Shown here piece by piece: positions 1 to 64,000 of a stretch of DNA of 64,000 nt (position 1 is the stretch's first letter; every line of letters starts with the position of its first letter). Location: positions 31,749,540 to 31,813,539 of the forward strand of contig NC_091134.1 of assembly GCF_041381155.1 (NCBI RefSeq), given 5' to 3'. Source of the DNA: Argopecten irradians (taxonomy: Eukaryota > Mollusca > Bivalvia > Pectinida > Pectinidae). The position numbers were made by a program, and so were the translations under genes. The notes beneath the pieces were generated by a model, which ran no database searches, was not told the DNA's origin, and was given only the letters and a program-made list of their open reading frames with translations.

Positions 1-635
1 ATGTTATTTGCTGTACTGCGGTATCGAGCCCGGCTCGCCATGTGTTACCTCAGGGCGTGATAACAAAGGTATTCCAACAATGTGTCGCGCATTGATTTGG
101 TGTTTTTATCAACCATAAGTGTACATATCAGCACTCGGAACATGTAATGTAACACTTCTTACTGTAAAGGTTACTTAATTTGCAATTATCATTTGAAACT
201 TACTATGACTGTTAATATAATGTAAGTGATGCGTAATGCGGGCTATCGGAATAGACAAGGGGACAATGTCCTATAAAGCTGTGAATTTGGCATGTATATC
301 GCACTCTAAGGATTAAAAGATAGCTTCTCGAAAACCAAAAAAGCATTAATCACTTAATTAATTAATGCTCCGCAGTATATTTCCGTGTCGTCAATTAAAT
401 GCGAGTTTACTTTTTATGATAGTTTAGTGAAATTTGCAATCGACAGTGATGTTTGTGTCAATAACATAATCACCAATAAGAATAGCAAGACATTAATTAA
501 GAAGAAATATTTTGGCATTGATGAAATTATCTGTATAAATTTAAAATCCGCAGGAGAAATACAACAAGTATACTCTTAAAATGAGCAAATTGGAGTTCAA
601 ATGAGCAAACAAAATCATGCAAAGCATGGACTTAC

Positions 636-1006
636 CATCATATCTTAGCTTGGAAGCCAATTGTGACACCCTTAATTCCATATGTTCATAATGCTTGCTG
701 ATATTTTCTAATTTCTCGTTGAATAAGGCTAATTTGTCATTTAGATATGTATTCAAATCTGATTGGTTATTGACTTCACGTTCAATTGTTTCTCGCGCCA
801 CCACTTGCTCCTTGAACGCCATTTCCATCAAATGAAGACGATTGGTTAAATCTGAAAACACGTGAGACCACGGGCAGTTCTCGTGGTTGATGTCTGTGCA
901 CTGTTCTGCTGACGTCAGCGATCCGTTTTCTAACAAAACATTTGAAGAAGCAGATGACAGCATCCACCTCATAGTCGTGATCACACCGATAACGGAAAAC
1001 ATACAC
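636..1006 (-). CDS. 5' coding exon of a secreted coiled-coil protein (partial)
   Basis: On the minus strand a strong acceptor (pyrimidine run then TTTTCCAG) precedes position 1006, and an ATG follows at 1002-1000. The exon closes at 636 with GATG|GTAAGT, giving 122 codons plus one base. The product begins MFSVIGVITTMRWMLSSASS, a plausible signal peptide. A short Cys-containing stretch (SAEQCTDINHENCPW) follows, then about 75 residues rich in L, E, K and Q with heptad-like spacing (for example LNDKLALFNEKLENISKHY), as in a coiled coil. No domain is recognised. In bivalves this arrangement often precedes a C1q or similar trimeric domain, but that exon would lie off the left edge, so the family is inference. 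An upstream in-frame ATG at 1035 would add 11 residues if the acceptor is not used. Confidence 0.5.
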
Positions 1007-1039
1007 CTGGAAAACAGAACAAAATGTGAAGACATAGTG

Positions 1040-4000
1040 ATTTTGATAACTTTTTACTACAATACTGGTAGTAAATATGAAGTCACAAATAACAGGCTTA
1101 ACAACATTACTAGTGCATTTTTCACAACATTTTGTAACAATAAACATTTCAATTCTTATTAGAATATCATTTTTTAGGAAAATTATTCATATGGTTATAA
1201 GCATTAGGAATCACATATTGTAGAATTAATAAGTGATAATAAAAAAAATCTTGATATCAGAGTTATAATCGAAAATGATTAAATGTATTTACGCCCATGA
1301 AATGAATTTTAGTCAACTTAAAACATTAAACGTAGTTCTTGAATTTTTCTATGCTAACCACATCATACAAAAACATTTAATCAGCTATTTTGCGAAATAT
1401 AGACTTTGATCCCTAGTCTTTTTTATCTCCTAAGACATAAATGAATCCTATTATTTCATTTCTATGTAGCAGTGCTTCCGTAAGTTACTCCCCTTTCATG
1501 TTTTAAATCAAATATAAATAAAGATGTGTACAATCACGAAGTCGTCATTTTAATGTGGCAGCGTAAACACTAGTTCCAGTTACATGTACAACCACATCTC
1601 AAACAAGTCTAAGTATCGTGCGCAGGAAAGAGATGCTGTGCATATGTCCCAAAATGTTATCGTCAATCGCCACAACATTGGATGTCCCAAGAAAAAGTTG
1701 ATTTATACCATAACCTATGACCATCAATTATTGATTTATCCTGAATAATTGCTTTCAGCTAAAACAAATAAAATGCATAATTATGTTGTAATATTATCAG
1801 CAAACTCCCGACTGTCCCAAGATAGTTAGTTATCGAACCATCACATTGCGGTCGGACAGTGCATGCACGAAGAGGACATTCCATATAAAGAATGAACGCC
1901 AATAATGCCATCCAAATCAAATTCCAATTTTTACCAGAGTGGTATGCTGATTGCGCCACGACACATAATACGGTAGTCTATGGAATTTGTCTCCTTTTAC
2001 TCCACGGACACACAAATTACACCATATCTGGAAAATGGCGTAGACATTTCTAGCCGATGCAACATCTGTGTCCAGCAAGAATGAGTCAGTTTTATATATC
2101 GGTAATCACAGCAGGAAAAGTTTTCATACATCCCTTTTCCTCGAATGATTTCTTTGTGTTTTCAGAGTATATCGTGTAGTTGTGAGAACATCTGGTGTAC
2201 TGGAATTATATACAGAAAGTCAACCCTCAACCTGTATAATCAATATCGATATATAACAAAAACATGTACAACACTTTCTCTCTGAAAGCCGAGATTAATT
2301 ATAGAGGTGTATTTTTTCTAGGTGTTTTCGTGAAAAATGTTGAGTAAATCCCAGTTAATCGATCTTTCAAAACATCCGATTAGGCCTACTTTAAAAAAAA
2401 TCAGACTTATTTAAGTGAAAGCATGAAGATATACCTGTTTGTAACGAATGTGAAAACAGTTTTTATATTGTTTTGCCTTTACCTTTATAAATAAGCAGTA
2501 CGCTTATTGACAAGATTCTGCCCCTGTTTATCACACAGGCAAATTTGCTCTTACCTGAACTGCTGGTCAAACATTTATGATATGAAATTGACCAGAAATT
2601 ATTGATGTTAAATTCTCGCCATAAACACAAACAATACCAGGTCATATTCCATGTGCAATTTTGCCTAGTTTGTACTGCATGAAATGTTCGAGGTTTTATT
2701 TCATTAAATAATATTTATCAAATTGATCCTCGATAATTTACTTAATAAATCCATACCCTACCAGAAATAGCGATAGTTATAAGCAATTGGTTTTGAATCA
2801 ACAGTTGTCAATACTAATCTGATGCATATGAAAAAGGTAGGATTTACAGTTCGCTTTGTGCATGTAAATATAGTAAATCTTATAGCTAATCTGATACGCA
2901 TCTTAGACTCTAAATCTATTTCACGAATTCCATCGTCAGCATTGCCATTTAAGGCTCAGTGTTGTGCTATGGCATTGGTACTAATTAAATCCTTATCAAG
3001 AAATGGAGTCTACTACTCTGACCATATTTTTCCTAATGATTTTACAGTTGTTACTTTAATCAACACCATCCCCGATTGAAATTTGTTTTCATTTAATGAA
3101 GCTTGTTGTCATTTATTTTATCGCGAAATCATGGCGAAAATTACTGTAATAAATATGCCATGATATTACCGTGTTTTGACTAAAAGTTGTTTAATGAATC
3201 AGTTTAAGTGCAATTTTGGGTTATCTATTCTTATCTCCATGAGGATCTTGTTTGCGCTGATTTTTGTAATTAATAATTTGCTTGAGAATTGTCTGAACGT
3301 TTATTTATATCATTATCAAATCTAAGATATGGATCCATGTATTTTTAGAGTAGCGTAAAATATTTGCTAGAATTGCCTTCAAAAAATAATCTGTCGCAAA
3401 AGGAGCAATTGGCATTTGCTATTCTCAGTCTAATCGACCCATATTGCTTGCTTTCAGACGATTTCCTTCTTTCTTCATCCCCCATTTTTCTTTTCAACTT
3501 TTTCCTGATAAAAATCAACCCCAGGTTGTCTAGGATTTCAATTCAGTCCACTATTCATTACCTATACGTGACATAACATATATGAATTACTTGGTATATA
3601 TTATTTTTACAATAATTTGAAAAAATGAACACTTCAAATAATTTGAATAACGCTTCAAATCATAACAGAAAAGTACACAATACAATCAAAATACTTAAAA
3701 TGAAAAAAATAACAAGAAAAAAATTGACAAAGGATATGTTAGCAATATAAAACTATATAGTCATTGGAGTAAAACGATTGTAACAAAAACAAAAACTCTT
3801 TCCATTATCCCCATACGGGTGATCCTCTATAAACCTTATGTATAAATAATACCGCTCTGGGAATATGCTAATAGAACCATAACCGATAAGATCAGAGTGC
3901 TAATCAATATTAGGAAGGATAAGTTGGACTATAACAATATTGATCGTTATATATCGCCCTGATTCGTGGTGTACAGTAACGATGTGTTGATTGTTTAAAC

Positions 4001-4980
4001 AATGTCTTCTTAAATGATAAAACATAGTCATATTAGGTCAGATATTTTATTGCGTGTTCCAAAATTTCTAAATCGTGCATAAAAAACAGAATTCAATATA
4101 TGACAGAAACTATTTTCTACAAACAAAAGATGGATTTAGTTCTATTTACCATTGATGTATATCTATATGTCATGTCTTTGGCGTATTTTGTTTTGAGGGT
4201 TGCATTTCATTTCTTCCTGAGGGTTCATGCATAGAAGACCTTCCCAGTTGATTTTCTGTCTTAACATAATGATAACCTAATATATATATAAATGATTTCA
4301 TTCCATTCGCCAGTGATTCCTTTGCTGCATGAATCAGCTGTATTTCGGTTGCCAAATAATTTCCAAAAGCACAGTTGATTTAATACTCCTTTTAATCCAT
4401 CAATCAATAGATATTTTTCCAACAATAGTACTAGTTCCTGTAATCAACAGTCATGCAAATCAGACATACAATGTATTTATGGGATAATGTCCATTTTATT
4501 GACTAACCTAACGCTGAAATTATCAGCCATGGAATAGCTCTCACTCTTAAACAGACAAAAGACCTTACTCCACCGGTAAGGTATATTCTCGGTACTCCGG
4601 TGAAAGGTCTGCAGACTCACAGACAAATGACCTTGGGAAATCTTGTTAACATAACTCTTGAAATGTTGGGATATGTTTCGTAGCGGAAACAACGTGCTCA
4701 GTAATCCAAAGGAAACAGGTTTGTGTAACCTTTCGCCATTAAAACGTGATTAAACGTTGCATGTGTTAATTTGCAGCAGATGTGAATATATAATGTTTTA
4801 TTGGCAACATAGTCAGAAAAGGAAAGACATCATTAATTAACTTAGCTTTTAAAATTCATCAAGTCTATAGCATTCGTACAAAAGTCACCGACAAATACAC
4901 CACTGTAACCCAAATAGATAATCGACACCATCACAAATCAAGATATTTGACATGTTTGATTCATAAATATGATAGTCAGT
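1040..4980. other. No supported gene
   Basis: AT-rich sequence with only short open frames. I see no exon with convincing splice borders, no RNA gene, and no repeat that I can delimit. Confidence 0.4.
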
Positions 4981-4985
4981 CTGTA

Positions 4986-5154
4986 TGTTAAAACGACCCG
5001 CTTATAACGAACACGAATCCGTTTTTATAATGTAGCAATTTTCATTCCCCATCCAGGTTCCTATAATATATCTATAATATGAGTATTACTAACCATGTTT
5101 ATAACGAAGAGATTTTGTTAGTCCTAGGGGTTTCGTTATAACCGTGTTTTACTG
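4986..5154. mobile_element. Short Tigger/pogo-like MITE
   Basis: The left end (TGTTAAAACGACCCGCTTAT) and the complement of the right end (CAGTAAAACACGGTTATAAC) match imperfectly as terminal inverted repeats. TA dinucleotides flank both ends, as in Tc1/mariner-pogo elements. It is about 169 bases with no coding capacity. Confidence 0.5.
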
Positions 5155-5504
5155 TATATGAATGTCTTCATGAAGGATGCTTAATATACTTTATTTAAGT
5201 TCCAAAGCAAATGAATATCTATGTAGTTGGTATATAGACGACATCCTCAACCAATTCTTATGCATCCTGACAGCTGGAGGACACATGAGCTATCGATCCT
5301 CTAGCTAATTACACCTCAGGGATACTTGGTAGTACAGTGTACAAAGTACGATCAGTGTTCTCTATTGTCCCTTCTTGACACTGTCTAGATTCTGACAGTT
5401 ACTCCAGCGTCTGACCTTTGTTAGAAAAGCTTTAGCCCATCTAAAGTGACAGTCAAGAAAGCCTTAGAGTTTATAAAAAATGATGACAGTCACTAAAAAG
5501 CATA

Positions 5505-5694
5505 AGATTTCGAGATACTTAAATGATGTGGGTAATGTACGATTTACCTTAACGATTTGGCCCATCTTCTGGTGTTTGTGACTTTATAAAAAAATAAATC
5601 ACGTCAAAATGTGACGTCACATTCACCGAAAGTTGGGTTAAAAATCGATGGTAGATGATAGTACTCTACCATGTCGTTTTTGTATCTCGAAATC
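5505..5694. mobile_element. Small foldback/MITE with 13-base inverted ends
   Basis: GATTTCGAGATAC near 5506 is the exact complement of GTATCTCGAAATC at 5682-5694. The interior has no coding capacity. Family not recognised. Confidence 0.4.
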
Positions 5695-6851
5695 GACGTA
5701 TTACACCAGTCCTTCAACAGAGAGACCACATCACATTAAAGGCAAGAGAAGTTGTTTTCAAATGCTCACAGCTGTAAGTAGATACGACTTTGGATAAAGT
5801 ACCCACGCAAAGAACTGAAAACTTTTTGTTTTTCCACGTGCACAACGACATGAACCTATATAAATGATATAGCAATTTAATTCTTGCCTGATAGTCAGTC
5901 TCCTATCTGTCATGCCTGTATCAATCTTGTAATGAACACACTTTAATTATTACCAGCAGATACCAAAATGATACTGCTTACCAAATCAGCACTGTATTTT
6001 ATACAATGCTTACTCTCCTGGTTTGTATGTATTCCCAGCAATCATCAGTATATTTTAGATTTAATATGATGCAATGTATAGTAGAAAGTGGCGTTAAAAT
6101 GCCCCTTCACGAGTTACAGTGTGCATAACCCATTATATCTGTAAAAGATGTACTGGTAATATTTTTAATCTCTAGTTGTTAACGAGACCGAATACAATGT
6201 ATTTGTGGAAATAATGAGATAGTACATCCCATGAAGATATTAATCCTTAAAAGTAAAAACAGTTTCTGCGTAAAATCACAGCACACGATTTGGCACTTGC
6301 AACAAATTAAGTTCATTCACCTCTAACAGCACGTGCGCCAATGAGTCGTCTGCTACGGAAAGTTCATATTCCATACGATCAACCTTGAACAATTTGAATT
6401 GCGTTCCAAATGCACCTTTTCTCTATTTACACATGTAGTATTTTGACACAATATTAAGAGTCTTTGAAACAAAAAACCTTATTCGTGTATAGACAATACT
6501 AACAATAGCAAAGGCATATTAAGGTGTTGGGTTGCTTTCAAAAAGATGTACATAAAACTTAATAACTAGTATTAGGATTATAAAAAAGATATGAGCAAAG
6601 TAAATATTAATAGCTTCAGAACTGATATTAATAAGGCTGAGTTGGAGAATTTAAAATATTGATTTCATTGTGTTATAAATCTGCAGTGTAACGACACGAT
6701 AAAACAATGTCAGATACTGTAGTGATAGTCATAGTTTACTGGTAGCACGTTTTCTGGACATGAAACATGAAACGTCATGACAATATAACTCTTATATTGA
6801 AAGTGGAGCAAGGCTAAATGTTATCAATAAAAAACACAATCAGTATCTTAC

Positions 6852-6991
6852 CCAATACTTTTGACAATGTCCATGACGATGGTATTGCCCCTTTCCTCTT
6901 GGACAGGGGGTCCGATCTTGTCCAGAATCCATCTTTTGTACCCAGCCTTGACATTATTCAGCCAACCGTGCTCCCCTGTACCGTTTGACAT
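6852..6991 (-). CDS. Candidate first coding exon, unrecognised protein
   Basis: On the minus strand an ATG at 6991-6989 opens 46 codons plus two bases, ending at 6852 in AGTATTGG|GTAAGAT, a good 5' splice site. The product starts MSNGTGEHGWLNNVKAGYKR and continues through DKIGPPVQEERGNTIVMDIV. It has balanced, soluble, coding-like composition and no low complexity. I do not recognise the family. Later exons should lie at lower coordinates, but I could not identify any with confidence. The donor, the ATG and the composition are the evidence; function is unknown. Confidence 0.45.
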
Positions 6992-8110
6992 CTTCGCTTG
7001 TCCATTGAACGGTTTCATTATTCACAGCGCGTATTTACATCAATAGTATGCTCCGATATCCGCTATAGAGTTGCATGTGGCATTGTATACATAGGTGGTG
7101 GAATAGATTGTGAATGAATCTGGAATCCTCTTCGGAGTTTCAATTACATCAGTGTATTTGTAACACCAAAACACTTAAATGCAATCACCCTTGGACGTAG
7201 ACCAAACCTGAACACAACTCCTCTTTCCCTGAGTACCATTCTCATCACCCACGGTAGCTTGGCCAGACGATTGATAGCACTTCTGTAGCATGGCATAGAA
7301 TCGGGGGATTCCCAACTAGCGTAGAATGAAGTCGCTCTTTCATCCACGCACAATCAACATTCATTATTGATTTTCGCCGCTGCGCATGCCGAAGAGTGAA
7401 GCTGAATGTATTGTATGAGATGTAAACATCGTGTGTTACTTAGAACAATGTTAAAATACCGGCAGGTTGTATGTGGCCAATATTTTATAATCTGAAACTA
7501 GAGTCTGCGTTCACAGCAAGATATATACAATGATACTCACATGTAATGCTTTGGTAATTTTACTATTATGGCGTATAGATATATTACTAAACAATCATGT
7601 AGGCTAGCTTTAACCACATCGGAATCTTTGAAGATTATATTCGGATCAAGACTACCGATGTATGTAATTGTATGCAGATGGCGCACAGGTTGTAAAACAC
7701 ATATACAAATACAAAAACGCCTGATACATGGAGTGTTATACATACCAGGTAGGGTTTGGGAATACTGGGTAAAAAGGCTACGGAAGCTGTGTACGGTTTT
7801 TAAAGTATGTTTAAACAAATGTGCTAATGTGAAAGTTTCAAGTGTCGGATTTAGTCATAACTCATTACCGATGCTATGTTCTTTGTAGCTAATGATGAAA
7901 GTACAACCTTATCATCCAGAATTCCGTGGTCATTCTGCGGTGCATGGTGCAACTTAGAAATATTTAGTTTTGGATTGTTACACTGATTTATATAACAAGT
8001 AAAGGATTTATTTCTCGAAAGAATTAGTTTGGAAGTCATGGATTAAACTCTGACTTGTATGAACATATAAGAGACAAAATAAGATATTTTCTTTTCTCTC
8101 GTTTCTTACA

Positions 8111-8520
8111 GTTAAAGGGCCAATTACTTTCCGAAATGACTTTTAAGTGTTAAAATTGAAATGTAAAATAAAATTAATAGTTTTGTAGAGTCGGAAAAGA
8201 TATAAGCTTACCGTTGATACTACACTTATCATCAAATTCTAAACAGTTTAAATGAAATAAATTTAATGTAAAATTTCATAACGTAGGTCGTCTTATGTTT
8301 CCTGCCGTCGTCCTAATTACCGCGCATTAGTTGACTATCACTGCCTCAGACGGCAAAACAGCGAAATGACTCTCCACTGATATCATATATTACGCAGGTC
8401 TTATTTCATATGTTTGGTGTTGTAACCTCATCTGAAGCCATCAATATAAATTTTATGGTGTAATTATTGTTTGTAATAAGCTTTACTATTTTTGTTTTGG
8501 AAAGGTAACGGGCCTTTAAC
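8111..8520 (+). mobile_element. MITE with GTTAAAGGGCC termini, copy 1
   Basis: Termini are GTTAAAGGGCC and GGGCCTTTAAC, with subterminal CTTTCCGAAA and its counterpart GGAAAGGTAAC. It is about 410 bases and non-coding. A second copy lies 45 bases away in opposite orientation. Confidence 0.65.
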
Positions 8521-8565
8521 AACTTTCAAGACTTAGACGGGTACAGGAGAAAGCTCCAGGAAGTC

Positions 8566-8978
8566 TTAAAGGCCCAGTTCCTTTCCGGAGCAAAATTCAA
8601 AGGTTTATAAAAACATTAATAACATAAGTAAAAACAAATTAATGGCCTTAGATGAGGTAACAACACCAAACATATGCAAGATTTCCTACGTAATATATGA
8701 TATCTGTAGAGATTCATTTCACTGTTTGCCGTCTGGCACAGTAATAGTCAACTACCGCGCGCTATTTCGGACGACGGCGGAAAACATCAACCGACCCGCG
8801 TTATGACAATTAACTTTTTTATTTATTTTAATCAAAGTTTCCAGAAGATGATGATGAGTGTAGTATTAACGGAAAGTTAATAACTTTTTGCGACTCTAAA
8901 AATTATCGATCTCGTTTTATATTCCCATTTTGAAAATTAAAAGCCGTTTCGGAAAGGTACATATAGTGGCCCTTTAAC
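8566..8978 (-). mobile_element. MITE with TTAAAGG(G)CC termini, copy 2, inverted
   Basis: Read on the minus strand it starts GTTAAAGGGCCACTATATGT and goes on through CCTTTCCGAAACGGCTTTTA. It matches copy 1 at 8111-8520 over its length with scattered differences. Confidence 0.65.
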
Positions 8979-8979
8979 C

Positions 8980-10430
8980 TTCATTTCCTGACAAAAATCT
9001 TTCTTATATATATCAGGGGCGTAACTTGCCTGGCTTGCACACAAAAAATCCGAGTATGAGTTATTCATAATCCATGTTTCTAGAATCACAATAAAAAATA
9101 AACGCAACCTAAATTAATTTTAATTTATGACACTGAAATACGAAGTCATATGTGCAATTTTTGGAAACATGAATCCGTATCCGTTTATTACTATCAACCT
9201 AGGGGTTTCTGGTTTCTACTCAATTCACTATATGGGATTATTGTCCCTAAATCACAACATAGAGGAAGTGTACAATCTGCTGACATACACTTGTTAGAAC
9301 GATATAGAGAACTTAAAATTCCTGTCAAGGTAGGCTTTATGAAGACAAAATTTCGTATGTTTCTATGAGTCCGACTTTATGCCCTATCCTACGAGACACC
9401 CTTTTTTAACATTGCTTCACTTTTTTTCGCATATGCATAATTCGATTTTTTCATATGCATAAATCGATTTTTTACATACATACGTAAGGAAATACCTTCC
9501 AATCTATATCCTGAAATATCCTCTAAGAGTCACTCAAGATACATGTATGCCTATGTATTTATGGTGCATCAGATTTTGATACATTTTGAGAAGTGGGCTG
9601 ATAGCGAGTAAAACATTAACGCATAATTATCAAGTTCACAAATAAAGGTAGAAAACGGGCCTATTACTTTGATTTTAATAACTCAAGTTTAGAAATATGA
9701 ACGAAAAGTCATTTTCAGGGGCTAAGCAATTCCTTAAAACCAAAACCCCCTGAACCCCCAACCAGAGCGCTTCCCTGAACCCGCCTGGGCTTGCACATGT
9801 ACATCTGTAAAAGCCTCTAGCTACGTCCCTGGTTTGTAGTTCTTCGCTTGGCGTATTGTCGCCCTTCACATGGCGGGGTCACTGTCACTATTGCAACAGT
9901 GCGACACATCCGAAATCAGACATACTGTATCAGGAGTTAAGCTGCTTCTAGCCTGTCGGCGTTTTATTGTAGCACACGCCGAACATGCCCAGTCTATTGT
10001 GTCATAACTAAAGTTCTGTACAAAAAATGAATTATTCTATCCATGAAGTTGAAAGTTTTCATAGTATACCGATAATATGATTTGCCTTTATGATCTTTTC
10101 ACTTATGATTGCCAAAAGTTAATTCTTAATCGATTGTCATACACACATCTTTTTAATCGTTTTTCATCAAGTCGCTCTAAGTGTGTTTGCATCAGTCTGT
10201 TGTGCTATATAGCTATTTCCTCTGTTTTTGTGTTACATTATTTTTACATTTTATTTAGCCTTTTGAAAAAATGGAATGCTTGTAGGTCATACTTATTATT
10301 TGTAGCCTAACAGTCTCAGCTTCTTGGATATCAGATTATCTATCTCTCAACGGTAACAATTGCTGAACGCATTCACCGGCGATGGTTTTTTTTTTCAAAT
10401 CTCACCAAGTACATATAAGATATGCACATT
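8980..10430. other. No supported gene
   Basis: AT-rich sequence with short frames only. No splice-bounded exon, RNA gene or delimited repeat was recognised. Confidence 0.35.
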
Positions 10431-10894
10431 TATAACTCAAAATAATTTAATTTGCGTATATCAAAACAAGAAAAGAAACAAAAACAAATAAAAGTCAAGC
10501 TATTAGAAAATTCATTGTCTGCATGATTGCTTGGAACATTTATCTTTCTTCTCTGCTCTTTTCCTTTCCCTGTTTTTCCGTGTTCGCTACTGTTTTGCTT
10601 CCATAGCGGCTTTGTTGAGTGGGGCAGACGTCTGGAAGGAAGATTTCCGGACGGGAGTGATGTTTGAGAGTATGAAGCGTACTGACTACCACATTCCGGC
10701 ACACCGGACATAGCAGATGCGGTTGAGGGTTCTGATATATCCAAGACAAAAGCAACGTCCCCGCTTCCTTTCTTGGGAACGATGTCCTCAGCTTAAATAG
10801 GCTGCATCAGAACTGTCTGTTGCGTCTTTCGAACTAGCATTTTAGCGTCCGATACCAGTAATTGTTCTGCTTTCTCTTCGGTGAAAGACCTCAC
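10430..10894 (-). pseudogene. Possible terminal exon region with an in-frame stop, unrecognised
   Basis: On the minus strand an acceptor (TCGTTTTAG) precedes GTGAGGTCTTTC at 10894. The frame reads VRSFTEEKAEQLLVSDAKML..., which looks coding, and reaches PI followed by TAA. In the same frame it continues AEDIVPKKGSGDVAFVLDIS and on for about 100 codons, also coding-like (Ser/Pro-rich). Either the exon ends at the TAA and the rest is 3' UTR, or a longer exon has acquired a stop. The family is not recognised. Confidence 0.3.
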
Positions 10895-11515
10895 CTAAAA
10901 CGATAAACATAGATAAATAACAATAAGTACATAGATAAACATTGACTGATGGTAGCAAATAGATAGAAAATGGCATGGAAAACTTTCTTTACATTTTTAT
11001 AATTGTATATACAGTACATATACGTCGTCCTGGATCACAGAAAATAGACTTTAGAAAACTTACCTTGTTTTCATTTTCTCCTGAAGAGTGACCATATATA
11101 GTTTTTTGTATGTTTTCCTCTGTTTTTTTTAGCTATTACAACCCATTTTCTTACAAAAACATGGCGTGTGAATCAGACCAATGCTGTGATGTTGTTGCAG
11201 TAAACTGCGCATAGATACGAAATATATTATGACGTCACAAAGGAAAATGTTTCTGTCGTCATAAATGATTTCTAAAACGAGATAATCTTGGTGGAGCATT
11301 CTGGTATAGAATTTTATAGTAATCAGGGTAGTGTTCCCAAAAAACTTCCCTATTTGAATGGTCATATGTTAACAGATTTTTTTACATGGTACATTTACCT
11401 GCATTTTGTGAATAACTTTTATAATTTGAATGCGTTAGTTTTTCAGTAATTCAATATAACATACTGTAGTATACTCAGAGAATTAGATTGTATGTTAACT
11501 ATCATAATAAAACAG

Positions 11516-11655
11516 TTAAAGTATGGGATTGAGTGATATATCAAGTTTCCGGTTTCCCTCGAAATTGCCTATTTTCCCCGGCTCCGCCTCGGGAAGTAGA
11601 CAAGTCTCGGGAAACCAGAAACTTGCTATATCCCTCAACCCCACACTTAAACTTT
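11516..11655. repeat. Imperfect inverted repeat (foldback)
   Basis: GATATATCAAGTTTCCGGTT on the left is mirrored on the right by AACCAGAAACTTGCTATATC. The arms are about 45 bases around a GC-rich centre. No coding capacity. Confidence 0.45.
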
Positions 11656-11735
11656 ATACTATATCTTAGACTATTGAGCATGCTAGAAGTAATAAATCTC
11701 GCTATTCGCCAATAAAATTAATAGAATTTGATTTA

Positions 11736-11914
11736 CCAGAGCCCAGTTTCATTTACGAACATTCTTTAATCTAAATTTAGAAAATCATTACACAATTTCC
11801 ATAATTTTCATTACACAATTTCCATAATTTTCTTTTGTGATTTCCTAGTGAAAGTTTAAGTATATAAAGGTTAATTTCGAGGAATGTTCATGATATTAAA
11901 TTGGGCCCAGTTTT
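11736..11914. mobile_element. Short palindromic MITE (GGGCCCAGTTT family), copy 1
   Basis: Left GCCCAGTTTCATTTACGAAC and the complement of the right end (GGGCCCAATTTAATATCATG, then AACATTCC) are inverted repeats. Related elements lie at 25316-25490 and 55934-56140. Confidence 0.4.
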
Positions 11915-12221
11915 GCTGAATACTTTTCGACTGTCGGAATAAAATAAAGGGAAGTAACCTCGATTATTTTTCCTCAGTCAGGAGTACGCTCCCTTGCATT
12001 CGCTCTTCAATTTGGAGTTTGATAAGTACGCGGGAAACTGACAGCAGAACACAGTCGCAAAAATATTAGTTAAATGATGTCATTATTTACAATCATTGAA
12101 ATTGCCAAATCATTTAAGAGTCACTGTAAAGAAGAAGTAATCAGGTATTAAATGTATTGCTTTAAATGGAAAACTGGGAGATCAAATGTGAGGTCTGACA
12201 TAAATGGTCGAGGGTGTTTTG

Positions 12222-12302
12222 TAGCTACTGTTGTAGCGGAAAAGATATCACCTTCTGAAAGTCAGTCAGAAGGTGATATCTTTTCCGCTACAACAGTAGC
12301 TA
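12222..12302. repeat. Palindrome with perfect 37-base arms
   Basis: The left arm 12222-12258 (starting TAGCTACTGTTGTAGCGG) and the right arm 12266-12302 are exact reverse complements, separated by the 7 bases AAGTCAG. A shortened relative lies at 12410-12456, in which most of the left arm is missing. Confidence 0.9.
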
Positions 12303-12409
12303 GTGTCAAAGCTATGTTTGATCGGAATATTTTTGACAGGCCTTAATCGATGGTCGGTCGTACCTGATTTGGTTTCCCACACCTTTATAGAGGGACCTTG
12401 CAGTAGCGG

Positions 12410-12456
12410 AAAAGTCAGTCAGAAGGTGATATCTTCTCCGCTACAACAGTAGCTAG
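12410..12456. repeat. Shortened copy of the 12222-12302 palindrome
   Basis: GTAGCGGAAAAG is joined directly to TCAGTCAGAAGGTGATATCT, so the inner left arm is deleted. The outer arms GTAGCGGA and TCCGCTAC still pair. Confidence 0.7.
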
Positions 12457-13354
12457 ATAAAGGCCTAAGTTACGGACAATATACAATCACTAGGTCCATC
12501 TTTGATTCATAAACATTCAAAACCGCGTAACCGGCCTAAGGCCTAGTGATCAATTTGTTTAAGAATAGCCTTTTAATAAATATGCATATTTTTTTTCGAT
12601 TTTACAAAATTATTTGTAAATTGTCATTTTTAACGATATGATCAAATGTATGTATACATTACACACAATGTAGGAAATACATAAATCGACTGCTATGCTT
12701 TGATTGTTATTTTTCCCAATTACTGCTGTACTTCCAAACAATTCAAAAGTAAGTATAAAATTAATGTGTTAATATGCCTGTCGGCAAGATCGTACTATCA
12801 AAGAAAGTGATCAAAGATAAGTACCGACAGTTATACAGGTGGACAACCGTAATCCTTTAATTACATCCATGCAGTTAATTGTAAGACGCATGCTGTTAAC
12901 GCATCCTGTGACTAATCCAGTCCCTTAATCCTTTAATTTCCCCTGGCCTTGGCACGTTCATTACCTCAAGGGTGCCGTCAATCCCTTAATTGGATTAACG
13001 CTTGTGTTCCGCGGGAGGTTGTTGATACACTGAAGTTTATGGTTTCAATGACAATAACGGTTTTTGTTTTCATAGACATTAAAAGGACTGAGTTTAAAAC
13101 AATGATATTAATTATCACAGAATTAAGATTTTTTAATGCAGTAATTCAACCCATGTCCAGTGTACTATGTTGTTTCTTTAGCTTGACCAATCGGGAAGAA
13201 GATTACCTAAACGGTAATTAAATGCTTCTCATTATTACAAACTAGTACGTATACGTTCCAGTTTTTCGTTTCTTTGATTATCAACTACGTCATAAAATCT
13301 AAATTTTCCAGACTCAGCAAATACTAATAACTTTATGAGAAGTTATATAAATAC

Positions 13355-13424
13355 TTTGGGTAAGTTTTGGGTAGTTTTGGGGAAGTTTTGGGTGGTTTTG
13401 CCTTTGGGTAGTTTTGGGTAAATC
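13355..13424 (+). repeat. G-rich TTTTGGG tandem
   Basis: Repeats of TTTGGGTAG and TTTTGGGGAAG type give at least six GGG runs on the plus strand, compatible with a G-quadruplex. Confidence 0.5.
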
Positions 13425-13869
13425 GATAGGCCCACCCTAAACAGACATATTATTTTTTTTTTGGCCTGAGCAGTGATGACTGATCGATCATCTCCATAAC
13501 ACAAAATTACAGTGACCATTGTTGATGTTGGACCTATGAGATAAAATTGATAACTTTCAAATTCAGAAACATACATGTAGAATCTATAACGACATAATGT
13601 TTCTACCTCACTAAATATAATTAAATGGCTAACTTTTTACTAGAGGGAGAGATATACTGTTTCTGCTTTTACAAGTGTTCTCTAGCTCCCCATCAAAAAC
13701 AAATTATTATTTACGAACAGTTTTCCAAATGCACACTCTTTGATACATACATGTACAAACATAACTATAATTCAAATCAACAATGTACATTGATTGTACA
13801 ATATTTTTTAATTTTATTTTTTAATTTATAAAATATCACTTGGGGTTAAACGGTTTATCACTTAAGTTA

Positions 13870-14003
13870 TCTGGCGGCCGCCACATAAATCAAGTGGCAG
13901 CTGCCATATAATTATTTGGCTGCCGCCAGAGAAATTATGTGGCGGCCGCTAGATAACTAAGTGGCGGCCGCCATATGATTGATTGGCGACCGCCAAATAA
14001 AAT
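13870..14003. repeat. Tandem GC palindrome array (GGCGGCCGCC)
   Basis: About six units of 20-30 bases each carry GGCGGCCGCC or a near variant (GGCAGCTGCC, GGCGGCCGCT, GGCGACCGCC) joined by AT-rich linkers. It lies about 270 bases upstream of the first HDAC8 exon acceptor. Confidence 0.75.
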
Positions 14004-14268
14004 GTTTTTGTTATCCTGAAAAATATTTTCCTATGTGAGCCCAATACACTTCTGTAGTATTTTATTTGGGTGACCATTTCATTGTGTGCCGGCATTTGAA
14101 TTTGTGGTAGTCCAATGTACTTACAAAGAAAGTCTGATTGGTGTAGCCTGCAGTTTTCAATAACATTCTTCTTGACGGAAAAATGGAATCTGAAAAATTT
14201 GTGTACCATTTCACCACATCACTAAATGTTCTTTATGGAGCTTACAGTAATTTTTTTGTATCTTTCAG

Positions 14269-14386
14269 GATATATTATCAGACAAAAGATGTCCAGAGAC
14301 ATCAATGATACAATGACTGAGCATGCATATTATAGTATTTCTACAAATGGAAGTGAGGTCTAGACTGTAGCAAATATATATACACC
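14269..14386 (+). other. Probable 5' UTR part of the first HDAC8 coding exon
   Basis: A pyrimidine-rich acceptor (TTTGTATCTTTCAG) ends at 14268. The stretch to the ATG at 14387 has stops in the HDAC8 frame, so it would be untranslated, implying an upstream non-coding exon. Confidence 0.4.
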
Positions 14387-15199
14387 ATGGATACAGATGA
14401 GGAACCAACTGCGAAGAGAGTCCGTATAGACAGTTATCTCAGTGATGGAGGATCGTCAGGGTCAGATCACGATCATATGATTATAAAGGCCAAGGCTGAC
14501 AAAATGATTAATTCCTGTACATGTCCTTGCAGCGGAAATGTGCAGTCTGCTCATAACACATCTACTATTGACATTGGTGTTACCAACACATCACTCCCGG
14601 CTGACCAAACTTTAGTAACATGTCATACTAATGTCACAAAGTTTAGGGATCCAATGAATCGTGAAAAAACTGATAATGAAAAGACAGATTGTAGCAGTAT
14701 TACTCAATCAGAAATAATTGTTGGTGGAAATAAAGATAATGCAACAGAAAAAAGTTCAAACTGTGTAGAAAACCTTGAGGATAGTTCTTGTGAAACAAAG
14801 AAGGAAAGTGAACATTGTGATGATTCTGTACCAGTTAGACAGGAAAGTGAACAACAGAGTGCACAATCAAAGAATGTGTATGATTTAGAAATAGAGGAGA
14901 GTTCAGAGGAAGTGATTCCTCCATTACAGGGTCTAAGGCAGTCCAAAAGTAATAAAGAAAACATAGTTAGTGATAAGAAATCTCAGGTTTTGCCAAACTC
15001 TGCTCTCAACTCGGAAAAGTCATCTGAAGATGCCAATCAGTCTGGGAATAGTTCAGAAAAGGGAGATACAAGTTTTAAGCTAAGACATTTAGATGTTGCT
15101 GCTAACAAGAAAATAACAAAAATACAGAGAAGAGTGTCCTATATGTATAGTAAAGAATTGATTCAACAATGTGACCTAATGCAAAAAATTCCTGAGAGG
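14387..15199 (+). CDS. HDAC8: HDAC8-like deacetylase, exon 1: long N-terminal extension plus start of catalytic domain
   Basis: The exon encodes 271 residues from ATG 14387 to CCTGAGAGG|GTGAGT. Residues from about 250 (VSYMYSKELIQQCDLMQKIP) match the start of vertebrate HDAC8 ([20 protein letters not shown]). The first 249 residues have no HDAC counterpart. They begin MDTDEEPTAKRVRIDSYLSD, with a basic KRVR cluster that could be a nuclear signal, and are rich in Ser, Glu, Asp and Asn, so likely disordered. Vertebrate HDAC8 has only a short tail here (377 residues in all); this model gives about 631. HDAC8 is a class I zinc deacetylase whose best known target is cohesin SMC3. The start is the first ATG after a stop-containing leader. 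The first part of the extension could instead be untranslated if a downstream Met is used. Confidence 0.85.
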
Positions 15200-15589
15200 G
15201 TGAGTATACACCTGCTATATGAAGGGTATATGTATAAATATTTGCATTAATTATTAAGGCCTTTTCCTCAATATGTATTCTCCCTCTTTATTCCATCTAT
15301 AATCACATGAATATTTTTATTTATAAAATATCTGATTAATTGGTGTTCAAGAATTTATTCTTGTGACTTTAAATATACATTTATATATCTAAACATGCAT
15401 GTCATGCAAGTAGTTTTAATCCGTCTGATTTATCTCCCTTTATTTTTCTCCACCAGCGAGTGAATTGAAGGGAAGCAACTCTGATAGACCAGAATACAAA
15501 AATTTAAATAGTAGCTGAATTTGAAAGTAACAGTTGATATTTTCATCAAAATATGAAAATGTTTACTTCCTTTTCAAATATTTTAACAG

Positions 15590-15642
15590 GCAAGCATGGT
15601 GCATAGTTTGATTGAAGCATATGGAATCCTCAAATACATGGG
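15590..15642 (+). CDS. HDAC8: HDAC8 exon 2
   Basis: TTTTAACAG|GCAAGC to ATGGG|GTAAGT, 53 bases, phase 0 in and phase 2 out. It encodes ASMVHSLIEAYGILKYMG, aligning with human ASMVHSLIEAYALHKQMR. The Ser at the position of human Ser39 (a reported PKA site) is kept, but the preceding context is ERAS rather than KRAS. A dispersed repeat begins 8 bases after the donor. Confidence 0.93.
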
Positions 15643-15650
15643 GTAAGTTT

Positions 15651-16079
15651 TTGATGCTATGAAACAGCATTCTTAGGTAGGCTCGGCAAGCCTGTGCACA
15701 TCTAAACAATAAAACCACTCCGCGATGAAAATTAAATGTTGTTTTGTTCATTTTACATAGTACTTGATAGTATGGATAAAACGAACCTTAGTATTCAAAA
15801 CCACAAACATTAAATTTGTACATACATATGCACTATAGACAGTTTGAATTAAGTGTTCAGTTGGGACTCTATGATTTATGTATCCCAACGCGTCATGTAT
15901 GGTCCCAAAAATCACGAACAACGCCTTCTTCGATGTCTTCCTCCGCGGCAGACTTTCGGTCGATTTTGGATTGTGTATGTCTATTTCAATTTTACGTAGT
16001 TCATGCTACTGCTCGATTAATGTAATGAAATGTTAGGAAGGTAATTGCAAAGAAAGTTCTTATAATGGTAATAGAGTTA
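15651..16079 (+). repeat. 5' fragment of a dispersed repeat (TTGATGCTGTGAAACAGC family)
   Basis: It shares about 400 bases with the copies starting at 16080 and 28266, including a start hairpin of the TGCTGTGAAACAGCA type. It is joined head-to-tail to the next copy. Confidence 0.7.
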
Positions 16080-16778
16080 TTGATGCTGTGAAACAGCATT
16101 CTTAGGTAAGCTCGGAGAGCCTGTGCACATCAAAACAATGAAACCATTCCGCGATGAAAATTAAAAGTTGTTTTGTTCATTTCACGTAATACTTGATGGT
16201 ATGAAAAAAATAAAACCCCAATATTCAAAACCACAGACATAGAATTTGTACATACGTATACACCATGGATGGAATGTTTAAAGTGTTCAGTTGGCACTCT
16301 ATGATATTTGTATAACTCCGAGAACACTGGTCTCTCGAAAATCACGAACAACGCCGCCTTCGCTGTCTTCCTCCGCGACAGACTTTCGGTGGATTTTGGA
16401 TTGTGTATGTTTATTTAAATTTTACGTAATTCATGCTTATGATCGATTATTGTAATCAAATGTTAGTATGCTAACTGCAAAAGAATGTTCTTATAACGCT
16501 GATAAAGTTTTTTGTGTTGGTTTTATTGACGAACTATATCTGAGATATTATTGCGCAGTAAAAGTTAATAGTTTTGAGTACGTGCCTCCTCCCTTGATCT
16601 GTCACTGGGAGTTCTGTCTTGTTTATCAACAACTGCGGTATATTGAAAGGGAAAAAGTACCAAATCTATCAACATAAACTTACAAAATATAATGATAATA
16701 TAGATCTATTTATGTACGAGCAAATGAACTTCTATTGCTGTGTAATGTACGTGTAGCGGGATTGGACTGGGTCGATCA

Positions 16779-16858
16779 TCGGTGACTAGGTAGCTCAGTC
16801 GGTAGAGCACTCGGCTAGTATTCTCAGGGTCCCGGGTTCGAATCCCGGTCTGGCCGCT
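16779..16858 (+). ncRNA. tRNA-like sequence in left LTR
   Basis: It has a TAGCTCAGTCGGTAGAGCA A-box and D-arm, and a CCGGGTTCGAATCCCGG T-arm with a perfect stem. The anticodon and acceptor stems do not pair well, so it is probably a Pol III promoter remnant rather than a working tRNA gene. Confidence 0.6.
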
Positions 16859-17001
16859 ACATTTTCTCCTCTCCTGTTACAAAATTGGCGCCCAACTAAA
16901 TAACCCACATTGGTGGTGTTTGGAAGGGTCTCGTGTGTCTTCGAGGGCGAAGACTTCGAGAAAGGAGGGAGGAGTGTAGCGGGATTGGACTGGGTCAATC
17001 A

Positions 17002-17081
17002 TCGGTGACTAGGTAGCTCAGTCGGTAGAGCACTCGGCTAGTATTCTGAGGGTCCCGGGTTCGAATCCCGGTCTGGCCGCT
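17002..17081 (+). ncRNA. tRNA-like sequence in right LTR
   Basis: Second copy of the tRNA-like block at 16779-16858, with the same A-box, T-arm and weak anticodon stem. Confidence 0.6.
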
Positions 17082-18009
17082 ACATTTTCTCCTCTCCTGT
17101 TACATACAGTAGCCTTATGAAGACTTGCTAAAGTCCGATGTATTGCAGGAAGTTTTCTTGATGATAGCGTTCTTATGAATTCAAAAGAAATTTGACTGCT
17201 ATAAGTAATCAAATAATGTACCCTTTACTTGACAAACGTATATGGCCATGTTTCATTATAAGTCAGAAGTCGGCAAAGCAAAACTCACGATAAATGTTCT
17301 GCACGATAATATCTCGCCAACCACTTAATGTTAGGCTTACGAAGACTTGCTAAAGTCCGATACATTACATAAAGTTTTCTTGATGTTAACGGCTAGCGTT
17401 ATTGTGAATTTAAAAGAAATCCGAGTGATATACGTAATGAAATCATGTACCTTTTATTTGGCAAAAGTATCTGGCCATGATTTATTAGTCAAAAGTCGCC
17501 AATGCAAGCCATGTTAGTTTTCTAAAAAGGAAACCAAAACATATCCGGAAATAGCAATATTTCTAATGTTATATTTTTCTGAAAATATTCTTCAATGTTA
17601 AGTGGATATTAAGATACGAAAATGTTTACTTATTATTTTTTTGTCTTTGAAGAGACATTGATGAAATTGATAATTTAGCAATTAATAAAGAATTATAAAA
17701 AAATGATACTCAGATTCTGAACGGTTTCATTGGTGTTGAAATCGTTATTTCAAAAAATTATTTAGAAATGAAATTTATTACAGTTATTTCAGGAGAATAA
17801 GTTATTCAACTTATTGTTCTTGAAAAACTTTAAATATCATAAAATAAATAGGTATATCGTAAATATTTTTTTTATTAACCTCCGAAATTCAACACTGCAC
17901 ACTTATGTATAGTTTACTAAATTCTATATTTAAATGAAAAACCAATTTCTTTATTCCTTTGTTTGAGTCCTTCATTCACAGCATCTATGAGTGGCTTTGG
18001 CACTTTGAT

Positions 18010-19066
18010 TTTTAATTTGGTTGCATTGACGAACTATATCTGGTGATATCATTGCGCAGTAAAAGTTAATCACTGGGAGTTGTGCCTTTTGTTTATCGAC
18101 AACTGTGTTATATTGAAAGGGAAAAAGTACAAAATTTATCAACATAAACTTAAAAAATATAATGATAATATAGATCTATATATGTACGAGCAACTAAAAG
18201 TGACAAATGAACTTATCTTGTCGTGTAATGTACGGTAGCCTTACGAAGACTTGCTAAAGTCCTGATGCATTGCATCTAGTTTTCTTGACGTTATTGTTCT
18301 TATAATTAAAAAGAAATTTGAGTGTTATAAAGTAACCAAATAATGTACCTTTTATTTGGCTTAAATATCTGGCCATGATTTATTATTATTCAAAACTCGG
18401 CAAAGCAAAAATCACGATAATATGTTCTTCGCGATAATAAGTTGCCAGCCAGTTACTGCGTCTTTCGAAGACTTGCTTAAGTCCGATGCATTACATGAAG
18501 TTATTTTGATGTTACCGACTAGCATTCTTGTGAATTTAAAATAAATCTGAGTGTTATACGTAACGAAATAATGTACCTTTTATTTGGCAAAAGTATCTGG
18601 CCATGATTTATTAGTCAAAAGTCGTCAAAACAACCCATGTTAATTTTTTAGAAAGGGAACTAAAACATACCCGGAAATGGTAATACATGTATTTCTAATG
18701 TTATATTTTTTCCGAAAATATTCTTAAATGTTTGAAGAGATATTGATGAAATTGATAATTTTAGTAATTAATAAAGAATCATTGACCGGTTTTATTGGTG
18801 TTGAAATCTTTATTTCAGAAATGATTTAAAAAATTTCATATAAAATTTACTTCAGGAAAATGAGTTATTCAACTTATTGTTATTGAATCAACTTTAAATA
18901 TCATAAAATAAATACGATATACTGTTAATATATTTTGTTTAACTCCCTAATTTAACACTGTAAACTTAGTATACTAAAATCAATACTTAAATGCAAAACC
19001 AATTTCTTTATTCCTTTGTTTGAGTTCTTCATTCACAGCATCTATGAGTGGCCTTGGCACTTTGAT
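18010..19066 (+). mobile_element. Second, 5'-truncated copy of the dispersed element
   Basis: Begins at the GGTTGCATTGACGAACTATA segment of the element and runs through two 230-base units (18236 and about 18470) to GGCACTTTGAT at 19066. At 18226-18245 it keeps the TGTAATGTACGGTAGCC site without the TRIM, a natural empty-site counterpart for 16752-17104. Confidence 0.6.
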
Positions 19067-19275
19067 TATATTTGTTGAATGATCAAAAATGTATTATTTT
19101 GAACTTTTACTTATATATAGATTATATATTTCACTGGAAGTAACTCATTCACAATTAGTGACAATATTAAAAACCATGCATTATACTAATTAAGATATAT
19201 CATATAATCCACATATGTACCTATACGTATATATCAAATCTCGATTGAGAAATTGCAGCATATAATGACTTACAT

Positions 19276-20340
19276 TTTTAGGGCGAGCGTACTCTCGCCC
19301 TATTGTTTTCCTTGTCGGGTGTGGAGTCTGTGTACATCCGCTATGCGCAGGATCCAACTGCGCCGGTGATACTGGAAGTCACTGTCTTATACCGTTTAAT
19401 AGATTTTGCCGTGATTAATGACACCAACCTTTCAAAAATAAGATATACCTGTCAGCAATGCTCTTCTATAAATTAACAACAGTGACATTAAACAGTGCTA
19501 AACACATTCGTTTTGTGTAAACTTCGGTCACGATATTCTAAGCATCTGATTGACTTTTGAAACCTCTGGAATAATACAAAGCGAATCAGGTTTATGTAGT
19601 CAGCAAAAGGAAATGACGAAACGGATAACTTTTAGTACCGACCAAAGACATTTACAGTGTTAATCAGCAGATTATATTTAATTTATTTCATATCATCCTT
19701 GGTCCTAGGTATACATATACGTTGTACTATCGCTTACTAACCCCAGTGACCATAGACCGTATTTGCTACGGTTCTAATAAATATTTATAAAATCACCCAG
19801 CCTTGCGTAAGAGAAACAGAATAAAAAAAAACATTACACAATATCAGTCTGGGTGCCTGAGCTCTAGATCTTATGTACCCAGAAGAGCATTCAAGCATGA
19901 CACAGATAAGTCACCACGTGCATAGGGACTAGACAGTGCTATAGCGGACGACTAATTTGAACAGCGAAACAAGTCTATCATGTCAATATAAATAAGTTGA
20001 CGAATAAACTTCTATGTAACAAAGAACACAATTAACAAAGTTCAGAGTAATTTCACATTTATAGTTCTGATGAGGTAATTTAAAGGAAATTATTTATTAC
20101 AATACATCAAGGACATAAGCCATTTCCCAAATTTGTACATGCAAAATATCTCACCGCAGAAGTCTTATACATGTAGATGCACATCGTTCTGAAAATTAAG
20201 GTTTTAGGAAAAAGTTAGCGAGCACTTAATGTCTAACAGACATATTTCTAGTTTATATTAAGATATGCATATACAAATGTATACATATGTTTTGGGCCAT
20301 GTGTAGTACTTGAAATATTCTTTACATTTTGTGTCTTTGA
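19276..20340. other. HDAC8 intron 2 remainder
   Basis: It begins with a short hairpin (AGGGCGAG...CTCGCCCT), probably the edge of another dispersed repeat. No exon or RNA gene was recognised up to the exon 3 acceptor. Confidence 0.35.
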
Positions 20341-20356
20341 ACTGTTGTATTTACAG

Positions 20357-20493
20357 AGTTGTTGCCCCTTCCATAGCTACAGAGGAATCACTTTGTCAGT
20401 TCCACTCACCTGAATATGTAGAGTTTCTAAAGAAAATCAATGACCAAGAAGATGAAGAAATCTACGACGAAGAAGCAGCACAGTTTGGCCTGA
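20357..20493 (+). CDS. HDAC8: HDAC8 exon 3
   Basis: TTTACAG|AGTTGTT to GGCCTGA|GTATGA, 137 bases, phase 2 in and 1 out. It encodes VVAPSIATEESLCQFHSPEY followed by VEFLKKINDQEDEEIYDEEA and ends in AQFGL. It aligns with human [26 protein letters not shown]...SIEYGL. The acidic loop (QEDEEIYDEEA) replaces human QEGDDDHPDS. Confidence 0.93.
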
Positions 20494-20852
20494 GTATGAA
20501 TTTGTGACAAAGTTAAATAAAGATATACTTTTTAAAGGTTTTATAGGGCTATAATGGTTTGTAGAAATATGAAGCAGTTTTGAACTGTTTTCTGTTATAA
20601 TTGATTTTAAAGAAGAAACAATTGATGGAAATATTCAATACTAAGTACAATTTTTAATGAAGTATGATTATTTAAGTCATTGAAACAATATACACTTGTA
20701 ATTGTAGATATTATTAAGACGGCAAAAATAAAATTGTGAAAATTATATGATATTGAAAGACATACATGTATGTCACTGAAAATCTTTCTCACCTTCCTGA
20801 TTTAATTATAAATTACATGTATTTGGGAAATGTTACTTGTTTAACTTTTAAG

Positions 20853-20994
20853 CTTACGACTGCCCTGTCCACCAGGGGGTGTTTGACTATGCCCTGGCCA
20901 TAGGGGGAGCCACTGTGTCCGCGGCAGAAGAGTTGATCTCTGATCGGTGTGATGTTGCCATTAATTGGTGTGGGGGATGGCATCACGCCCAAAA
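20853..20994 (+). CDS. HDAC8: HDAC8 exon 4 (zinc-site histidines)
   Basis: TTTTAAG|CTTACGAC to GCCCAAAA|GTAAGT, 142 bases. It encodes [20 protein letters not shown] then [12 protein letters not shown]. The HH pair corresponds to human His142-His143, the general acid/base histidines of the active site. Confidence 0.95.
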
Positions 20995-21477
20995 GTAAGT
21001 AGCTTTTGGAATACACGAAGACAATTGAAGAAAGAAGATTTACATGTATACCATACACATTTTCTTCTGACACTTTTATTACAGCATATTACATAACTAT
21101 CAAACTGATTACCCTTAATTGGCAAACACTATTGTCAAATCTTTAAGCAAAACATCTTTTATTGATATAAAGCAAAAAATGATATAATTAAATGATGAAT
21201 GAATAAAAGAGAGTGTAATTTAATGTTTGATTTAATCATCAGTGATCTTTATTTGTATGTCCATGACAGGTATTGAAAAGGCCAAAATATGGCATCAATA
21301 GATCTCTAAAGTATTGACAAGGTTTTGTTAAATGTCATGTGTGTGGCTATGAATGACCATATGTTAGGTTTCTGTTTGTCAAACTTGTATCTCAGCTTTG
21401 AGCTCCCGGCAGGATGAATGCAATGATAATCGTGATAATCACTTTTGATGATATTATTTGACCTTTCGTTACCATAG

Positions 21478-21668
21478 AGACAGTGCCTCAGGATTCTGTT
21501 ATGTGAATGACATTGTGTTGGGGATACTGAAGTTGCGGGAGAAATTCTCCAGGGTCCTGTATGTTGATTTAGACTTGCACCACGGTGACGGTGTTCAGGA
21601 TGCGTTCTATGCAACTCCCACAGTGATGACAGTCTCCATACACAAATATGCTGCTGGATTCTTCCCAG
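21478..21668 (+). CDS. HDAC8: HDAC8 exon 5 (metal ligands)
   Basis: ACCATAG|AGACAGTG to TTCCCAG|GTAAAG, 191 bases. It encodes [20 protein letters not shown] and [16 protein letters not shown]. Asp and His of DLHHGDG correspond to zinc ligands Asp178 and His180 of human HDAC8. It ends [12 protein letters not shown], the conserved loop before the variable GTG segment. Confidence 0.95.
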
Positions 21669-21851
21669 GTAAAGAATGTTTATGTGGCGAAAATACAGTG
21701 TGCAAAATGTATGGCAGCAGAAAAGTTTCACAGGTATCCCATATACTTCACAGGGCTGCATCTTATGGCTGTTTTGGTGAATGACAACTCTTGTACTCCA
21801 GCGATGTTGACGTCATTAACAAATGTGGTGTTACTATACTAAGAAGTCAGC

Positions 21852-21935
21852 AATGCTTTGGTTTTGGTTTTATTAGTTTAACATCCTATTTAAAGTCAGG
21901 GTCATTTAAGGATGTGCCTGGTTTAATTAATTGAA
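21852..21935 (-). mobile_element. SINE-like 3' tail fragment
   Basis: Read on the minus strand it has GACCCTGACTTTAAATAGGA, then a TGTTAAACTAATAAAACC tail, typical of molluscan SINE-like elements with A/C-rich ends. Only the 3' part is present, inside HDAC8 intron 5. Confidence 0.45.
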
Positions 21936-22435
21936 GTGTTTTACTTTTCTCCAAAATATGGCAGAAAAATAACAAAAATGGATCTTTTAAAGTCAATGAG
22001 AATAACTAGTTTAAGATTTTAGTTAGTTAGTACTTCACAACTTAACTACCAAGTAAAACTTCACTCTGTTTGAGATATCCCTGTCTTCTTGACAGACAAA
22101 TGTAAAATTTTCTGTTATTCTTTCCCTGACAAAGAATATATGTTCAATGCCTCCTACAAGTCTTATATACTGTAAATATGCTTATTTTAGCGCAGATGAA
22201 AGAAGCTGTAAATTATGATTAATTAGAGCAAATACAAATTAGTGCAACTCGTTGGTTCGATACCGAAACTACCATTTTACAAAATTTAGCTTTGTACACG
22301 AGTAAGGGATTTCAAAGTGAGTGTGAAAAACATAAAAATAAAACTACCACTAAAATAAGTACATTCACAGTAACTTTGCAAGGTAAATACTTATAGATTC
22401 TGATAGTTTAACAATGTGTGTGATTGCTATTCCAG

Positions 22436-22544
22436 GTTCAGGGCAGCTAGAAGATATTGGTATTGGTAAAGGAAAAAAATACTGTATAAATATTCCATTA
22501 CAGGATGGAGCTAGAGACAAAGAGTTTGTGGCCTTGTTCTGCAG
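22436..22544 (+). CDS. HDAC8: HDAC8 exon 6
   Basis: ATTCCAG|GTTCAGG to TTCTGCAG|GTAGAA, 109 bases. It encodes SGQLEDIGIGKGKKYCINIP then LQDGARDKEFVALFC, aligning with human [34 protein letters not shown]. Confidence 0.92.
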
Positions 22545-22950
22545 GTAGAACTTTATATATGTCCATTTTAATTTTTAATACATAGTAAATCAAGAATATA
22601 GATTTAATTCACTGTATTAAGAGGAATTTACAACCTTCCTTGTATAAATGCCATGTCCATTCGTGTGTGATAATGAAAAATATGTGCTGCAAAAAGACAT
22701 TATTTTGTTTGATTAACTCACCTGAAATTAGGTCTCAAGTGAAAGTGGTCTTTTCAAATATCTTTTTGTCGATGGTTCATATCAACTGCTGGATACAATT
22801 CTAAAAGACCATTTAAACAATTATGATGTTGATAATATAAATTATGATCCTTTGGTGAGGTTTATATTGTACTTGAACCTTTTAGAATCGGTTACTAATA
22901 CAATGTGAGGCTATACATGTTTTTGTACAGCAGCTGTCTATTTAATGCAG

Positions 22951-23123
22951 GGTGATACAAAAGGTACACACCATGTTTAAACCTGAAGCAGTTGTTTGTC
23001 AGTGTGGAGCTGACGGCTTGGCCGGGGATCCCATGGACTCGTTCAATCTTACGCCCCTGTCCTTAGGTCGATGTTTGTACTATATGCTGGACTGGGGACT
23101 CCCCACACTACTGCTAGGGGGAG
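22951..23123 (+). CDS. HDAC8: HDAC8 exon 7 (third metal ligand)
   Basis: TTAATGCAG|GGTGATAC to GGGGGAG|GTAAGT, 173 bases. It encodes VIQKVHTMFKPEAVVCQCGA, then DGLAGDPMDSFNLTPLSLGR, and ends LLLGGG. The Asp of GLAGDP is the third zinc ligand (human Asp267). Confidence 0.95.
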
Positions 23124-23459
23124 GTAAGTCATGATTTGGGTATAATATTTATATTGTATATCATATGGTATTAATCTGTGTAGTTCCATAGTAGATGTAT
23201 GTTATATGCTATTAGCTTTATCATTGAAGTTTTTCAAAATTGATTATTCAGCCATCAGAATTTTTAGCCCACAATCAGATGAGGGCGAAATTTCTAAATT
23301 CAAGGACATATCTTGGTAAGAGCAATTTTACTGGTTTCAGATGATAATTGAATATTGTGTACCTGTATCACATTAATCTTTTACTAATACCTAATTTACT
23401 CTATAAATATGTGAATACAAAGTCTAACTTTGATATAAACTATTTATGATACATTGTAG

Positions 23460-23554
23460 GAGGCTACCACCACACAAATACAGCGAGGTGCTGGACTTTC
23501 CTTACAGCGATTGCAGTTGGTAAAAAATTACCAACAGACATACCTGATCACCAG
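23460..23554 (+). CDS. HDAC8: HDAC8 exon 8 (catalytic tyrosine), followed by a donor array
   Basis: ATTGTAG|GAGGCTAC to CTGATCACCAG|GTAAGATC, 95 bases, phase 0 out. It encodes GYHHTNTARCWTFLTAIAVG then KKLPTDIPDHQ. The Tyr after GGGG matches catalytic Tyr306 of human HDAC8. The last 12 exon bases (encoding PDHQ) and the first intron bases are the sequence amplified in the downstream tandem array. Only the first donor keeps the frame into exon 9 without a shift. Confidence 0.95.
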
Positions 23555-25231
23555 GTAAGATCATGTTACATTTGCCTGATCACCAGGTAAGATTATATTA
23601 CATTTACCTGATCACCAGGTAAGATCATGTTACATTTAACTGATCACCAGGTAAGATTATGTTACATATACCTGATTTACATTTACCTGATCACCAGGTA
23701 AGATTATGTTACATTTACCTGATCACCAGGTAAGATTATGTTACATTACTGATCACCAGTAAGATATGTTACATTTAACTGATCACCAGGTAAGATTATG
23801 TTACATTTACCTGATCACCAGGTAAGGATATGTTACATTTACCTGAATCACCAGGTAAGATTATGTTACATTTACCTGATCACCAGGTAAGATTATGTTA
23901 CATTTACCTGATCACCAGGTAAGATTATGTTACATTTACCTGATCACCAGGTAAGATTATGTTACATTTACCTGATCACCAGGTAAGATTATGTTACATT
24001 TACCTGATCACCAGGTAAGATTATGTTACATTTACCTGATCACCAGGTAAGATTATGTTACATTTACCTGATCACCAGGTAAGATTATGTTACATTTACC
24101 TGATCACCAGGTAAGATTATGTTACATTTACCTGATCACCAGGTAAGATTATGTTACATTTATCTGATCACCAGGTAAGATTATGTTACATTTACCTGAT
24201 CACCAGGTAAGGATATGTTACATTTACCTGATCACCAGGTAAGATTATGTTACATTTACCTGATCACCAGGTAAGATTATGTTACATTTAACTGATCACA
24301 TGCATGTTACATTTACCTGATCACCAGGTAAGGATATGTTACATTTACCTGATCACCAGGTAAGATTATGTTACATTTACCTGATCACCAGGTAAGGTTA
24401 TGTTACATTTACCTGATCACCAGGTAAGATTATGTTACATTTACCTGATCACCAGGTAAGATTATGTTACATTTATCTGATCACCAGGTAAGATTATGTT
24501 ACATTTATCTGATCACCAGGTAAGATTATGTTACATTTACCTGATCACCAGGTAAGATTATGTTACATTTACCTGATCACCAGGTAAGGTTATGTTACAT
24601 TTACCTGATCACCAGGTAAGATTATGTTACATTTACTGATCACCAGGTAAGATTATGTTACATTTACCTGATCACCAGGTAAGATTATATTACATTTATC
24701 TGATCACCAGGTAAGATTATGTTACATTTATCTGATCACCAGGTAAGATTATGTTACATTTATCTGATCACCAGGTAAGATTATGTTACATTTATCTGAT
24801 CACCAGGTAAGATTATGTTACATTTATCTGATCACCAGGTAAGATTATGTTACATTTATCTGATCACCAGGTAAGATTATGTTACATTTAACTGATCACC
24901 AGGTAAGATTATATGTTACATTTATCTGATCACCAGGTAAGGTATGTTACATTTATCTGATCACCAGGTAAGACTATGTTACATTTATCTGATCACCAGG
25001 GTAAGATCATGTTACATTTATCTGATCACCAGGTAAGATTAATGTTACATTTATCTGATCACCAGGTAAGATTATGTTACATTTATCTGATCACCAGTAA
25101 GATTAAGTTACATTTATCTGATCACCAGTGTTATGTTACATTTATCTGATCACCAGGTAAGGATTATGTTACATTTATCTGATCACCAGGTAAGATTATG
25201 TTACATTTATCTGATCACCAGGTAAGATCAT
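23543..25231 (+). repeat. Tandem array of about 50 copies of the HDAC8 exon 8 end plus 5' splice site
   Basis: Unit about 32 bases: CCTGATCACCAG, then GTAAGATTATGTTACATTTA. The first copy is the genuine exon 8/intron 8 border. Roughly 50-53 copies follow, most exact in CAG|GTAAG, with a few 24-31 base variants (for example near 23745, 24290 and 25130). The first half of the array mostly has TTACCTG, the second half mostly TTATCTG, so variants are grouped in blocks. Within each unit TTACCTG and CAGGTAA pair as a 7-base stem around ATCAC. Confidence 0.97.
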
Positions 25232-25315
25232 GGTTTATTGATAGGATCTTCTTACTTTAACTACTATGCTAGACAATCACATGGTAATGCTGTCACAGAT
25301 GCCATAATATAATAA

Positions 25316-25490
25316 GGGTCCAGTTTTATGAACATCTTAAATCAAAGAAATTCCTTAATTTTGAATTCTCCATTGAAAAGCATTTAAGATATTTCATCAC
25401 CTTTACACTTCATTTCTGTAATGCTTACCTATGGAATTTTAAGTTTAGAAGTTTCCTTAAGGTAAAAAAGTGTTCATGGGCAACAGGTGC
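25316..25490. mobile_element. Short palindromic MITE (GGGTCCAGTTT family), copy 2
   Basis: Begins GGGTCCAGTTTTATGAACAT and ends GTTCATGGGCAACAGG. Internal TTCCTTAA and TTAAGGAA-like segments pair. Related to 55934-56140 and 11736-11914. Confidence 0.4.
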
Positions 25491-25503
25491 CATGATATAG
25501 ATA

Positions 25504-25813
25504 CAGTGAAACCTGTCTTAACGACCCCCTGTATTCAGCGACTTCCTGTCTTAAGCAACCTTAATTTTTTCTCCCAATGATATTTACTATATAAATGACC
25601 TGTATTCAACGACCACCTGCCTAACGCGACTGACGACCATAAAAATTCACACCATAAAGTGTTCATAACCTGTCTAAAGCGACTATTTTGAAATTAAAAC
25701 CGGAAGTTTTGAAAGAAATCTCGCGCGATTTCGTGTGATTTTGTTGTGAAAAAAAAATTAATTGATACAATTTTGAACATCCATTGGAAGGTCACTTAAA
25801 ACAGGTTTAACTG
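25504..25813. mobile_element. Tigger/pogo-like MITE in HDAC8 intron 8
   Basis: The left end CAGTGAAACCTGTCTTAACG and the complement of the right end CAGTTAAACCTGTTTTAAGT are inverted repeats. TA dinucleotides flank both ends. It is about 310 bases and non-coding. Confidence 0.75.
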
Positions 25814-25929
25814 TACAAGTTTATATTAATATTTCTCAAAGAGCTTGAGTTGATTAGTAAATGTTTTGAGATACTTCATTCTGCTTTTTATTATGTTTGA
25901 ATGTTTGAATATATATGTTTTTGATCCAG

Positions 25930-26035
25930 TTTTTTATGGAGTATGGCCCAGACTATGGCCTCAACATTACGGCCGGCAACAGGAAAGACCAAAACTCCCA
26001 AGACTATTTACGGAAAATTCATCGCTCTATCATGG
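25930..26035 (+). CDS. HDAC8: HDAC8 exon 9 (C-terminal helix region)
   Basis: TTGATCCAG|TTTTTTATG to ATCATGG|GTAAGG, 106 bases, phase 0 in and 1 out. It encodes FFMEYGPDYGLNITAGNRKD then QNSQDYLRKIHRSIM, matching human [34 protein letters not shown]. If the donor is skipped the frame runs on to a stop at about 26109. Confidence 0.93.
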
Positions 26036-26130
26036 GTAAGGAAGTTCTGGCGCCATGTGGAGATATTCCACTTATATTGGCTTGGTTTTCTAGGGTCTGC
26101 TGTCACGATTAGTTGAATAGTTCAACTTTT

Positions 26131-26694
26131 TAGCCCACCATCATCAGATGGTGGGCTATTCAAATCGCCTTTCGTCCGTGGTCCGTCCGTCCGTCCGTCC
26201 GTCCGTCCGTCCGTTAACAATTCTTGTTACCGCTATTTCTCAGAAAGTACAGAAGGGATCTTTCTCAAATTTCACATGTAGGTTCCCCTAGGGCCCTAGT
26301 TGTGCATATTGCATTTTGGGACCAATCGGTCAACAAGATGGCCGACTGGCAGCCATCTTGGATTTTGATAGTTAAAGTTTGTTACCGCTATTTCTCAGAA
26401 AGTTCTGAAGGGATCTTTCTCAAATTTCACATGTAGGTTCCCCTAGGGCCCTAGTTGTGCATATTGCATTTTGGGACAGATCGGTCAGCAAGATGATCGA
26501 CAGGTAGCCATCTTGAATTTTGATAATTGAAGTTTGTTACTGCTACATATCTCAGAAAGTACTGAAAGGATCTTTCTCAAGGTTCATATATAGTATGTAG
26601 TAAAAGTTTGAAAAGCAGGGAAAAGATCCCTCTTTCTGTTGTCAGACATAGATCATTCTTTGGTGGGCGCCAAGATCCCTCTTGGATCTCTTGT
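26131..26694 (+). mobile_element. Repeat with GTCC microsatellite and 155-base units, copy 1
   Basis: It starts with the hairpin CCCACCATCATCAGATGGTG, followed by (GTCC)n and then about 2.5 units of 155 bases beginning GTTACCGCTATTTCTCAG (26226, 26381, 26535). It ends GGGCGCCAAGATCCCTCTTG...CTCTTGT. The layout is like bivalve 'pearl'/CvA-type elements, probably Helitron-derived and non-autonomous. Confidence 0.65.
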
Positions 26695-26819
26695 TGTCAC
26701 AAAGTTTTTCTGTTGCTCAGTCTTTCTGCTAGCAGTAAATCCATGTACTTAAATGACACTTGCTATTACATGAAGTACCAAGTAAGATGTCAGACAAAAT
26801 CAAAATTAGACAGGGGGTT

Positions 26820-27010
26820 ATAGTGACCGAGTGGTTAAGATGTCCCAAAATATTTACACAAGCCATTCACCTCTCTGTCGCGAGTTTGAATCACATGTGG
26901 AGCTGTTGCCAGGTCCATGTTTTTTCTCTGGGTACTACAACTTTCCTTCACCATTTCACTTAAGCACATCCTTAAATTATTCTTGCTGTTAATAGGACAT
27001 TGAATTTATT
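26820..27010 (+). mobile_element. tRNA-derived SINE
   Basis: The head GTGACCGAGTGGTTAAGATG is a Leu/Ser-tRNA-like A-box, and CGCGAGTTTGAATCAC is a B-box. The body follows, then the 3' part TTGCTGTTAATAGGACATTG shared with other molluscan SINEs. It lies between HDAC8 exon 9 and the proposed last exon. Confidence 0.65.
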
Positions 27011-27228
27011 AACCCAACGCAACCCGAAATAATAAAGGGAAGTTCATAGTGTTCCAACTGCCTAGACCATTGTTGGACTCTGAAATATTCAGTTTGAGGA
27101 TAAGAATTTAGACTGTTAAGAGCAAATTATAAACTCGCTTTTAGAAAAAGAAAAACAAGCCAGGACTGTTTGACATATATATAAAAAAAATCACAGAGGT
27201 AGGGTTATTTTTGTCTCTGGTGGTTATT

Positions 27229-27290
27229 ACCGTATTTTTTGCGCGTATAGTGCGCACCCGCGTATAGTGCGCAGGTACGTTTTTGAGTTA
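27229..27290 (+). repeat. Duplicated GCGCGTATAGTGCGCA motif
   Basis: ACCGTATTTTTTGCGCGTAT leads into two copies of CGCGTATAGTGCGCA in tandem. It resembles a DNA transposon end; the partner end was not located. Confidence 0.35.
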
Positions 27291-27465
27291 CATTTTGGAA
27301 AAAAAAATTTCGGTAGTTTACTTTTTGTGTTTCAGATATATTATCTTTATGATATGTGTGTGAGAAAGAAGCAGTATTTGATTATGATGATCAGTGGAAT
27401 CTGGACTTGTGGACTTTAACTTGGTGCTAAACAGATGTTGTGTGTTCTCAAATATTACTCTACAG

Positions 27466-27542
27466 AAATGAAGAACATTAAGGTATTTCGTGATCTTGTA
27501 CTAAACAAAACCTCAGCAAAATCAACGCTTAGCACCACCTGA
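27466..27542 (+). CDS. HDAC8: Candidate HDAC8 terminal exon
   Basis: ATTACTCTACAG precedes AAATGAAG at 27466. Joined to exon 9 (phase 1) it reads EMKNIKVFRDLVLNKTSAKS and TLSTT before TGA at 27540-27542. EMKNIKVF falls where human HDAC8 ends GNLKHVV, and with this exon the catalytic part totals about 382 residues against 377 in human. Other acceptors (27333, 27632, 28069) would give shorter tails. The similarity is weak, so this is a proposal. Confidence 0.45.
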
Positions 27543-28265
27543 GACAAGGATTTCAGAGCAAACTGAATAATGTGGACTGTTCATACAGTTTATTTTGGTA
27601 TGCTTGATCAAATTGTTCTAGTAAGTTATCTTTACTAAATTACAGGAGTTATTTAATCCCTTAGTCAAAACGTCAGAATGACAAATCCAAAGGTTGTTTT
27701 GGACTTTTTGGTTCAAAACTCACTTCAACAGTCGTCTAAGCAGTGGTAGGTCTATTTATATACATCTGTATTAGCAAAAAGAAAATATGATCTTTTTTTC
27801 ATTGTTTTATATGTTGATGTTGAAAAACAAACAGTAAAAGGTTTTCTAGAAATATATTTTTATTGTCATGAATTTGTAAATGTTCAGAAGCCTTTAATTC
27901 ATTTTCAACATTAAAAAAGGCGTTTCATTGTCAAAATTTCTGTATGAATCCTGTGGAAATTAAAACGTGTTAATATATTTGAACACCAGAGTATATCATT
28001 CTTTTATTAGTATGCAAACATTTTTTTAACAATTGATTGCAACAGACAAAATGCTTATTGTCCTTTTCAGACTTATTGACAACAACATATGTTAATTACT
28101 CTTTCTGGCATTACATGAGATAAGTAGAGTTCATCTTAACAAATTATAGAATTTTATTTTGTTTTGATTGTAGTTACAGAATAACTGTTTATTTTCGTGT
28201 GTAAAATATTTTTTTTAGACAAAAAGGTAATGCTTTATGGCGTTTAGAGAACGTAGATTTATTTA

Positions 28266-29184
28266 TTGATGCTGTGAAACAGCATTCTTAAGTAGCTCGG
28301 AGAGCCTGTGCACATCGAAGTAATAAAAAACTACTCCGCGATGAAAATTGAATGTTGTTTGTTCATTTTACATATTACTTGATTGTATGAAAAAATCGAA
28401 CCTCAGTATTCAAAAACACAAATATTGAATTTGTACATACGTATGTACACCATAGACGGTATGTTTTAAGTGTTCAGTAGGGACTCTATGATTTATGTAT
28501 ACCTACGCGTCATGTATGGTCCCAAAATCACGAACAACGCCTTCTTCGATGTCTTCCCTTGCAGCAGACTTTCGGTGGATTTGGATTGTGTATGTTTTTT
28601 TTCTCAATTTTACGTAATTCATGTTACTGATCAATTAATGTAGTGAAATGTTAGGAAGATAATTGCAAAAGAAAGTTCTTATAACGGTTATAACGGTTAT
28701 AGAAGTTTTTGTTTCGGTTGCATTGACGAACTATATCTGATATTATTGCACAGTAAAAGTAATAGTACTTGGAGCTAGTTGTGCCTTTTGTTTATCGACA
28801 ACTGCGTTATATTGAAAGAGAAAAGGTACATTTATCAACATAAACTTACAAATTATAACTTATGATTTTTTGTCTTTGAAGAGACATTGATGAAATTGAT
28901 AATTTTAGTAATTAATAAAGAATTATAAATAATGAAACTTAGATTATGACCGGTTTTATTGATGTTGAAATCGTTATTTCAGAAACGTATTGTTCTTGAA
29001 TCAACTTTAAATATCATAAAATAAATATGGTATACCGTAAATATATCTTGTTTAACTCCAAAATTCAACACTGCACACTTAGTATACTGTACTAAATTCA
29101 ATATTTAAATGAAAATCCAATTTCTTTATTCCTTTGTTTGAGTCCTTCATTCACAGCATCTATGGGTGGCCTAGGCACTTTGAT
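28266..29184 (+). mobile_element. Third copy of the TTGATGCTGTGAAACAGC element
   Basis: It runs from TTGATGCTGTGAAACAGC to GGCACTTTGAT but lacks the two 230-base units present in the copy at 16080-18009. Confidence 0.6.
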
Positions 29185-29417
29185 AAAATGAATACATATT
29201 AATTATTTTTTGAGAGATGTAAAACTAAGTATATATATATCACAAACATTAAAATAACTCTGTAAAAAAAGCAATATTAAACAAAATAATAATTAAAAAC
29301 CTTTGAAACAGACATTTGCAGTTAAAAATCTATAGATTTGTACGCAATTGTCACAGATGCAATTAAAAATTTTAAAGTTGAACTGACACATTGAAGGTTT
29401 CTTTTGCTCCTTTTGAA

Positions 29418-29712
29418 GAGGCCTAGAAATCTGGTTTAGAGGCTATGCATGCTAGGATAAAGGACAATTAACACAATAGCAGCTTCTTATAAAGAGGCCT
29501 AGAGATCTAGTTTAGAGGTTATGCATGCTTGAATAAAGGACAACTAACACAATAGCTGCTTCTTATAAAGAGGCCTAGAGATCTGGTTTAGAGGCTATGC
29601 ATGCTAGGATAAAGGACAATTAACACTATAGCAGCTTCTTATAAAGAGGCCTAGAGATCTAGTTTAGAGGCTATGCATGCTTGAATAAAGGACAATTAAC
29701 ACAATAGCTGCC
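29418..29712 (+). repeat. 76-base tandem repeat with alternating unit types
   Basis: GAGGCCTAGAGATCT recurs at 29418, 29494, 29570 and 29646. Units alternate between GCTAGGATAAAGG...GCAG and GCTTGAATAAAGG...GCTG, giving an ABAB order with a 152-base dimer period. Confidence 0.85.
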
Positions 29713-30198
29713 AATCTATGTTAGGTCATCTGACCTGAAACGTCATAGTAAGCTAGAGTCACCATCCATCGCCATCCCTCGCCATTCCCTATTAATTAAC
29801 ATTTCTTTAAAACAACTTCTTCTCAATAGCCAAAAGGCTGAAGAGAGTATGTTAGGTAATAAGTGTTTTTTTTTCTAAAATAAGTTTGTTCAAATATGTC
29901 ACCAGCACATTTTCCAAGGTCAAAGCGCGATATCAATATACATAATTTTCCATGAAATCTCAAAATATGTACAAAATCTTATTCTAAGCATTTCATCTTT
30001 TTATAAAAAAAATATTATTTCTGCGTGAATACAACTATTAGTGAGACAGAAATATATACACGAAGAAGTCATCATGGCACATTGTGTGTTTTAAAGCATT
30101 TATGTCATGTTGTATAATTGAAGGTGTTTGTTTTAACACTTCTGGGGGATTTTTCGATCTGGAACTTCATCATCTCCCCCAAAATCTTCATTATCTTC

Positions 30199-30259
30199 CT
30201 AAAGTCCCATATTATCCATCTCCCTGGACATTTGGCATACAGCACACATGTAGCAGCAG
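30199..30259 (-). CDS. PLAC8-family protein, probable last exon
   Basis: On the minus strand GTGCCTTTAG precedes 30259. The exon supplies the third base of a codon, then encodes CCYMCAVCQMSREMDNMGL and stops (TAG at 30201-30199). This matches the C-terminal PLAC8 motif (human CCPHCTLCQIKRDINRR). It pairs with the exons at 32174-32313 and 32653-32764. The 51-base minisatellite starts about 8 bases upstream of the acceptor. Confidence 0.65.
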
Positions 30260-30266
30260 CTAAAGG

Positions 30267-31480
30267 CACAGATATCACCCAGGATACTTCCCTAGAAACA
30301 CAAATAAATAATGTCAATATTGATATCACCAAGGATACTTCCCTAGAAACAGAAATAGGCAATGTCGATACAGATATCACCCAGGATACTTCCCTAGAAA
30401 CAGAAATAAAAATGTCGATACAGATAACACCCAGGATACTTCCCTAGAAACAGAAATAAACAAAGTCGATACAGATATGACCCAGGATACTTCCCAAGTA
30501 ACAGAAATAAACAATGTTTATTCAGAAATTACCCAGAATACTTCCCAAGTAACAGAAATAAACAATGTTTATAAAGAAATCACCCAAGATACTTCCCTAG
30601 AAACAGAAATAAACAATGTCGATACAGATATCACCAGGATACTTCCCCAGAAATAACTGTCGACACATAATCACCCAGATACTTATGCAAGTACCAGAAC
30701 AAAATAAACAATGTTTATACAGAAATTACCCAGGATACTTCCCAAGTAACAGAAATAAACAATGTTTATACAGAAATCACCCAGGATACTTCCCTAGAAA
30801 CAGAAATAAACAATGTCGATACAGATATCACCCAGGATACTTCCCTAGAAACAGAAATAAACAATGTTTATACAGGTATCACCCAGGATACTTCCCTAGA
30901 AACAGAAAAAAACAATGTCGATACAGATATCACCAAAGTTACTTCCCTAGAAACAGAAATAAACAATGTTGATACAGACATTACCCAGGACACTTCCCTA
31001 GAAACACAAATAAATAATGTTTATACAGACATCACCCAGGATACTTCCCTAGAAACATAAATAAATAATGTTTACACAGATATCACCCAGGATACTTCCC
31101 TAGAAACACAAATAAATAATGTCAATATTGATATCACCAAGGATACTTCCCTAGAAACAGAAATAGGCAATGTCGATACAGATATCACCCAGGATACTTC
31201 TCTAGAAACAGAAATAAACAATGTCGATACAGATAACACCCAGGATACTTCCCTAGAAACAGAAATAAACAATGTCGATACAGATATCACCCAGGATACT
31301 TCCCAAGTAACAGAAATAAACAATGTTTATTCAGAAATTACCCAGAATACTTCCCAAGTAACAGAAATAAACAATGTTTATAAAGAAATCACCCAAGATA
31401 CTTCCCTAGAAACAGAAATAAACAATGTCGATACAGATATCACCCAGGATACTTCCATAGAAGCATAGATAAACAATGTC
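30267..31480. repeat. 51-base minisatellite in the PLAC8-like gene
   Basis: Unit GTCGATACAGATATCACCCA, then GGATACTTCCCTAGAAACAG, then AAATAAACAAT; about 24 copies. Two flavours alternate (GTCGATACAG and GTTTATACAG; CCCTAGAAAC and CCCAAGTAAC). Because 51 is a multiple of 3, several frames stay open (for example TEINNVDTDITQDTSLE on plus). It sits in an intron on the gene's sense (minus) strand, where each unit reads TTTATTTCTGTTTCTAG. Confidence 0.95.
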
Positions 31481-32048
31481 AATAAACTTCTCTAGTAACA
31501 GAAATAAACAATGTTTATACAGATATCACCATGGATACATCCCTTGTAACAGAGATAAACAAGATCGTTACTGCATATTTCCAAAATCGCGAGGGGAATG
31601 GGGGCATTATAGCTATGTATTCATGGCATGTAGTTCTACCTTTTTACAATACTCGTCATATAGTCACTTCCATTGAGATAAAATAAAATAAAAATCTCTT
31701 AGGAACTTATTATAATAAAATGCATTTTTCTACTGACAGACAACATGTACAATCTCGCTACAAAACGAAACTAGCCCTATGACAACAGTAGCTCATGAAA
31801 ACAGTAACAATTAGAATGAATTTGGGCAGACCAATCTCTATTTGAAAACGTTACCAACACAATTATGAATGTCTGTCACCAACAGGTTATAGAGATGTAA
31901 AAATCTTGCTTAAACCAGAAACAATAATTATCATTGTGAAATGTTTACATAAGTCTACTAGTATGTATACCCATGGAAATAATTGTTTGGTGCCATGTGA
32001 ATATAGTGTAAAAGTGGATATAAATATTTTCACACAAGTCTTACTTAC

Positions 32049-32080
32049 AGTAATTACAGACACGTCAATCAAATCGGGAG
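32049..32080 (-). pseudogene. Candidate 32-base PLAC8 middle exon with stops
   Basis: On the minus strand it is bounded by TTGTGTGTAG and |GTAAGT. Its 32 bases fit the phases (0 in, 2 out) of the exons on either side. It would supply the 11 residues expected between the GGIR and CCYMC segments (human GSICDDYMATL). In that frame it reads LPI then TGA, with a second stop later; the TGA falls near where a Cys codon is expected. Either the gene is broken here, or a different exon is used and this one is coincidence. Confidence 0.3.
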
Positions 32081-32173
32081 CTACACACAATATGACAATG
32101 CAATGTGTGGAAGTCAAAAGGGGAACATGTATATAGATTCGAGAATGAAGATAAACAGAAAGAGTTTGTGTAC

Positions 32174-32313
32174 CCTTATTCCGCCGAGAGTCCTCAAGCG
32201 GGCTCGCATAGCAACATTGCTCCCTGGACAACAGTATGGCAGCAAGCAGCATTCATTAAGACGGGAGGCGTTCTTACACTCCATACAGGGCAGGCACAGA
32301 TACGTCATAATAC
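32174..32313 (-). CDS. PLAC8-family protein, exon 2
   Basis: On the minus strand TTTTTTCACAG|GTATTATG to GGAATAAGG|GTACAC, 140 bases. It encodes MTYLCLPCMECKNASRLNEC and CLLPYCCPGSNVAMRARLRT, then LGGIR. This matches the PLAC8/cornifelin core (human GTFCFPCLGCQVAADMNECC...SVAMRTLYRTRYGI). The family are small Cys-rich proteins (PLAC8/onzin, cornifelin, plant FCR/PCR); the biochemical role is unclear and some are membrane-associated. The CLLPYCCPGSN insert is longer than in human. The GTACAC donor is weak. Confidence 0.85.
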
Positions 32314-32369
32314 CTGTGAAAAAATAATTAAAATTAATTTAACAATACTAATTTAAAAAAAAAAAAACA

Positions 32370-32640
32370 GTTCTCGATAATAATGATGATCGTAGTTGAT
32401 GGTGATGATTATGATCGTGGTGGTAGTGTTGGTGGTAATAGTAATGAATGAATGAATGAATGATGATGATGATGAGGTGTTATGAATGGTGGTGGTAGTA
32501 ATAATAATATAATGAATGAATGAATGAATGATGATGATGATGAGGTGGTAATGAATCGTTGTGATAGTAATGGTGGTGGTAGTAGTAATGAAATAATGAA
32601 TGAATGAATGAATGAATGATGATGATGATGATGATTGAGG
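32370..32640. repeat. Compound GAT/GAAT microsatellite filling PLAC8 intron 1
   Basis: Runs of (AATG)n and (ATG)n in three blocks of about 90 bases, each ending in GATGATGATGATGAGG or similar. It occupies nearly all of the 339-base intron between the two 5' exons. Confidence 0.85.
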
Positions 32641-32652
32641 AGGAAAACTTAC

Positions 32653-32764
32653 ATGAACCACAGTCGGAGAAACAGCCAAAAAGTCCAGTGGACCATTCTC
32701 TGTGTCCGGACACTTCACCGATCCTCTGAGGGATGGGCTGTTGCATTACTGGGACGGTATTCAT
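32653..32764 (-). CDS. PLAC8-family protein, exon 1
   Basis: ATG at 32764 on the minus strand to GGTTCAT|GTAAGT at 32653, 112 bases, phase 1 out. It encodes MNTVPVMQQPIPQRIGEVSG then HREWSTGLFGCFSDCGS. WSTGLFGCFSDCGSC is the hallmark N-terminal PLAC8 motif (human WQTGMCDCFSDCGVC). The Cys codon is split exactly across the intron and restored by exon 2. Confidence 0.88.
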
Positions 32765-33639
32765 TGTTACGGCTCAAGTGGGCTGTTGAGAAATGATATC
32801 AAATCAAAAATTAAAAGCGGCTGTTACCTAAAACCTGATACATGTAACTCACAATTATACACTTCATAGAGTGCATTATATCACTTTTGTCATCATTTTG
32901 ATCCCTCATTCAACATACAAATATGTTAAACATGAAGACACTCGCTATCTATGAGCCACTTCAACCTATGCCAGGCAAATTACATGTTCTTTAAGGGCTT
33001 CTACCGTTATGCGTAAACTTGTCACTCTAATAACCTCTCAATACAGATGTCCGTATCAGAATATCCAGGGTATTTAAATTGGGACTGTAGCATGCGAGAT
33101 TGAAGGGATACGAAGTTTAAACAAATGAATGACCTTGAATAAGTCAAAAAAGCAAACATCCTTGAACGACTTTTTGTCGATAACTAAGAGGTCTAGAGAC
33201 CTTTTACTGGGTATGGAGCATGTTTTGATGAGAGGCGACCACGTTTGTTCAAATGAGTGAGCTTGGCCTACGTTTAAAGATGCTCTGTCGACGACAGAAG
33301 ATAAATAATGTTTACCATGATGCATATACATGTCTGTTTAACTCAAAAATAAATATAACATTTTTGATTTGCTTTTGTTGTCTGCGCAATCGGTACCTCA
33401 TTCCATATAGGACATAGTGTCATGTTTTTTTTCGGGATGCACTTAATTTTTTAGGTACTTTTACATTGAATTAAAATAAGAAACTCAAACTTGTCAAACA
33501 CAATAAAAGTGTAAAGTAAGTAATTTTTGATACTTAAAAAATACTAGTTCATATGCTTCTGTTTCTGAGAGATAAAAATACCATTATAGTCTAATATTCG
33601 CTAAGGCACATTAGGCATACACGTGTGCTCTTTTGCTTC

Positions 33640-33890
33640 ATGTCGACATGTGTTTGGACAGGACAAAGCAGACCTGTATTTCATTATGTAACCGATACGG
33701 ATCTATGTAAATATGCTCCATCAGAATTTAAAGATCTAGTGCAGACGTATTAATCCCACTACCTAATGATGTGAAAATTCACAGGTAGACCGAATTTCAC
33801 CTCCTAGACTGCATGGTTGTATAGGATCTCGTACCTGTGGATTGGCCATACTAAACATTTCAAAACTCCATGACATTTGTCAATGGTAAT
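33640..33890 (+). repeat. Direct repeat, copy 1
   Basis: About 250 bases similar to 35540-35790: shared CCGATACGGATCTATGTAAA-like, TAGACCGAATTTCAC, and TACTAAACATTTCAAAACTC-like blocks in the same order. Confidence 0.55.
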
Positions 33891-33925
33891 TTCTGTTAGT
33901 GAAACTATACGATTTCATTACTTCT

Positions 33926-34431
33926 TTGTTTGTTTGTTTGTTTGTTTGATTTATTTGTAAGGACGGCCTCCCATGTATGCGGTGTGTTGCGTGTATGTTG
34001 TGCGAGGTGAGTGTACTGGGAGACTGCGGTATGTTCGTGTTGTGTCTTCTTGTATAGTGGAACTGTTGCCCTTTTTATAGTGCTATATCACTGAAGCATG
34101 CCGCCGAAGACACCAAGCAACACACCCCACCCGGTCACATGATACTGACAACGGGCGAACCAGTCGTCCCACTCCCTGTATGCTGAACGCTAAGCAGGAG
34201 CAGAAACTACCACTTTTATAGACTTTGGTGTGTCTCGGCCAGAGGACAGAACCCAGATCCTTCCTCACAGGGGCGAACGCTCAACTCAAGGCCAAAAGTG
34301 AGGCGGTGCCAAGGGAGGCATTAGGAAAGATAACGTCAGTTAGGAAGACGAGAAAAGATAAGATCCTAAATTTAGTCGCCTTTTACGATCATGCAATAGG
34401 GACAGCAGGTACAATTCTAACGCCCTACCTG
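33926..34431 (-). mobile_element. SINE-like retroposon, copy 1
   Basis: On the minus strand it begins GCAGGTAGGGCGTTAGAATT and ends in a (CAAA)n tail. It is flanked by the exact 10-base duplication CATTACTTCT (33916-33925 and 34432-34441). About 505 bases. It matches 43777-44312 nearly throughout. No long open frame. Confidence 0.8.
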
Positions 34432-34459
34432 CATTACTTCTGTTTTGATAGATAAAAAA

Positions 34460-36100
34460 ACATTCGTCGGCGGTGTAGCATCTTTTAAGTGTTATTAAAT
34501 ATTTAAAAACTTTTTACTGAAGTATACTGTTAGTCTCAGAAAAGTTGAGTATTTAGCTTATTTGATATCTGATAACCGTTAAGGCCCATCCCTTGGCTCT
34601 TGCATAGTCTTTTGCTTTAAATAAATGATAAATTGATGATAAAATATGTACAAAATCTATTTTACTTTTTCTAAAAAAAACTATGTAAACTTATATATAT
34701 CGGTAACTTATATCTACTTTTTATTATTAAATTTCTACATTCAGTTACGAATTTGTTTATATCTTATTTTCAATCGCAAACTGCAGTATGACATGTTATA
34801 AACACCCATTGTATTTTTATGAAGCCATGAAAATATTAAAATAACGATTTGTTTTACGAAATAGAGTCACTATTGTTTCATCGACTAACCACAAATATTT
34901 CTATCTATGAAATTATATCAAAACTTCAAACCACGAAAGAAAATACATATGGATAGATCATGTTATACTCTGTAGTTGTTAAGAATTCGCAGGTTCCACC
35001 AAAGTCGCAAAATTTAATACTTCGCGGAATTTTTCAAAACTCATGCTGTTACAATAATGTTGCAAGACTAATTCACGAAAATAAACCCCCGCGGATAAAT
35101 TACAAACAGAAAAGCGCGAAAATTTACACCCACGAAATTTTAACAACTATAAAGTACATTATAGGTCTTCAGAATTCACTGCATAACCTCAATTATCGAT
35201 TAATATTCATGTGAATAAATGTCAATGGTGTTTTTAAATTATGCATAGGCCCCATTAGAAATAGGAGGAAAATCCCTTTCAGATATGACCATCACATACC
35301 ATCTACCAAAAGTTCACGACAACTACGTATAAATGAACAAACGCAGTATACGAATCTATGTAATTTCCCCCATAATGAAGTAAATCGAACGCTGATACCT
35401 GACCTATTTTATTAAAAAAAACTTGTCATAATGTTCTCACAACAATATATTATTCTACAACAGATAAAGGAAATACTGGATCATAAACGGCATGTTTGAA
35501 CTAGGTTTGCTAAAAAAAATCAAAAAAAAAAAATCATGTAGGCATGTTTGAATAGGACAAGACATACCTGTACGTTATATAACCGACACGGATCTATAGT
35601 GAAATATGCTTCATCAGAGTTTACAGAGCCAGTGCAGAACTACTCCTTTGTAATGTAAATATTCATAGCTAGACCGAATTTCACATAGACTGCATGGTAT
35701 ATTGATCTTGTACCTGTGTACTGGAAGAGATTTGTAAATGAATATCGGCTATACTAAACATTTTAAAACTCCGTGACATTTGCGATGCTCTTAAGATAAA
35801 AGAATATTTCGTTCAAAGGTAATTTATGACACATTTTTTATCACAAATTTAATTATATCACACTTTATTTTCCATTTATGTCAAGTAGCTTGGATAGTTA
35901 TTTAAAACACTGCATCATTGCTATTCGTGTTTTTACACTCGCAAATTAATCTTCGGGTTTTAATTTACATTTTAAAAACAACCACGGTTCGTTGGCCTTA
36001 GAGAATAATAAAATAAGATTTTAACCCATCACAGCCTAACAAAAGACGTTCTTGAAGTAAGGATGTATCGTATAATTATTCAGGGTAGGTTTTAAAACTT
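34460..36100. other. No supported gene
   Basis: AT-rich. It contains the second copy of the 250-base direct repeat (35540-35790, partner 33640-33890) and otherwise nothing I recognise. Confidence 0.35.
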
Positions 36101-36102
36101 TT

Positions 36103-36533
36103 TAGGTCACCTGACCATAGGTCATGCTGACCTATTGCGATCGTCTTTTGTCCGTCGTCGTGCGACGTCCGTCCTCCGTCCTCCGTCCTCCGTTAACATT
36201 TTCTTGTGAACGCGATAACTTGAGTAAATATAAACCGAGCTTAATGAAACTTTTTATGTAGACTAACATTGGAAAGATCTCGGACGAGTTCAAAAATTCA
36301 GCATGATTCGACTTTAATTTACGGAGTTATTGCCCTTTGCAATAATAATTATTGAACCTTGTGAACACAGTAATGTGAGTAAATATGCACGAAGCTTTAT
36401 GAAAATTTGTATGTAGACCTATACAAGGTAGGTGTTCCTATTTCGTGAACAAAAGACATCAGTTGGCTTGTAAATTACGTCACTAATTTGTATCAAATAT
36501 CAGGTGACCGTTAAGGCCCATGGGCATCTTGTT
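36103..36533 (+). mobile_element. Molluscan dispersed repeat with GTCC-type microsatellite
   Basis: It starts AGGTCACCTGACCATAGGTC, has (TCCGTCC)n, then two related blocks with GTGAACGCGATAACTTGAGT or similar, and ends GGCCCATGGGCATCTTGTT. The layout is the same as the 155-base-unit elements, but the sequence differs. Confidence 0.5.
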
Positions 36534-36539
36534 ATATTA

Positions 36540-38100
36540 ACATATGTATTTAATATTTATATTTAAAAATGTCCTTTAGTTTGGGAAAAACATCAATACA
36601 GTGTATACCTTAGTTATTTGCGTATAACATGATAGCAAATAAGTTCACCTTAACTTGGACCGACTCATCCTGATATAATTGTGATAAAATGAGCTCAAAC
36701 GGCTCAAGGTTGTTGCATATGGGAGTTATTTCACACTCATTTGTTATTTCATCTTGCTAAAGGGCGTGTCTTAAGTGATTTTGAAAAAAAACTCATTCGT
36801 TTAAATTAGTTCCATATCATGCAGCTACCCGTTGTGTAAGTAAACTTTACTTCTTCCATCAAAGCCCTAGTTCTAATATTTTGCGTATATCGCATTCCAT
36901 TTGTTCCCTCATCCACCAGAAGCAACGATGTCAGGTAATTTGTCCTATAAGTAGATATAGACCTATTCAGATAATGTTTTGGGATACTATACTTGGAATC
37001 ATAAGATATGTTATTAAGTGTTTGTATCTGGATTGGTTCGTGAGGTGCTTTTACCTTTTGCAATACTTAGACATTTAAAGGTATCAAAAATCCCTTTCAA
37101 ACACGATGATTAACTTGTAGAATAAGACATGTAGTGCACGTATAAATATCATGACACAGCTGAATGTCAATATCCTAGGATATATAGAATGAATATGAAC
37201 ATGATGGGTTTGCTGTATTGACGTAATAAATGCCAGACACAAGAGGAGACCCACGGTTCGAGGTTATATTTTATGACACATCGGTGCTACATTTCTAAAG
37301 TCAACTATCCCTTTTTGGAGAGAGCATACATACACTGTACATAGGCTTTGCTCGCTGGTCTATCCATGTTTAATCTATTTGATTTAATGAAAAATATTTG
37401 GAAATGAAAATTATGCCTTAAAATCTGTTTTTGGACTAAACCTTGAATTCGGTTATTTGTTATGTTTGAGTTACTCTTGCTTTCTTGTTGAATTAAGAAT
37501 CTTAATAGCGTTCACTAATTTGCCCATTCATGAAAGGAATTACTGTTCAAATCGACATAAACACACATAAAGAACAGATCGATTATAAATGCACTTCATG
37601 CGTGCACACATTTTGGCGCAGCTGCAAGTTCGGGAGGGGTTGACATACCACCTCTGACATTTGAGGGAATACGTGTTTAGGAATATGAAAAGGCTTTACT
37701 AAGCTACATGTATTCTCATATATCGTATTAACATATCGGAGACTTGACTATGCTAACTGGTTAAATGAGATTAAACTACATTTTTGATGAAGCACTTTTA
37801 AAAACTCTTACTAATATCCTATCTGAAAATCTCAGACATAAAAAGTGTTCACCCTATATAGAGACTGAATAATTGGTCCCCTGTTCTATCTACAGAAAAT
37901 ATATTTGAACTGAAACAAAACCTGAAGTTAATTTCTAATTTGCTTCCTATTTTCCGATTTCTTATTAATTACCAATTTATGTCTATCTGTTACATTGCAT
38001 TGCAAACATTTTGAAACGACAGAAAATCCGTTATAAATCGTTTATTTAACGTCATATATTTGATGATACAAATTTATGTAATCGCTAAACGAAGAGAAAA
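36540..38100. other. No supported gene
   Basis: AT-rich sequence with no splice-bounded exon or delimited repeat recognised. Confidence 0.35.
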
Positions 38101-38107
38101 CTCACCT

Positions 38108-38225
38108 TGCGATGTCTTCTCGATCGGGGAAAAGTTCACAACTTGTGTTCACGAAAAGCACTACCGATCGCTCTCTCCGACGAAATCGTCCTAACCGTAC
38201 CGATGTTTACTGTTTCCAATGGTAA
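38108..38225 (-). other. Possible 5' non-coding exon on the minus strand
   Basis: A locally GC- and CpG-rich stretch ends on the minus strand in GACATCGCAAG|GTGAGT. It could be the first exon and promoter region of the PLAC8-like gene about 5 kb downstream on that strand. Only the donor and composition support it. Confidence 0.25.
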
Positions 38226-38229
38226 CAGA

Positions 38230-39165
38230 CATGCGTTACGTTCCTAACGAACATGTTTTGTATTTTTTGTAAGATTTTAATATATTACATCCTGGTTAGT
38301 TTAAAGTTTACCTTGATCCCCTACTGTGACTGCATATATCATGAACTATCAAGGCGTTGTAACCGGGATAAGCAATTAAAACAGGGACATGGCCATTAGT
38401 GACTGTTCTTTAGTTATTATTTTTTAATATTGCTTTATTTTGCTAAGTGAAAGATCTAGACAGTGTGATGGGGTTTGATGGCATGCTATGGAAAGAAAGT
38501 AAAGAAAAAAATGATCAGGGTTCATTGTTATTGAAACAAAAATGCCGATCTTTTGAAGACTTAGGTGCAGGCTTTAGTAGTTGTAGTTTTAGCTAATGCT
38601 TCACTCACGATAAATATAATTTCGAATTTAAACTCATCTTTCACTAAACAGCCTAAACCGACCACGACGACTCTCATATATCCTATATACGGTACGTATT
38701 ACCTTATCTCTAGACCTCAATATACATCAAAACTTTTACAAAGTAAATGCCATTTTCAGTGAACTGGAAACACTTGAACTAATATATCACTTTCCGTAAC
38801 GTTGTGTATAATCCTGTATAAGGTCTTCCATAGGCGTACTCACGATATCAATGCTGCATCAGGTATCAATAAAAGGACATTTCCACATGACTGGCTGGGA
38901 ACACATTGAAAGCACATAGAACGTTCCTGAGTTGTGGGTCGATTTGAAGTTCATTTGATTAATATGCTTGGTATCCAGATGTTATTGATACGGAAGCCAA
39001 ATAGTATCACGCTGAAAATGTGAAACTTTGAAATAAGAAAATAATTTCGCAATGATTGAATAATTATGACATATTATCATTGGTAAAATATCTTGTTATC
39101 ACGAGGGTCGATCTCGCTATTACCAAATACTGAACTTTCTTTAGTACAAAGTAATTATCTCGTTA
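38230..39165. other. No supported gene
   Basis: AT-rich sequence with short frames only. Confidence 0.35.
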
Positions 39166-39170
39166 AGAAG

Positions 39171-39710
39171 TTTTTCAGTCCATCACCATCAGATCGTGGG
39201 CTATTCAAATCGCCTTTTTTTTCGTGATCCGTTCATCACATTGTTAACAATTCTTGATACCGCTATTTCTCAGACACTACTGAAGGAATCCGTCTCAAAT
39301 TTCATCTGTTGGTTTCCCTTGAACCTTAACTGTGCTTTCGCACTTTGGGACCAATCGGTCTAAATAATTGGTCTGGTCGAATGACCATCATCTTGGATTT
39401 TGATAGTTGAAGGTTTGTACCGCCATTTTTTTTAGAAATACTGAAGGAGTCTGTCCCAAATTTTATATGTAGGTTTCCCTAGGGACCATGTGCATATTGC
39501 AGTTGTGTCCGATCGGGAAGCAAGATAACCAACAGGCAGTTACCTTGGATTTTGATAGTTGAAGTTTGTTATCGTTTTTTCTCAGAAAGAATTAAAGGAT
39601 CGTTCTCAAATTTCATATGTAGTTGAAGTTTGAAAAGCAGAAAAAACCTCTTTGCAATGTCAGACATAGAATTCTTTGGTGGACACAAACATCTCTCTTA
39701 AATCCATTGT
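39171..39710 (+). mobile_element. Repeat with 155-base units, old copy
   Basis: Same order of parts as 26131-26694 (CCATCACCATCAGATCGTGG start, CCGCTATTTCTCAG units, end GGTGGACACAAACATCTCTC), but more diverged and lacking the GTCC run. Confidence 0.55.
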
Positions 39711-39969
39711 TTTATTTTCTACGCAATGCTATCCGTCTTTCATATATTAATAATTCATCTTTATTTTTTTTCTGGCTTTCTGATTGGCCTATTCATTTTT
39801 TTTTCATTCCACGATGAAAAAAAATCATATCCGAGAATGGCGCGAAAATCAGCCGTTATCTCACGTCACAATAGAAACATTAACGTAGTGTATTGATTAA
39901 GAAAAAAAAAATCCCTTAGAAAAATTCTGTGGAATCGTACGTGTAAACGTATTTAAATTTTATGAAAAC

Positions 39970-40095
39970 AGCCTGAAAAATTAATTATTAGCATAGAAGT
40001 CACTATTTTTTAATTTCATCGGGGTATGAAACGAAATTTCTTACATACCCCGATGAAGCTAGAAAAATATTGACTTCAATTCTTAAGTGATATAT
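39970..40095. repeat. Foldback with GGGGTATG arms
   Basis: TTTCATCGGGGTATG and CATACCCCGATGAA pair around a 15-base centre, and flanking AGCATAGAAGT and ACTTCAATTCT extend the arms. Related to 62713-62871. Confidence 0.55.
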
Positions 40096-40099
40096 CGTT

Positions 40100-42000
40100 T
40101 TTACTATTTACTATTAGTTTGAGTATGTAAACAGTATTCAAATCATGTAAGTATATGCAAATACAATACTCCGAAATTTCAGACACATTATGTGTATAGA
40201 CCGTGATATAGCACTGATATATTATTGCTCTCTATTACACATATATAATTCAATAATCTATTATCTTACTGTATTACAATGGTTTCGTAATATTCAGTCA
40301 ATTAGTATTCCGAGACCGAAACTAAGGAGTGTATTGGATAAATCATCACTCATCATTCCAAGAAAAAAATAATACATTGTTTTGACAATGTCTCGAAGTC
40401 ATGTATTGACAATGTCTCGATTTCACTAAAATGAAAATATTTTTGCACCATTAATAATCGGGAATATATTACTCTTTTGGAAATACAATGAACACAATGC
40501 GAAATGAGTTACATATGGTATATTCCTCACCTAAATAGACTTATATATCGTGTATAAAATTCAGCGTCTAAAAGGAATGAAGACGGAGAGCCTGATATTT
40601 TTAAGTACACTTCAAGTGTCAAAATATAAGTAAAGATGATCTGCTGTTGTACGCAACACACCAGCATCTACAGTCCGGGAGTCAGAAAATTTAGATTAGA
40701 CATGTAATTATGCTTCCATACACAATTGGAGCGTATCGTAAATACCCTACCTGCAGGACAGAACAGAAGTTGGAATGTTCATGACCGAGTTTGGAAAAAA
40801 AATATTCTGGTCACGTGGTGTTCTCGATTAAAACTGGGACATACTTAAGATAACTTAGATTTATTCTATCAAGATTTTATCAAAAGTTTCCTTCTCTTTA
40901 TCGTCCATATTGACTTAAGTCTCATGTCAAGTGTTTTTTCTTGATTCTTATAAATGATAAAACAATTCAGGCATTCATAGCATTCTATTGGCCATTATTG
41001 TCTTTAGTAATAGTTTAGATTAGAATTTCTACATTAAGTGCATTACCATATACTGTACTAGTATTTCCTTCCAAAATAAAAATGGGGTCGACATGTTAAC
41101 CCAGAGTTTACTATAAAGCACGAATCTTCATTTTAAGTTCTATAAATGGAAGTTATGTGATAAATAGATAAACACTTTGCTATGTAGTGTGAAATTGATT
41201 AAACTCGATGAATATTTATTTTTATCAATTATCAAGCACATGTATTAAATACCTACTCAAATTGGTTCATCCTTATACAATGAACTCATCCTACTAACAT
41301 GTAATTGATACACATACATCAAAATGTAAATATAAACATACCAGAAAGTGAGAGGAAATTCTGCGGGGAGTCTAACTGCAAGTCTTCTTGTCCTCTCCGT
41401 CGTCTGTTATACGTCTGTTATTTGTCCGATAACACCCCGAATAAAGTACGATGTTACTTCCTTTTTCGATTACTACGCGACGTTCAAAGTACATGTAAAT
41501 ATCTAACTCTTCCGGGAACGTTGAATGATACAAAATTCATGTCAAGACCTGAACCAAGGTAAACAAATCAGGAGATGTAGTTAACGTCATGATCAGTAGC
41601 CAAATCTGGAGATGTAATTAACAGCTGTAGTAACTAAATCAGGAGATGTAAAGGTAAACAATACAAATGTCTATTATATTACAAATTTCCGGCTTCTTGG
41701 TCATCTTGGTCATCTTCAAACAGGCACAAGGAAGCAAAAACAGCTATGTAAAATTCATTTTTAACTTCCAATTGCAAGATACCTTTAAAGTGAAACTAGT
41801 TATTTGATATGTTATAAAGCCGTTTAAATTCATTTTACCTCCCTGCACAAAGCCAAAATTTCATCTCTTTAATAAATGCATTACATTTATATGTTATTTA
41901 TTATATCATAGTATTCCCTCGTCTCCATCCCATCCAGATCTTTTCAACCTTTCTTATTTTCTTTTCGCTTTCTTTCAAGCTCTGTCACTCTTTTCTTAAT
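40100..42000. other. No supported gene
   Basis: AT-rich. A short AAATCAGGAGATGTA motif recurs three times near 41565-41650. No exon or RNA gene recognised. Confidence 0.35.
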
Positions 42001-42089
42001 ATTCAATGAAATGTGATTGGCCTGTTTCTTTTTCAAACTTCAAATTTGTGTTATTTCCTCCTTCATTTCATTTCAAATGTCAAATGTCA

Positions 42090-42345
42090 TGTTTTTTTTT
42101 AAAAAGGGATGGACATCCTCCCTCTAACCACAGGTCTATCTCTTTACTATCTTCTGTTGGAAACTTGTTTGAGAGAGTTATCTATATTGACCTGTGTACT
42201 TATTTTATTGAAAACCCCCTCGTTTACAATCACCAGTCTGGTTTCTTGAATGGACATTCTAGAGTATATCAGCTTACAAATATTTATCACCAATTATTAC
42301 TAATAAAATTTAAATCATATGAAATGACAGACAAATTATAGTCTT
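42090..42345 (+). pseudogene. LINE reverse transcriptase fragment
   Basis: The frame reads HPPSNHRSISLLSSVGNLFE, then QSGFLNGHSRVYQLTNIYHQ. These match the conserved P-x-NYRPISLL and NQSGFRPGHST blocks of Jockey/CR1-type reverse transcriptase. Only this part remains. It is on the opposite strand to the LINE at 42600-44900. Confidence 0.7.
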
Positions 42346-42369
42346 GGCTAGAATAATAGAGTGTTTAAC

Positions 42370-42445
42370 CTCCTTTGAAGTGAGACAGAAGAAACCTCCT
42401 TTGAAGTGAGACAGAAGAAACCTCCTTTGAAGTGAGACAGAAGAA
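42370..42445 (+). repeat. Three tandem 26-base units
   Basis: CCTCCTTTGAAGTGAGACAG plus AAGAAA, repeated three times almost exactly. Confidence 0.85.
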
Positions 42446-43224
42446 TCTCATCCCTAGAGGTGAGATTTTTGAGTTGTCTGCCTTTGTTGTAAGCTTTGCC
42501 TCGTATTTGACCGCTTAAGAAACTTATCCTGAGGGTTGAACTCTCCTGTCTCATCCCTAAGAGGGTAAATGCTTCTTTTTCTCTTACCCTATGCACCACT
42601 TTATTTCATTTCAACAAATTTTATTGCAAATAATATGCAAATGGTTTAAGCAACAGGCAAAGCCTACATTATACATCTCCAAACAAATCCGGTATCGGAC
42701 AATTATCGACAAAATATTTTAATATTTGACATAACATTGTGAATAAATATTATTATTAGTGTATCTCCCGAACCTATCGCCGTAGAAAAAAATCTAAAAA
42801 AAATCTTTTAGTTTCAGATATATATTCTGAAATACATTGCAATAAATATGTATTTTTTTCTTCATCACAATTGTCACAGTCATGTAGTAAAGTTTTTGTG
42901 TTAAAATGCGAATGGAGAATATAAGAGTTATGTATTTTGGTTCTGAGCGATGATCTTTGTTCAATAAATAATGGACATATAAAAAGATAGTGTTCTGCTG
43001 TTTCATCACCAAGGCCACACGAACAAATTGGAGAATCTCTCAAATGATCGCGAAATAGGTCAACATTTAGATTGCTAGAGGAATTTCTGTGCTGGCACAG
43101 AGTAATATTCATAATTCGAGAACCTTTGTTTATAAAGATATTTGTTATATCAGGTTCCAATTTATTAATGTTAAAAAGGAGTGTTTTAAATTGTGCAACA
43201 GTAATAACATTCGATAAGTCAAAG

Positions 43225-43756
43225 TTTAAAGGGACAATTCACTCAGGCTAATTCTTTTACAAAACCAAGAAGTGAAATATGACATAAATGTTTTGTTCTA
43301 TATTTTTTATGAAACAAATAACGTTAAACATTGACAAATTCCACGTCATTGTTAAGTATTTTGATTAATATCGTTGAAATATCAAATCGTTGATCAATAC
43401 GATTATGCAGGTAGAATATGGACGCTGTACCTATACCCGAGCCAAAGTCACGCACGTTAAACAAATGAACTACATAACCACTGCGAAGGTGATAAAATGA
43501 TTTTGAGGCAAGATAATTCACAAGGTAAACAAACTATTGTCAGAGCGATTTGAGCAATTATAGACAAAAGTTGCATTACTCTACGAGCAAGGGACAGGGT
43601 TCGGCATACAAGATGTTCGACCACAATGTGTAATGGCGGACAACGAGCGAGTTTGAAAATTTCACACACATCTAAATCTAAATTCCATTAGAACTGGTTT
43701 TTTTCCGATATATGTACAAATGTTAATGTTCTCTTAGAATAAATTGTCCCTTTAAA
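43225..43756. mobile_element. MITE with TTTAAAGGGACAATT termini
   Basis: The termini TTTAAAGGGACAATT and AATTGTCCCTTTAAA are perfect inverted repeats of 15 bases. It is about 532 bases and non-coding, inserted in the LINE at 42600-44900. Confidence 0.8.
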
Positions 43757-43776
43757 GCGAAATAATTAAATTTCCC

Positions 43777-44312
43777 AGCCCTGCAGGTAGGGCGTTAGAA
43801 TTGTACCTGCTGCCCCTATTGCATGATCGTAAAAGGCGACTAAATTTAGGATCTTATCTTTTCTCTTCTTCCTAACTGACTTTATCTTTCCTAATGCCTC
43901 CCTTGGCACCGCCGCACTTTTGGCCTTGAGTTGAGCGCTCGCCCCTGTGAGGAAGGATCTGGGTTCTGTCCCCTGGCCGAGACACACCAAAGTCTATAAA
44001 AGTGGTAGTTTCTGCTCCTGCTTAGCGTTCAGCATACAGGGAGTGGGACGACTGGTTCGCCCGTTGTCAGTATAATGTGACCGGGTGGGGTGTGTTGCTT
44101 GGTGTCTTCGGCGGCATGCTTCAGTGATATAGCACTATAAAAAGGGCAACAGTTCCACTATACAAGAAGACACAACACGAACATACCGCAGTCTCCCAGT
44201 ACACTCACCTCGCACAACATACACGCAACACACCGCATACATGGGAGGCCGTCCTTACATGACCATAGCTGTTAATATGACGTTAATAAATCAAACAAAC
44301 AAACAAACAAAC
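43777..44312 (+). mobile_element. SINE-like retroposon, copy 2
   Basis: It starts near CTGCAGGTAGGGCGTTAGAA and ends GTTAATAAATCAAACAAACA. Flanks are AATTAAATTTCCC (43764-43776) and AATTAAATTCCC (44313-44324), a target-site duplication. It is homologous to 33926-34431 in opposite orientation. Confidence 0.8.
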
Positions 44313-45653
44313 AATTAAATTCCCTAAAGGTAACTTGGAGTTCTGCGCATAGGAATATTAAAATATCTTGTTATCATTAGTGGATATCTCTCATTTTCAG
44401 GCGGATATAAAAATGGTTTTACAATTTCAATCAAATGCTGTGGAGCAAAGCCACGGAGTATCTTAAACATAAGAATAATTTTGTGCTTTTGACGCCGATC
44501 ACAGAGAGATTCCCAAGGTAGTTCTTTATAAGGTATATCATGGGAGGTACCTCTGCGCAATCCCGTTATAATCCTAGCGGCTTCTAAGTGAACAGACTCT
44601 AGCAGAAGTTAAGTACAATTATCCCATAAAACATCAGCATATTCTAAAATAGGTAAAATATAAGTTTGATAAATGTTTAAAAGAGTTTTACGTGATATTC
44701 TTTTCTTTAATGTTTTTAAAATATTGATCCTTTTAAATGCTTTCTGGTATACATAATCTATATGGTGAGTCCATTTAAATCGTCAGAAAGTAAAACTCCT
44801 AAATGTCTATGTGTGCTAGCTGTATGAACCGTGTTATTGCCAAAGTATATCGGGATGAATGACGTTTCGTTTCCTTGATTCAGTTTTTGTGGGGTTAAAC
44901 TTTATGTCTCTAATAACGACGTGTCACTAATGCAAGGGAGGATGACGTGACCTCAATGAATTGTCATCGTCGCCGTTTTCATTATTGTCTTGACGATATT
45001 ATACTAATACCGCAACGTCGCGATACTACTGTCGTGACGTCATACAATTGTTGAGCACGTGTAAAGACCTCGTAAAACTTGTTTTTATACATGGTTTGAA
45101 TAGAAAAATTGGCAAAACTGGATTTCCCTGTCTGGGGTAAGAGAAAAATCTATCTTACATAGCATTTCATGTGTACGGATAAATTTGTGTTAGAATGGAG
45201 AAAACTGCGTATATGCCACCTGGGCATACTCTAAATACTGTTAATATAATATTTTGATCATGTATCAGTACCGTATGTCATATCCTATTAGGCCTCGTAG
45301 CCTTTGTACATGTGTTCTGACTGATGCAGACAGTAACTGTATTAAGTTTTGGTTCAACAGGATAGGATCAACTTTGTCAAAATGTTGACGACTACGCCTG
45401 AAAAATAACACCTAGGTACTGACTAATGATGATTATAGCGATATTATTGAGTGAAGTTTTTGTCTTTAAAGATCAGAATCCACAGACACATCAATTCAAT
45501 AAAATGATTATAGTACCTCGATATTTGGTAAATCATCTCCACGATGCATTTTACGACTCAATTAATTGCAGGATATAACGCTGCGTTTAATAATGTACAC
45601 AATTCCCTAAGATGTCCATTATTACAACAATGAACTATGGAACAACATACACT

Positions 45654-46040
45654 TCAGTCGCTGGTAAATATATCACGAGGCATATAGTCGTATCCGAACA
45701 ACTGGCAGTCGCGTAAGACATACTGTCTCAACCCTAACAACAGTTCTCTGTCTATTGTCTTGTACATGTTAACTAAGTCTCTTCGTTTAAACTCAGAAAC
45801 ATGTGATGGATTGCTGGCCTTGACCGCCTCACGGTTTATCGTGTCCACGTTCTGAGAGTCTGGCATGGGAACATCCGGGTCTATCATGCCACGGAGTTGA
45901 AGCGTTCTCAACATACGGTGATACAATTCCTAAACAGTAAAACAGTCTGGCATGCTATATCGAGACGTCTTTTCATGATACCGGTTGTATAAGGATTCAA
46001 ATAGAGATTTCGTGGTTTCGTCGTAAGTGCAGTTTTTGGC
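45654..46040 (-). pseudogene. Carbohydrate sulfotransferase 3' exon fragment
   Basis: On the minus strand an acceptor (ATATATTTCAG) precedes GCCAAAAACTGC at 46040. The frame reads YNRYHEKTSRYSMPDCFTV, a TAG at 45932-45930, then ELYHRMLRTLQLRGMIDPDV and on to MPRDIFTSD. It is a close paralogue of the C-terminal third of the sulfotransferase at 53363-54427 (ELYNRVWKTLQLRGMIDPDV...MPRDIFTSD). Upstream catalytic sequence was not found; the flank is replaced by the tandem array at 47090-49910. Confidence 0.8.
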
Positions 46041-47089
46041 CTGAAATATATGATTGAACTTATTGTTATGTCCAAATATGACTGTCTGCAATATAACGTT
46101 AGAACCATGACTTAGCTCATCTTTAAATACTCTAAATGCGAGAAAATGATACAACCTTGAACCGTAATACTTGATATCTTAAATTCATATTTCTTTGTTG
46201 ATGTCTCCCTATTTCTGCGTTTTTACCAATTCGGCCAACGTTTCTCATGAAATAAATCATCTATATCATACTTAAATGCAGTTTATCAACTGAATACATA
46301 TTTAAAGTAGTATTTCTTGTAATTTTCACTGAACCGATATGTCGTTTTAACATTTGATATGAAACGTGTATCTCGATGATTTAGCTCTCAAAACCATATG
46401 TCAGCGTATAAGAGCGCTGAAATCTAGGGATCATATATTCCCGGTTTTGAATAAAACGCCATCAATCACCGCCATGTTAGAGTACCTTCGGGTTTTGTCG
46501 GAATTCCGAATCGTATCACGTGACTGACGTCCACACGTCCTTCATGTGGTGATCGAGGTAACTAGCGTAAGTGCACATGTGTTTGTTTACGTTTTTCTTC
46601 TGGCTAATATGAGCAAATCGTGCTGGTATATGTCCACAGAGCGAGTATTTGAAACATCTAATTAATTCACACATTGCCGTAATTCAATATTGTGTGTATC
46701 AAATATTGTAATGTCCGAGCATTATTTTCTTTGTAGATCCATTCTGCTGAGGTCGACTACATGTTTTGTTTACGAAGAATTGTTGACATTTCTCTTGGTT
46801 TCACAACTTTCGTGTTATTTCGAGATTGTCGCGACGATGTTCGGAATAGTTCGGAATGATTCGGCCTCTTTCGAGCCTATCTTTCACGTTTACACCTTAA
46901 AAAGATTTTTTACTTTTATAATTAAAAATACTTCAAGTGCTGCAACTTTATAAAAAGTGGTAAAATTGGAAAGTTTAAACGGAGAAAAATATGTATAACA
47001 CTTAAACAGTTTTCACTATGACAAAAAGAGAGAAAGTGATAGACCATACAACTTTAACCAAACTAAACTTTTGACTAGTTTTGTGAATT

Positions 47090-49910
47090 TTCCCATTTGA
47101 CTGCATTCCAGAACAACTGGAAATTAGAAATATGAAGTTGATGTCCTAGCGAGATAATCACACATTCAATAATGACTTATGCTTTTCTCGATAATTGAAA
47201 TCAGACACAATAACAAACACATTTAGTGAAACAAATGAATCTTTATATCCATGGACCCATACACATGTGGTCATTAGCAAATTACATGTACGTACGTTAT
47301 ATCGTCTTATCATGAAACCTTTGTATTAGGATACATGTATCAATCAAGATTCCAAGGTTTCGCCCTAATTGCAATTTTTGGCCTGGAATATATCGTTGAA
47401 CTTATTAATATGACCAATTAAGGCTGTCTCCAATATAACGTTAACACCATGACATAGCTGATCTTTAAATATTCTAAATGCGCGATAATGATACGACCTT
47501 AATCCTAATTGCACAATATCTTAAATGCATGATTCCTTCTTGATGTCGCCCTAAGTCGGTATTTTCATCAATAAGTTCGATATTTTACTTAATGCTTGGT
47601 ATCTATAACTATGAACAAACTTTCTTATGAAATCAATCAAATGTATCCTACTTGTATTCAGTTAATAATCTGAATACATATTGTCTAAGATTAAACATTT
47701 TGACGTTTTTCTTAATTCTTCATTTTGACTGCACTCCAGAACAACTGAAAAATGTAAGAATAAAGTTGATGTCATTACGAGATTATCAGACATAATTAAT
47801 TAAGCTTTTCTCGATCACTGAAATCAGCAACAACACAGAGACATTATAGTAAAATGAACACATTTGTGTATTAATGGATCCATACTGATGTTGTCAAGAC
47901 TAAATTACATTTTCGTAAATTATATCGTCTTTTCATGATAACGTTGTATTAGGATACAAATCGAGATTTCATGGTTACGCCCTAAGTGCAGTTTTTGGCC
48001 TGGAATATTTGATTGAACTTATTAATATGTCCAACTAAGACTGTCTACAATATAACGTTAACTCCATGAGGTAGCTCATCTTTAAATATTCTAAATGTGA
48101 TAAAATGCTACGATCTTTAACCTAATTACACAATATCTTTAATGGATGCATATTTACTTGTTAATGTCTCTCTAAGTCTCCGTTTTTACCAATACGACCA
48201 ATGTTTCTCATGAAATAAATCATCTCTATCATATTTTAATAAAATAAATCAACTGAAAACATATTTTACCAAAATATACTTTTTATTTTTCTTATTTCCC
48301 CATTTGACTGCATTTCAGAACAACTGGACATTTGGAACACGGATTGATGTCCTAGCGAGAAAATTAGAAATGTAGTATTTCTCGATCACTGAAATCAGAA
48401 ACACCAACAAACACATTTTAAAATCTTTATATTCATCGACCCATACTGATGTATTCATGAGTAAATTACATTCTCGTAAGTTATATCGTCTTTTCATGAT
48501 ACCGGTTGTATTAGGATACAAATCGAGATTTCATGGTTACGCCCTAAGTGCAGTTTTTGGCCTGGAATATTTGATTGAACTTGTTAATATGTCCAACTAA
48601 GGCTGTCTACAATATAACGTTAACACCATGTCCTCGCAAGATTATCACATATTCAGTAACAACAACAAACACATTATAGTGAAAGGAATTTCCGTATATT
48701 CATGCACCAATACTGATGTGGTCATGAGTAGATTATATCTTCGTAAGTTATATCGTCTTTTCATGATACCGTTGTATTAGGATGCAAATCGAGATTACAT
48801 GGTTTCGCCCTAAGTGCGGTTTTTGGCCTGAAACGTATCATTTAACTTCTTTTTTTTTTTTTTTTTTTTTTTTATGTACAGGTAAGATCTTTATTGACAA
48901 AGGCAATTATTTAAAACTGTGCAATATATATTTGACACAACATATTCATGTAGTGTCGTAAATCCTAACTAAATAAAAATGAAAATCTGAAATTTTCAGG
49001 AAATTGTAGACTTTCAGAAGTTCTAGCTTAATCTGTTAGTATCATAAACATATTCAATGCTCTTTTAAGTGCCTGAAAATCTAGAGAATGAAAACAATAT
49101 CAATGCTATAGTTGAATCAGGTAATCGGATAATAATATTGCATTCATCGCATTTATCTCTAATGTGTTCAATGATCAAGAGGACAGAATAAAAAGCTTAT
49201 TATATGAGTCTGTCATGTGGACAGGGATATATCAACCCCTGTGAAAGATTTTGATCGTCAACCCTCGGCTTCCGGATAACTCGAGGCTTGCCGAGGGTTG
49301 ACGCCCAATATCCTATGTTTCCCAGAGAGGGTGAGAGGGTTGTAGTTAATAGATTTTTTTAACTACCGATCATTTAACTTATTAAAATGTCCAACTCAGG
49401 CTGTCGCTAATATCACGTTTACACCATGACGTAGCTCATCTTTAAATAATCTATATGCGAGGTAATGATACTACCTTGAACCTAATTACACATTATCTTA
49501 AATGCATATTCCCTTGTTGATGTCTCCCTAAGTCTTCTTTTTTACTAATACGACCAACGTTGCCCATGAAATAAATCATCTCTATCATACTTAAATGCAG
49601 TTTAACAAATGAATATAATAATCAAATTAAACTTTCTTTCATCATTTGACTGCTTTCCAGAACAACTGGAAATTGGAAATATGAAGTTGATGTCCTAGCA
49701 AGATTATCACATATTCAGTAATGAATTATGCATTTCTCGACCACTGAAATCAGAAACAACAACAAACACATTTTAGTGAAATGAATGAATCTTTATATTC
49801 CTGAATCCATACCGATGTGGTCATGAGTAAATTACATTTTCGTAAATTTTATCGTCTTTTCATGATTCTGTTGTGTTAGGATACAAATCGAGATTCCATG
49901 GTTTCCATGG
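47090..49910 (-). repeat. Tandem array of decayed sulfotransferase exon-border units
   Basis: About five units of 270-620 bases. On the minus strand they share TATATTCCAGGCCAAAAACT (the acceptor and start of the exon at 46040), then TACAACCGGTATCATGAAAA, and a flank with AACAACTGGAAATTGGAAAT. The marker TTTTTGGCC occurs at about 47376, 47993, 48555 and 48821, with a truncated unit near 49880. The coding frame is closed in these units (for example TTAGGG in place of TTACGA). Confidence 0.7.
48849..49368 (-). mobile_element. Retroposon with poly(A) and 12-base target duplication
   Basis: ATCATTTAACTT at 48837-48848 is repeated exactly at 49369-49380. The insert begins with about 27 T on plus (poly(A) on minus) and contains the hairpin TCAACCCTCGGC/GCCGAGGGTTGA. 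No clear coding region. It interrupts one unit of the sulfotransferase-derived array. Confidence 0.8.
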
Positions 49911-49916
49911 CAACTG

Positions 49917-49980
49917 CCCCCCCCCCCCCCCCCCCGGGAACGGGGGGGGACAAACATGTTTTTTGCCCCCCCCCCCCCAT
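49917..49980. repeat. Poly-C/poly-G low-complexity tract
   Basis: A run of C, then GGGAACGGGGGGGG, then another C run; it marks the broken edge of the last array unit. Confidence 0.8.
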
Positions 49981-50427
49981 TTTCGCCGACTGAAATGTTC
50001 TTAAAATGCATATTTGAAAGAAAAAAGGGTCATCCTGCACATTTTTGTTCTTCATTCTAAAAAATTTTCCGCTGCGCGGCGCATTTCCTAAAACGTTCAA
50101 GCACATAATGTTCAAACCTTTTATAGTAGAAATTCAATAGACATGAACTATACTAAAAATGTCCATTAAGGGATTCTACGTACTACATTTGTATTTCAAA
50201 AAAAGTCTCTTAAAAGATTACTTTGTTTATATGTCTTAGCAAGACAATTAATTTATAATTATTTTGAGTTACAAAACAATGTGCCGATGGTGTGAATACG
50301 GTATGTTCAGATCGAGCAGGTTTGCACAATGATTGACGACACAATTATCACAATTATCGTTTCTAAATGCAGGTTACTTTAAATCGAAAAATTACCATGG
50401 TAAGAACGCTTTAAAATCATTAAAATA

Positions 50428-50875
50428 CATCGTAAAACTCATCTCAGCCATACTAAATCGTATTTTTTTCCCGGGGAGACCCCCGCACCCTCCAAACACC
50501 AAAATCTTGCGCCTTCAGGCGCTCGCAAATTCATCAAAATGCATCGTGAAACTTATCTTAGCCATTCTAAATCGTAATATTTTTCCCGGGGGAGACCCCC
50601 GAACCCCCCTAACACCAAAATCTCGCGTCTTCGGGCGTTCGCAAATTCATCAAAATGCATCGTGAAACTTATCTTAGCCATTCTAAATTGTAATATTTTT
50701 TCCCGAGGGAGACCCCCGAACCCCCCTAACACCAAAATCTCGCGTCTTCGGGCGTTCGCAAATTCATCAAAATGCATCGTGAAACTTATCTTAGCCATTC
50801 TAAATTGTAATATTTTTTCCCGAGGGAGAGCCCCGAACAACCCCCCCACCCCAACACCTTCGGCGCTCACACGCT
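50428..50875. repeat. 116-base tandem repeat, about 4 units
   Basis: CATCGTGAAACTTATCTTAG recurs at 50542, 50658 and 50775, with a diverged first unit at 50428. Each unit has a GC-rich CCCGGGGGAGACCCCCGAAC-like block. Confidence 0.85.
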
Positions 50876-51155
50876 AATTTGGCCAATTTGCGTATTCGTT
50901 AATTTCCTTTTAGCAACCCCACTGTCTATAAATGTGAACAAGGATTATATTTAATGATATATGAAAAAGGTATATAAAATATATTTGTTGTGTGTTGAAT
51001 TAATCTCCTCCTGTATGTGCGGTGCGAGGGGGGGTGTGTTACAAAATATTGAGGACCTTTGCCCCCCCCCCATTACGTTTCATCTTCCTACGCCACTGCT
51101 AAGTCAAGGTTTTAGCCTATTTCAGCACATTTCGCCCTAAGTACTAAAACTCTGT

Positions 51156-51201
51156 GTTATATATATATATATACATATATATATATAATATATATATATA
51201 C
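51156..51201. repeat. AT dinucleotide microsatellite
   Basis: (TA)n with small interruptions over about 45 bases. Confidence 0.85.
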
Positions 51202-51633
51202 TGTCTATAGACAACGGCAGTATCTTCAATTACGGTATATAGAACATACGTATGTGCTTAGTGAGTCTCTCATGACAGACACACCGTTTCAGTTGACTGA
51301 AATATATAAATTGAATGTACATTTCATGGTATAGCATTGTAACCGAAACAGACACTGAAGTCGTCACCGAATCTGCTCCAAATGGACGGCAAAAGTGTTT
51401 GGTTACATGCCATTGTAGTAGAAGAGGATATTGGATCCTAGACTTGTTTTTAACAGGTGAGTATTACAAGTTCATTAGTCGAAATAAAATCGAAATCGTT
51501 GTGAGACAGAATGGTGTTCATTGTGTCAATACATCAAAACCGAGGCTCACATCTACGGTTGAATTTAAACTTCCATGGTAGAATTACCTATATATATTTA
51601 ACGTTCATGTTTTTCGTTTTTTTTCCATTTTAG

Positions 51634-51737
51634 AATGTATTTACAGAGATTAAGAAATATCTTTCTCCTGATTGGTGTGGCCTGTCTGACGATGCTGGTG
51701 TTAGCTTATCACTTCATCGTTACAACAAACCTGAAAG
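51634..51737 (+). CDS. Sulfotransferase exon: cytoplasmic tail and signal anchor
   Basis: A long T-rich tract and TTTTAG precede 51634, with ATG at 51635, and AACCTGAAAG|GTATTG closes at 51737 (34 codons plus one base). It encodes MYLQRLRNIFLLIGVACLTM then LVLAYHFIVTTNLK: a short basic tail and one hydrophobic helix, as in Golgi type II membrane enzymes. Its phase fits the stem exon at 53148 and then the catalytic exon. Confidence 0.6.
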
Positions 51738-51840
51738 GTATTGGATTCAATGCAATAATGTCATTTTACTATATAATAGACCTTCCCTCAAACCACTTTT
51801 TCAAAAGTCTAAATAACACACAAAGTTGTAGACGTATAAT

Positions 51841-52072
51841 GTTTATGATATTTCATTTAGGCAAATGCGACATTTAGCAACATAAAGCGAAACATTTGTG
51901 AGATTAAATATGGTATAGTTTTCTCGCCTATCAGAGAGAGACGAACTCTACTGACAGTTTATGATATTTCATTTAGGCAAATGCGACATTTAGCAACATA
52001 AAGCGAAACATTTGTGAGATTAAATATGGTATAGTTTTCTCGCCTATCAGAGAGAGACGAACTCTACTGACA
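51841..52072 (+). repeat. Exact tandem duplication, 116-base period
   Basis: GTTTATGATATTTCATTTAG starts at 51841 and again at 51957, with essentially identical sequence between. It lies in the sulfotransferase intron and appears recent. Confidence 0.9.
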
Positions 52073-53147
52073 CACTCTAGAGTTGCTATTGATATTAATG
52101 ATTTTAACAAAGCGTTGCAAATGTTATGTAAGTTTATTAAAAAAACGCATTTCTTTGTTAAATAAAAAACTAATTGAAGCTATATTGTGATCCAATTTGA
52201 GATGATAAAACGTGAATTGTATTATTCAACAATATGACATCCTCGATACTCTAGGGGTTAATTCCACTAACACGACAGTAGATATGATCAAGTTTAATCC
52301 TTTGATGGACATCAGAACAATCGAATAACGGTACATTGCGGTTAATTGGCTTTAAAGTCCAAATATTCGTATCTGTCTATTTTTTTCGTTATTTAGAAGG
52401 ATTTTGAAATAAAAAAATCCTATTGTAAATCATGCAGAGATAGGACTAAAATGAAGTAAAGATAGACAGTGACGATTCGGAAAATTTTGTTGAAGATCAA
52501 AATAGATATTAAACATGGGTAAGTGGGTCCCACTTTTCAAACAAACCGAAGTTAGCCGACATTGTAACGTCGTTATCGAGAACAATGTCTTTCCGAGAAC
52601 GGATGTACCCAACCTATTGATAATCATTATCTACATTCTGTGATATAACTTACTTTTAACTTCATCTACAATATAAGGGTCGAAACTAACTTGACTCTTT
52701 GCTGCTAATTACAAATAGTGTTACTTAAAAGTTTGGCGTCGCTCTCTACATAATCATGAAAGAAACATTCTGTATGTCTGTGATTTGTAAGGTTTTTTCC
52801 TCCTGAATGCCTTCAGTTATACTGTGGAAAATCCCAGGGGTGGGTATTACGACAGTAATAGTAACCCCTGAAATATCTAGGAGGCGATGGTAATGTTCAC
52901 TATCAACATTGTAACATTTTAACACTGGATAGGCAATAAACTATTTACAAATAAGTTGAAAAACCCATTGTTTTGCATTTAGTCATGAATTGTATCATCA
53001 TTAATAAGAGCACGTGATTCATCTAGTTTATGCGCTACCTATATTGTATTGTCGATGGAAATTCCTTTTTGTTATACACGATCACGTTTTTGTTAACAGT
53101 GAACAGAATACATGTTACGACTAGAATTATTTCTATTAGCATGAGAG

Positions 53148-53191
53148 AGGAAAAGAGTGAATATGATCAACAGCTTCACAACAAAATACAG
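53148..53191 (+). CDS. Sulfotransferase stem exon (proposed)
   Basis: Between GAGAG|AGGAAAAG and AAAATACAG|GTATAT, 44 bases. With one base from the previous exon it reads EEKSEYDQQLHNKIQ and leaves phase 0 for the exon at 53363. It would be part of the lumenal stem. The acceptor is not ideal, but both phases fit. Confidence 0.4.
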
Positions 53192-53362
53192 GTATATACA
53201 CATGAACAATAAGGTTAATTTATGTATTAGAATGTCCATATGTAAACTATTGCAATTATTTGATATTTTCGTAATATTTAAAAAATTTTACGAAAGTTTT
53301 GGTTATAATGACAAAAAGTGCATGTATGCATGTAAAAGTTAATAACTTTTGTATTTCGATAG

Positions 53363-54427
53363 GTGTCTCAGAGAAAGTTCACTGAAAGGCAAAAACATCT
53401 TCAGGAACACTGCCATTTGAGCCGTAATTTGGAGAGAATCCCGAGCTTTCCATATGTTAAACAGAGATATCTTTTGTATGATTCTGAACTGAACATTGTC
53501 TTCTGTATGCTATAGAAGATAGGCTGTACATTCTGGAGAAGGGTGTTTTATTCAGTGAGTCACACATTTAATGGCAGCATTTCATATGTCTATTCCATAG
53601 CTTGTGCCAAAGTCCATGATGAAGAGCTTCCTACCTTAAAGTATCTAAATGTAACTGTCGCTGCAGATATTTTAAAATCAGCTGCTACTGTCATCTTCGT
53701 TCGTGATCCATACGAGCGTGCCTATTCTGGATACTTGGACAAGTTACACAACATCAACCCTTTTTACATGGCATATGTAGGACGAGATATAGCAAAGAAC
53801 AGAAATAAACCTGCCCTTAAAAGCTTAACCTGTGGACATGATGTATCATTCTCAGAATTTATACAATACTTAGTGAAACAGAGCAGAAAAGAGCGTCACA
53901 TCGACGATCACTTTTCACCCATTCACGATCATTGTTTACCTTGTGATATCAAATATAAATTTATTGGGAAAATGAAATCATTTGATAAAGATGCATCGGA
54001 AGTTATGTCCGAGACCAGAATGTTTCTAAACTCATCAAATAAACTGAAAGGAACTGCGTCTATTGCTAAGGAAACTTATTCGAGTATTAATGAAAGCTTC
54101 ATTAATGCATTCCAATCTCGATATAGCATGTCAAATTGTTTTACTGTGAAGGAATTGTATAACCGTGTGTGGAAAACGCTTCAACTCCGTGGCATGATAG
54201 ACCCGGATGTACCCATGCCAAACTCTCAGAACGTGGACACGATATACCGTGAGGCGGTCAAGGCCAGCAATCCATCACGTGTTTCTGAATTTAAACGAAG
54301 ATCCTTAGTTAACATGTACAAGACATTAGACAGAGAATTGTTGTTAGGGTTAAGACAGTATGTCTTACGTGACTGCCAATTGTTCAGATACGACGATATG
54401 CCTCGTGATATATTTACCAGCGACTGA
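53363..54427 (+). pseudogene. Carbohydrate sulfotransferase (CHST8-14 type), catalytic exon with in-frame TAG
   Basis: The family moves sulfate from PAPS to sugars of glycosaminoglycans or glycans in the Golgi lumen. The exon follows TTTCGATAG and opens VSQRKFTERQKHLQEHCHLS, with RYLLYDSELNIVFCML, then TAG (53513-53515), then KIGCTFWRRVFYSVSH. This is the 5'-phosphosulfate loop, where the family has a residue such as Pro before KxGCT. Downstream the frame is open for 304 codons, with the 3'-phosphate motif FVRDPYERAYSGYLDKL and Cys residues of the family (SLTCGH, DHCLPCD), ending MPRDIFTSD. With the 5' exons the total is about 402 residues, the usual length. Only one stop is seen, so this may be a young pseudogene, a null allele, or a sequence error. 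A protein from Met 53543 (294 residues) would lack the anchor and the PAPS loop. Confidence 0.8.
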
Positions 54428-54540
54428 AGTGTGTGTTGTTTCCTAGTTCATTGTTGTCATAATGGATATTTATGGCATTGTGTGCACACCATCAAACGCA
54501 GCGAGTGCCTTTTGTATCTTTTAGAAAATAACGAGTGTGT

Positions 54541-54546
54541 AATAAA
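54541..54546 (+). terminator. Possible polyadenylation signal
   Basis: AATAAA 114 bases after the sulfotransferase stop codon. Confidence 0.35.
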
Positions 54547-54659
54547 TTCCACAGCCAATAACCTCGAATTATGTGACCTGTTTCTACCACAATTAAATCA
54601 TCTACGAGAAGGCCAACGCAAGAAAACGTTTTTGCCGACAAAGGCAAACAAGGTGTAGT

Positions 54660-55930
54660 GATATCATCATAAGTAAATAGGCACTCATTCATATTCAAAA
54701 ATCTTATTTGCTTTAATGATGTATTTAGGTAGACCGTTCATTCTGGTTTCCTCTCAAGGATTTCTTTTATTTTTTTATTTTTTTTTTATTTTAGGTATAC
54801 AATGATCACAAAAACCACATAAAAATCATATGTCACTGGGTTATTTCTTCTTCCATGGTTGCTTAAAGATATGTACTAATGACTTAATATTCCGGGATTT
54901 GAAGGACTTTTAAATAAATAATATTTCCTCCCTGTAACATCTCTTATCATATAAAGGATATGCCCGTATCATATTCATACCTTCAGTAGTTGATATAGAA
55001 TTCATAACTATATCAAATAAAGCTGGGTTTTATACAATAAAACGAAATATCGTTAATTTAAAATTAACTCCGAACCCAATTTTAGTTAAAAATTGCATCA
55101 AAATAGTAATGTTTTCTTTTTTTTTCTGAAAAAATGATCTCAAGAAAAATCGATTTTTTAGAATTTCCATGAAGATTGACATATTTGCAATTAGAAAAGC
55201 CAATAAAATGTATACATATGACCGATTTGCCAGAAAACGTTTAAATAGGCGAATCCGTAGCACTTTTTAACGTTTTATGTTATTCATTTACCCTTGTTAG
55301 TTTTCTATATTCATCATATAAATGGAGCATAGAAGATAACACAATAATTACATATCTTAATGATTCTATTTATTCATTTCATAAGATATAACAAACCAGT
55401 TTACAAGCTACATGTAGGCCTGACCTCAAACTTTCAAAAAGAGTCTAATTCAGCAGGAAATATATCAGTTTTTTTCCGACACAAATATTTTACTCTGTGT
55501 GATACTTTATTAAAATGGACTATTTTCCGTAATAGCATCTTTCAAATTATAAGTAAAGATTTTAACAAGATATAAAATGCAAAATATTTTCCAGCAATTT
55601 TATTTCCATATTTTGTTTGTCCGTTTACGGATGAAAATTAGTATACCGGTATATTACTCAATCGTTTCCTATTGAAGCTCGAGACTCGAATGTTTCCATT
55701 AAAAAAACTACTTACTTCCATCGGCATCTATGCAGTGTAAATCTATTTCTATTCTGCAAAAGATAGGTATACAATGATATAATGATAACGGCCATTCATT
55801 TGTTACTACTGACGTGAAGTTTTTCATTTTGGGTCCCCGTAAATCCATGTGTATTCTATCTGATTGTTTAGCGACTATAATTATAATGATTCTTGGATTT
55901 TACTTCGTGCATGAATCTTCAAAATTATAC
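54660..55930. other. No supported gene
   Basis: AT-rich sequence with short frames; nothing recognised. Confidence 0.35.
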
Positions 55931-55933
55931 TAA

Positions 55934-56140
55934 AGGTCCAGTTTCATGAACATTCATGAACATTCCTTAACTTTAAGGAATTCCTTAATTTAAAATTCCT
56001 CATAGAAAAGCATTACAAATGTTAAGGAAAAAATCTTAAGTTAAGGAGCCTTCCTTAAAATCTGTAATTTTGATTTCCTATGGAGAATTCTAAGCTAAGC
56101 GATTCCTTAAATTTAAGAAATGTTCCAGAAACCGGTAACC
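55934..56140. mobile_element. Short palindromic MITE (GTCCAGTTTCATGAAC family), copy 3
   Basis: GGTCCAGTTTCATGAACATT at the left and the complement of AATGTTCCAGAAACCGG at the right pair, as do the internal CCTTAAGGAA-like blocks. Related to 25316-25490. Confidence 0.45.
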
Positions 56141-56149
56141 ACACCTTTA

Positions 56150-59030
56150 GATTGAAACATTTCAAGTAAACACTAGGAAAGGTTCCAGACGAAATACATG
56201 TGTATTTGCTCTCGAATACCGATGTCAGAAGCGAGTTGTAATAGATGGGAACGGAGAAATAAAGCACGTTTGCCGGAATCCGGATAGCGACGTTACAATA
56301 GTATGTTGTTACAGAAGGGACGGTCTACGTTAATTACAAATCATCTTAATTCTGAACAACTATTCCATGCATTCCTACTTACCGAACATCTTTTTGAATC
56401 GAGATTTCTATAGGTACTTGAACAATAACCTAATCATTGTCGAACTAGATCTACATTTGGACATGTTTACGGCAAAGTGATATCTACTTCCCGCCAAATA
56501 ATCACCAAACCATTGTAACCAAGTTAAAGTCCCACCAAGATGCGTGTATTCCACCGAAATTACCCCCAGATTCTTCTTACGGCAAGATACACCACTAAAC
56601 AAAAGACAATTATAAATCTTGCGTTGATAATTTATGTAACGAATGTGAAAACATGAAAGATTCCGACGCCGTCACACATTCGGTGCGATCAGAGTACATC
56701 AACATGACGTCATTGGATATTTGATGACGTCAACAACCTTTCACGTGACAATGAACAAAAAAGTAGTTCGGGTCAAAGTTTGTAATCTCGACCAATCAAA
56801 GAACCGGAAGGTGTTATTCCACTTGGAGTATATCAATAAATTATTAAATTTATCCAACTCCCAACACATTTATATGGCCTGAGAGTGGAATTACACGGCG
56901 TATTGTGCTAGAAAACATTTTATTGTAACGTGAAATGCATCGTGGAGATGATTTACAAACTACATACTATTTAGTATCGAGGAATTGTAACCATCATAGT
57001 GTTTCTATTCGTTCGATGTATCAGCGGTTTCTGACACTGAAAGACGCAGGAACCATACTCAATAATATCTGTAAATACATATTACATCTACAAAGGAACT
57101 GGTTTTCCTAAGTATTTATAGTAACTCGGGTATCCTTAAAATATCCTGGGAATGGGGTCAAGTCCAAAACCTTAGTCTAGTTTTATTGGTAGGAGCTTTA
57201 TTTATACTCTTAATAAACAAAATTGCTATTTGGTTAGATCAACAGGTCAACTATGCTTGATAAAAAAAATCATATTTTGATTTTTTGTTTCAACAATACA
57301 TTTATAGAACTAGATATCTTCACAAATCTCTGAATATTAATGCATTAGTCTATTCCCTATTTGATCACTACAAAGTTCAGAAATATATTTCAAATAGAAA
57401 AGGGTTGATCGTCACAGAAATTTGTGTTAAAGATTGGAAAAAGTGGGGAAAATTGATACCAATGTTACTTTAATAAACAAAATATCATATTTGTGTGTAT
57501 ATATATATATGTAAAGACTCACCTGACCAGTGCTCGAACAGGACAATGCTCAAACACATCTTTTATTTTCCACTTCTCATTTCTAAAATCAGTTAATTCT
57601 TTTGTTCATAGTGCATGATTGTGATGTGTGCTGACACCTTTTTTCCACCAAAAAGAAAAGTTCTCAAACCAATTCCGTAATTTGAATATGAGCAGACGAA
57701 TGCTGACGGCAAATCACAAAATTGACAATCGCCAAAATAAACAACATGGCATGAAAAGTTCCCTTCTTAAAGAATAAATAACACTTGCAACAAGTTTTTG
57801 GCCTGAGTAACGAAAAAATGTTAATTTCTCGATTTTGTTTCACTTACCGCCCCATTAAAACGCGTGCTAATCCCATTTTCCGAAATTGACGTTAGTGAGA
57901 AGATTGCTCTACGATCGATTGGCCTAGATTACAAAAGTTGACGCTTACGATGTTTTCGGATGGATATTTTGGGATTTTAAATTTTGTTTTCTGAATAAAC
58001 AGAACTACCGGTTAGTTATGCATAAATAAAATCTTTATAATTTAGTCGTGATCGGAATCTGCTGTACCGTGTCCAGTTTGTCAGCTGATCCCCCGATAGG
58101 CCTATTTTGAACAACTGACCGAAAAATTCAACATACAACTCTGTTGTATGTTGAATCACTTCTACTATGTTTCAATTGCATAAAATTTGATAACTTTCCG
58201 TTCGTTAACACTGTCAACGACAAAGGCATTCGTCGCGATAGGCATATGGTAGCCGTTTGCCAGTTTCGACGTTGCCACAACAACGTCATGTTTTATAAAT
58301 CTAACGGAGATAAGATCATGAAAATCATCCAATCAAAACAGAAATTATATCAACATCATTTTAGAATATGTATTTCAAAATCTCCTCAAAAATAAAAGAA
58401 ATAAAAAAAAAATAAGGAAGCATAATATTTCTGAGCTGACATTGCGACAAAACTTATGATAAATGCTCGACAGTCTAAAGGATATGGTGAGATTGAGATA
58501 GTTGTAATTAAGATATATAATTGTCAAGGAGACACTGATGAATTCTGTTTGCGGATGCTACTATGATATCAAAATTTAAAAAAAATGCTCGTGACTTTGA
58601 ACCAGAAAAGACTTAGATTTACAGCTGTAGGTGGCAAGTGTGACTTTGAACCAGCAAATACCGTAAACACCTTGATTAGCATTTTATATTATTAAAAAAT
58701 TACTATAATTTAGTGATAAAACACTTTTTATTTAACTATTGAGACATATGTATATAAGCTGGTGGTGTAAGTCTATTTTCATCCCGTGAATATTCATGCA
58801 GTATCAATGTATTGACAGTTGTGATATTGTTTCAATGTGGGATTACCATTTTTAATTTTTCAGGTACGTAGACTTATCTACACCTTGTTCTCATTTAGTA
58901 AGTCTTCAGGTTTTTTTAGAACATCACATGGTACTCACATAAATATGAAGTTAAGCCCAAAAACTAATCACGTATAACACAAACGCCTGTTTAAAAGAGC
59001 AAATTTCATTACTGAAAGACGAATGAAGAC
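56150..59030. other. No supported gene
   Basis: AT-rich sequence. A few CCAAT-like and CpG-bearing stretches occur near 56690-56800, without a recognisable exon. Confidence 0.35.
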
Positions 59031-59042
59031 ACTCGATTCATT

Positions 59043-59760
59043 TTCGATTCAAACATATTTTTTATTGTCAAAAATACAATAATGGATTAGGCACAAGTTA
59101 TCACAACTTAATAATGCCTTCTCCATAATACATGTATATACAATACTTTGACAGCATACAATCATATAATTATGTATATATACAGAAAATATTGAAGAAG
59201 AAATAGAAAAAAAAATCAAAATGAGTTTGTTGTTACAGACTTGACCTAAAATCTAGCAATATCTTTAATAAAGGTTTGTACCCATTGAAATATCATTTGG
59301 TTTTCCATGTTGGACAAGTATGGAGCACCATAAAGCAAAATATTAATTGAAATATTACCATATTGTGAAACATTACGGAATAAAACATCCCTTTGCCTAG
59401 TATAAAGACTACATTCAAAAAAATAATGAGTTGCATTTTCACATTGATTACCACATGCGCATGATGGGTCGTTAATTATATTTACTCTGTACAAATCATA
59501 GTTCAGACTGCTACACGAATGTCGCAATCTTTTATGTAAAATATTAAACTTCCTTTTCCCAGTAAAATAATAAACGGGTAAAGAATTTACATCAGATTGT
59601 ATCAATGTTTTGAAGGTACGAACGGATGGCTGCTCTCTGACATTGCTAGGCAGTCATTCCATAATCTAATAGAAGATGGCAAGAAAGATTCAAGTGAACA
59701 TGATACTCATTACATCGGGTAGCCGTATGCCTATCTCCAGTCGTTGTTTCCGATTCTGAT
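59043..59760 (-). mobile_element. LINE 3' fragment
   Basis: On the minus strand it runs from GDRHTATRCNEYHVHLNLS (with the usual HATR-like tract), then LPSSIRLWNDCLAM, then RLRHSCSSLNYDLYRVNIIN and DPSCACGNQCENATHYFFEC, to a stop and an AT-rich 3' UTR ending near 59043. It is the C-terminal region of a Jockey-superfamily LINE ORF2, with a frame break near 59610. It is a different family from the LINE at 42600-44900. Confidence 0.7.
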
Positions 59761-59934
59761 AGCAGGTCTCGGGTCTCCCATTTTCTTTGCAAGAACTAAA
59801 AGTCTGCTTTTGAAATCGTCCCCACTAAGGTAACCGCCCTGAAAGAATTTTAGAAAACAGTATCTAACTTGGTGGTCATTACGTTATAATCTTACGTCAA
59901 CAGTTACTATTCTGTGGTAGTTAGTTCATCAGAT

Positions 59935-60230
59935 AATCAAATCCACAAATAAGATACCATGCAGAAGAGATAGAAGATACCAAATTTTCATGCAAGACTT
60001 TTCTGGTACAGATGGAAGATACCAAATCCACCAATAAGACTTTGATTTAATTTTTTTCCACTGATAGAGGATAGTCAAACACATAAATATGACATTGGTT
60101 TTTCTTGCACCGATAGAAGATATTAAATCTACAAACAAAACTATGATTGAATTTTCTTGCATCAATAGCAGAGAACCAAATATACAAACAAAACATTGAT
60201 TTCATTTTCCCGGTACCAATAGGACACACA
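59935..60230. repeat. Degenerate tandem repeat, about 53-base period
   Basis: Blocks of ATAGAAGATACCAAATCCAC type followed by AAATAAGACTTTGAT or similar recur near 59940, 60020, 60073, 60120 and 60170. Confidence 0.55.
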
Positions 60231-60630
60231 AATGCACTGTTAATAAGTAATAGGTGTGGCGGCAACATTGGAAAATGGCCGCCATGACGTCATAGACTAT
60301 TTTTTAAATGGCCCGGGTCCTAAAATGTTTCCTTTTGTTGTTTTCTTGATGTCAAATCAAATAATTTCAATTAAAATTTCAAAATATTTATAATAACTAT
60401 GACTTGATGCTAAGATACGTGTATTCTCGATATGTTTCATGCTTTTATCAAAATTGCAGTATTTTACCACTTTACTGCACGAATCCGAGTTTTTTAACAT
60501 TAGATACATATAAATGTATATGTACAAAGATTTATAGTTTCATATCGGGAAAACCCGATTTAAGGGATATATGATTCATCAGACGGACCTCAATTTATTT
60601 GTATGTTAATTGATAAATTGGCGGATATTC

Positions 60631-61660
60631 CTGCCATCATCAGATGGTGGGCTATTCAAATCGCTTTTTGTGCGTGGTCCGTCGTCCGTCCGTCCGTCCG
60701 TCCTTCCGTCCGTTAACATTTCTTGTTACCGCTATTTCTCAGACAGGACTGAAGGGATCTTTCTCAAATTTCATATGTAGGTTCCCCTAGGGCCCTAGTT
60801 GTGCATATTGCATTTTGGGACCGATAGGTCAACAAGATGGCCGCCAGGCCGCCATCTTGGATTTTGGTAGTTAAAGTTTGTTACCGCTATTTCTCAGAAA
60901 GTACTGAAGGGATCTCTCAAATTTCATATGTAGGTTCCCCTAGGACCCTAGTTGTGCATATTGCATTTTGGGACTGATCGGTCAACAAGATGGCCGCCAG
61001 GCTGCCATCTTGGATTTTGATAGTTAAAGTTTATTACCGCTATTTCTAAGAAAATAATGAAGGGATCTCTCTCAAATTTCTTATGCAGTTCCCTTAGGTC
61101 CCTAGTTACGCATATTACATATAAGGATTGATCGGTCAACAAGATGGCCGATAGGCCACCAAATTGGATTTTGAAATTGAAGTTTGTTACCGCTATTTCT
61201 CAGAAATTACTGAAGGGATCTGTCTCAAATGTCATATCATGTGCAGGGGTCTTGTTGTGCATATTGGAATTTGCATTTTAGGACTGATCCGTCAACAAGA
61301 TGGCCGACAGGCCACCATCTTGGATTTTGATAATTGAAGTTTGTTACCGCTATTTCTCAGAAAGTACTAAAGCGATATGTCTCACATTTTTTATGTAGGT
61401 TCCCTTAGGACTTAAGTTGTAAATATTGCATTTTCGAACCAATCGGTCAACAAGATGACCGACAGGTAACCATCTTGGATTTTGATAATTGAAGTTTATT
61501 AGTGTTATATATCTCAGAAAGTACTGAAAGATTCTTTCTCAAATTTCATATGTAGTAATACGAAGTAAAAGTTTGAAAAGCAGAGAAAAGATCCCTCTTT
61601 CCATTATCAGACGTAGATCATTCTTTGGTGGGCGCCAAGATCCCTCTGGGATCTCTTGTA
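60631..61660 (+). mobile_element. Repeat with GTCC microsatellite and six 155-base units
   Basis: The start hairpin (CCATCATCAGATGGTGG) is followed by (GTCC)n. Units beginning GTTACCGCTATTTCTCAG or a variant lie at 60725, 60880, 61033, 61186, 61342 and 61497 (spacing 153-156). It ends GGGCGCCAAGATCCCTCTGG then GATCTCTTGT. Longest copy in the window of the 26131-26694 family. Confidence 0.75.
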
Positions 61661-62348
61661 AACTCATACTTGTCATAAACACCAAATGGGACAAATATTG
61701 AGCTACGAAAATAACAGTTAAGTATGTGAAGATTAAAGTTTCTGTCTGGAGGTTCTATCGAAGGATAATATTGAGAAGGACTTCCGCACTCCATTCCAAA
61801 TATAGATAATCTGCTCAACTTTATCCATCGATAGAACCACCAGAAAGATGCTTCATTTTTTTAAATTACAGCCGTACATGGTTCATTTCAGAATTCACAT
61901 ATCATATGAAATAGAATTGAATAAAAAAACACATAAGATGTTATTAAAATCAATCCTTCTCTTCAACTACTTCAATTACTTGCAGTAAACTGACATGTAT
62001 ACTTTGTCAAGATATAAAGTGTCTAATTGCTTCAATTGTCTAGGAGTAACTTGACGGCTGATATTGGCCAAGAAAAAAATACTTAGAGCACAGGTGAAAA
62101 AAAAACATTCCCATCACAAGTCTGATGGTTTGACTTGTCAATTGAGGTTTAAGAACATATACATACTTCTGTAACAACAGTTATCACTTTGAATTCAATC
62201 GACCACGTCCAAGGCAACAGCGGGGATGATAAATAGATCGAGATATGAAATTAATAAAATAAAAATAATACTAAGCTATAATTTAATTTTAAAAAAAGAT
62301 ATAATAATATTACATATATTTTGTAACATAATGATAATGTACACTTAC

Positions 62349-62456
62349 TTGGAAGTGTCGTTTGCCGGAACCTCCTTCCTCGTACGCAGATCGTGCATGC
62401 AACATTCTCCTATTGTTGAATGCAATCACCTCCCCTGGTTTCAGTTTGGTGTCTAT
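62349..62456 (-). CDS. BBOX1: Gamma-butyrobetaine dioxygenase exon with iron-binding His
   Basis: On the minus strand TTTCATCAG|ATAGACAC to CACTTCCAA|GTAAGT, 108 bases, phase 0 both ends. It encodes IDTKLKPGEVIAFNNRRMLH then ARSAYEEGGSGKRHFQ. Human BBOX1 has FKMNPGDVITFDNWRLLHGRRSYEAGTEISRHLE at this place. The His of MLHAR is the distal iron ligand of the 2-oxoglutarate dioxygenase fold. BBOX1 carries out the last step of carnitine synthesis. The paralogue TMLHE is less similar here. The last exons (human GAYADWD onward) were not found in the window. Confidence 0.85.
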
Positions 62457-62712
62457 CTGATGAAACGGGGATAATTAGGTTAATTCGCTTAAGTGACAGT
62501 GATTAATAGATATTTAATTAGCCTCAGAAATGTATTCATAAACTTTGTTTTCGCGCGCGCAAAAAATACACTCGAAAAACCAACGAATTCATGACGTCAC
62601 AATAGAGACGTCGACCTTGCGTATTGATTTAGAAAAAATAATCCATTGTAAAATCAATAGAATCGTTCATTTTAACTATTTTATGTTATAAAGTTGTCTG
62701 AAAATTAATTAT

Positions 62713-62871
62713 GAGCATTGATGTAACTATTTCTTAACTTCATAGAAGTTTTAAATAAATGTTGTTTGCAATTTTTTTGTGAGAATCAGCTACGCAGATT
62801 CACACAGTTTGCAAACAAAATTTCTTTCAAACTTCTATGAAGTTAAAACATAGTAACATCAATGCTTAAAT
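62713..62871. repeat. Foldback with about 40-base arms in BBOX1 intron
   Basis: AGCATTGATGTAACTATTTC, then TTAACTTCATAGAAGTTT, is mirrored by AAACTTCTATGAAGTTAA, then AACATAGTAACATCAATGCT. A second hairpin (GTGAGAATC/GATTCACAC) sits in the centre. Related to 39970-40095. Confidence 0.75.
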
Positions 62872-62953
62872 GAATATATTCATAAACGTGCAACAACTAG
62901 ATTACCACCAAGATATTTGCAATATAAATACCAATACAAATATATATACTAAC

Positions 62954-63022
62954 TGCATCCTCAGAAAATTCCACTGCCCTCCCCAAAAGCTGGTAGGCAT
63001 TATAAAATTCCTCGACGTCTTC
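62954..63022 (-). CDS. BBOX1: Gamma-butyrobetaine dioxygenase, penultimate exon seen
   Basis: On the minus strand ATTACAG|GAAGACG to GAGGATGCA|GTTAGT, 69 bases. It encodes EDVEEFYNAYQLLGRAVEFS then EDA, matching human VERVQPFYAALKEFVDLMNS. Phase 0 on both sides joins it to 63912-63965 and 62349-62456. Confidence 0.78.
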
Positions 63023-63057
63023 CTGTAATATTCATGTAAATAGAGGTGTAGCGAATC

Positions 63058-63108
63058 CTGTCTATAAAGGACAGCAAAGGGACATAGCAAAATGTCCTTT
63101 ATAGACAG
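63058..63108. repeat. Perfect 16-base hairpin arms
   Basis: CTGTCTATAAAGGACA (63058-63073) and TGTCCTTTATAGACAG (63093-63108) are exact complements with a 19-base loop, 36 bases upstream of the BBOX1 exon on its strand. Confidence 0.85.
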
Positions 63109-63654
63109 ATGTTCTGAATACAGAAGACAGTTATATCCTTTGGACGACCGTAACGTATAAATGTGTAATTAGGAATTGCGTTAGTCCCACGAGCAGGTTT
63201 CTTCCTCAGATGACTCGTGCGCGGTGAACTTTAGGTGACTTCCGGTGAAGTTTTTTCTTCTTTTCCGTGAGTATTGTTTTTGTTATCTTCGTGAAAATAA
63301 CACCGAACCGAAATCTAGATGCAAATTGCTTTCATAAATGGCATTTGTTATAACCTATCAAATTTAAGCCAGGTTCGAATGCTGCCGGCCGTCGAAAGGG
63401 TATAGAACATTGCACCAAATGACACTCGTTACATTATATAATTATCGTAATGCTATCGTCGTAGTGATTTTTTTGAGGCACTAACGCAAGGTGGAGTAGA
63501 AGTTTTGAGTCGGGGAGCTTTCCGCCCTTTACGTATATAGTACAATGTAGATTATGATTTTTACTGATTTTTTATCTAGACCTCTAAAACGTCTTAAAAT
63601 TGTCTATGGTCACTATATGGTAATTATATACAGGTTAAGAGTTATTGGTTCTAT

Positions 63655-63726
63655 AGTGATCTTGCGATAATCCGGACGCCGATATAAGCTGATGACATAA
63701 ATATCCGGATTATCGAGGGTTCACTG
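63655..63726. mobile_element. Very short Tigger-like MITE remnant
   Basis: The right end read in reverse is CAGTGAACCCTCGATAATCC, and the left end AGTGATCTTGCGATAATCCG matches it as an inverted repeat. It lies in the BBOX1 intron. Confidence 0.45.
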
Positions 63727-63911
63727 TACATGTCTGTTTAACATAACCGGTATCCATAACTTTGAAAATATATTGACAAAGTTGCATATCAGTTATCTTG
63801 TACTTATCGCTAAATGGTTATATTAATTGTTAAAAACTATATTAAACATAAGTTAATTAGATGTTTCAAAATAGACAGCCACAAATGTATTTAAACAATT
63901 ATAATACTCAC

Positions 63912-63965
63912 CTCTGGAACTTCCAATGGGGCGTGCATGTATGTATGCCATACTACCGATATTAC
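63912..63965 (-). CDS. BBOX1: Gamma-butyrobetaine dioxygenase, exon at right edge
   Basis: On the minus strand TTGTGTAG|GTAATATC to GTTCCAGAG|GTGAGT, 54 bases. It encodes VISVVWHTYMHAPLEVPE, in line with human VVRINFNNATRDTIFDVPVE. Earlier exons, with the first two iron ligands, lie beyond the right edge. Confidence 0.65.
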
Positions 63966-64000
63966 CTACACAATGTAAATTCATTGTATCATGAAAACGT

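What the first reader, a model, noticed from the sequence alone, without database searches (positions are those of the whole stretch)
23543..25231. HDAC8 exon 8 splice donor amplified into about 50 tandem copies
Seen directly: the repeat unit consists of the last 12 coding bases of exon 8 (PDHQ) plus the intron's CAG|GTAAGA start, so the functional 5' splice site has become a minisatellite running 1.7 kb into the intron. Nearly every unit keeps an intact CAG|GTAAG. Unit length (about 32) is not a multiple of 3: use of donor 2 shifts the frame, and use of donor 3 or later brings in an in-frame TAA (ATC ACC AGG TAA). Only the first donor gives a normal protein. The array may soak up U1 snRNP, mask the first donor, or provide a copy-number-dependent brake on HDAC8 output.
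Basis: partly seen in the sequence, partly recalled or inferred. Interest (0 to 1): 0.92.

Follow-up and report, generated by a model that had tools for sequence, protein, structure and literature searches.

The report
Splice-donor minisatellite inside HDAC8 gene
In this animal's HDAC8 gene, a short stretch spanning the end of an exon and its splice signal has been copied about fifty times in a row, so that many equally good splice signals follow the true one and only the first would give normal protein; a similar arrangement is known in the human gene IFI6.

Summary
A 32-bp tandem array (23541-25232) starts inside the eighth coding exon of an intact-looking HDAC8 gene and runs 1.7 kb into the intron. 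It has 52 CACCAG-anchored units; 48 keep CAG|GTAAG, against 2 such octamers outside the array, both strands. The frame predictions hold: donor 1 is normal, donor 2 shifts frame, donors 3-52 meet a TAA after 11 extra codons.

Added here: the unit is explained by the gene's own boundary (last 17 exon bases plus 14 intron bases, +TT, -G; 29 of 32 unit bases identical), so it arose by local tandem duplication. Most units carry arms for a hairpin that buries the donor. Donor bases are not better conserved than the rest, so selection to keep donors is not shown. Predicted structure does not favour donor 1.

Best reading: a minisatellite born on a splice donor, tolerated because donor 1 still supplies HDAC8, probably with some unproductive splicing at nearby donors. 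Human IFI6 (6-16) is a direct precedent. The copy-number brake and U1 sink are untested; no RNA, second individual or relative was available.

The parts
14387..15199 (+). HDAC8 exon 1 (E1), with about 250 residues before the part that resembles HDAC8
   Evidence: open frame with E2-E9; sequence; start codon inferred
15590..15642 (+). HDAC8 E2 (ASMVHSLIEAYGILKYMG)
   Evidence: frame open only with this end; the table prints 15641, the open setting is +1
20357..20493 (+). HDAC8 E3
20853..20994 (+). HDAC8 E4
21478..21668 (+). HDAC8 E5
22436..22544 (+). HDAC8 E6
22951..23123 (+). HDAC8 E7
23460..23554 (+). HDAC8 E8 (95 nt), ends ...IPDHQ, phase 0; donor 1 is CAG|GTAAGATC at 23554/23555
   Evidence: aligned to solved HDAC8
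23541..25232 (+). 32-bp splice-donor minisatellite; 52 anchored units, 48 with CAG|GTAAG
23541..23557 (+). TACCTG-ATCAC-CAGGTA hairpin around the true donor (6 bp stem); array units extend it to TTTACCTG/CAGGTAAG
23555..25929 (+). intron 8 (2375 nt from donor 1; 708 nt from the last donor at 25222)
   Evidence: 708 by subtraction
25930..26035 (+). HDAC8 E9 (FFMEYGPDYGLNITAGN...), acceptor GATCCAG|TTT

Best explanation
A 31-bp segment straddling the exon 8/intron 8 boundary of an animal HDAC8 gene (17 exon bases, 14 intron bases) was tandemly duplicated, lost a G and gained TT near the new joint, and expanded to about 52 copies by slippage or unequal exchange, helped perhaps by the hairpin in each unit. 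The result is a ladder of nearly identical 5' splice sites. Inferred, not shown: U1 can bind many of them, surplus U1 is removed as the spliceosome commits, donor 1 still supplies the normal mRNA, and some transcripts use the next few donors; those carry a frameshift (donor 2) or an early TAA (donors 3 on) and would largely be lost to nonsense-mediated decay. I think the array is mainly a tolerated minisatellite with a modest leak into unproductive splicing, not an evolved regulator.
For: Unit versus joined boundary: 29 identical bases, 1 mismatch, 2 gaps; score 23.5, best of 124,380 other 31-mers in the window (both strands) 13.5. First and last units keep ATCATG, which most inner units have changed to ATTATG. 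48 of 52 donors intact. Frame outcomes computed for 52 positions. E1-E9 read open through 606 codons; the pieces match HDAC8 best, E 1.5e-78 against 4.8e-62 for HDAC1. No ungapped match of 22 or more of 32 bases outside the array (starts in steps of 4). Precedent: human IFI6 (6-16) makes three mRNA species by using downstream repeat units as donors (passage of PMC4526556). Several U1 can bind at first and the surplus is removed later (passage of PMC8283771).
Against: No RNA evidence of any donor being used. Donor 1 is not predicted more open than the others; it ranks 43, 51 and 50 of 52, so structure does not explain why it should win. A preference for the intron-proximal site among duplicated donors (recalled) would favour later donors and a larger loss. 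The part played by the hairpin in expansion is inferred; in DNA the T-type unit folds weakly (-1.9 against -5.3 kcal/mol), yet T-type units also occur in identical runs (up to 5).
Confidence: 0.6

Rival explanations
1. Copy-number brake: the ladder diverts a set share of transcripts into donors 2-52, which are decayed, so HDAC8 output falls as copy number rises; hairpins and U1 occupancy tune the share.
For: Every donor position after the first gives a frameshift or stop; 41 of 52 positions share all nine bases CAG|GTAAGA; donor 1 is predicted relatively closed.
Against: No RNA or population data. Donor bases are not better conserved than other unit bases, so selection for the brake is not shown.
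Confidence: 0.12
2. Recursive ladder: each intact unit reads CACCAG|GTAAG, an AG next to a GT. Splicing from donor 1 to the AG of a downstream unit recreates the same donor, so the array could be removed in steps without changing the mRNA.
For: AG|GT juxtaposed in 48 of 52 units, the ratchet-point motif (PMC8758631 passages); pyrimidine fraction before the CAG median 0.63 (0.58-0.68), within the 0.53-0.74 of 8 real acceptors of the gene.
Against: 21% of 184 CAGs nearby reach that median too; described recursive introns are mostly over 10 kb, this one is 2375 nt; no strong pyrimidine tract; no lariat data.
Confidence: 0.08
3. Inert: the spliceosome always uses donor 1 because exon definition fixes it; the array has no effect on RNA.
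For: The gene looks intact as far as read; donor cores are equal, so upstream exon context could decide.
Against: In IFI6 later repeat units are used (passage); units share 12 exon bases with the real site.
Confidence: 0.17
4. Assembly artefact: the array is collapsed, expanded or misplaced.
For: Only one assembly seen; tandem arrays are often missized.
Against: Units carry ordered variants (mostly C-type 5', mostly T-type 3', single-unit indels) and both edge units keep ATCATG, which suits a real array; copy number may still be wrong.
Confidence: 0.03

Closest known systems
Human IFI6 / 6-16 (G1P3) minisatellite, Turri et al. 1995
   Same: [quoted passage not shown] one-sentence account in PMC4526556; original not held).
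   Different: Other gene. Recalled: 12-bp unit, about 26 copies, starting near the end of exon 2, frame-preserving alternatives. Here 32 bp, not a multiple of 3, so later donors destroy the frame; and most units carry a hairpin over the donor.
Intron gain by tandem duplication of AGGT segments (Rogers model; potato RdRp, fission yeast cases)
   Same: Tandem copies containing AG|GT in a gene (PMC4974935 passages).
   Different: Here the intron already existed and the segment straddles its 5' boundary; no new intron is needed.
Recursive splice sites (Drosophila Ubx and others)
   Same: AG|GT juxtaposed, so that a donor is recreated after splicing (PMC8758631 passages).
   Different: Short intron, moderate pyrimidine content, dozens of tandem sites, no RNA evidence.

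Membership tests
HDAC8 (class I histone deacetylase) | Deacetylase domain, closest to HDAC8 among solved deacetylases | tested here: met
   PF00850 E 3.5e-85; the 40 best of 60 rows shown (136 matched) are HDAC8, best E 1.5e-78, then HDAC1 4.8e-62
Minisatellite | Head-to-tail units of tens of bases, high identity | tested here: met
   period 32, 49 copies, 94% matches
Minisatellite | Copy number varies between individuals | not testable with these tools
   one sequence only; no genome held
IFI6-type splice-donor minisatellite | Array starts at an exon end and units carry a donor | tested here: met
IFI6-type splice-donor minisatellite | Several units used as donors in mRNA | not testable with these tools
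   no transcript data
Recursive splice site | AG and GT juxtaposed | tested here: met
   CACCAG|GTAAG in 48 of 52
Recursive splice site | Strong 3' splice site | tested here: inconclusive
   pyrimidine fraction median 0.63, within real acceptors but reached by 21% of 184 CAGs
Recursive splice site | Very long intron | tested here: not met
   2375 nt
AGGT tandem-duplication intron gain | Exonic segment duplicated, new intron created | tested here: not met
   segment is 17 exon + 14 intron bases of an existing boundary

The most novel reading that the evidence does not exclude
The array is a self-masking ladder of about 50 donors: most units carry both the donor and, just upstream, a complement of it (UUACCUG, the same bases as the 5' end of U1 snRNA), so hairpin-against-U1 competition decides donor use, and copy number sets what share of HDAC8 transcripts is productive.
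Probability: 0.1. Interest if true: 0.8.

Novelty: new variant of a known kind. Interest (0 to 1): 0.5.

Why it matters
It is a natural competition test with dozens of near-identical 5' splice sites in series, at known spacing, where only the first gives a normal protein. To my knowledge (recalled) choice among identical donors has mostly been studied with constructs of two or a few sites. Copy-number variants, if they exist, would show directly how position, structure and number set donor use and gene output. It also shows how a minisatellite can be born on a splice junction of a conserved gene without visibly breaking it.

Tried and rejected
Foreign satellite or transposon origin: rejected, because exon and intron bases explain 29 of 32 unit bases and no 31-mer outside the array region comes close; an ungapped scan also found no copy outside.

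Selection to keep donors: tested by counting changes per unit position; not supported. The C to T change in the upstream arm keeps a G.U pair in RNA (T in 19 of 54 segments), but 16 of the 19 lie in the 3' third and so may be few events; not used as evidence.

Donor 1 being more accessible: tested with three local-folding settings; the reverse was seen (ranks 43, 51, 50 of 52). Its value is within the range of five other donors of the gene in two settings and below all five in the third.

Telescripting or poly(A) protection: intron 8 holds no AATAAA and one ATTAAA at 25693; not pursued.

Literature: ten searches ran. HDAC8+mollusc+splice listed 5 papers (listing only), none of whose titles concerns such an array. 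Three further papers, on C. elegans, earthworm and human segmental-duplication minisatellites, were seen as passages; the passages do not describe donor arrays.

A script step failed in part: the search string for E4 was not found, giving a nonsense row; mended. One search printed E8 one base short at its start; one search has it right, the reading frame was the same.

Species: not determined; 'mollusc-like' is only my guess.

Full report
What is there. The window holds an HDAC8-like gene on the + strand. Nine exons, E1 14387 to E9 26035, join to 1819 bases that read open through 606 codons when the E2 end is set at 15642; of nine settings of the E2 and E6 ends tried, the other eight gave stops. 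The E2-E9 part matches PF00850 (E 3.5e-85), and the exon pieces typed into one search match solved HDAC8 chains best (E 1.5e-78; HDAC1 4.8e-62). The exon or exons after E9 were not identified. E8 ends in IPDHQ and E9 begins FFMEYGPDY; solved HDAC8 reads IPDHEFFTAYGPDY without a gap, so donor 1 is the protein-preserving and presumably ancestral site.

The array. Period 32, 23541-25232. Of 52 CACCAG-anchored units 48 keep CAG|GTAAG; two read CAGTAAG, one CAGGGTAAG, one CAGTG. Cutting on TTACAT gives 54 segments, with one 15-base fragment and one unit without a donor in addition. Up to nine identical units follow one another; 18 units share one exact sequence and 10 another, which differ by C or T at one position. 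C-type units dominate the 5' part, T-type the 3' part. Outside the array CAGGTAAG occurs at 2 places, both strands together.

Origin. The unit, rotated to start ACAT, aligns to the last 17 bases of E8 plus the first 14 bases of the intron after the last donor with 29 identities, one mismatch, a TT insertion and a missing G. The same score over 124,380 other 31-mers of the window, both strands, reached 13.5 at best, against 23.5. The first and last units keep ATCATG, as do units 3 and 45, where most inner units read ATTATG. I read this as a tandem duplication of 31 bp across the boundary, two small changes, then expansion from inside. The boundary origin is well supported; the order of the changes is inferred.

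Reading frame. I enumerated joining of 52 donor positions to E9. Donor 1 gives the normal frame. Donor 2 adds 32 nt and shifts the frame through E9 as far as read. Positions 3-52 all meet a TAA after PDHQVRSCYICLITR, including the four positions whose GT is displaced or missing, for which the result is only formal. Skipping E8 (95 nt) also shifts the frame.

Structure. The exon copy holds TACCTG-ATCAC-CAGGTA; C-type units hold TTTACCTG-ATCAC-CAGGTAAG. Predicted RNA energies for 23-base pieces are -7.1 (exon copy), -8.6 (C-type), -6.0 (T-type) and -1.9 kcal/mol (A-type); DNA energies -4.5, -5.3, -1.9 and -2.5. A four-unit C-type stretch folds with z -4.7 as RNA and -7.6 as DNA against shuffles; its complementary strand as RNA with z -7.7; a T-type DNA stretch with z -2.1; a single 32-base piece cut so that the stem is split does not stand out as RNA (z -0.5). 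In the array TTACCTG occurs 26 times, TTATCTG (a G.U pair in RNA) 19 times, and TTAACTG, which breaks the stem, 4 times. UUACCUG is also the donor-pairing end of U1 snRNA (recalled; the anti-U1 oligonucleotides printed, CTGCCAGGTAAGTAT and GCCAGGUAAGUAU, agree). Thus most units carry a donor and its own mask. The TT insertion that marks array units lengthens the RNA stem from 6 to 8 pairs; whether this helped expansion is speculation.

Against function. Donor bases changed 16 times over 8 positions; the other 24 positions changed 68 times, 26 of them at the C/T/A position. Without that position the rates are 2.0 and 1.8 per position. These count units, not independent events. There is no sign that donors are kept by selection.

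Mechanism. Papers seen as passages say that several U1 can bind alternative sites at first, with surplus removed later, and that choice depends on affinity and relative position (PMC8283771); that U1 trapped by the protein HMGA1a at a pseudo-site 33 nt upstream keeps U1 off the true site (PMC6002489); and that IFI6 makes three mRNA species by using downstream repeat units as donors (PMC4526556). From IFI6 I expect use of the first few donors. Here each such use would be unproductive. I therefore predict a modest loss of HDAC8 mRNA by decay and no new protein of note. A copy-number brake is the bolder reading and remains open. A recursive, frame-neutral removal is possible on paper since intact units are CACCAG|GTAAG; their acceptor quality is ordinary and the intron is short.

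Known or new. The kind is known from IFI6 (Turri et al. 1995; title seen in reference lists; paper not held). Differences: unit not a multiple of three, later donors destructive, donor hairpin in most units, another gene; the IFI6 unit length and copy number are recalled. Hence 'new variant of a known kind'. In the listings of my ten literature searches I noticed no other donor array, but most subscription papers are not held and listings were capped, so that says little.

Limits. No genome is held for the window, no RNA, no relatives, one assembly. Copy number may be inexact. Accessibility and energies are in-silico only.

Noticed in passing
15646-16496: A 430-bp two-copy tandem duplication begins 4 bases after the end of HDAC8 exon 2, at its donor; the second copy does not carry the GTAAG. 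A second tandem duplication with an edge at a splice donor of the same gene.
   Followed up: partly
14387-15199: HDAC8 exon 1 encodes about 250 residues, rich in acidic residues and Ser by eye, before the part that resembles HDAC8; human HDAC8 lacks such an extension (recalled).
   Followed up: no
30268-31484: A 51-bp, 24-copy array, in frame over stretches of 129 and 135 codons, encodes 17-residue repeats like DTDITQDTSLETEINNV; only a match below the curated cut-off to Pfam HU-DNA_bdg (24.3 and 25.6 bits, cut-off 30).
   Followed up: partly
26224-26580 and 60723-61555: Nearly the same ~155-bp tandem unit occurs in two arrays 34 kb apart, each preceded by a 4-base array (CGTC, GTCC).
   Followed up: no
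16784-16857 and 17007-17080: Two tRNA-like copies in HDAC8 intron 2, probably tRNA-derived SINEs (the SINE reading is a guess).
   Followed up: no
23516-23535: Just upstream in exon 8 another perfect hairpin, GTTGGTAA-AAAA-TTACCAAC, lies next to the donor hairpin.
   Followed up: no
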